Shown here: in pieces, positions 1 to 32,220 of the stretch | Position numbering within the stretch: position 1 is the stretch's first letter | Layout of the letters: the number at the start of each line of letters is the position of its first letter | DNA from: a virus | Reading direction: 5' to 3' (one strand) | IMG/VR virus record: IMGVR_UViG_3300031706_000592 | Span: 1-32,220 of that record | Length of the DNA: 32,220 bases | The notes under the pieces: generated by a model | Seen by the model: the letters and a program-made list of their open reading frames with translations, nothing else | What the model was told of the DNA's origin: nothing | The model's database searches: none | Made by a program: the position numbers and the translations under genes

Positions 1-306
1 GTCTAAAGCTTCTTGAGAGAGGAACTGAGTTTGCGTAAACGCGGTATCCAAATCTTCTTCGGTTAGCTGACCGGGAATTACAAAATCAACTAGTCGTTGA
101 TCAGGTGAGGTTTCTCGGTATATGTAAACACGGTCATTAGCAGTAGATGCTGTTAGTTGTATCTGTGTGTTTGATAGCCAAACAAAAGATGTGTTTACGA
201 CATTGTTAATCTTTACTTTAACGTGTGATTGGGCAATGTAAGCGAAGGGTACTACAAATTGTGTTTGCCCACTAGAGGCTATGTATGCCACATAAGAGTA
301 AGCCAT
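1..306 (-). CDS. Tail fiber protein, N-terminal part (cut by window edge)
   Basis: This is the start of a T7 gp17-like tail fiber, and 102 codons are visible before the window ends. It begins MAYSYVAYIASSGQTQFVV and continues through VKVKINNVVNTSFVWLS, RVYIYRETSPDQRLVDF and LTEEDLDTAF to FLSQEALD. That is the pattern of the T7 tail-fiber N-terminal domain, which attaches the fiber to the tail tube. The start is fixed by AGGAGG about 6 nt upstream and by the terminator just before it. The receptor-binding C-terminal part lies outside the window. It follows the gp16-like gene, as in T7. Family assignment is confident; host specificity cannot be read from this part. Confidence 0.88.
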   Translation of the reverse strand, partial: MAYSYVAYIASSGQTQFVVPFAYIAQSHVKVKINNVVNTSFVWLSNTQIQLTASTANDRVYIYRETSPDQRLVDFVIPGQLTEEDLDTAFTQTQFLSQEALD

Positions 307-320
307 TAGGCCTCCTTTTA

Positions 321-349
321 AATATAAAAGAAACCCCTCGACTGAGGGG
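321..349 (-). terminator. Rho-independent terminator between gp16-like gene and tail fiber
   Basis: On the minus strand a perfect 6-bp stem CCCCTC/GAGGGG with loop AGTC (plus 334-349) is followed by TTTCTTTTATATT. It lies 11 bases after the stop of the gp16-like gene and ends just before the tail-fiber ribosome site. It should reduce or end virion-operon transcripts here, so the tail fiber depends on read-through or on a promoter not recognised here. Confidence 0.85.
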
Positions 350-359
350 CTTTAAGGTT

Positions 360-3300
360 TTAATCGTCTGAGGTTAGATCAGCTATTTTGAAGAGCGCCT
401 GATACGGAGCAAGCCTACGAAGCTTCTCTGCACCATCGTCCCTTTCGGGGTCTGATAGAGCATTTACGCCAGTTACTAAGTCAGTTCCCAGACCAAAGGT
501 AGGCCCGAATAGTTGACCCATTGTATTGTTAGCTTGGAAGCGTGAACCTCCTGCGCCAAGACCTGTAGATTTCTCTATAGCAGCGGCATACGGGCTTAGC
601 CAAGCTAATGCACCTGACCGATCAAGAACATCTCGCGTCCATTCTCCAGCAGAACGATCTCTAATCTCACCGTTACGAATCATATCTTTAGTGATAACTA
701 CCAGACCGCCTAATGCTAAAGCCATTCCCATAGAGGCAACGGCATCTGCATCCTTATAGTGGTGCATACGTTGTGCCGCAGGGGCTATCATTTTGTTCAT
801 GATAACGAACCCGTAGGTTTGGAACTGCATCAACATCTTAGCGACAGCACCATCCATTAGTAGAGGAGTGTCGCCAATTCCAGGCGTCATAATTCCACGA
901 TCAGCGGCTTGTCTCATTGACGATACAAAAGATGTGTAAGCCTCGCGTCCTTCTGAATACAACTTGTACTCAGCCTCCATAGCATCCCTAAGTTCGTCTA
1001 AGTCTGCATCTTTGATGTCACCATCTTTCAGCAGCTTCTTACCGTTTTCATATTCCTGACGGGAGGCTATATATTCCACTTCGTTATGGGTCTGCCACTT
1101 TTGTGCATCAAAGCTTTTTACACCACGATCATCAGAAATACCATACCGTTGAGACATCTTCTTGAACTGAGCAAGTTGATCAGGGCCGATACCTATCGTA
1201 GCTAGTTTCGCCCTAGTCAGGTCGTCTAACATACTTGGGTTATTGACAATCTCTACCAGCTTGTCTTGTTGGAAGATCATAGTCATAGCTTTCTGCTTTA
1301 CGTTCCAAGCAGCAAGACCAGATATGACGTTAACCTTCTCATTTAGACCAGCCGTAAGGCGGTCAACATTAGCTGTAACAGCTTGCTTCATGGTTCCTGT
1401 AGCGCCAATACCTATTCCCTGATTAAAACTATCAGAGCCTGACAGCTTCAAGTGTCGCGCTTGGTGAAGTAATCTTTCAGAAGCAACAGCTATCTTATGT
1501 ATTACATCGTCAGGAGCGTCCTTGAGAATAGCGGAAGAAGCTTTAAAGTACTTAGTAGCGTACACGCCAAATCCGTTAGTTAGGATCATGTTAGCCGCAT
1601 CGGTAAAGGAAGTAACAATAAACTCAGGGCCAAAGCGTGTGAAGTTATATTCCCTAGCCTTATTAGCTGCCCAAGTTAAACCGTCATCAACATTGTCAGG
1701 CATACCCGCACGACCATAAAGTCTTTCGAGTAAACCATCTACATCTTTTAGTGCTTTCCTTTTTTCATCCTTTAAGTGAGATGACTTCTTGTTGCGTCCT
1801 CTAAGGAACGCAATCTCTGCATCATACTCTTCAGATATAGCTTTTTTCATGTCACTAAGATCTAATGCAACGTCCTTACCAAAGACCTTACGAAGAGCGA
1901 TACGGGCCGATACTTCTTCCCATTGCTTGTCTAGAACCATGTGTAGGTCATTTCTAAGTATGCCTAGCTCATGGGCTTCTCTAGTCTGTTCGGGGGTCAT
2001 GCGAATAGTACGACTTTTACTACGACCACCTTCAAACATAGCCTCGGTTAAAACACCTTGAGGGGACTTGCTATTTTGCTGTAGGTTTCCGACTAGATCA
2101 TCAACTGTCTCGTTCATGTTCTTTGCGCCACCTGTTCTATTTAAACGAACAGCTTTCTTAGCTTCCTTCTTAGCCCTACGCCATGAACTCTTCATGTCCT
2201 TGTAGGCAGCACGGGACTCCTTAGTTAAGTCCCTAGTGGCCTTAATAGCATCCTCAGTTTTAGATACCGCCACTTCTAAGTTAGATACAACTTCTTGCTT
2301 CTTCTTAATGTCAGCTTCAGCTTTTCTTAGTTTAGTCCTAGCGGCTAAAGCCCGTTCCTTGTACTTAGCCATAGCAGGGGTGTTCACTTTAATTGAACGC
2401 CACATGTCATCTATAGCCACAGCATGGTTTATCTCAGCTTCAACAACTGCTTCTTGGGCTAATTTTATTGCTTGAGGATCTTGCTCTAGTGGGCCTTTAA
2501 CCTTCATTAACTTACGAAGTTTACCAGCGGCTGAATTAATGGCTCGTTGAGTAGGGCCGTTCTCTACAACAGCAAGTTGCTGAGCATACTCCTTCTCTAG
2601 CTTACCTCTTATCTCAGCCTGTGCTTCAGCCAACTCGGCTTGTGCTTTACTGCGTGTGGCTTTAATTAGATTAATACGCTCGTAGGTTGTCCTTACGACA
2701 TCCTTAGCTACCTTAACGGATAGGTTTTTAATCTTAGTAGTACTTTGCCTAATAATGGCAGCAGCTTCTACCATAGATTTCCTAGCAACCTTCTCCGCAT
2801 CAAGTGCAGCCTTTGCGGCTTGATCAATTTCTTCAAGAGCCTTCTCGTATTGATTACCAGACCAATCCTCTAGGATCTCACCTTTATAACGCTGACCTTC
2901 AGCTTTTGTTATAACCAGTTCTTGCCCTTGTACATCCTTAATTGTAACGTCTTCAAGACCTAGCTTAGCGTAGTCGTCAATAGACATACCATACTCTTCT
3001 ATGAAGTCTTCAGCGGGTTCAGACTGTAAGATCTTTATGAAGAAGTCCTTAGCTTTATAAGTGTCTTCACCGATTATCCTACTGTCCCATAGCTGGGCCA
3101 TGTGGTAGTCATTACCCATACGCATCTTGTCTGTAATCAAACCATGCTCAACCATAAGGTCTTCTAGACGACCATTACTGTGGTTGATCTTTCCTGCGTA
3201 GTCATCAACAGCACTTGTAATAAGCTTTGTGTTGTCAGCGCCCCATCGTGTTTCAAGCTTAGCTAGATCATCAGGACTTGTATAACCATGCAAAGATCTC

Positions 3301-4556
3301 ACCACAAGTTCATTGAACTCAGAAGGCTTTAGTAAGCCCATCTCAAAGTTCTCTGCTTGCCCTGTTGCACTTTGTCCCCAGTTAACTATACGAGTACCAT
3401 CTGAAGCTAACTGTTGTGCTACACGACCCTTTCCTGTCATAGCCTGGTTTAGATTAATGACTGTGTTCTCACCCTGTAGAAGAAGGGTATCGTACTCAGT
3501 CTTTATGGCGTTCTTAACTGTTTCGGCATTAAGAGTAACCTCACCCTCAGCAGCAGCTTTATTTATCCTGCCGCCTGTGTCCATAAGACGTTGAGTAACA
3601 TTTCGCGCAGTCTTAGCAGTCCAGTTAAAAGATCGACCAATAGGGGTAACCTTATCAATCCATCCTACAGTCTTGTTAAGGGCGTTAGCCACAACACCCC
3701 TATTACCGTCCATAACAGATTCGGTGCTATCAGACACTCTTTGAGCGCCCGCTGTGTCGTCACCTATACGACCACCACCTAGTTCTATATCGTCTGCCAG
3801 CAATGGTAACGGGCCTACGAAATCAGGATCATTTAAAGAGCCAAGTGGTGGTGTGGTTTCTGCTCTTACCGCATCATCTGCACCACGCCTTAACTTATCG
3901 ACTCCTTTCCTTCCTTTGTAACCACCAACTGCACCAAGTAGAACAGAACCTGCCAATACGTTAAGTACTGACTCGTCCATAGTTCTAAACTCTTGCATGT
4001 TGTGTAAGGCAACTTCTTGTGCCGCAACTACAGCACCACCCTTCATTGCATAGTTAGCCGCCGAAGCTAAGGCTTTACCTTTCTTAGCCTGACCAGCAAC
4101 AGGTATAAGCGTCATAACATCTAGCAGGGACAAGCCCATACCAAGCATCAGACCATAGCCGTTGCCGTTAATCATGTTATCCCTGTTCTTTATCTCAGAA
4201 CGAAAACGCCCTGCTCTGGCATTAAATTGATCAATGTTATCTACACTGTCAAACATGCCCTGCCTTATAAAGACATCTATGTCCGTTAGGTCTTCTTTGT
4301 TGTCTTGGTAGTGTTTAAATATATTAAAGTCAAGATCTTTTGGGCCATGACCTAGTTCTTTAGATGCCATATACATTCCACCAAACAAAGTCTCTTGTTG
4401 GTAGAACGATACGGCTGTTTCTAAAACTCCGGGACCTTCGTTTCCCATAGCCATAACATTGGGCTTAGGACTAAACGAGGACACTTCCATATCGACAGCT
4501 TGGACACGATTAAACGTATCCTCTTCTGCCGTTGTTGATGAACGAATTAAGTCCAT
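360..4556 (-). CDS. Internal virion protein, gp16-like (DNA ejection)
   Basis: This 1398-residue protein is in the position of T7 gp16, the largest ejection protein, between the gp15-like gene and the tail fiber. Known gp16 proteins leave the capsid with the genome and help form the channel across the host envelope. Residues about 130-210 hold hydrophobic Gly/Ala-rich stretches (YGLMLGMGLSLLDVMTLIPV, LAGSVLLGAVGGY). Residues about 560-830 are a long Lys/Glu/Ala-rich region that reads as coiled coil. A hydrophobic segment (ASMGMALALGGLVVITKDMI) lies near the C-terminus. I see no lytic transglycosylase motif near the N-terminus, where T7 gp16 has its murein hydrolase; a lysozyme domain is instead in the neighbouring gene. 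Function is assigned mainly from position, size and composition. Confidence 0.72.
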   Translation of the reverse strand: MDLIRSSTTAEEDTFNRVQAVDMEVSSFSPKPNVMAMGNEGPGVLETAVSFYQQETLFGGMYMASKELGHGPKDLDFNIFKHYQDNKEDLTDIDVFIRQGMFDSVDNIDQFNARAGRFRSEIKNRDNMINGNGYGLMLGMGLSLLDVMTLIPVAGQAKKGKALASAANYAMKGGAVVAAQEVALHNMQEFRTMDESVLNVLAGSVLLGAVGGYKGRKGVDKLRRGADDAVRAETTPPLGSLNDPDFVGPLPLLADDIELGGGRIGDDTAGAQRVSDSTESVMDGNRGVVANALNKTVGWIDKVTPIGRSFNWTAKTARNVTQRLMDTGGRINKAAAEGEVTLNAETVKNAIKTEYDTLLLQGENTVINLNQAMTGKGRVAQQLASDGTRIVNWGQSATGQAENFEMGLLKPSEFNELVVRSLHGYTSPDDLAKLETRWGADNTKLITSAVDDYAGKINHSNGRLEDLMVEHGLITDKMRMGNDYHMAQLWDSRIIGEDTYKAKDFFIKILQSEPAEDFIEEYGMSIDDYAKLGLEDVTIKDVQGQELVITKAEGQRYKGEILEDWSGNQYEKALEEIDQAAKAALDAEKVARKSMVEAAAIIRQSTTKIKNLSVKVAKDVVRTTYERINLIKATRSKAQAELAEAQAEIRGKLEKEYAQQLAVVENGPTQRAINSAAGKLRKLMKVKGPLEQDPQAIKLAQEAVVEAEINHAVAIDDMWRSIKVNTPAMAKYKERALAARTKLRKAEADIKKKQEVVSNLEVAVSKTEDAIKATRDLTKESRAAYKDMKSSWRRAKKEAKKAVRLNRTGGAKNMNETVDDLVGNLQQNSKSPQGVLTEAMFEGGRSKSRTIRMTPEQTREAHELGILRNDLHMVLDKQWEEVSARIALRKVFGKDVALDLSDMKKAISEEYDAEIAFLRGRNKKSSHLKDEKRKALKDVDGLLERLYGRAGMPDNVDDGLTWAANKAREYNFTRFGPEFIVTSFTDAANMILTNGFGVYATKYFKASSAILKDAPDDVIHKIAVASERLLHQARHLKLSGSDSFNQGIGIGATGTMKQAVTANVDRLTAGLNEKVNVISGLAAWNVKQKAMTMIFQQDKLVEIVNNPSMLDDLTRAKLATIGIGPDQLAQFKKMSQRYGISDDRGVKSFDAQKWQTHNEVEYIASRQEYENGKKLLKDGDIKDADLDELRDAMEAEYKLYSEGREAYTSFVSSMRQAADRGIMTPGIGDTPLLMDGAVAKMLMQFQTYGFVIMNKMIAPAAQRMHHYKDADAVASMGMALALGGLVVITKDMIRNGEIRDRSAGEWTRDVLDRSGALAWLSPYAAAIEKSTGLGAGGSRFQANNTMGQLFGPTFGLGTDLVTGVNALSDPERDDGAEKLRRLAPYQALFKIADLTSDD

Positions 4557-4568
4557 AAATCACCTTTG

Positions 4569-7500
4569 TTAAACTTTTGCCTTTGACTTGTCTATAGATT
4601 CCTGTGAGGCGGCATACTTAGCAGCAAACTTAGCAGGTAACACAGTAGCCATGTAGGCAAGGTAAGAGGGCATACCATGCTCTCGGTTAGCTCCAACGAA
4701 TGTTAGGGCCTCTTCATACCTACGGTTATATAAGCCAAGCATACGAGTTCTGTTAGATTTAAATAAGATCTCATTTACCGCTTCTTCCATTAAGCCAGCC
4801 TTTAAGTAACCAACTAGTTTTTCACCTATTAATTTAGGCGAGTTGTATGCCATAGATACTAAAGCGAGACGTTGTTGGTGGTTAAGATCTACACCTTTAA
4901 GGCGGCTATCAATTACAGATTCGGCCTCTCCAACAGCAGCATCAAATAACTTACGGCCTTGAGCCTCAGTAATTTCAATGTCACCAGAGTGAACGGAATC
5001 AAAGTAATCAGAACCAACTTGCAGTGTCTCCATGAATAAGTCTTTATGACCTACTGAATCCATGTTGTATCCATAACCAACAGTACGAAAACCTAATCCG
5101 TTGGGGGACTTCTTAACGCCATCCCAGTATGATCCTGACCTCCAAGCTTCTGCCTCGGCAATCATCTCAAACCTTTGTTCTGTGTATTCGGGATCTGATG
5201 TAGTACCCATATGATCTTTTATTCCTTTGTATGCATCTTGAATAAACCAGGATATGTCCTCAGCCGTTTCAAATAACTTATTAGTGTCAATTGAGTCTGG
5301 TGCAAATCCAGCTTGTAGTGGTTTGGTCAGTCCTATTAATGGACTTATCTTTCCGTCTACTTTTAGTTTGTTAATAACATTTTCTTGTAGAAGTGTAGTT
5401 TGCTTAGCATCACTCTGTGAGTTAACAGAACTACCTTGGAAGTTTTGATAAGGACTTTCCATTTGATTAACTTTAGGCTTAGGCATTCGAGGATCGATAT
5501 GACCACCTTCAGCCATTTCGTTTATCTCTTTATCTGTATAAGTGTTCTTAGGAACATCGTCATTAGCCATATGAGGGTAAACACCGATCTTATAACCTAT
5601 CGCTAGTACCGATCCGCTTTTCTTTTCAGCGGGGTCAGTTCCATTAGGGTATAGAGCAATCAAATGCATAGAAGGGGCAAGGTCGCCTTTAATAGCTTCT
5701 AGAGCAGCAGTATCAACTACAACGTCACCTGTGAACTGAATAGGCGCACTAGTTGTTGTGTTGTTAGCACCCGCAGTTGGCCTAGATAAGTCACCAACTT
5801 GAGACAACTTTTCTTCGGTAGTTAAAGAACCTGCATGTCCAAAGTCATAAACTTCATTTATACCTAAAATAATATCTTCTGGCTGTTGTGTAACTGAGTT
5901 AACTTTAGTAACAGTAAACGTACCAGACTTATTATTATTAGATCTAAAACCTGTTTCTCCTTCACCACCAAACGCAGCCATTTCCCCTATCTGGGTTGTT
6001 GCGTTATCCATATTATCGGAAGCATTAACAACCTTAGTGGGGTCTAACGGATTAACCTGATTGTTTTGATCGGACATTTGAGAGCCAACAGTTAACGGCT
6101 CAGTAGACTCAGGAATCTGAGACTGCGTACCTTTCATAACTAAGGTGTACTGACCTTTGCTTGTTCGTTGTTGGGTTAGGTTAGGCATCATAGTTGCCCA
6201 AACAGCTTTGGCTATTTCATCTGGGTCAGAAGATCCCATTCCTGTTACTTGATTAGAAAGCGATAAGGCTCTATGAGTAGCCATGAACTGCTTAGCAACA
6301 GGGCCGATAGAAGAAATGTAAAGATTATGTTCATCCAATCCGCTTACATTTAAATAGTCAGCGATAGATTCCCTAAAGTCATTGTCGTCTGTGAATGTCA
6401 GAAAAGAACCATCAGCCATTATGGCTTTAAATACATCAGTATCATTTGTAACTGGAACCCCAGTTTCTTCTTGATAGTAAGCAGCCGTCTGTGCTGCAAC
6501 TGCCACATTAGCCTCGCTGTTTACCAAAGCGTCAGCTAGGTCAGACTCACTATTAATAGTATTGAAATCAATTCGATCTTCTTTAATAGCGGCAAACATA
6601 GCTATAGCATTTGGATTGTCTGATAAAATTGTGTCAGACATTGTGCTATCAGTTTCATCCATCTTACGAAGAAGGTCGGAACCTCTTTTCATCATTACAG
6701 GGTCTTTACCAGTTATCATTCCGCTAATTGCGGATCTAACCTTTGGTGATATAGATCCCATTTTATTATGGTGGTTATTAAGAATACCCGTAACAGCGGT
6801 AGACGCTTGTGCAAACTCTTCATCTGATAGTTCAGGATTAAGAAAGTTCGTAGCAGGTACACTAAGTAACTTGTCTAACTGTTTTTGATTGTAATCGGTT
6901 GTCTTTACGGACGACATATTACCCATAGATAATGCAAACCATCTTTCGTCTTCGGCTTTTAAAATACCAAGTGCTTTAGTTTTGTCACTAAGAGCCTTAA
7001 TGATTTGATTGGTACTTTTCTCGTCACCAAACCTATTAGTAAACTGTATTTGTTCTTGAACTAGCTCAGCTAAATCAGCATCACTATCGAGGCTATACGT
7101 TAAACCATTAATTTTAGTTACCAAATCATTCGCAGACTGAACAGACTTTTGAGTTTGTTGTGCCTGGAATTCTTCAAAACCTTTTTGTAACATTTCCGCA
7201 GAAGCAAAAGCGTATTGATCAGCAAAAGTTTTGTATTCATCACCAACCTTTATTACCTTAGCTTCAGATATAAATCTTGAAAATTGCGTCCACTTTCCAT
7301 TTGCATGGGCTGACTCTTTATACATTCCAAGTATAGTGGCTGATATTTCAGAGTCCTTCATGGTTGGGTTAATGCCTTTCAACCGCTCAAAGTCCCCTGC
7401 AAAGGAAGTAACATCTATTGGCGTACCACGATTAATAAGGTCAGACGACATATCCGTTACTAACTGAGTCCGTAACTGTGCGCCACGATCTTCAGAGGCA

Positions 7501-8108
7501 GCAGATATATAGGGAAGTATTTTAGCTTCGTATGCGTTTTTAATCTGTTGATCTAATAGTTCATCACCTGTTCCATCACCAAAGTTAGCCATGAAATGTT
7601 CATCAGCTTTTTTAGCTAGACTAGAACCATCTGAAACATCATGCATACGAAGAATGTTTTCTTCAAAACCTTGCATTAACGCACCAACTGATTTGGCACG
7701 AACACCTACATCCACAGCAGCTTGAAGTGCAGCGGCTTCTTGCTCAGCCGTTCTTTCAGCTTTACGCTTTTGGTAATTAGCCTCTGCTTTCTCGTCAGCC
7801 GCGACAGCCCTTCGTTCACGCTGAGCCTCACTAGCAACCCTTAGATTCTCAGCACGTTCTACTTGTAGTAGGTTAGAATCAGCCTCCACTACGGCATTAA
7901 AAAAGCCACTCATTGCCTTTCCCATGTTACCTATGGCATTTGATTGGGCAACTCCTGCACTCATGATAGCGCGACTATCTTGAAGAGGCAGTTCTTGTTT
8001 TTGTATCTGTACTTTAGTTGTAGCACCCGCACTAGTTTGTAGCTTATTACTGCTACGTCCAGATCGGCTAGTGCGTGAACCAGAACCAGCGTTTGATAAT
8101 TCGGGCAT
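4569..8108 (-). CDS. Internal virion protein, gp15-like, with C-terminal lysozyme domain
   Basis: This 1179-residue protein occupies the T7 gp15 slot. The N-terminal 150 residues are Ser/Gln/Ala-rich and partly helical. Most of the rest has no recognisable domain. Residues about 980-1140 resemble a GH24 (T4/P22-type) lysozyme: E987, then D996 after eight residues, then T1009 in FRTVGYGYNMD, followed by the helical part with LNHQQRLALVSMAYN. The Glu-x8-Asp spacing is the family spacing. The Asp-to-Thr gap is about seven residues longer than usual because of an insertion at KKSPNGLG. It probably cuts peptidoglycan locally during genome entry. AAGGAGG six bases before ATG supports this start. 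It sits 14 bases after the gp14-like gene. Confidence 0.75.
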   Translation of the reverse strand: MPELSNAGSGSRTSRSGRSSNKLQTSAGATTKVQIQKQELPLQDSRAIMSAGVAQSNAIGNMGKAMSGFFNAVVEADSNLLQVERAENLRVASEAQRERRAVAADEKAEANYQKRKAERTAEQEAAALQAAVDVGVRAKSVGALMQGFEENILRMHDVSDGSSLAKKADEHFMANFGDGTGDELLDQQIKNAYEAKILPYISAASEDRGAQLRTQLVTDMSSDLINRGTPIDVTSFAGDFERLKGINPTMKDSEISATILGMYKESAHANGKWTQFSRFISEAKVIKVGDEYKTFADQYAFASAEMLQKGFEEFQAQQTQKSVQSANDLVTKINGLTYSLDSDADLAELVQEQIQFTNRFGDEKSTNQIIKALSDKTKALGILKAEDERWFALSMGNMSSVKTTDYNQKQLDKLLSVPATNFLNPELSDEEFAQASTAVTGILNNHHNKMGSISPKVRSAISGMITGKDPVMMKRGSDLLRKMDETDSTMSDTILSDNPNAIAMFAAIKEDRIDFNTINSESDLADALVNSEANVAVAAQTAAYYQEETGVPVTNDTDVFKAIMADGSFLTFTDDNDFRESIADYLNVSGLDEHNLYISSIGPVAKQFMATHRALSLSNQVTGMGSSDPDEIAKAVWATMMPNLTQQRTSKGQYTLVMKGTQSQIPESTEPLTVGSQMSDQNNQVNPLDPTKVVNASDNMDNATTQIGEMAAFGGEGETGFRSNNNKSGTFTVTKVNSVTQQPEDIILGINEVYDFGHAGSLTTEEKLSQVGDLSRPTAGANNTTTSAPIQFTGDVVVDTAALEAIKGDLAPSMHLIALYPNGTDPAEKKSGSVLAIGYKIGVYPHMANDDVPKNTYTDKEINEMAEGGHIDPRMPKPKVNQMESPYQNFQGSSVNSQSDAKQTTLLQENVINKLKVDGKISPLIGLTKPLQAGFAPDSIDTNKLFETAEDISWFIQDAYKGIKDHMGTTSDPEYTEQRFEMIAEAEAWRSGSYWDGVKKSPNGLGFRTVGYGYNMDSVGHKDLFMETLQVGSDYFDSVHSGDIEITEAQGRKLFDAAVGEAESVIDSRLKGVDLNHQQRLALVSMAYNSPKLIGEKLVGYLKAGLMEEAVNEILFKSNRTRMLGLYNRRYEEALTFVGANREHGMPSYLAYMATVLPAKFAAKYAASQESIDKSKAKV

Positions 8109-8122
8109 CTACAGCCTCCTTG

Positions 8123-8671
8123 TTAGGTTCTTTTATAACCGTTAAGTCTAAGTTGATAATCTCGCTCGTTGGTCTTGTAACCACTATAAGAAGAACCAGC
8201 GTTTGTTATAGATCCGATAGCATTTGCATTGGCGTTAGCCACTGCGGCAGCACCTTGACTATAAGCCAGTGTTGTCTGATTTAGATAACCTTGCTGTCCT
8301 GCCCTTTTAGCGGATTGCAGAGATTCAATTTGATTAATTCTACTTTGCTCTATGCGGCTTATATCCATACCTTTTGTATATGATTGATCAATTAGTAGTG
8401 CCGTTGAGGAAGAAGAAGAAGACCCCATTTCACCTAGCATTACAGACAGTGTGCCTAACTCTCTGTTAGCTAAACGCACACGGTCAGATACTTCAGTGTC
8501 ATAGAGATCATTAGATTCACGTTGTAACCTAGTGTTTTCCTTCTGTACTAATGCAAAGTTACTTGCTTCCGCTTCATAGGCACGTTCAGTAGATTGTTTA
8601 GCCACCTTAGCCTGTTGGGAAGCGGCTGCTACCCCAGCTACTGCTGAGGCGACAATTGCTGTTACGCACAT
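8123..8671 (-). CDS. Internal virion protein, gp14-like
   Basis: This 182-residue protein begins MCVTAIVASAVAGVAAASQQ, a short hydrophobic Ala-rich N-terminus. A helical Glu/Arg/Gln-rich middle and an Asn/Ala-rich C-terminus with ANANANAIG follow. This composition and the slot after tail tubular protein B match T7 gp14, the first ejection protein, which inserts in the outer membrane. The frame is open upstream to 8734, but AGGAG lies five bases before the ATG at 8671, and this start is four bases from the upstream stop. The next gene begins 14 bases after its stop. Direct sequence similarity to gp14 is weak by eye, so position carries much of the assignment. Confidence 0.72.
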   Translation of the reverse strand: MCVTAIVASAVAGVAAASQQAKVAKQSTERAYEAEASNFALVQKENTRLQRESNDLYDTEVSDRVRLANRELGTLSVMLGEMGSSSSSSTALLIDQSYTKGMDISRIEQSRINQIESLQSAKRAGQQGYLNQTTLAYSQGAAAVANANANAIGSITNAGSSYSGYKTNERDYQLRLNGYKRT

Positions 8672-8673
8672 AT

Positions 8674-10632
8674 TTACTCCTGTCGAGTCATCTCGTTGAA
8701 GAACCCTACCCACCTTGCGCTTGTAACTGTGCATGGGAGATATGAAGGGTTAATTAGTTTGATTTTTACTGTTGTTCCATCAGATCTTACGGGCGCATCA
8801 AACACGCCATCTAGTAGATCAGGAGATGCCTGTATAGAACCTCCAACAGTAGATCCATTGAACGTATAAGTTTTAGAGGGACGCAAGTGTGGAGTTACTA
8901 CAGCTTGTAAAAACGCTGAGTCTTTATAGTCAAAGTAAATACGTTTAAGCTGAAGCCTACCTGTCGTTACTGTTGCATTATCATTACCTTCTCTAAGGTA
9001 CTGTTTAGACAACTCAACAGACATTGTGTAGTTTATACCCAAGTATATAGGCACTCCTGACTTGTCCCCAGCTAACGTAAACCTTCCTTTAAAGAACCCG
9101 TTACCAGCATTAAAGCTAGGTGTAACTGTAAGAGGATTAATAACAATACCCTTAGATCCAGCAGGAGAGTTTTCCGTAGTCGTGACGGCAGTCATCTTTG
9201 TAAAGTCTAAAGCATAGTCGCTGACAAAAGTCGTAAGCTGTGTCGATGAATCATAAGTACCTACAATGTACTGTAAAGCATCAAGCCTTACAGGGTATTT
9301 AAATTGGGAAGGTTTCTCGTTTTCATTTAAAGATATTTTCTCTACAATTAAATTCCCACCTCTTGTGAGGGCAATGTAAATGTGACCATCTAAATTAGTA
9401 AAGTTTTGGATTACAGTTCCTGTTCCAAAAGACCACTTACTCCATGATGATTGTGCTTTCTCTTCGCCATTCCAAAAGGTTTTGTAAACGTATATTGTAG
9501 AACGGTCTGTGCCACTAAGGGCCATTATTGTTCCTGTAACAGTGTCACTAACCAAGTGAGTTATAGGTGCGGGAACGTAACCAGAAGCGTGAATAAGAAC
9601 ATCGTTAGCTGTGTGTCCAACCGAAGTGTCGCTGTAATAGTATTCAAACAAAACAGCACTGCTTCCACTCTTAGATGCGAAGTATAGTTCATCTCTAAAT
9701 CCTAAAGGTCGGCACAAATGCTCTGATGTATACTTGGTCGCTACGTCAATTTGAGCAGTTAATGGGGTGAGGGCTTCATTACTAGTTAACTCAAACTGTG
9801 CATTATCTGACGAGCAAAACAAAGCCTTGCGAAACGGAACTATAGCTCGTATTCGGTTAACAGATGACGTTGAGGCCGTCCTACCAAAAGGGTCAGAATC
9901 AATTACCTGACCAGCAGTTTTGGGCCAGAAGTTTGTATAGTCTCCAGCCGCAGAAAAGAATACAGTTTCATCAGACGCAATAGCAAGGCGATCACGGTGG
10001 AAAGTTAAATCCGATATTTGATTGCCTACAAAATCTGGGGAAGGAATTACTGCTTCTGCTGCTGCTCCAGTAAGTCCTGTGTTTGGACGCTGGTTCCATG
10101 ATGTGTACATCTGGAATGTGAAAGTACCATCAGCATTTCTAATAAGCTGGTGAGGCATCGTGTCATAGTGAAAACCCCCAGAGGCGTATATAGCCACAGT
10201 CTTTAATCTATTAGCTATAAAGGTTGTATCACCAACGGTTGCAAAAGATAAATCCTGAGAGGGGTTAGATGTTGCTAAGTAATTTAATGCGGTATAAGGC
10301 GCAGTAACTGTATGTATAGAACCATTAGAACCATAAACATTTATTGTAGCGTGTGCAGAACTACTAGTAACGTCTGACACTCCATTATAGCCAATAACTA
10401 CTAGATACTTTTCGTTAGAGTCTCGCTCATAACTATAAAAAGCATGATCGTTATAGGTTAGCAATGTGTCTGCGAAAAATTGAGTACCCGGTCTTTTGCT
10501 GAACCCACCTGAGACTACAGAGAACATAACATTCTCAGCATCTTCTACCTGACCGGGCAGTCTTACAGTACTTGGTTGACGACTTACGCCTTGGTACATG
10601 GTACGGAGGGTTTGCTCGACCAGTTTACCCAT
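8674..10632 (-). CDS. Tail tubular protein B, gp12-like
   Basis: This 652-residue protein starts MGKLVEQTLRTMYQGVSRQP and continues with PGQVEDAENVMFSVVSGGFSKRPGT. That is the typical start of T7 gp12-type nozzle proteins, in which the conserved stretch reads QGVSQQP and then RPPT/RPGT. The rest is beta-rich, as expected for the tail nozzle. The frame is open upstream to 10680, but GGGAG lies just before ATG 10632, and this start begins two bases after the gp11 stop. Length is somewhat below T7 gp12 (794 residues). It follows gp11 as in T7 and should form the lower tail. Confidence 0.93.
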   Translation of the reverse strand: MGKLVEQTLRTMYQGVSRQPSTVRLPGQVEDAENVMFSVVSGGFSKRPGTQFFADTLLTYNDHAFYSYERDSNEKYLVVIGYNGVSDVTSSSAHATINVYGSNGSIHTVTAPYTALNYLATSNPSQDLSFATVGDTTFIANRLKTVAIYASGGFHYDTMPHQLIRNADGTFTFQMYTSWNQRPNTGLTGAAAEAVIPSPDFVGNQISDLTFHRDRLAIASDETVFFSAAGDYTNFWPKTAGQVIDSDPFGRTASTSSVNRIRAIVPFRKALFCSSDNAQFELTSNEALTPLTAQIDVATKYTSEHLCRPLGFRDELYFASKSGSSAVLFEYYYSDTSVGHTANDVLIHASGYVPAPITHLVSDTVTGTIMALSGTDRSTIYVYKTFWNGEEKAQSSWSKWSFGTGTVIQNFTNLDGHIYIALTRGGNLIVEKISLNENEKPSQFKYPVRLDALQYIVGTYDSSTQLTTFVSDYALDFTKMTAVTTTENSPAGSKGIVINPLTVTPSFNAGNGFFKGRFTLAGDKSGVPIYLGINYTMSVELSKQYLREGNDNATVTTGRLQLKRIYFDYKDSAFLQAVVTPHLRPSKTYTFNGSTVGGSIQASPDLLDGVFDAPVRSDGTTVKIKLINPSYLPCTVTSARWVGFFNEMTRQE

Positions 10633-10634
10633 GA

Positions 10635-11231
10635 TTATCTCCCGTAAAGTGAATGGTTTCGGCCTACTACATACCGACAATAAGGACTGTCAGTAAGAGC
10701 ATTTGAATCATCGGCCTCTGCTTCTGCGTCCATTAATGCTGCATAAGCTTCTTGCTCTGCGCGTACAGCGAATTGATCAGCCGCTACAGAACCTAGTTCG
10801 GATTCTTGGAATCGTCTAGCTGCTTTAGCTGTTATGTAAAGCTGTAGTTCAAGAGTTAAATCGCTTATGTCTCGTTCCCAAACAATGTCTACAGTCAGGG
10901 CTTTATCAAAGGTAAATTTGTGTTTATCTACATCGTATAGATGAAATTGATTTAGGTATTTTCTAACAGACACGTTAATTTGTTTGTCTGTACCTACCGT
11001 GTCTATACGGAGAACAGTGTCTGATAAAGGAACTGTTTTATCAGCGGTAAGGCTTAAAAGGTAACTACGCTCTAAATTACACATCCAACCTTTGGCTTGT
11101 ATTTCGCGTGATACCCTGTCTAGAATTCGTTCTGCTGATTCTGCATCGGGCAGACCAGAAGATAATGATGATACTGGATCTTCGCCAATTGACTCAAGGA
11201 TCTGATTGACGGCATCGAGTTTGGTTAACAT
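10635..11231 (-). CDS. Tail tubular protein A, gp11-like
   Basis: This 198-residue protein is the adaptor ring that joins the portal to the nozzle. The N-terminal sequence LDAVNQILESIGEDPVSSL followed by AERILDRVSREIQAKGWMCN matches the T7 gp11 pattern (AVNDILASIGEPPVSTL, RILNKINRQIQSRGW). Length is close to T7 gp11 (196). The frame extends upstream to 11261, but ATG 11231 has GAGG five bases before it and begins with the conserved segment, while the extension runs into the terminator hairpin. It is the first gene after the capsid terminator. Confidence 0.95.
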   Translation of the reverse strand: MLTKLDAVNQILESIGEDPVSSLSSGLPDAESAERILDRVSREIQAKGWMCNLERSYLLSLTADKTVPLSDTVLRIDTVGTDKQINVSVRKYLNQFHLYDVDKHKFTFDKALTVDIVWERDISDLTLELQLYITAKAARRFQESELGSVAADQFAVRAEQEAYAALMDAEAEADDSNALTDSPYCRYVVGRNHSLYGR

Positions 11232-11247
11232 AAGAACCTCGTAGATG

Positions 11248-11277
11248 AAAAAAAGCCCCACCCGTGAAGGTGAGGCT
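11248..11277 (-). terminator. Rho-independent terminator after capsid gene (T-phi position)
   Basis: Minus strand: AGCCTCACC, loop TTCACG, GGTGGGGCT, then a run of seven T. One base pair is a T-G wobble. It lies between the capsid stop and the gp11 start, the place where T7 has its T-phi terminator, which makes capsid messages more abundant than tail messages. Confidence 0.88.
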
Positions 11278-11304
11278 TGTAGTTCTAATTAAAGAACGTG
11301 TAGA

Positions 11305-12294
11305 TTATGAAGATGCTGAAGTTAATTCAATAGCACACTCAGGACGCAAAGTACCGTGGCCTGTCAACATCTTGGCAACCAAGAAGTCTTCCAAACGACG
11401 AGTGTCACGCTCTGATTCAAAGCCAATATCCATTAACTTAACAGTAGCTACTGCATCAGCAGTCCAGATACAACCTGTGGTGGTTGCATAGTTTGCGCGG
11501 TACTTTGAGTACACACCAGCAGCAGACGTTTCGTCAGTGTTAGGCATGTTCAAAGATTTAACTACTTGAACACCATCGATGTTAAGAGTTTGAGCGCGTC
11601 CTTCAATACCACCAGCACCGCTGTGGCGAAGGTCTTGGTCTAATACTAAGAACTGACCGTTAGCATCTTTAGCGAACTTGATCTTGTTAAATGTCTCAGC
11701 AGTTACAGACATATAACGTGCCTGTTCTTCTGGTACTGACAAGTTGAAGAACTTTAAGTTAGCTAGACGGATCGCGTCAATCCACTGAGCACCAGTAGTT
11801 GAGGAACCAAGACCAAAGATCTTGTCACCACCGGGGAATGGGCCATCAGCGGCAGTACGAGCAGCCTTGATGATTTGACGGAATACGTTCTTATCGAATA
11901 CACGCGCTAACGCACGACCCATCTGGGCTGAGTACTCAGAGCGTACATCGAAGTGTGACAACATAGAATCGATGTCAGATAGTGCAGTGTGTGATACTAA
12001 GATGTCATCGATGGTGATAGAAATCTCACCTGTTTCGATTTCAGTGCCCATCATCTCAGTGCCCGGTACATGATACTCGGCAGATGCCTTCCATGTTTTA
12101 GGGAAACGGAATGAACGCTGACCACCACCAACAGTTTTCACGTTGTGCTTGTCAAGAGTTACGGTTGCAAGATCGAATGCGGTTAATACTTCACCACCGA
12201 AAACGTCTAAAAATAAGCCACGATTGTCAACTGGCCCTGTTGTTTGTCCCTTACCAAATCTTACTGGTGAGGATGTAATGCTAGAAATAGCCAT
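11305..12294 (-). CDS. Major capsid protein, gp10-like
   Basis: This 329-residue protein matches the T7 gp10A family. LFLDVFGGEVLTAFDLATVT corresponds to the T7 VFGGEVLTAF segment, and HFDVRSEYSAQMGRALA corresponds to HYDVRSEYTSQLGESLA. Length is near T7 gp10A (345). The fold should be HK97-like. It lies between scaffold and gp11 and is followed by a terminator 28 bases after its stop. A 236-bp leader precedes it. An AGGG lies about eight bases before the start. I see no slippery site that would clearly make a gp10B-type longer form, and the frame closes before the terminator. Confidence 0.96.
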   Translation of the reverse strand: MAISSITSSPVRFGKGQTTGPVDNRGLFLDVFGGEVLTAFDLATVTLDKHNVKTVGGGQRSFRFPKTWKASAEYHVPGTEMMGTEIETGEISITIDDILVSHTALSDIDSMLSHFDVRSEYSAQMGRALARVFDKNVFRQIIKAARTAADGPFPGGDKIFGLGSSTTGAQWIDAIRLANLKFFNLSVPEEQARYMSVTAETFNKIKFAKDANGQFLVLDQDLRHSGAGGIEGRAQTLNIDGVQVVKSLNMPNTDETSAAGVYSKYRANYATTTGCIWTADAVATVKLMDIGFESERDTRRLEDFLVAKMLTGHGTLRPECAIELTSASS

Positions 12295-12398
12295 GATAAT
12301 GCCCTGTAATAAATAAGTATAAAATGTCGATATAAAGTTTTAAGTTGTAGTTAAACAAAGATTGTCTGTCGTAACAGGTCAGTGAATAGTAACGTCTA

Positions 12399-12413
12399 AA
12401 GAGCGCACGGAAT
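12399..12413 (-). promoter_or_regulatory. Degenerate copy of the phage promoter-like element before capsid
   Basis: Minus strand ATTCCGTGCGCTCTT shares 11 of 15 positions with the element core ATTGTCGGCGCTCTT seen at 26.8 and 32.0 kb, including the last eight bases. Its place before the capsid gene suits a phi10-like promoter. The match is short and could be chance. Confidence 0.3.
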
Positions 12414-12505
12414 TAACCCACATAAACTAGCCTAGTCATGTCAGGGTTGGGGATGTGCGACCTTATCGTAGGTATCGCTGGCTTGGCGTTACCCTAAGAA
12501 TGGTT

Positions 12506-12521
12506 GCCTCCCGAAGGAGGC
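12506..12521 (-). other. UUCG-capped hairpin after scaffold stop
   Basis: Minus strand GCCTCC-TTCG-GGAGGC forms a perfect 6-bp stem with the very stable C(UUCG)G tetraloop, nine bases after the scaffold stop codon. No T run follows, so it is more likely an RNA stability or processing structure than an intrinsic terminator. Confidence 0.6.
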
Positions 12522-12530
12522 GGTATGATA

Positions 12531-13337
12531 CTAGTATTGGTCTAGGTCATATGTGGAGACTGACATCTTATCGATGACAGATTGACGGAATGTTGGATTA
12601 GACTTGTACTCTGGGTTTGACATGTCTATCTTCATTTCCGCTCGACTACGGTAACCCGAAGCGGTATTACCTAACTCGTTGCCTAACATTAAGTTAGGCT
12701 CTGCGTTCTGTCCCATGCGGGATTTAATTGCATCAGCAGCCATTTTCCAATTTTCTCCATTTAGCGTATCGTTGTACGCTTCCTTATCTTCAGCACTAAG
12801 GTTGTTTTCAGCCCATGCATTTATCTTTCCCCACTCCTCTTCACCACCCACATACTCAAGGGCAGATTTGGACTCAGCGTCCATACGGAACTTTAGGTTA
12901 TCAACATAAGAGTCGATTAGACTTGCATCAACACCTGTAGCTATGAGGGCATTTTTAGCCTCATCACTTAGGTTACCTTCCTGCTGTATTTGCTGGATCA
13001 ATGAGTCAACGTCAAGGCCAGCGTTGCTGACTATATTAAGGGCAGCATTATCGGTATCCGCTTCTGGTGCGGCCTCAGTGCTTTCCTCGCCTTCCGTTTC
13101 CGTATCGGGTGATCCCCCTTTCATACGGTACTCCAACTCAGCAGCGTGTGCTTGCCAGTTGTACTCACCTGTCTCAGCATTATAGAATTTGTCCTGTCCG
13201 TTCTCTGGTTTGAGAGGGATGGGGGCTGAGTCTATATTCTCACTTGATGGGGTTCCATGACCCGCTTTGAATTCGGCAGCTTTTTGCTGGTTATATTCAT
13301 CGGAGCCATTCTCTGGTTGTGTAGCTTGTTCAGTCAT
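12531..13337 (-). CDS. Scaffolding (capsid assembly) protein, gp9-like
   Basis: This 268-residue acidic protein is rich in Glu, Asp and Gln. It has a disordered first 90 residues and a helical middle (EEWGKINAWAENNLSAEDKEA, WKMAADAIKSRMGQ). This layout and its place between portal and capsid match T7 gp9, which guides procapsid assembly and is then released. The segment LDVDSLIQQIQQEGNLSDEA resembles the same region in other podovirus scaffolds. It lies 28 bases after the portal stop. Confidence 0.88.
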   Translation of the reverse strand: MTEQATQPENGSDEYNQQKAAEFKAGHGTPSSENIDSAPIPLKPENGQDKFYNAETGEYNWQAHAAELEYRMKGGSPDTETEGEESTEAAPEADTDNAALNIVSNAGLDVDSLIQQIQQEGNLSDEAKNALIATGVDASLIDSYVDNLKFRMDAESKSALEYVGGEEEWGKINAWAENNLSAEDKEAYNDTLNGENWKMAADAIKSRMGQNAEPNLMLGNELGNTASGYRSRAEMKIDMSNPEYKSNPTFRQSVIDKMSVSTYDLDQY

Positions 13338-13365
13338 TTAGTATCCTGTTTGAGTAGCGAAGGGG

Positions 13366-14877
13366 CTACATGCCCCCTTGCTCCACTGCTTGTTGTGCCA
13401 TAGCTGCACCGCCAGCTTCCGCTGCTGCACCCATGCCTTGTTCAACTTGACGTTGCTGTCGTTTCTGAGCCACTTCATCTTCGGTGTTAACCGCATCCTC
13501 AAGGGATAGACCGTTAAACGCCTTACCTAACAACTTTTCCCAACGAACATAGTCGAGAATTTCTGGAGGTAGACCTTGTAGGAATTGAAGAGCAGAGCCT
13601 ACGCGCTGAACATCTTGCTCACGACCTAGACTTTCTAGACCCGTTAGAACTGTTGGTTCAACCACGCCTTCGGGCCACGGTGGTAACTTACCTTGCGATT
13701 GCATCTGAGTGATTAGTCGGTTAAGACGAGCAGACTGCATGTCACGCGACAGCATTGAGAACGCTCCACCAAGGGAACCTTCCAACTCTTCTGCCATCAT
13801 CTTCAGTTCATATGCTGTGACACGCTCACCTTCACGCTGTACGCTAGAGTTCATCAAGAATGCCGCAGCTATCTCTCGCTTCTTCTCGTCCAGTTCAGCT
13901 TTAGCAACCTGTAAACCAGGCGCGTTTTGATAGGCTAACATTCCAATGTCTTCGGGGTTACCAACGACATACTCACCGTTATCAGCCTTAGACAAACGTC
14001 TGCGTAGGTTAAGACCACCAGCAGCGTTAGGGCGAATCATCATGATATGTCGTGAGGCTAATGCCGCACCGTCTAACATTGATTTAGACAACCCGTCCAC
14101 AGCCATTAGATCGCCTAAATGCTCTTCACATTTACCACGACCATAGTCTTCTCCAATAACGGAAGTCCACCGTAGCGCGTTGAACGGACATACATCATAT
14201 GTTCCTACGCTATCAGGAACCTTGCTGCCACTAATTTCTTGATGCACATCGAACTTACCTTCCTTGTTATATTTACAAGAGGTATAGATAGGCACACGTT
14301 GAGTCGGGGCGTCTTCAGCTTTTAGCATTGAACGCACAGATGCAGGTAAGTTGTTGGGAGAGAAATATTCTTCAATGATTATCTCTGTCACATCACCTGT
14401 CATGTCCCTCACAACCACATACTGGTCTAATCGAAATACTCGCATACGGTTGTCGGGCAGAACCTGTTCTAAGGCGTTACCTGTCGTTATAAGATATTGT
14501 AGAGTTAGGTGCGTAGGTTGCCGCCACTGTTTTCTCTCAATCTCATTACTGATAGCTTTCTCAGATAGTGCTAAACCACGCTCTGTTTCTTGATCAGTTT
14601 CCATTTCGCCTTGGGCCATCAATATTTCAGATGGTATTTGAAGACGGAATGAACTCATGCCCGGTGGGTACATGGCAATCATTAAACGACTAGCTAAGCT
14701 CACTACCGCTCTAGCACCAAGCCCTTGATAGGGGGCTGGTAGGACGGTGTGTGAGTTGTGTCCTTGGGGTGGTAGTAATGCAGGGATAGTTATTGCTGAA
14801 CACTCCCGTGCGCGAGTAAGGAAAGGCTCACGCCTACTCTTTAACTGTTCGTATCGGCCTTGGGTTGTATCAGTCAT
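13366..14877 (-). CDS. Portal (head-tail connector) protein, gp8-like
   Basis: This 503-residue protein matches the T7 gp8 family. It opens with YEQLKSRREPFLTRARECSA and has PYQGLGARAVVSLASRLMIAMYPP, the conserved region for T7-like portals. CPFNALRW and GEDYGRGKCEEHLGDL follow, and then ERVTAYELKMMAEELEGSLG. Length is close to T7 gp8 (536). GAGG six bases before ATG supports the start. The dodecamer should form the DNA entry and exit pore. It lies between the gp7.3-like gene and the scaffold. Confidence 0.96.
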   Translation of the reverse strand: MTDTTQGRYEQLKSRREPFLTRARECSAITIPALLPPQGHNSHTVLPAPYQGLGARAVVSLASRLMIAMYPPGMSSFRLQIPSEILMAQGEMETDQETERGLALSEKAISNEIERKQWRQPTHLTLQYLITTGNALEQVLPDNRMRVFRLDQYVVVRDMTGDVTEIIIEEYFSPNNLPASVRSMLKAEDAPTQRVPIYTSCKYNKEGKFDVHQEISGSKVPDSVGTYDVCPFNALRWTSVIGEDYGRGKCEEHLGDLMAVDGLSKSMLDGAALASRHIMMIRPNAAGGLNLRRRLSKADNGEYVVGNPEDIGMLAYQNAPGLQVAKAELDEKKREIAAAFLMNSSVQREGERVTAYELKMMAEELEGSLGGAFSMLSRDMQSARLNRLITQMQSQGKLPPWPEGVVEPTVLTGLESLGREQDVQRVGSALQFLQGLPPEILDYVRWEKLLGKAFNGLSLEDAVNTEDEVAQKRQQRQVEQGMGAAAEAGGAAMAQQAVEQGGM

Positions 14878-14886
14878 ACCCTACCT

Positions 14887-15123
14887 CTATAAACTTAGAC
14901 CGCTTCCGCTGCCATTCTTAGGGTTGGCTGAGTAGCCTCCAAGTTGGATGCGAAAAGACTTACGGCCTTTTTTCTTAGCTTGTTCTTCGTTGCTTTTTAC
15001 AGCAGCCGTGTTGACCTCTTTTTGCTTTTCCTTTGCCTTCACCACTTTTGGTTTAGGGGCAGGGGCAGCAGCTACAGGTTCGGGAGCAGCAGGAGCAGAG
15101 GGAGAACTAAATAGATTGCACAT
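14887..15123 (-). CDS. gp7.3-like tail assembly / host range protein
   Basis: This 78-residue protein has three parts: a Pro/Ala-rich N-terminal part, a Lys-rich middle (KPKVVKAKEKQKEVN), and a C-terminus reading KKGRKSFRIQL then GSGSGLSL. T7 gp7.3 has the same build: Lys/Ala-rich, ending GGKKSLSVARSSGGGINI. It also lies directly before the portal gene. In T7 this protein is needed for adsorption and tail assembly. Its ATG overlaps the stop of the preceding 33-codon gene (TAATG), so the two are probably translationally coupled. Confidence 0.6.
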   Translation of the reverse strand: MCNLFSSPSAPAAPEPVAAAPAPKPKVVKAKEKQKEVNTAAVKSNEEQAKKKGRKSFRIQLGGYSANPKNGSGSGLSL

Positions 15124-15224
15124 TATTTCTCTTCCTCTTTTTTAGTTTTCTTAACTGCCTTTTTAACTTCAGTAACTGGGGGTGCTTTAACTACGGTATT
15201 ACGATTGTGTTTTAAAATGCCCAT
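15123..15224 (-). CDS. Lys-rich small protein, 33 aa, unknown
   Basis: It starts inside the 3' end of the acetyltransferase gene and stops on the start codon of the gp7.3-like gene (TAATG). It begins MGILKHNRNTVVKAPPVTEV and ends in AVKKTKKEEEK. An AAGGA lies about nine bases before the ATG. The tight overlap on both sides and the ribosome site favour a real gene. The KKAVKK segment recalls the N-terminus of T7 gp7.3, so it could be a detached part or companion of that protein. This is inference from composition. Confidence 0.5.
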   Translation of the reverse strand: MGILKHNRNTVVKAPPVTEVKKAVKKTKKEEEK

Positions 15225-15687
15225 TGGGATTTATCCTTGTATAAAAGTGACCTGAGTGTTTAAACCCTGCTGCCTCATATAACCTGCCTGTCTCTTTAAT
15301 AAACAAACCTGTAGTTAATCCTAGGTTAATGCGGGTTGCTCCTAAATCTACTGCCCACTTGTCATACTTTTTAAGTAGTCGTATAGCAGAGGATGATCCT
15401 CGTTGTTCTGGGTGAACATAAAGAAATAGATCACAGGTAGAAATTGTAGGGCCAAAGTATTCGGTTACAGCTACCGCGCCTAACATTCCTGTTATTTGCC
15501 CATCAGTTGTGGACACGAATAGAGATGCTAAGTCAGGGTGATCTAGTGATAAGTGTGCTAGTTCTAAAAGCTTGTTTTCATCCAAAGGCAGTTCCCTATA
15601 TACGGGACTCTCTTGGTGCATTAGGTTTGCTAACTCAAGCATAGAAGGAAAGTCTTCTTTAATGCACTGGCGTATCTGTCGATTCAT
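15199..15687 (-). CDS. GNAT-family N-acetyltransferase
   Basis: This 162-residue protein has the GNAT fold pattern. An N-terminal IRQCIKEDFPSMLEL helix is followed by a central strand ending ISTCDLFLYVHPEQRGSSSAIRL, which corresponds to the acetyl-CoA binding motif A (V-x-P-x-x-R-G/S). A final RLYEAAGFKHSGHFYTR matches motif B (YE..GF). The substrate cannot be told. A perfect AGGAGG six bases before ATG gives the start, which lies inside the end of the upstream gene. It is the second gene of the virion block. Confidence 0.82.
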   Translation of the reverse strand: MNRQIRQCIKEDFPSMLELANLMHQESPVYRELPLDENKLLELAHLSLDHPDLASLFVSTTDGQITGMLGAVAVTEYFGPTISTCDLFLYVHPEQRGSSSAIRLLKKYDKWAVDLGATRINLGLTTGLFIKETGRLYEAAGFKHSGHFYTRINPNGHFKTQS

Positions 15688-15874
15688 CAGCTTCCTCCTG
15701 CCATACCATTAGTTCATCAATCAGTTCTCGCATTCCCGCATAGCGGTGTGCTGATATTTCTGATTCGTTGTACGCAATACACTTAGCAGGGTAGTGCTTA
15801 TGGAGAAGAACTAAAAGTTCGCGGGATGATACTGGAAATTCTGGAAGAGTTTGCTCTTCGTTTTCATTACTCAT
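15659..15874 (-). CDS. Unknown protein, 71 aa, first gene of virion block
   Basis: It begins MSNENEEQTLPEFPVSSREL and has LLVLLHKHYPAKCIAYNES in the middle. It is acidic at both ends and probably helical. The frame is open upstream to 15919, but the extension would run through the promoter-like element. ATG 15874 has AGAGG about eight bases before it. It overlaps the acetyltransferase start by 29 bases, and the two genes may act together. No family was recognised with confidence. Confidence 0.7.
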   Translation of the reverse strand: MSNENEEQTLPEFPVSSRELLVLLHKHYPAKCIAYNESEISAHRYAGMRELIDELMVWQEEADESTDTPVH

Positions 15875-15891
15875 TTTGATACCTCTGGCAT

Positions 15892-15907
15892 GAGCGCCGA
15901 CAATGGG
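15892..15907 (-). promoter_or_regulatory. Candidate phage RNAP promoter before virion genes (copy 1)
   Basis: Minus strand CCCATTGTCGGCGCTC is identical to the core of the elements at 26.8 and 32.0 kb and is followed by A-TGC where they have T-TGC. It stands directly after the thyX terminator and 18 bases before the first gene of the block, which suits a class III-type promoter. Bases further upstream differ from the other copies. Confidence 0.6.
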
Positions 15908-15908
15908 C

Positions 15909-15946
15909 AAAAAATACACTATCAGAGGGGGAATTCTCCGATAGTG
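15909..15946 (-). terminator. Rho-independent terminator after thyX
   Basis: Minus strand CACTATCGGAG, loop AATTCCCC, CTCTGATAGTG, then TATTTTTTG. It is an 11-bp stem with one C-A mismatch. It closes the replication/nucleotide block 11 bases after the thyX stop and abuts the candidate virion-block promoter. Confidence 0.87.
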
Positions 15947-15956
15947 CTAAGTGTGT

Positions 15957-16595
15957 TTAGGTAGTTAAGGCTACCCAAGATATGGGGTATAGGGGTTTGA
16001 GAATATCTTGAACCTCTTTTGCTAGGTCCTGGATTTCTTTTTGAGCATGAGGATCAGTCCGTTGTTTAAAGAACCGTGCATAGGCTGATAACGAACCTGT
16101 CCAATACCAGCTCACTTCAGTACCTTGAGGCAGCATAAAACGGGCTTGTTCGGGACACATTCCACCAGCAACAGCCATTTCGTAAGACTCATGACACATA
16201 GTGTTTACAGTCTGGAAGTGACGCTGCCAGTATTTATTACCTGTCGGATGAAAGTCCTCTCCCGACCCCTGCTTTACGCTTTCTGTCGGGGCCTTTCTAA
16301 ACTGATCAGGTATAAAGAAAGTAGGATTAGAACGTATATACCTGCGAGACTCTTCATTCTCAGAGAATCCAACCTTATGTTTGAAGCACTGTGTCCGAAT
16401 CGGAATAGGTGCGGTCATACGCAAGGTAATAGATGTGTGAGAGAACGGCGTCCAGTGATGATGTTTAGCTAGGTAGTTAATTAACCCCGAATCCCTTCCA
16501 CCATCAAACTCAAGTCCGTCAGCGCCGAAGGATACTCTTGCTGCTTTGACAACAGAGGCATCGTTGCCCATGTGATCTATGTATTCAACCTTCAT
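15957..16595 (-). CDS. thyX: FAD-dependent thymidylate synthase ThyX
   Basis: This 212-residue protein should make dTMP from dUMP using methylene-tetrahydrofolate, NAD(P)H and FAD. Residues 72-86 read KHKVGFSENEESRRY, the phage variant of the ThyX signature RHRxxSxNExSxRY. HHHWTPFSHTSITLRM upstream and SWYWTGSLSAYARFFKQRTD with HAQKEIQDLA near the C-terminus are also ThyX features. Its start overlaps the upstream gene's stop. It is the last gene before the block terminator and supplies thymidylate for genome synthesis beside NrdA/B. The first and third signature Arg are Lys and there is one extra residue before the Ser, as I recall in other phage ThyX. Confidence 0.95.
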   Translation of the reverse strand: MKVEYIDHMGNDASVVKAARVSFGADGLEFDGGRDSGLINYLAKHHHWTPFSHTSITLRMTAPIPIRTQCFKHKVGFSENEESRRYIRSNPTFFIPDQFRKAPTESVKQGSGEDFHPTGNKYWQRHFQTVNTMCHESYEMAVAGGMCPEQARFMLPQGTEVSWYWTGSLSAYARFFKQRTDPHAQKEIQDLAKEVQDILKPLYPISWVALTT

Positions 16596-16791
16596 AGGAC
16601 GAAGACCTCACAGTCTGTCCATCAATTTCCTCTACATAATTAACCATCACAGTACTAGGTGACAGCCCTAGATCGACACGATCCTTAATTTTCTTCTGAC
16701 CAAGTGGTTGTGGATTACCGAACAGTCTTTCCCAGTTTGTTTCGTAGGCTTCACAGTTAGGCTTGCTTACAATCTTATCTTCTTCACTCAT
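16585..16791 (-). CDS. Unknown protein, 68 aa
   Basis: It begins MSEEDKIVSKPNCEAYETNW and has LFGNPQPLGQKKIKDRVDLG, then VMVNYVEEIDGQTVRSS. It is not recognised. It is soluble in composition, with no membrane segment. It overlaps the thyX start by 11 bases and lies three bases after the preceding stop, so it belongs to the same message. A GGAAGA lies before its start. The compact arrangement supports a real gene. Confidence 0.65.
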   Translation of the reverse strand: MSEEDKIVSKPNCEAYETNWERLFGNPQPLGQKKIKDRVDLGLSPSTVMVNYVEEIDGQTVRSSSYEG

Positions 16792-16794
16792 ACG

Positions 16795-17157
16795 TTAATC
16801 TTCCTTGCTAGATACTAATATACGCTCAGAGAAAAACACCATCTTCTCTGCGTCATACACATTGTTGTTACCCTTCTTCTCTCTACCCTGACGGGCTGCG
16901 GCTGAACGCCATACAGCTTTAAATACATTGCCCTCTGCAAATGTCATTTCTAAGGATTCGATAATGTCATTGCATTCAGCTTTATAGCTGGTGGGAATTG
17001 TCGTAGGGTTTTTGACCGACACACGGTAGTAGTTTGAACTACCTCCTGTATGTTCTACAGTTGGGGACAGCAGTGCCTTATCTAGTTTGCAGACTTCACA
17101 GTGTTTAGGCGACAGCCCCATTGGATTACCACATTTAGTACAATCATAATGCGCCAT
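16795..17157 (-). CDS. Zinc-ribbon phage protein, 120 aa, function unknown
   Basis: Residues 5-19 hold two Cys pairs (CTKC, CEVC), a small zinc ribbon. The rest reads YYRVSVKNPTTIPTSYKAEC, then DIIESLEMTFAEGNVFKAVW and RSAAARQG, with YDAEKMVFFSERIL at the end. I have seen this second part as a conserved unknown in phages of several kinds, but know of no tested role. It overlaps the HNH gene by 14 bases, and GGAGG six bases before ATG fixes the start. Confidence 0.75.
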   Translation of the reverse strand: MAHYDCTKCGNPMGLSPKHCEVCKLDKALLSPTVEHTGGSSNYYRVSVKNPTTIPTSYKAECNDIIESLEMTFAEGNVFKAVWRSAAARQGREKKGNNNVYDAEKMVFFSERILVSSKED

Positions 17158-17506
17158 TCAACGCCTCCGACCTTCCAATCTTTCTCTGCGCCCACATAGC
17201 CACTCGCATAATTTCTTCGGGGGTACAATCAGATTTCATTCTGTTAGCTTGCATACTAATTACAGCGGTGTTGTCCAGCGTATAACCTAGTTTAGGATCT
17301 AGACGATCTAGCGTTGCGCTATTGTAGCTACCACCTTGGTTACTGCCAGCAGACAGTGGGATGCCCAGCACAGGACAGGACTCTGGGATGTTTAAATCCC
17401 CAGCTTCGATACTGAACTCAACCCCCAATCCTGATGCTCTGTATTTAGCGTTAGACCACATGGATTTCTTATGCTCTATTGAGCCGAACTTATACTTACT
17501 AGCCAT
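17144..17506 (-). CDS. HNH-like endonuclease, 120 aa
   Basis: The segment SCPVLGIPL (C44), then SATLDRLDPKLGYTLDNTAV, ISMQANRMKSD and CTPEEIM, matches a small phage family usually called HNH or endonuclease VII-like (CPxLGxxL, SxDRIDPxxGY, NxxVIS, AN.xKsd). The zinc-binding cysteines of full endonuclease VII are not all present. It starts directly after the phoH stop (TAA-ATG) with GAGGG upstream. It could be a genuine DNA processing enzyme or a free-standing homing nuclease. Activity is unproven. Confidence 0.7.
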   Translation of the reverse strand: MASKYKFGSIEHKKSMWSNAKYRASGLGVEFSIEAGDLNIPESCPVLGIPLSAGSNQGGSYNSATLDRLDPKLGYTLDNTAVISMQANRMKSDCTPEEIMRVAMWAQRKIGRSEALNGAL

Positions 17507-18229
17507 TTACAAACCCTCTCTGTCAAATGCTTTTATCCACATGGCACACGCCCCACTTCGGACAATATCTTCCATGCCAAACTCAATCAGGGACACTGGT
17601 AATCCTTGGGTTCTCACCAATCGAATCACTGTCTCAAGTCCAGAGGTAACCTTAATGTCACGCTGACGAACATCACCATTAACCACGACAGTACAGTCCT
17701 TACCGACACGACTTAGAAACATCTTCATTTCTTCGGGCGTGGTGTTCTGTGCTTCATCTAGAATGATGAATGCGTTATCGAATGTACGACCGCGCATCAC
17801 CTCAAACGGGATAATCTCAATAGCCTTATGCTTCAATGCAATGTCGTACTGTCCACCACCCATACGCTTACGTATTACATCCGTGAAGGGTACAACCCAC
17901 GGGGCTATCTTCTCTTCCATAGTGCCTGGAAAAAATCCTAGCGACTTAGACCCAGTGACGTTGGGCCGTGTCAGTACGATCTTATCGATGTTACCTAGTC
18001 GGTATAGGTCAGCCGCTACAGTAGAAGCAATGTATGTCTTGCCTGTACCCGCAGGGCCAAGAACTACTACTTGGTCGTTACACATTAACGCTGCCATGTA
18101 GTCAGCCTGTGTGTCCGTTTGTGGACGCAGAGGCGGTACAGCATGACGTTTGTCATCAAGGAATTTTTCCTGCACATCCCTGTTCGGCTTACGTTTGTTC
18201 TTACGTTCCTTCTTCATTACCATCCCCAT
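17507..18229 (-). CDS. phoH: PhoH-like P-loop ATPase
   Basis: This 240-residue protein has Walker A GPAGTGKT (58-65) and Walker B FIILDEAQNTTPEEMKMFLSR. LTRPNVTGSKSLGFFPGTMEEK and VVVNGDVRQRD are typical PhoH motifs. The basic N-terminus (MKKERKNKRKPNRD) is extra. PhoH is common in marine phages. An RNA-related or phosphate-stress role has been proposed but its phage function is not settled. It overlaps the nrdB stop by 13 bases. Starts at 18229 or four codons later are both possible. Confidence 0.94.
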   Translation of the reverse strand: MGMVMKKERKNKRKPNRDVQEKFLDDKRHAVPPLRPQTDTQADYMAALMCNDQVVVLGPAGTGKTYIASTVAADLYRLGNIDKIVLTRPNVTGSKSLGFFPGTMEEKIAPWVVPFTDVIRKRMGGGQYDIALKHKAIEIIPFEVMRGRTFDNAFIILDEAQNTTPEEMKMFLSRVGKDCTVVVNGDVRQRDIKVTSGLETVIRLVRTQGLPVSLIEFGMEDIVRSGACAMWIKAFDREGL

Positions 18230-19170
18230 GATTCACCTGTCATTCCGTCTGCGCTGTAGTCTGTGACCCTACCCTCAAAGAAGTTTTTGAATGAGTCACC
18301 ACTAAGTACCCAATCAAGCCAAGGCAGCGGGTTCTCTGCTATGTCCCAATTGGGTTTCAATCCTAGGTTTGTTAATCTTCGGTCTGCGATGTAGCGAATA
18401 TAGTCTTTAACTTCACGCGCACTAAGGCCTTGAACATCACCCATTGCAAACGCAAGATCAATAACTTTATCCTCAAGTTCAACAGCAGATCTGTACATGT
18501 CGTAGATACCTGTTTTAAATTCATCAGTTACCACCTCTGGATTTTCATTTAAGTAGATCCGAAACAACTCAGTCATGCCGTCAACGTGCATAGTTTCGTC
18601 ACGGATTGACCACTCGACTATCTCGCACATACCCTTCATCTTCCCAAACCGCTGAAAGTTTAAGAGCATTACGAATGCAGAGAACAGCGACATACCTTCA
18701 TTGCACACTGTCTGTGCTAACGCTCTAGCAAGACCAGCTTTAGTTGACACATCGAAGTCCTGCATGAACTCAATCTTTTCACTGAGTTCTTCATACTCTA
18801 AGAAGGCTGAGTACTCTGACTCTGGTAGGCCAAGCGTGTCGTTTAAGAATGAGTAAGCCCTCATGTGTATAGACTCACGTTGGGCGAATGACATCATCAT
18901 CATCCGTGCTTCGTTGTTCTTAATGTTAGGTAGGAACACCTCGACATAAGAACCTCCGACTACCACATCAGACTGTGTGAACAGCTTTAGTATTTGGAGA
19001 ATGAATTCCTTATCACCAGCGGTCATCTTCCCAGACTTCCACTGGTTAACGTCCTCCATTAGTGAGGCCTCCCATTCGCCCCAGTGGATCTTGTCATGCT
19101 CAATTGCGCGGTTAACTAGGCTAGGGTATTGGAAGGGTTTGTATGCGGTACTAGTTTCTAACAGACTCAT
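18217..19170 (-). CDS. nrdB: Class I ribonucleotide reductase beta subunit
   Basis: This 317-residue ferritin-like radical-generating subunit has the di-iron ligands D68, E99, H102, E158, E192 and H195 (motifs QSD, QRESIH, NEG, RDETMH). The radical tyrosine is Y106 in MRAYSFL. So this is a standard tyrosyl-radical enzyme, not one of the Tyr-less subclasses. The C-terminus EGRVTDYSADGMTGESWGW should dock in NrdA. AAGGATAAATA before ATG gives the start, three bases after the nrdA stop. It works with NrdA and the glutaredoxin to make dNTPs for replication. Confidence 0.97.
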   Translation of the reverse strand: MSLLETSTAYKPFQYPSLVNRAIEHDKIHWGEWEASLMEDVNQWKSGKMTAGDKEFILQILKLFTQSDVVVGGSYVEVFLPNIKNNEARMMMMSFAQRESIHMRAYSFLNDTLGLPESEYSAFLEYEELSEKIEFMQDFDVSTKAGLARALAQTVCNEGMSLFSAFVMLLNFQRFGKMKGMCEIVEWSIRDETMHVDGMTELFRIYLNENPEVVTDEFKTGIYDMYRSAVELEDKVIDLAFAMGDVQGLSAREVKDYIRYIADRRLTNLGLKPNWDIAENPLPWLDWVLSGDSFKNFFEGRVTDYSADGMTGESWGW

Positions 19171-19173
19171 TAT

Positions 19174-20919
19174 TTATCCTTGGCATGATAGGCACTCGTC
19201 ATCATCCTCGTAATCTTTTAACGCCACGCGGGTAGCTTTAATAGAAACATTGTCAGCTTTTGCGCCAGCACTGGTACGGAGATAATAAAGACCTTTAAGT
19301 TTTTTGTTGAACGCCCGTAAGTGGACTTCGTTTACATAAGATTTATCTGTCCCAGAAGGGAAGAACAAGTTGACTGATTGGCCCTGACATATGAACGGCT
19401 GGCGTGAGGCTGCATGATCGACAACCCACCGCTGATCTAACTCAAACGCTGTTTTATATACATCCTTATGCCACTCACTTAGCCACTCAAGATGCTGTAC
19501 TGATCCCTCATTTAGAATGATGGACTTCCACTGCTCCTCCACCCAATCAACATCTGATCGATGCGCTTTAATTACCTTGTCGAGGTATGGGTTCTTAACT
19601 AAGTGGGAACCTACACGGGTACGATGGGTATAAGCATTGGACTTCCAAGGCTCAATAGAAGGTGAACAACCAGCAAGTATGGAACTGTTAGCGTTAGGTG
19701 CTATAGCTAACAAGTGTGAGTTACGAACACCCTCAATGTCAGGACACGACCCCCTCTCAGCAGCTAGGTACACAGTCTGATTGATCGCTTGCGCTTTGAT
19801 GTGGGCAAACATATTCTCGTTTAAGGTGTTAGCCATTGGGGATTCCCATGGCACTTCCTTACGCTGAAGATATGTGTGGAAACCCATTGCGCCTAGACCC
19901 AGTGCGCGTTCTTGCGTAGCTGAATACACAGCCTTTCGTAGTTCCTTCGGTGCGTGGAAGCAGAAGAACGAGATCACATTATCAAGCATGGTGATCAGGT
20001 CAGCCACCATTGTGGTGTCCTTCCAATCATCGTAGTGTTCTAGATTAACTGAGGACAAACAGCAGACAGCAGTTCTATCTTCTGAGGTAGGCAAATGTAT
20101 CTCGTTGCAGAGGTTACTGCCGTGGATCTTTAATCCTTTGTCCAACATAGCTGGTGGTAACTTACGGTTAGCTTCATCGATAAAGTTAAGATACGGCTCA
20201 CCTGTTCTGAACCTTGTCTCCAACAACCGTTGCCATAGGCCACGCGCAGACGTTGACTCTCGTACTGTCTGATCGTTTGGATCAATCAAGTCCCACTCAG
20301 CATCAGCCATAACAGCTTCGATGAACGCGTCAGTGATGTTCACTGCATTGTGAATATTGAAAGCTTTTCGATCTGGGTCACCACCTGTTGGCACACGGAT
20401 GTTCATAAACTCAATGATGTCTGGATGCGACACATCCATGTATGCAGCATAGCTTCCCTTGCGGGTTGTGCCTTGGCGATAAGCAGTCATGTCTGCATCG
20501 ACTGTCTTTAAGAAAGGAATTGGAGAAGGAGCCACGTTAGAAGTACTGCGAATGTCGCTCCAATGACCGCCAACTCCACCACCTTTAACAGATAACCATC
20601 GTAGTTCGGACGAATGGTCGATAAGACCATGCAGGCTATCAGGGACGTAAGTAAGAAAACACGAAATAGGTAGTCCACGGATTTTTTCTCCCTCCTTGGG
20701 AGCGTTAGATAGAATGGGAGAAGAGAACATGAACCAGCCTTTTGAGGCGTAGTCATAGATCCGTTGTGCTAGGTCGTAGTCGTTCTTGCAGAATGCGGTA
20801 GCCGCACGGGCAAAGGCATCCTGTGGATCTTCACCCTCCATGCAGTAGTAATCTTGCAACAATGTACGGGCTTGTTCAGACATAGAATCATTACGAGAAT
20901 AATCAATCACGATTGTCAT
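19174..20919 (-). CDS. nrdA: Class I ribonucleotide reductase alpha subunit, short form
   Basis: From ATG 20919 the protein has 581 residues. Active-site residues are C87 (PISCFL), N269-C271-E273 (NLCNEI) and C286 (AVCCLSSVNLE). The radical-transfer pair YY is in LKGLYYLRT, and a C-terminal redox CxxC is in DECLSCQG. The ATP-cone domain is absent, so overall activity control by dATP should be missing. The frame runs up to 20970, but GGAGG nine bases before 20919 and the overlap with the glutaredoxin stop favour the shorter form. It reduces NDPs together with NrdB. Confidence 0.96.
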   Translation of the reverse strand: MTIVIDYSRNDSMSEQARTLLQDYYCMEGEDPQDAFARAATAFCKNDYDLAQRIYDYASKGWFMFSSPILSNAPKEGEKIRGLPISCFLTYVPDSLHGLIDHSSELRWLSVKGGGVGGHWSDIRSTSNVAPSPIPFLKTVDADMTAYRQGTTRKGSYAAYMDVSHPDIIEFMNIRVPTGGDPDRKAFNIHNAVNITDAFIEAVMADAEWDLIDPNDQTVRESTSARGLWQRLLETRFRTGEPYLNFIDEANRKLPPAMLDKGLKIHGSNLCNEIHLPTSEDRTAVCCLSSVNLEHYDDWKDTTMVADLITMLDNVISFFCFHAPKELRKAVYSATQERALGLGAMGFHTYLQRKEVPWESPMANTLNENMFAHIKAQAINQTVYLAAERGSCPDIEGVRNSHLLAIAPNANSSILAGCSPSIEPWKSNAYTHRTRVGSHLVKNPYLDKVIKAHRSDVDWVEEQWKSIILNEGSVQHLEWLSEWHKDVYKTAFELDQRWVVDHAASRQPFICQGQSVNLFFPSGTDKSYVNEVHLRAFNKKLKGLYYLRTSAGAKADNVSIKATRVALKDYEDDDECLSCQG

Positions 20920-21136
20920 GAATCCAACCCTCCGTGTGTGAGATACTTTTAAAACCAACAAGACGCTCACCGCTTTCGGTGTTCAACAGAGTAGGTACAC
21001 TCTTAACTTTAAATTCAATCGCCTTCTCAATGTCCTGTGATATATCAACTTCATGAAATGAAACATCCATCTGCGTAAGAATTGAATCTATTGCTTTACA
21101 AGGAGCGCAACCTTGTGTGTAAAATTTAATAATCAT
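20903..21136 (-). CDS. Glutaredoxin/thioredoxin-like protein
   Basis: This 77-residue protein begins MIIKFYTQGCAPCK, with a redox C10-A-P-C13 pair. VDISQDIEKAIEFKVKSVPT supplies the cis-Pro of the thioredoxin fold. Its length matches NrdH/glutaredoxin proteins. It overlaps the nrdA start, so it is most likely the electron donor for the phage reductase. A second possibility is service to the DNA polymerase, since the T7 enzyme uses host thioredoxin. Its ATG overlaps the TGA of the small membrane gene before it (ATGA). Confidence 0.92.
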   Translation of the reverse strand: MIIKFYTQGCAPCKAIDSILTQMDVSFHEVDISQDIEKAIEFKVKSVPTLLNTESGERLVGFKSISHTEGWIHDNRD

Positions 21137-21267
21137 TTATCATCCTCTTCTTCTTTACGATCAGGGCCGAAAAAAAGATCCACTAAGTACAAAAAGAATA
21201 CAGTCAGTCCTGCGTATGTAATCGCTTGAACTAAATCTCCAAGCGCATTAAATAGATGCTCCATCAT
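21133..21267 (-). CDS. Small single-TM protein, 44 aa
   Basis: It begins MMEHLFNALGDLVQAITYAG and continues LTVFFLYLVDLFFG, then the charged tail PDRKEEEDDK. One membrane segment covers residues about 13-34. The start lies inside the exonuclease gene end, with GAGGG five bases before it, and its TGA overlaps the glutaredoxin ATG. Overlaps at both ends support a real coupled gene. A short TM plus a charged tail fits a holin-like or regulatory membrane peptide, but nothing here proves a lysis role. The second ATG at 21264 is an alternative start. Confidence 0.68.
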   Translation of the reverse strand: MMEHLFNALGDLVQAITYAGLTVFFLYLVDLFFGPDRKEEEDDK

Positions 21268-22027
21268 GCGCTCCCTCTAGGTCTAACCACTCATGACCAT
21301 GTGGCCCCCACAGTTTGATACGGTGATTGTCTTGGTCGTAATCTTCGTACCTAAGAATCCTAGCCATGCGACAGTTGAGCAGTGCCTCTTCTTCGGTCTG
21401 GTCTTTCTTTTCATATAAAGCTACGACTGCCTTCCACATCTGAGCCACGTTACCGCAGTCCCCTAGTGCAGCTTCAGCCTTCTTAGGGCCAATGCCTTTA
21501 GCTCCCGCGTAGCCGTCAGTTTTGTCACCCATTAATGTTTGAATCATCCACGAATGGTCAGCACTAAATGGCCTGATCATTTGTGGGCGTTTCATTTTCA
21601 TTGGATTGAACAGCTTGCATGGCACTGTCAGAAGATCCTTATCGATAGTGATAACGACTGAACCTTTAAGCCGTGGGTTTGTTCCATAAATACCCATCAC
21701 ATCATCAGCTTCTAACCCATCTATGCGGCTAACTTTATAGTTATCCTCAAGATGTTTAATCACTTCGTTGTAGGCGACAGGTTTATCCACACCCTTGCGG
21801 TTGGCCTTGTAATCAGGGTTGATAACCTTACGAAAGTTACCGCCATTTTTTGGACTTAGTGTAAGGATAGGTGACTTTGCGCGAGAGCCGTGCATCCATT
21901 CAGCTATTAACTTGTCTGCGTTACGACAAGCCTTTCGACTGTCTATGATTGTTTCATCGTCCCACGTTTCCTGTGCCGCAATGGCACTGCGAAAAGCGAT
22001 AATATCGCCATCAATTAATCCATACAT
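21248..22027 (-). CDS. 5'-3' exonuclease, gp6-like (FEN family)
   Basis: This 259-residue protein has the metal-binding Asp signatures of the family: LIDGDIIAF at the N-terminus, FRKVINPDYKANRKG, GLEADDVMG and VVITIDKDLLTVP. A helix-hairpin-helix reads GDKTDGYAGAKGIGPKKAEA. This matches T7 gp6, which removes primers, degrades host DNA and helps concatemer processing. Its ATG overlaps the DNA polymerase stop (TAATG). Confidence 0.93.
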   Translation of the reverse strand: MYGLIDGDIIAFRSAIAAQETWDDETIIDSRKACRNADKLIAEWMHGSRAKSPILTLSPKNGGNFRKVINPDYKANRKGVDKPVAYNEVIKHLEDNYKVSRIDGLEADDVMGIYGTNPRLKGSVVITIDKDLLTVPCKLFNPMKMKRPQMIRPFSADHSWMIQTLMGDKTDGYAGAKGIGPKKAEAALGDCGNVAQMWKAVVALYEKKDQTEEEALLNCRMARILRYEDYDQDNHRIKLWGPHGHEWLDLEGAHDGASI

Positions 22028-23889
22028 TAGTGGGTATCCTTCCAGTTATTTCCGATTTCATAAGCGCCAGCTAACTCACAGTTGGCATTAAGATTTTCCC
22101 CTGCTTCTTTAATCGCAGCGGCAAAGAGTTTTCCTATAGACTCTGCGTGTTGAGGACGCACAGACATCTGCACTTCGTCATGCACATTGGCGCAGTAGTT
22201 GAAGGTGAGGGGTTCATAGGTGATAGGGTCAACGTGCCCATCACGGACACACAAGGTAAAGTGAAAGTGAGACAGGGCCTCCTTCATAACAATGCTTCCG
22301 TCAGACTGTAAAAGACTATTTAAAGCATTGTGTTCTGAAGGTGAAATGATAGGTCTACCATCGATGCACTTGACGAATCCTTGCTCACGGGTTCTTTTTT
22401 TGCATAGATCAGTAAGCTTATCTAAACCCGTAATACCCTTGGCTAGGTCATCACGAATGCGCTTACCAATTGATGGTAGTCTTCCCTTCTTTATGACTCC
22501 GTGTTTCTTCCACGCAGACACATAGATCTGTCCTAGGTTAGGGTTACCTGAGCCATAGAGCGTGGCGTAAATTAGGGTCTTGGAAGAATCCCGGTCTGGC
22601 ATTCCTGCTGCTTTCATCGTTCTGCTATGAGCGTCAGTACCCTTAGCCTTGTCACCGTAGATAACGGCTTTGGCATAAGCACCTTTGTCCCAGAAGAATA
22701 GTCTGTTGGCTAATCCACGCAACTCAAGACCCTCGGCATCACAACCGACTAACTTGTCACCTGTATTAGCAGTCCAGACCTCACGCATTCGTAAGTCTTT
22801 CTTGTCAACATTTGCAACATTAGGTGAGAAGTGAGACATCCTGTGTGTCCTTGCACCACACTGATTGACACGACCATGTATGCGACCATTCCGCTCCATC
22901 TTCATCCATGCATTAGCACCCTCAGATACTTGACCAAGCTGCTTACTGATTCGTAGGTAGCGGTTAAGTATTGCAGCCTCTGGATACACCAAGTTCTTGA
23001 GGGTAGCCTCGTTGATCTGTGGAATATTAGTGGGCGTTAGCTTTAGCGGTTGCCAATCTAGGTGAGCCTTGCTTATGCGATAAGTACACTGGGGCCTAGA
23101 GCCTGGATTAAATGCTTGAACAGATACCTTAGTGTAGGCCACACCCTTGGTAATACCGCGTGACTTGTTACCTACTTTAGGTACAGTCGTTTCCACATGG
23201 TTCCATACTCTAAGACTCCAATCCCACACACCCTTCTCAGGTATGATTACGGGCTTGAATGTATCCTTTAGACCACGTTCAATCTCAAACTTCTCGTCTG
23301 ATAGTTCGATATAAAGTTCGGTTAGTTTTGGCATGTCTAGTTTGAATCCATGCTGCTCTTGCAGATGTAAACAAAATGCGACCTTGTGTTCCAGCGCAAC
23401 AGCGGGACGCCAATCCACTTGCTTCTGTTTGAACCAGCCCTGCAACTCCTTCTGCAAACGCTTGTATACTTTCATAGTGACAAGCACATCTTGGTTGCAG
23501 TAAGTTGACATCATAGGATGCCACTGTGAAAAATCTGAGTAGTCCATCTTCGGGAAGCCTAGGTCTTCACCCCACGATGCCAATGCGTGGGAACGTCTAT
23601 CAGTAAACAGCATCTTAGATATGACTAGCGTGTCATACACTTGCTCAAACCGCAGCGTGTTGGGGACGATCATGTTTATTGCATGAAGGTCATAGCCTAA
23701 GCCATTGTGAAATACCACACGATCTGCTCCAGCTAAACGGGCGTAACCCTCACTAAGCGTAGGGAATCCCTGCTGGTCTGCGTAGCATGTGATCTCCTCA
23801 GTCACTGGATCACCAATGGATAAACACCAGTGGTGTGTAATGGTATCTAAGAGGCCATTAGCCTCTAAATCTGCGATAAGAACATTCAT
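22027..23889 (-). CDS. DNA polymerase, family A (T7 gp5-like)
   Basis: This 620-residue polymerase has an N-terminal 3'-5' exonuclease (ADLEANGL with D7/E9, VFHNGLGYDLHA, CNQDV). Motif A is CDAEGLELRGL (D384). Motif B is RDSSKTLIYATLYGSG (K437, Y441), and motif C is NVHDEVQMSV (D571). Y441 stands where E. coli Pol I has F762 and T7 has Y526. The thumb insertion that binds thioredoxin in T7 is represented by a shorter stretch (about residues 220-262). AAGGA before ATG fixes the start. It works with the primase-helicase and SSB encoded upstream. Confidence 0.96.
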   Translation of the reverse strand: MNVLIADLEANGLLDTITHHWCLSIGDPVTEEITCYADQQGFPTLSEGYARLAGADRVVFHNGLGYDLHAINMIVPNTLRFEQVYDTLVISKMLFTDRRSHALASWGEDLGFPKMDYSDFSQWHPMMSTYCNQDVLVTMKVYKRLQKELQGWFKQKQVDWRPAVALEHKVAFCLHLQEQHGFKLDMPKLTELYIELSDEKFEIERGLKDTFKPVIIPEKGVWDWSLRVWNHVETTVPKVGNKSRGITKGVAYTKVSVQAFNPGSRPQCTYRISKAHLDWQPLKLTPTNIPQINEATLKNLVYPEAAILNRYLRISKQLGQVSEGANAWMKMERNGRIHGRVNQCGARTHRMSHFSPNVANVDKKDLRMREVWTANTGDKLVGCDAEGLELRGLANRLFFWDKGAYAKAVIYGDKAKGTDAHSRTMKAAGMPDRDSSKTLIYATLYGSGNPNLGQIYVSAWKKHGVIKKGRLPSIGKRIRDDLAKGITGLDKLTDLCKKRTREQGFVKCIDGRPIISPSEHNALNSLLQSDGSIVMKEALSHFHFTLCVRDGHVDPITYEPLTFNYCANVHDEVQMSVRPQHAESIGKLFAAAIKEAGENLNANCELAGAYEIGNNWKDTH

Positions 23890-23934
23890 TTAGAATCCTT
23901 AATTAAAAGACTGATTAAAATTTTCCGCATGTTT

Positions 23935-25578
23935 TCAAAACGGAATATCATCTGGCTCGAAATCAACAAAGCTTTGAGACTTTGCTGCACTCTCAGCCAC
24001 AGGAAGTAAGCGACCAGTAATTAGGTTGAACTCATTCAGATCTGCTTCACCTAGGTCACCGAACTCTCGGTTCTTTAACAGCCGAATACGAGACTGATCA
24101 GGGTTGTCACCCTGCTGGTCACGCTCAACAGCAATGATGTTGTCCGACAGTTGCTCTAAAGAAGCTGAGCCACGCATGTCCTGCAAAGTCACCCTGCCAC
24201 CCTCGTTGTAGGACTTGCGTCCACCATCGGGACGCTTTAGATGTGTGATAGCTATGAGTCCAACACCTGTTTGCTCTACTAGACCGCGAAGTGCAGTCAT
24301 AAGTAGGTCAATGTCCTTACGTTCCCCCTCGCCGCTCGACTTCTGGCCTGACACCACGATGCTGATGTGATCCAGTATTAAGAAGTCACACTCAAGTGAG
24401 GTAGCCATGTATTTAAGTTTGCTAATTAGGTTTTCTGAATCGATAGATCCAAAGTGATCATAGAAGTACTGGTTAGCAACGACAGAATCCAAAGACTTTT
24501 GATAAGCCTCTGCGGTAATGCAGTCAGGCTCTTCACGCAACCTACCCAGTGGCACATTGTTATCTATCGCAATGTAGCCATGAGCAGTCTTGGTGTACGA
24601 CTCTTCAAGAAACACATTGCCTATCTTTAAGCCATGTTCCTTAACCAAGTGGTAGCCAATCTCCCGTGCTAGGGTGGACTTTCCTATACCCGAACCAGCG
24701 GTCATGAGAGTTAACTCACGCTTACGCAAGCCGTGTAACTTCTTGCCAAGCAAAGGATAGGGAATAGAAAAACCAGGTTTGACTACAGCCAGTAAATCAT
24801 CCATAGAAATATCAGCACCTGACAGTATGCCGTCAGGTCTGAAAGCCTTGGCTTCATAAACCGCTTGCATCAACTCCTTTCCTCGGTGCGCTTCTAGCAT
24901 TTCACCAGCATCTTTAAGAGGTAAAGAAGCTATGTAGGCCTTGCCGGGACTGAGAAGAGCAGCGCATTCGTGTGCCGCTGCAATACCTTGAGAGTCTTGA
25001 TCTAGCAGAAATACCACTGAGGTATATGACTCACAGAACTCAAGCTGACTTTTAATATCACCTTTACTTGACTGTGCGCCAGACTTTACGGACACAACAG
25101 GCCACGAACCATTAGTCACAGTTGCGTAGGCCAAGCAATCAATCTCTCCTTCGGTAATAACTAGGCGCTTGCCACCAGATTTCCAAAGGTGCTGCCCAAA
25201 CATCTGGGCTTGCTTCATATCGCCTGTGCTGCGGAAATCTTTACCCGCATAGCGTAATTTCTGAGCGATTACCTGTCCTTTATTATCACGATAGGCTGCT
25301 ATCTGACAGGTGTTACCCTTGGTGTCCTCACCAACAGAGTAACCAAACTTCTTACAGATGATGTCGTTAATGTTGCGTTTAACTAAGTCCTTATAGACAC
25401 CCGTAGGCAGTAAGTCTTGTGATTTCTTTGAGGTCATTTTGTTAGCCTTCGGTTGGTCATTCGGGGGCGTCTTACCGCCGCAACTGAAGCATGTTCCCCA
25501 ACCCGCATCATTGACGGAATAACCATCAGTGCTAGGGCATAGGGGACAGGCTATGTGAGTGTCTATCCATTCGGACAT
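23935..25578 (-). CDS. Primase-helicase, gp4-like
   Basis: This 547-residue bifunctional replication protein has an N-terminal zinc finger C11, C14, C30, C33. The TOPRIM primase motifs are ITEGEID (E143) and LLDQDSQG (D193/D195). The RecA-like helicase has Walker A GSGIGKST (295-302) and Walker B CDFLILDHISIVVSG. RGSASLEQLSDNIIAVERDQ lies toward the end. The order equals T7 gp4. AGGA is before ATG 25578. An internal ATG at 25437 (codon 48) has AAGG eight bases upstream and would give a form without the zinc finger, like T7 gp4B. Confidence 0.96.
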   Translation of the reverse strand: MSEWIDTHIACPLCPSTDGYSVNDAGWGTCFSCGGKTPPNDQPKANKMTSKKSQDLLPTGVYKDLVKRNINDIICKKFGYSVGEDTKGNTCQIAAYRDNKGQVIAQKLRYAGKDFRSTGDMKQAQMFGQHLWKSGGKRLVITEGEIDCLAYATVTNGSWPVVSVKSGAQSSKGDIKSQLEFCESYTSVVFLLDQDSQGIAAAHECAALLSPGKAYIASLPLKDAGEMLEAHRGKELMQAVYEAKAFRPDGILSGADISMDDLLAVVKPGFSIPYPLLGKKLHGLRKRELTLMTAGSGIGKSTLAREIGYHLVKEHGLKIGNVFLEESYTKTAHGYIAIDNNVPLGRLREEPDCITAEAYQKSLDSVVANQYFYDHFGSIDSENLISKLKYMATSLECDFLILDHISIVVSGQKSSGEGERKDIDLLMTALRGLVEQTGVGLIAITHLKRPDGGRKSYNEGGRVTLQDMRGSASLEQLSDNIIAVERDQQGDNPDQSRIRLLKNREFGDLGEADLNEFNLITGRLLPVAESAAKSQSFVDFEPDDIPF

Positions 25579-25586
25579 AAATTTTC

Positions 25587-26018
25587 CTACTTATAGGGTT
25601 GGTCTTCGATAGCCTCAAACCAGATGTGAATGCCACAAGCTTCAGTGCCTTCGCAATAACGCTTGAATGCTTGTAACTCCACGATCTGATCGTCATCGTT
25701 CCAAAACTTTCCAGCCTTGGTCATGACATCTAATGGCCCTTTGATATAGTTATCTATATCTCCGCGTGGGAATCTCAGCTTGCCTTGCTTAGGCTTTGCC
25801 ACGACACACTCCATCCACAATCTAAGTGGCCTGTCAGTAATCATGAACCTAGCTATATTGCATAGGGGCTGGGCTTCCTTGCGGAACAACTCATAGTTCT
25901 TACCGTAGTACGCACCGAACCGCCCGATACGGGGGCGGCTGGCTGGTACTGGTTGTACGGGTAAAAGAAAATATGAGGCAGTACTGGGTATGTTAAAAGT
26001 CGTCTGGCTCTGCTTCAT
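25587..26018 (-). CDS. RusA-type Holliday junction resolvase
   Basis: This 143-residue protein shows LLPVQPVPASRPRIGRFGAY, then GDIDNYIKGPLDVMTKAGKF and WNDDDQIVELQAFKRYCEG. That is the RusA family pattern, with the catalytic Asp residues in DIDN and NDDD. It sits between SSB and primase-helicase, the slot T7 gives to endonuclease I (gp3), which also cuts branched DNA. The start overlaps the SSB stop by 26 bases with only a weak ribosome site, so coupled translation is likely. Confidence 0.85.
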   Translation of the reverse strand: MKQSQTTFNIPSTASYFLLPVQPVPASRPRIGRFGAYYGKNYELFRKEAQPLCNIARFMITDRPLRLWMECVVAKPKQGKLRFPRGDIDNYIKGPLDVMTKAGKFWNDDDQIVELQAFKRYCEGTEACGIHIWFEAIEDQPYK

Positions 26019-26604
26019 CTGAAGGCCCTGCTGGTGGTGTATCCTGATTCAAGGGGCTGACTGCAAACTCAGTGGAGTAACCATCAACATCATCAAACTC
26101 GTCACCACCATCACCGTTAGCTGTACGTTGCTCTAGTAGCTGCACGTTTCGCAGTTGTAAAGCCACACCCTTCATGCCCCCAGCGGTGTATGGGATTAGC
26201 ACGGCAGATATGCGGATCGTGTCACCTGATGAAACAAACACATCTTCTGGTAGTTCGTTCCTCTTGGCATCAACCATACCGGGTTGGAACTTTGACTTTG
26301 TAGTCAGCATAAACAGACCACGCAAGTCTTCCTTGCCCTCCTTCTCGTCAGCAATGTCATCGCCGTTCTTAATAGGTGAGCGATAAACCTTTGGCAACTT
26401 ACCCCACTCTGCTATAGCAGCGTCTTCGACAGCCTCATTAATTTTACCAATTGCCTCTTTTACACCAGCATCTTCTGGGTTCATCAGCAATGTTACTTTG
26501 TACTTACCATCACTGAATTCGTGACCCGTGTCTGGACGAGCCAGCCATGCGTACTGTGCTGTGCCTACGGGTGTTACTACTTTGATGAAATTCTTCTTAG
26601 CCAT
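25993..26604 (-). CDS. Single-stranded DNA-binding protein, gp2.5-like
   Basis: This 203-residue protein begins MAKKNFIKVVTPVGTAQYAW, close in layout to T7 gp2.5 (MAKKIFTSALGTAEPYAYIAKPD). LARPDTGHEFSDGKYKVTLL and SAVLIPYTAGGMKGVALQLR follow. The C-terminus is acidic and ends EAEPDDF, with the final Phe used by gp2.5 to contact polymerase and helicase. AGGA lies before the ATG. It comes right after the small gene that opens the replication block. Confidence 0.92.
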   Translation of the reverse strand: MAKKNFIKVVTPVGTAQYAWLARPDTGHEFSDGKYKVTLLMNPEDAGVKEAIGKINEAVEDAAIAEWGKLPKVYRSPIKNGDDIADEKEGKEDLRGLFMLTTKSKFQPGMVDAKRNELPEDVFVSSGDTIRISAVLIPYTAGGMKGVALQLRNVQLLEQRTANGDGGDEFDDVDGYSTEFAVSPLNQDTPPAGPSDEAEPDDF

Positions 26605-26615
26605 TCTTTTAGTTC

Positions 26616-26768
26616 CTATAAATCGTATTGATTTTGTAATTTGATGGGATCGATCCCAAGGTTGTTAAGCCTGATCATTAGATCTACTGGCATTGGTTTG
26701 CCGTAGATCAGGTACTTCATAACTTCAGATGTCAGGTTGTCATCTTGAAGTCGTAATAGTTCCAACAT
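26616..26768 (-). CDS. Unknown small protein, 50 aa, opens the replication block
   Basis: It begins MLELLRLQDDNLTSEVMKYL and continues IYGKPMPVDLMIRLNNLGI. It is probably all-helical and soluble. The frame is open to 26810, but AGGAGG just before ATG 26768 gives a clear start. The longer version would begin inside the promoter-like element. It is the first gene after the RNAP and before SSB. Small unknowns are common in this place in T7-like phages. No family was recognised. Confidence 0.78.
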   Translation of the reverse strand: MLELLRLQDDNLTSEVMKYLIYGKPMPVDLMIRLNNLGIDPIKLQNQYDL

Positions 26769-26792
26769 TTTCCCTCCTAAAACGTATCGCTG

Positions 26793-26820
26793 TAGCAAGA
26801 GCGCCGACAATGGGACACTA
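26793..26820 (-). promoter_or_regulatory. Candidate phage RNAP promoter after RNAP genes (copy 2)
   Basis: It is a 28-bp sequence identical to the copy at 31965-31992. Its minus strand contains GTGTCCCATTGTCGGCGCTC. It lies between the RNAP stop and the ribosome site of the first replication gene, as T7 class II promoters do. GG in the core could be the initiation site. It is not a sigma-70 promoter. Confidence 0.68.
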
Positions 26821-26825
26821 TAGTT

Positions 26826-26845
26826 TTGTCAAAGGTTTACTGTAC
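26826..26845 (-). repeat. 20-bp direct repeat, copy A, downstream of RNAP
   Basis: Minus strand GTACAGTAAACCTTTGACAA. It matches copy B at 29499-29518 in 19 of 20 bases, same orientation. It begins three bases after the RNAP stop and ends five bases before the 28-bp element. Confidence 0.85.
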
Positions 26846-26848
26846 TTC

Positions 26849-28168
26849 TTAGCTGAAGAAATACGGCGAGTTTAATAGTTCATTGACGTTAAAATCTCCT
26901 AGAGCAGGTGCTTCTGGAAGTTCGACATGTGGAGCATAGGAAAGTATATGTTCTCGGAACCTATCTAAGTGGTTAACCTTAAAGATCTTATGCGCCTCCT
27001 CTCGTATGCATCTGTGAAGTACATCAACTGCATTCTCCCCACAATCTAGCTGTCCATGGTGGACACCATAAGAGTCATGAATAAAAGCCGTGCTGGTAAC
27101 GCCGTAATCATTCTTTAATCTCAGTGCTACGTTCTGCAACAGCCCTGCATCAAAAGAGTGAACCACGTTGGGGCTTGCGGCTAGGTAATTCTTACGCTCG
27201 TCAAGTCCTGTGTTACGATCCTCATCCCAAAGGCGAAACTCACCCATTAAAGTCTTTACCTTAGTTTCTTTTAACTTGTGATAGGCTTGCGTACACTCTA
27301 CGCCTGTTGGAGTCACCCACTTTAATGGCAGTTCCTGCTTCGACAATGCTTTTGCACACTGTTGAAAGTACTCCATAATCGTTGACGAAGAATTAACACT
27401 GGACTTTAGTGCTTCAACAATAAGGTCACGCATATAAGCAGCGTTAGTTCCTTTCCTGCCCTCAAGATTGTCACAAAACCCATCCTTTACTAGCTGACCC
27501 GCAATGCCTCTTGGCGTCACGCCGTAGGGCGTTGTCATTGTTGCCCTTTTGCAGGTAGCTCTTGTAATCTTTCCCATCCACGCCAAGGCTTCTTCACGAC
27601 CTTGTAAGGCCATGTCATTATTCAGCACTATGACAGCATCCTTTATCTCTGTGTACAGGTCATAGCGTTTTTGAAGGCTGCTACAGTTAGTTTTAATAGC
27701 ACCCACGCTGTCCCTACCAAGTAACGATAGAATTTGCATTCCATTACAAACCCCATCTAGGGCGCACACTGATCTACTGAGAAAATGAGCAGGATTATCT
27801 AACCCAACCGCCAGTGCATACTCACGGGCGGCTGCTAGAAAAACGTATGGTTCATCAATTGAAGGATCAGTCCATAAACGGTGACCATCCAAAGGGTTTA
27901 ACCCACTGTCAATTATCATGTCGTGGTTTGCATCGACCCACGCTATGCGCTCAGCCCATGTGGCCTTATCTTGTCCTGCTGTGTTAGCCAGTGTGACTTT
28001 TAACCAGTATAAACCTCGGTCACCCAGAGGCTTTGCATGGTGGAATTGTAGAAGACCTTTACAGATCTGATCACCCTGCGGGTTTAAATCCTGGGCCATG
28101 GGGTACAGACGGGTGCGGAAGTCTGCAAAATGCGGGTATGTGTGACGAGAGGATATTCTTTTAGTCAT
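26849..28168 (-). CDS. T7-like RNA polymerase, C-terminal (catalytic) part
   Basis: This 439-residue ORF carries the palm, fingers and most of the thumb-facing parts of a single-subunit RNAP. It starts just before the DFRTRLYPM motif (T7 DWRGRVYAV). The catalytic residues are present: D138 in CALDGVCNGMQ (T7 D537), K207 in TCKRATMTTPYG (K631), Y215 (Y639) and D365 in FIHDSYGVHHG (D812). The specificity-loop region FRLWDEDRNTGLDERKNYLA is shorter than in T7, so the promoter should differ. The C-terminus ends SPYFFS, like T7 SDFAFA. AAAGG seven bases before ATG supports separate initiation. Nine residues at its start (MTKRISSRH) have no RNAP counterpart. Confidence 0.95.
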   Translation of the reverse strand: MTKRISSRHTYPHFADFRTRLYPMAQDLNPQGDQICKGLLQFHHAKPLGDRGLYWLKVTLANTAGQDKATWAERIAWVDANHDMIIDSGLNPLDGHRLWTDPSIDEPYVFLAAAREYALAVGLDNPAHFLSRSVCALDGVCNGMQILSLLGRDSVGAIKTNCSSLQKRYDLYTEIKDAVIVLNNDMALQGREEALAWMGKITRATCKRATMTTPYGVTPRGIAGQLVKDGFCDNLEGRKGTNAAYMRDLIVEALKSSVNSSSTIMEYFQQCAKALSKQELPLKWVTPTGVECTQAYHKLKETKVKTLMGEFRLWDEDRNTGLDERKNYLAASPNVVHSFDAGLLQNVALRLKNDYGVTSTAFIHDSYGVHHGQLDCGENAVDVLHRCIREEAHKIFKVNHLDRFREHILSYAPHVELPEAPALGDFNVNELLNSPYFFS

Positions 28169-28188
28169 ATTTTAGCCTTTAGTATGTG
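28136..28188 (-). repeat. 7-bp direct repeat bounding the RNAP break
   Basis: Minus-strand CACATAC occurs at 28182-28188 (end of the first RNAP ORF, followed at once by TAA) and at 28136-28142 (ninth codon boundary of the second). The copies are 46 bp apart and sit in the same codon phase (xxC ACA TAC). Deleting one copy and the intervening bases gives GETTY-PHFADF, an unbroken RNAP frame. Confidence 0.85.
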
Positions 28189-29450
28189 GTTTCGCCGCGT
28201 AAGCTACGCGCCATGTCTAACTTACGGATTAATGATTCACGTTTACTCTGCATCTTAGCGTTGTCCTCATGGATCTTACTGATCTGCAACTTCCACTCGG
28301 TGCGCTCGGCCTTATCCATTAACTCCCACTCTTCATCTGATAAGGCTACTGGTAATTCATCGTCTTCAACGGGTGGCAACCCGCCTAAAAAACCTCCTTC
28401 TTGTCTAACAGTGAGGATTGTGTCCAATATAAAGTCGTTCACTTGCCACTCTGTGGACTGCACCACGTTTATGGCATCTAGGAAACGATCACTTATGGCT
28501 TCTGGGTAGCTGGCTGTATGGCTGTACATTCCAGATCGCATCAACTTATGCTGAATGATTTCATACCCACCCGAAAACCCGACTAACTTACCTTCATCAT
28601 TGTATTTATGTTCCCACTTATTAGGTTGCATCCTCATGGGAACCATATACGGCCTGTTAACCTCAAGCTGCGAGTTAATATCAACTAGTGCCTGTTGAGC
28701 CTCGGAACTCATAAAAACTCGGCGTTCAGTTTTTCCGTTTCGATAGACTAGTCTAGATTCAAACCAGCCACCGCCATGTTTGATCATAAGGTCTAGCAAC
28801 TTAGCGCCAATGTGGACACGGGTATCTGGGGGCCAATCCTCATTCTGGATGCTATCCATCTTGGCCTTCCACCTTGCCCAAGTTTTTCTTTTGATCGTGC
28901 CTCCCACCTTTTTAATTAGCCACTCCGCAAAGTCAAAACCATCCTGATCAGCCGCCATGATCTTTGATTGCTTCTTCCACTTGTTGAATTCAATTTGTTC
29001 TTTGACTGCCTGTCCTATACGCAGGTTTAAACCTGTCGCCGCTCGGCCTTGGTAGGACTCACCGCTGGCCTTCTCCGTGAGGATAGTTCTGGCAGTAACT
29101 AATGCAATCTCTTCAGCACTTAGCCAACCTATTAGCCACCACCAATCCTTGTGGCGATACTTGTGTCCCGCTGTGATCTCTCGCTTAGCTTCTTCAATGG
29201 CAGCATGGAAGTGTGGAATGGCGTGAATCATCATTTCTTTAAGAATTATTTGACCCGGAGCTACGTCCCCCAACTCAGCAGATTCATGTTTAACATCCCC
29301 GTTGCGTGAAGTTTTCACTGTACTAAAGGTTGAGTGATAACGCTCCTTTCCACGATCAATGGCTGACGCCTCCCAAAGTACTTCCCTTTCTATCTCCGTT
29401 ATCAACAGAGTTTTTTCTGGCTGCTCTTTTGGCTGTATGCTGTCTGTCAT
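28179..29450 (-). CDS. T7-like RNA polymerase, N-terminal part
   Basis: This 423-residue ORF corresponds to about the first 415 residues of T7 RNAP: the N-terminal promoter-binding/RNA-exit domain and the start of the thumb. Recognisable parts are ITAGHKYRHKDWWWLIGWLS, LNLRIGQAVKEQIEFNKWKK, HIGAKLLDLMIKHGGGWFES and NRPYMVPM. It ends SLIRKLDMARSLRGETTY, where other members continue into the F/Y-P-x-x-x-D-F/W-R-x-R motif. The stop lies ten bases before the start of the second ORF. AGGG precedes its ATG, 14 bases downstream of a terminator. With the second ORF it should form a working polymerase of two chains, or one chain if ribosomes bypass the gap. Confidence 0.9.
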   Translation of the reverse strand: MTDSIQPKEQPEKTLLITEIEREVLWEASAIDRGKERYHSTFSTVKTSRNGDVKHESAELGDVAPGQIILKEMMIHAIPHFHAAIEEAKREITAGHKYRHKDWWWLIGWLSAEEIALVTARTILTEKASGESYQGRAATGLNLRIGQAVKEQIEFNKWKKQSKIMAADQDGFDFAEWLIKKVGGTIKRKTWARWKAKMDSIQNEDWPPDTRVHIGAKLLDLMIKHGGGWFESRLVYRNGKTERRVFMSSEAQQALVDINSQLEVNRPYMVPMRMQPNKWEHKYNDEGKLVGFSGGYEIIQHKLMRSGMYSHTASYPEAISDRFLDAINVVQSTEWQVNDFILDTILTVRQEGGFLGGLPPVEDDELPVALSDEEWELMDKAERTEWKLQISKIHEDNAKMQSKRESLIRKLDMARSLRGETTY

Positions 29451-29463
29451 GTTAAATATCCCT

Positions 29464-29497
29464 AAAAAACCCCGCGAAAGTCACTAGTCGCAGGGTT
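29464..29497 (-). terminator. Rho-independent terminator directly before RNAP start
   Basis: Minus strand AACCCTGCGA, a ten-base loop, TCGCGGGGTT, then a run of T. The 10-bp stem has one T-G wobble. The T run ends 14 bases before the RNAP ATG, so any message starting upstream must read through it to make RNA polymerase. Confidence 0.88.
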
Positions 29498-29498
29498 A

Positions 29499-29518
29499 TT
29501 GTCAAAAGTTTACTGTAC
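29499..29518 (-). repeat. 20-bp direct repeat, copy B, upstream of RNAP
   Basis: Minus strand GTACAGTAAACTTTTGACAA, 19/20 identical to copy A at 26826-26845. It stands immediately upstream of the terminator stem. A TTGACA sequence is present, but there is no -10 at a usable distance in either copy. Confidence 0.85.
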
Positions 29519-29567
29519 AAGTATTCCGCACCTTTGGTGGTGGGAAGTTAGGTACATAGTCGGGAAA

Positions 29568-29626
29568 ATCCACAGGACACTAGAGCTACAGCGGCTCACA
29601 CCAATGTGTCCCCAATTCCTGTGGAT
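29568..29626. repeat. Inverted repeat in the integrase-RNAP gap
   Basis: Plus ATCCACAGGA (29568-29577) is perfectly inverted as TCCTGTGGAT (29617-29626). An overlapping pair GGACAC (29575-29580) and GTGTCC (29606-29611) offers an alternative fold. It could be part of the attachment site, an operator, or a leader RNA structure. Confidence 0.6.
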
Positions 29627-29676
29627 GATTCTGCCAGTAATCACTATTTGTTATATCAAACAATGAGTTACAAAGC

Positions 29677-29733
29677 TTAGCTTGCTGACTGTCTGTATTT
29701 TGGCTGTACAGTGAAAGCAATACTGTCTGTCAT
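29677..29733 (-). pseudogene. Degraded duplicate of the RNAP gene start
   Basis: Minus strand, an 18-codon ORF MTDSIAFTVQPKYRQSAS. It shares ATGACAGACAG and TACAGCCAAAA with the true RNAP start (MTDSIQPKEQ), in the same order and frame, with a 12-base insertion between. It has no good ribosome site and stops soon after. It is probably a remnant of a duplicated RNAP 5' end, perhaps made when the integrase block was acquired. Confidence 0.5.
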
Positions 29734-29748
29734 TTCAATGACTTACAG
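29723..29748. repeat. 26-bp dyad just after the integrase stop
   Basis: CTGT-CT-GTCATT-TC-AATGAC-TT-ACAG: ten paired bases per arm, two unpaired positions per arm and a two-base centre. No T run follows on the minus strand, so it is not a clear terminator. It is operator-like, or part of an attachment site. Confidence 0.6.
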
Positions 29749-29752
29749 AGGT

Positions 29753-30985
29753 TTACCTGTTGTAGGCGTCCCCTAATGCGCCCTCAAGGTCAGTTGATAT
29801 AAGGGTTGTGGCTGAGTTGCGTAACTTATGACCTTTGTTCATCGCATCTGAAGGGCGCATATGAATATATTTCATACTCATCTCTTCATTAGCGTGACCT
29901 AATAGGTGCATTAGTTCACTCGGTATGATGCCCTGCTCAGTGAGTCGGGTGGCATACGAATCGCGCAGACTATGGACAGTAAATTTGCCATGTCGCTTGA
30001 CTATCTCAGGATCATTTAGACCTGCTCGGTCTATTCCAGTTCGGAGAGCGCCAAGGCTTCCCGTCTTACACTTCTTGGTGTCAAAAGCATGGGGAAAAAC
30101 GAAATCAGAATTCCTGGACCCCCTATGTTTCCACCTAGATTGTAGTACCTCACGAAGACGATCAGTCATTTGCAGCATGTCCGTACGATCAGTCTTTTTA
30201 CGCCATACCCTAATGGCTATCCAGTTGACTGTATCTACATCTGCCCACAAGATCTTCCGACCTTCCGCTGAGCGTAACCCAAGATCAAGATATGTGATTA
30301 GTAGATGAAAAGAATCCACTGACCAGATCCGCTGATTCTTCGGCGCACGTTCCCAAGAACATCCGTTAAGATAGGTTTTTGTAGTCGGATTCATTGCATC
30401 TATTAAACGCTGTTCCTCTTCTACATTAGCCGCTCTGGTTTTCTTTTTGACCTTCATATGCAAATCATCAAAGTCCATTTCATGATTTATCTTGATGCCC
30501 CAATTCTTCTTACAGCATTTTTGGATCTGCTGAAGTTGGTCGATCTCTTTGTTGATCGATGCGGGTGCATAGCCTTCACGTTTGCGATTCATCATGATCT
30601 GATCTAAGTCGCGGTTGGTCATGCTAGACCAGAGCCTATTAGGATTGAGTGAGAACGGCATGATCCTGTTAGGAACACGATATAACTCCTCTACGGGGAA
30701 CTGTCCACACAGACGTTTTCTTAGTGCCCCTGCTTGCTTTTCACCTGACTCAGTTAACAGGGTCTGACGCTCGTAATAGCGATTCAAAACCTGTTCGATT
30801 GTTTCCTCACTATTAAGACCAGCGTGTTTATGCGCCCTCTCCTTTTGTGATAACAATTCGGCAACCTCTTTGGCTTCCTTCTTGTTGCTAGTGCCTGTGG
30901 ATTTCTTCTGTCCATTGATATGAACATACCAGTTCTGGCTGATTGTTTTACCCGCCGCATCGGTTCGTTTAAATAATTTTGTCAT
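29753..30985 (-). CDS. int: Tyrosine-recombinase integrase
   Basis: This 410-residue protein has three parts. The N-terminal arm-binding type domain contains NWYVHINGQKKSTGTSNKKE. The core-binding helical domain spans about 60-180. The catalytic domain holds R238 (LDLGLRSAEG), K264 (WRKKTDRTD), H338 and R341 (VHSLRDSYATRL), H364 (LLGHANEE) and the nucleophile Y373 (MKYIHM). All catalytic residues are present, so it should be active in site-specific integration. AGGA seven bases before ATG gives the start. It is the last gene of the early block and implies lysogeny, which is rare in classical T7 relatives but known in marine podophages. Confidence 0.96.
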   Translation of the reverse strand: MTKLFKRTDAAGKTISQNWYVHINGQKKSTGTSNKKEAKEVAELLSQKERAHKHAGLNSEETIEQVLNRYYERQTLLTESGEKQAGALRKRLCGQFPVEELYRVPNRIMPFSLNPNRLWSSMTNRDLDQIMMNRKREGYAPASINKEIDQLQQIQKCCKKNWGIKINHEMDFDDLHMKVKKKTRAANVEEEQRLIDAMNPTTKTYLNGCSWERAPKNQRIWSVDSFHLLITYLDLGLRSAEGRKILWADVDTVNWIAIRVWRKKTDRTDMLQMTDRLREVLQSRWKHRGSRNSDFVFPHAFDTKKCKTGSLGALRTGIDRAGLNDPEIVKRHGKFTVHSLRDSYATRLTEQGIIPSELMHLLGHANEEMSMKYIHMRPSDAMNKGHKLRNSATTLISTDLEGALGDAYNR

Positions 30986-31008
30986 ACTTTAGTCCTATAC
31001 GAGTAGAT

Positions 31009-31242
31009 TTAAGTGACAACTTCACTGTTTATTTTAAGCTCCTTCATGACCCCTGACAGCAGATCTTCTATAGTCTTGGTGGTCATAATAAGACCCCAAC
31101 TATCGAACAACCTACAGTCCTTACCAACAGATACATGACTTTCTCCCGCAGAAAACCAAGATTCACCCTCTTCGGTGACGCCTGATTCAATTGGTGCGAA
31201 AGGCCCCTCGATCAATCTTAATATTATACTCTCAACTTCCAT
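31009..31242 (-). CDS. Unknown protein, 77 aa, between regulator and integrase
   Basis: It begins MEVESIILRLIEGPFAPIES and contains GVTEEGESWFSAGESHVSVG, then MTTKTIEDLLSGVMKELKIN. It is acidic and soluble, with a possible beta part and a helical end. No family was recognised. It lies 13 bases after the regulator stop and 23 before the integrase start, so all three are probably on one message. Position suggests a role in lysogeny or an excision factor, but there is no basic DNA-binding motif to support excisionase. Confidence 0.65.
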   Translation of the reverse strand: MEVESIILRLIEGPFAPIESGVTEEGESWFSAGESHVSVGKDCRLFDSWGLIMTTKTIEDLLSGVMKELKINSEVVT

Positions 31243-31255
31243 TTAGTTTACTCTC

Positions 31256-31588
31256 TTATAAGCGTATTTCATCATAGTCTGTAGGTTCATGGGGGTCTGC
31301 ATCAAACAAGGCTTCAAAAGTGTGCGGGTCATAAAACTTTATAAGCTCCCGTACAAACTTTTTAGTATCGCAACCTAAACTGGCTGCAAATATCTTGTAT
31401 TTCTGCGGTGGGATCTTACCCACACCCGCTTCGATTTGACTTATGAACGTGTAGTAGTCGAGTTCACATTTCTCAGCTAGTTCACGTTGGGTATACCCCA
31501 AGGATGTGCGTAATGTCTTAATGACTAACCCGCCCTGTTTACGGCGGCGCTTACTGCTTTCATCTTGGGCCTTCATATTTAAAGCCAT
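31256..31588 (-). CDS. XRE/Cro-type helix-turn-helix regulator
   Basis: From ATG 31588 the protein has 110 residues. An N-terminal basic stretch (SSKRRRKQG) is followed by an HTH domain: LVIKTLRTSLGYTQRELAEK, CELDYYTFISQIEAG, then KIPPQKYKIFAASLG. This is the lambda repressor/Cro fold family. No self-cleaving C-terminal domain follows. The C-terminus is acidic (DADPHEPTDYDEIRL). The frame is open to 31642, but GAGG eight bases before 31588 and the end of the previous gene favour the short form. It may repress the early promoter and control lysogeny; this is inferred. Confidence 0.85.
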   Translation of the reverse strand: MALNMKAQDESSKRRRKQGGLVIKTLRTSLGYTQRELAEKCELDYYTFISQIEAGVGKIPPQKYKIFAASLGCDTKKFVRELIKFYDPHTFEALFDADPHEPTDYDEIRL

Positions 31589-31613
31589 TTTAGTATCCTC
31601 GTCCTTTTGTTTG

Positions 31614-31868
31614 TTACAAGGCATTAGGCCCATTTGGCTCATTGTTTGAACCGATAAATGTGCGTAAAGTGTTTAAGACATTTAAATGCATGGAGCCAAA
31701 AACATCAGCCCTAGCCCACGTTGGATTTAGGCATTTGTCAGCATCGGTAAAAACTATTGACCAGTGCCAATTGTCCTCGGTTTGCCAGTGCATTTTCCGA
31801 CATCTAAGATTGGAAAATCTGTCCCTTGGTGGCCCTGTCTTATACATAACATATTTAAAATAATCCAT
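31614..31868 (-). CDS. Unknown early protein, 84 aa
   Basis: It begins MDYFKYVMYKTGPPRDRFSN and is Trp/His-rich in the middle (MHWQTEDNWHWSIVFTDADK). AAGGA eight bases before ATG supports translation. It is not recognised. It is the first sizeable gene downstream of the early promoter, where T7-like phages usually encode host take-over proteins. Plus-strand ORFs overlap the same bases, so reality rests on the ribosome site and the strand of its neighbours. Confidence 0.55.
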   Translation of the reverse strand: MDYFKYVMYKTGPPRDRFSNLRCRKMHWQTEDNWHWSIVFTDADKCLNPTWARADVFGSMHLNVLNTLRTFIGSNNEPNGPNAL

Positions 31869-31878
31869 TTAGTTTTTC

Positions 31879-31951
31879 CTTTAAGTTTATCTTTAAGTTC
31901 TCCGTGGTGGGGGGTTTTCCTACCCCCTTCCTCTACGGCTTTCTTTAAGTT
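31879..31951. repeat. Three 9-bp direct repeats in the early leader
   Basis: CTTTAAGTT (plus strand) occurs at 31879-31887, 31891-31899 and 31943-31951. The minus-strand form AACTTAAAG resembles a ribosome-site-like or protein-binding repeat. Between the second and third copies lies a GGGGG/CCCCC hairpin with no T run. Confidence 0.55.
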
Positions 31952-31964
31952 CTTTTTCCTCCCT

Positions 31965-31992
31965 TAGCAAGAGCGCCGACAATGGGACACTA
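31965..31992 (-). promoter_or_regulatory. Candidate phage RNAP promoter in the early region (copy 3)
   Basis: It is 28 bp identical to 26793-26820. It stands about 100 bases before the 84-aa gene and downstream of the host-type promoter. It would let the phage polymerase transcribe the early block as well. Confidence 0.65.
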
Positions 31993-32023
31993 GCTAAATT
32001 TAATTGATCAAATCCAGGCGCTG

Positions 32024-32104
32024 CTACCAAGATCTTATGATTACAACGCCAATGGCTATAACTACCCAGACGATGGGTATCAAAATTCCATATGAATTAT
32101 ACAA
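32024..32104 (-). CDS. Single-TM micropeptide, 26 aa, TTG start
   Basis: Directly behind the early promoter, AAAGGAGG lies four bases before TTG. The reading gives MYNSYGILIPIVWVV, then IAIGVVIIRSW and a stop. Almost the whole peptide is one membrane segment with an Arg near the C-terminal end. The perfect ribosome site has no other useful start codon near it (the next ATG gives a three-residue reading). Function is unknown; early membrane peptides can act on host envelope or exclusion. The TTG start and four-base spacing leave doubt. Confidence 0.45.
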   Translation of the reverse strand: MYNSYGILIPIVWVVIAIGVVIIRSW

Positions 32105-32220
32105 ACTACCTCCTTTACAGGTTTCTGGGCGGGTGTCGATTATACCACAATACAGCAAAAGTATCTTGCAGTATTATTCACAAGCCCAACAATTCAATCG
32201 AATTGCCATAAGCCACGGGT
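32105..32220 (-). promoter_or_regulatory. Early host-type promoter region
   Basis: The minus strand has TGTGGTATAAT: a perfect -10 (32139-32144) with the extended TG motif. I see no good -35 at 16-18 bases, which extended -10 promoters tolerate. Start of RNA is expected near 32132. A 16-bp dyad CAATTC-AATC-GAATTG at 32190-32205 lies about 46 bases upstream of the -10 and could be an operator. No gene was seen in this stretch. Confidence 0.6.

Follow-up and report, generated by a model that had tools for sequence, protein, structure and literature searches.

T7-type RNA polymerases (RNAPs) are, in the textbook view, enzymes of a single chain, and to our knowledge RNAP II of phage N4 has so far been the natural exception. 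Here we ask whether a virus in which a T7-type RNAP is encoded by two separate open reading frames (ORFs) makes one working enzyme from them, and how such a split could have come about. The stretch of DNA analysed, the window, comprises 32,220 nt (positions 1-32,220 of the IMG/VR record IMGVR_UViG_3300031706_000592) and is a fragment of a virus genome.

Both RNAP genes, with all the junction elements described here, lie on the minus strand. The N-chain (28179..29450; 423 aa; Pfam RPOL_N, 5.7e-11) corresponds to the N-terminal domain and thumb, residues ~29-414 of T7 RNAP, and the C-chain (26849..28168; 439 aa; Pfam RNA_pol, 1.4e-81) to the palm and fingers, residues ~407-883. The first ORF ends in RGETTY and a TAA stop, the second opens with ATG (MTKRISSRHTYPHFADFRTR), and the spacer between them is 10 nt long (28169..28178). 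A Shine-Dalgarno-like AAAGG (28176..28180) overlaps the N-chain stop and stands 7 nt before the ATG of the C-chain, whose frame has a stop a few codons 5' of that ATG. The heptamer CACATAC is present at the end of the N-chain (28182..28188, encoding ..TTY before the stop) and again at C-chain residues 9-11 (28136..28142, HTY), 46 bp apart from start to start and in the same codon phase. At the start of the palm stands DFRTR (28109..28123), a motif of the DxxGR type; the C-chain carries DxxGR and motifs A, B and C, and its residues D138, K207, Y215 and D365 (T7 D537, K631, Y639 and D812) do not vary across 54 aligned sequences. An earlier reading of this DNA, from its letters only, had described a T7-like RNAP in two ORFs, the repeat, the stop, ribosome site and start at the junction, and a full set of catalytic residues; all of these are borne out, and the two intact ORFs together tile T7 RNAP.

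Profile matches in Pfam, PHROG and PDB show homology from the N-terminal domain through the thumb to the palm and fingers and place the pair in the T7-type family, from whose one-polypeptide form it departs by having two ORFs in different frames, an arrangement kept in relatives. The position of the break in the fold follows from predicted structures: the AlphaFold model of the N-chain (pLDDT 87) aligns over residues 16-423 to T7 29-414 (Z ~17), that of the C-chain (pLDDT 94) over residues 2-439 to T7 407-883 (Z ~36), and PHROG 414 is tiled by the N-chain (5-381) and the C-chain (386-816). Since the thumb passes into the palm between residues 411 and 412 of T7 RNAP (PMC5524818), these alignments and the tiling put the break at the thumb/palm boundary, about ten residues ahead of DxxGR. 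In the model, the long final helix of the thumb (residues 380-416) precedes it and the first strand of the palm follows; the chain ends overlap slightly in T7 numbering (407-414), and C-chain residues 1-7, modelled with very low confidence, are probably disordered.

Is this arrangement a property of a lineage or an accident of one contig? When both ORFs were aligned to close relatives, the check that the sequence-only reading had proposed, none proved continuous and all shared the break at the same residue: L001/L002 (87% identical), L003 (86%), L013/L014 (83%) and L173 (84%), that is, four relatives in six assemblies, all from IMG/VR except L173, a contig of a Bermanella metagenome-assembled genome (MAG). 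In the collections searched there was no close relative with a continuous RNAP, and the closest deposited phage is only ~35% identical over the C-chain. The group forms a clade with 100/100 support in an IQ-TREE tree, in which the nearest row, L021 (placement 88/87), is itself broken, at a different site (GGY, see below). Synonymous sites within the group are at or near saturation, dN is only 0.08-0.18, and dN/dS is 0.039-0.049 in the three computable comparisons; both RNAP halves are under strong purifying selection. A faulty assembly or gene decay, as might be feared of a 32-kb virus fragment, is therefore a scarcely credible explanation of the break: five more contigs from different samples and the MAG contig share it with differing spacers, and selection preserves the N-chain and the C-chain alike.

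The adjacency of the two genes and the shortness of the spacer could also point to recoding, with a frameshift or readthrough joining both frames into one long chain. The C-chain frame is offset from that of the N-chain by +1 in the window and by +2 in all close relatives, and thus frameshifting or readthrough is not a shared route of expression. The stop codons vary as well (TAA, TAG), the spacer, which is 11 nt in L003 and L173 and 11 nt in L013, reaches 38 nt with additional stops in L001, and the window holds no Rfam element; we consider recoding highly improbable. The close relatives also have separate start codons for the C-chain.

Taken with these comparisons, it is very probable that the phage encodes a functional heterodimeric T7-type RNAP, a reading built on sequence and structure prediction. 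Its basis is the intact ORFs, the conserved break, the purifying selection and the predicted folds that tile T7 RNAP, from which we infer the co-translation, association and activity of both chains. The N-chain, with the N-terminal domain and thumb, and the C-chain, with the palm, fingers and all catalytic residues, would be translated successively from the same strand, the latter from a start codon of its own, 10 nt past the N-chain stop; each chain would fold like its half of T7 RNAP, and the two would bind each other by the native contacts of thumb with palm and of N-terminal domain with palm, and the assembled enzyme would read the phage middle and late genes. Split phage enzymes that kept their function are known (Aeh1 NrdA, phage 25 gp43A/B; PMC2988022), and T7 RNAP itself stays active after being divided artificially into two to four pieces that are expressed together (PMC4299498). 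It is very unlikely that the chains do not form one enzyme, with the C-chain working alone or the N-chain doing another job: nothing was found in favour of this reading, every member keeps the N-chain next to the C-chain and conserves both, and the N-terminal domain of T7 RNAP holds the elements of promoter recognition and opening (PMC5524818).

On this reading the gene probably split once, in the common ancestor of the small clade, within the loop that joins the final helix of the thumb to the first strand of the palm. The sequence-only reading had gone further and attributed the split to a 46-bp event with a CACATAC copy on either side, a duplication or an insertion as it may be understood. 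There is something to be said for such an event. When pairs of in-gene stretches as large as these were drawn at random, 2.3% shared a 7-mer in the same phase and 4.6% shared one in any phase, so that chance would supply such a repeat only about 2% of the time; L013 has a longer match (ACACACTTAC/ACACACATAC, 9/10); both chains cover T7 residues 407-414, a slight overlap of their ends; and a 21-nt tandem duplication in the L001 spacer indicates that duplications do occur there. This duplication, within the spacer between the RNAP genes, is seen in L001 and L011 (L011 3450-3491). When the sequence before the first CACATAC was compared with the 46-bp unit as a tandem duplication, identity exceeded that of shuffles only with 3' anchoring and only in L013 (P = 0.001) and the window (P = 0.013). 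The local repeat match, on the other hand, does not exceed shuffles (window P = 0.26, overall P 0.08-0.83), and the intervening bases bear no clear resemblance to the flank. Only the window genome has an exact 7-bp repeat; it is degraded to ACTACTTAT/CACACATAC in L001 and ACAACTTAT/CACACCTAT in L003; at the residue level TTY (or HTY) and HTY persist at both chain ends in relatives. Removal of the 46 bp does restore the frame, as had been claimed, but not without a gap: the fused loop GETTY-PHFADFRTR is shorter than in nearly all continuous relatives, by one residue relative to L021 (at 55-56% identity the nearest relative continuous at the thumb/palm break), by two relative to most and by four relative to L023 and L028. 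Further, L023 reads ELMASRFSRFTYPQKIDTRTR and has an internal Met at the position of the C-chain start (ELMASRFSRFTYP), which fits a plain stop plus an internal start too.

The 46-bp origin is thus a tentative idea that we regard as rather unlikely, and the claim as first made is not supported. Close relatives are broken with other spacers (11, 11 and 38 nt) and a degraded repeat, which comes near to the outcome named beforehand as speaking against it, namely relatives that are all broken with unrelated junctions. A short duplication is weakly supported, and a stop with an internal start is a possible and equally good explanation. Another route, documented in phages (PMC2988022), is that a homing endonuclease or intron, later lost, left a split gene behind as in Aeh1 nrdA, and relatives broken at the other split site do have genes between the halves. 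We consider this improbable for the window: there is no ORF between its RNAP halves and no endonuclease at the junction, the spacers of 10-38 nt are not those of an intron or intein, neither the window nor any of 15 gap-bearing relatives matched an Rfam intron, and the gap genes tested against Pfam are BRO-N, SPFH and DNA ligase.

The nearest known parallel is N4 RNAP II (gp15 and gp16, PDB 6DT7, Schitoviridae), which had rightly been cited as a precedent: it too is a natural two-chain RNAP of the T7-type family encoded by adjacent genes. A two-chain T7-type RNAP is therefore already known, and the window differs from it by break site and lineage. In N4 the break follows DxxGR, gp15 containing DKRGR and ~30 residues more (PMC4496689), and gp16 aligns only from residue 50 of the window C-chain, whereas the window RNAP is broken before this motif. 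As regards lineage, the C-chain is by sequence closest to Autographiviridae-type RNAPs, with a profile match of 1.2e-118 to PHROG 414 against 1.1e-35 to the N4-like family; the largest ORF in the window, itself a fragment, is at most 1398 aa, a check made against the giant virion RNAP of N4/Schitoviridae. With Autographiviridae of the T7, pelagiphage and roseophage type the window shares the RNAP family, the T7-like capsid and connector, and the neighbourhood of integrase, RNAP, SSB, endonuclease, primase/helicase and DNA polymerase. According to PMC11092137 these phages have just one RNAP gene, unlike the two genes of the window; no account of a two-chain RNAP in a phage of the Autographiviridae type was found in the openly accessible literature, an absence of little weight. 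Aeh1 NrdA, phage 25 gp43A/B and T4 gp39/gp60 resemble the window in that a conserved enzyme is made from two translated genes, with reassembly in our case inferred; those cases are linked to homing endonucleases or untranslated inserts, whereas the window group has a spacer of 10-38 nt and neither. Engineered T7 RNAP, active as two co-expressed fragments (PMC4299498), differs in that its split is artificial and in that the seams named in the accessible part of that study (67, 179 and 601) do not include one near 414.

Fission of this polymerase extends beyond the group of the window. The sequence-only reading had known of no T7-type enzyme formed in this way, a statement that needs widening: among 155 related loci checked for frame continuity, about 30 in the same larger clade have an RNAP broken at another site, between a conserved P..W and GGY (T7 ~279-283), the N-chain ending just past ..PW and the C-chain beginning M..GGY. 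These loci are L015, L021, L022, L030, L034-L036, L041-L043, L045 and L047, together with L050-L054, L056-L065, L068, L071, L074 and L175. Their halves are 0-2.6 kb apart; they overlap or almost touch in L022, L045, L071, L074 and L065, and the others have a gap of 0.4-2.6 kb with unrelated genes, including those for BRO-N proteins, an SPFH protein and a DNA ligase. BRO-N/antirepressor-like genes stand between the RNAP chains in some relatives. In L065 (31-2601) the halves are in the same frame, with one stop codon between them and then a new Met (LTWK*...MSELFSGGFY). L175 is a prophage in the genome of the strain ATCC 23634 of Devosia enhydra; related RNAPs are present in 6 of the 297 genomes sampled from the order of Devosia, and of these six the one in Devosia alone is split. 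Neither the thumb/palm nor the P..W/GGY site is that of N4 RNAP II.

On the tree, continuous members are interspersed among those split at P..W/GGY, and parsimony requires at least six changes by fission or fusion, at least five of them forced by well supported branches; alternative histories invoke eight fissions without any re-fusion, or one fission and six re-fusions. The linker from P..W to GGY measures 5 residues in most outgroup RNAPs and 8-14 in most continuous members of the clade and its sister, and reaches 24-28 in the continuous RNAPs of L044 and L049, which are possibly re-fused genes; these lengths suggest that lengthening preceded breakage or resulted from it.

Polymerases held to be one chain may thus be two-chain more often than has been recognised, and the three natural split sites (thumb/palm, N4 and the recurrent P..W/GGY) show where nature can cut the enzyme. 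Natural split RNAPs would be ready-made orthogonal split RNAPs, and they make a regulatory role of splitting testable. One could speculate that a two-chain RNAP is a two-key switch, which permits transcription only once both chains are made, and that the polymerase of this clade broke repeatedly at two sites, and was perhaps joined again, for this reason; we find this improbable, though if true it would suit the control of lysogeny in podophages that mostly bear an integrase.

The window carries the gene set of a T7-like podophage, with integrase, SSB, RusA, ribonucleotide reductase, ThyX, PhoH and a T7-type capsid and connector, and also a helicase/primase and DNA polymerase, both named from sequence only. 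Its Autographiviridae features are a Gp10A-like capsid (3.6e-40), Head-tail_con (1.2e-72), a T7-type SSB and the RNAP. A tyrosine integrase (29753..30985, minus strand; Pfam PF00589, 7.2e-19), a temperate signature, adjoins the RNAP genes, and the carriers of the thumb/palm split are a small group of marine bacterial viruses, probably temperate. L173 (JAPYOO010000011.1) is a 43-kb contig of a close relative binned in the Bermanella MAG; it may hint at the host, or at an error of binning, and is the one host lead found for this group.

No cognate promoter set was found in the window, and among repeated promoter-like motifs in its intergenic DNA nothing clearly exceeded shuffles except two pairs of repeats. 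One pair brackets both RNAP genes on the minus strand, GTACAGTAAACTTTTGACA upstream (29500..29518; 0.03 matches expected in the window) and GTACAGTAAACCTTTGACA downstream (26827..26845). A repeat like GTACAGTAAACCTTTGACA occurs exactly twice and in this bracketing position in every member with the thumb/palm split, including L016, L018, L019 and L173, some copies having up to 3 mismatches, and is absent from the other relatives checked; it is a candidate operator, promoter or recombination site. The second pair is a perfect 28-nt repeat, TAGTGTCCCATTGTCGGCGCTCTTGCTA, which stands after the RNAP genes (26793-26820) and before the early genes (31965-31992). Relatives have lineage-specific versions of it, ending in CTCTTGCTA, at matching places, and it is a candidate phage promoter.
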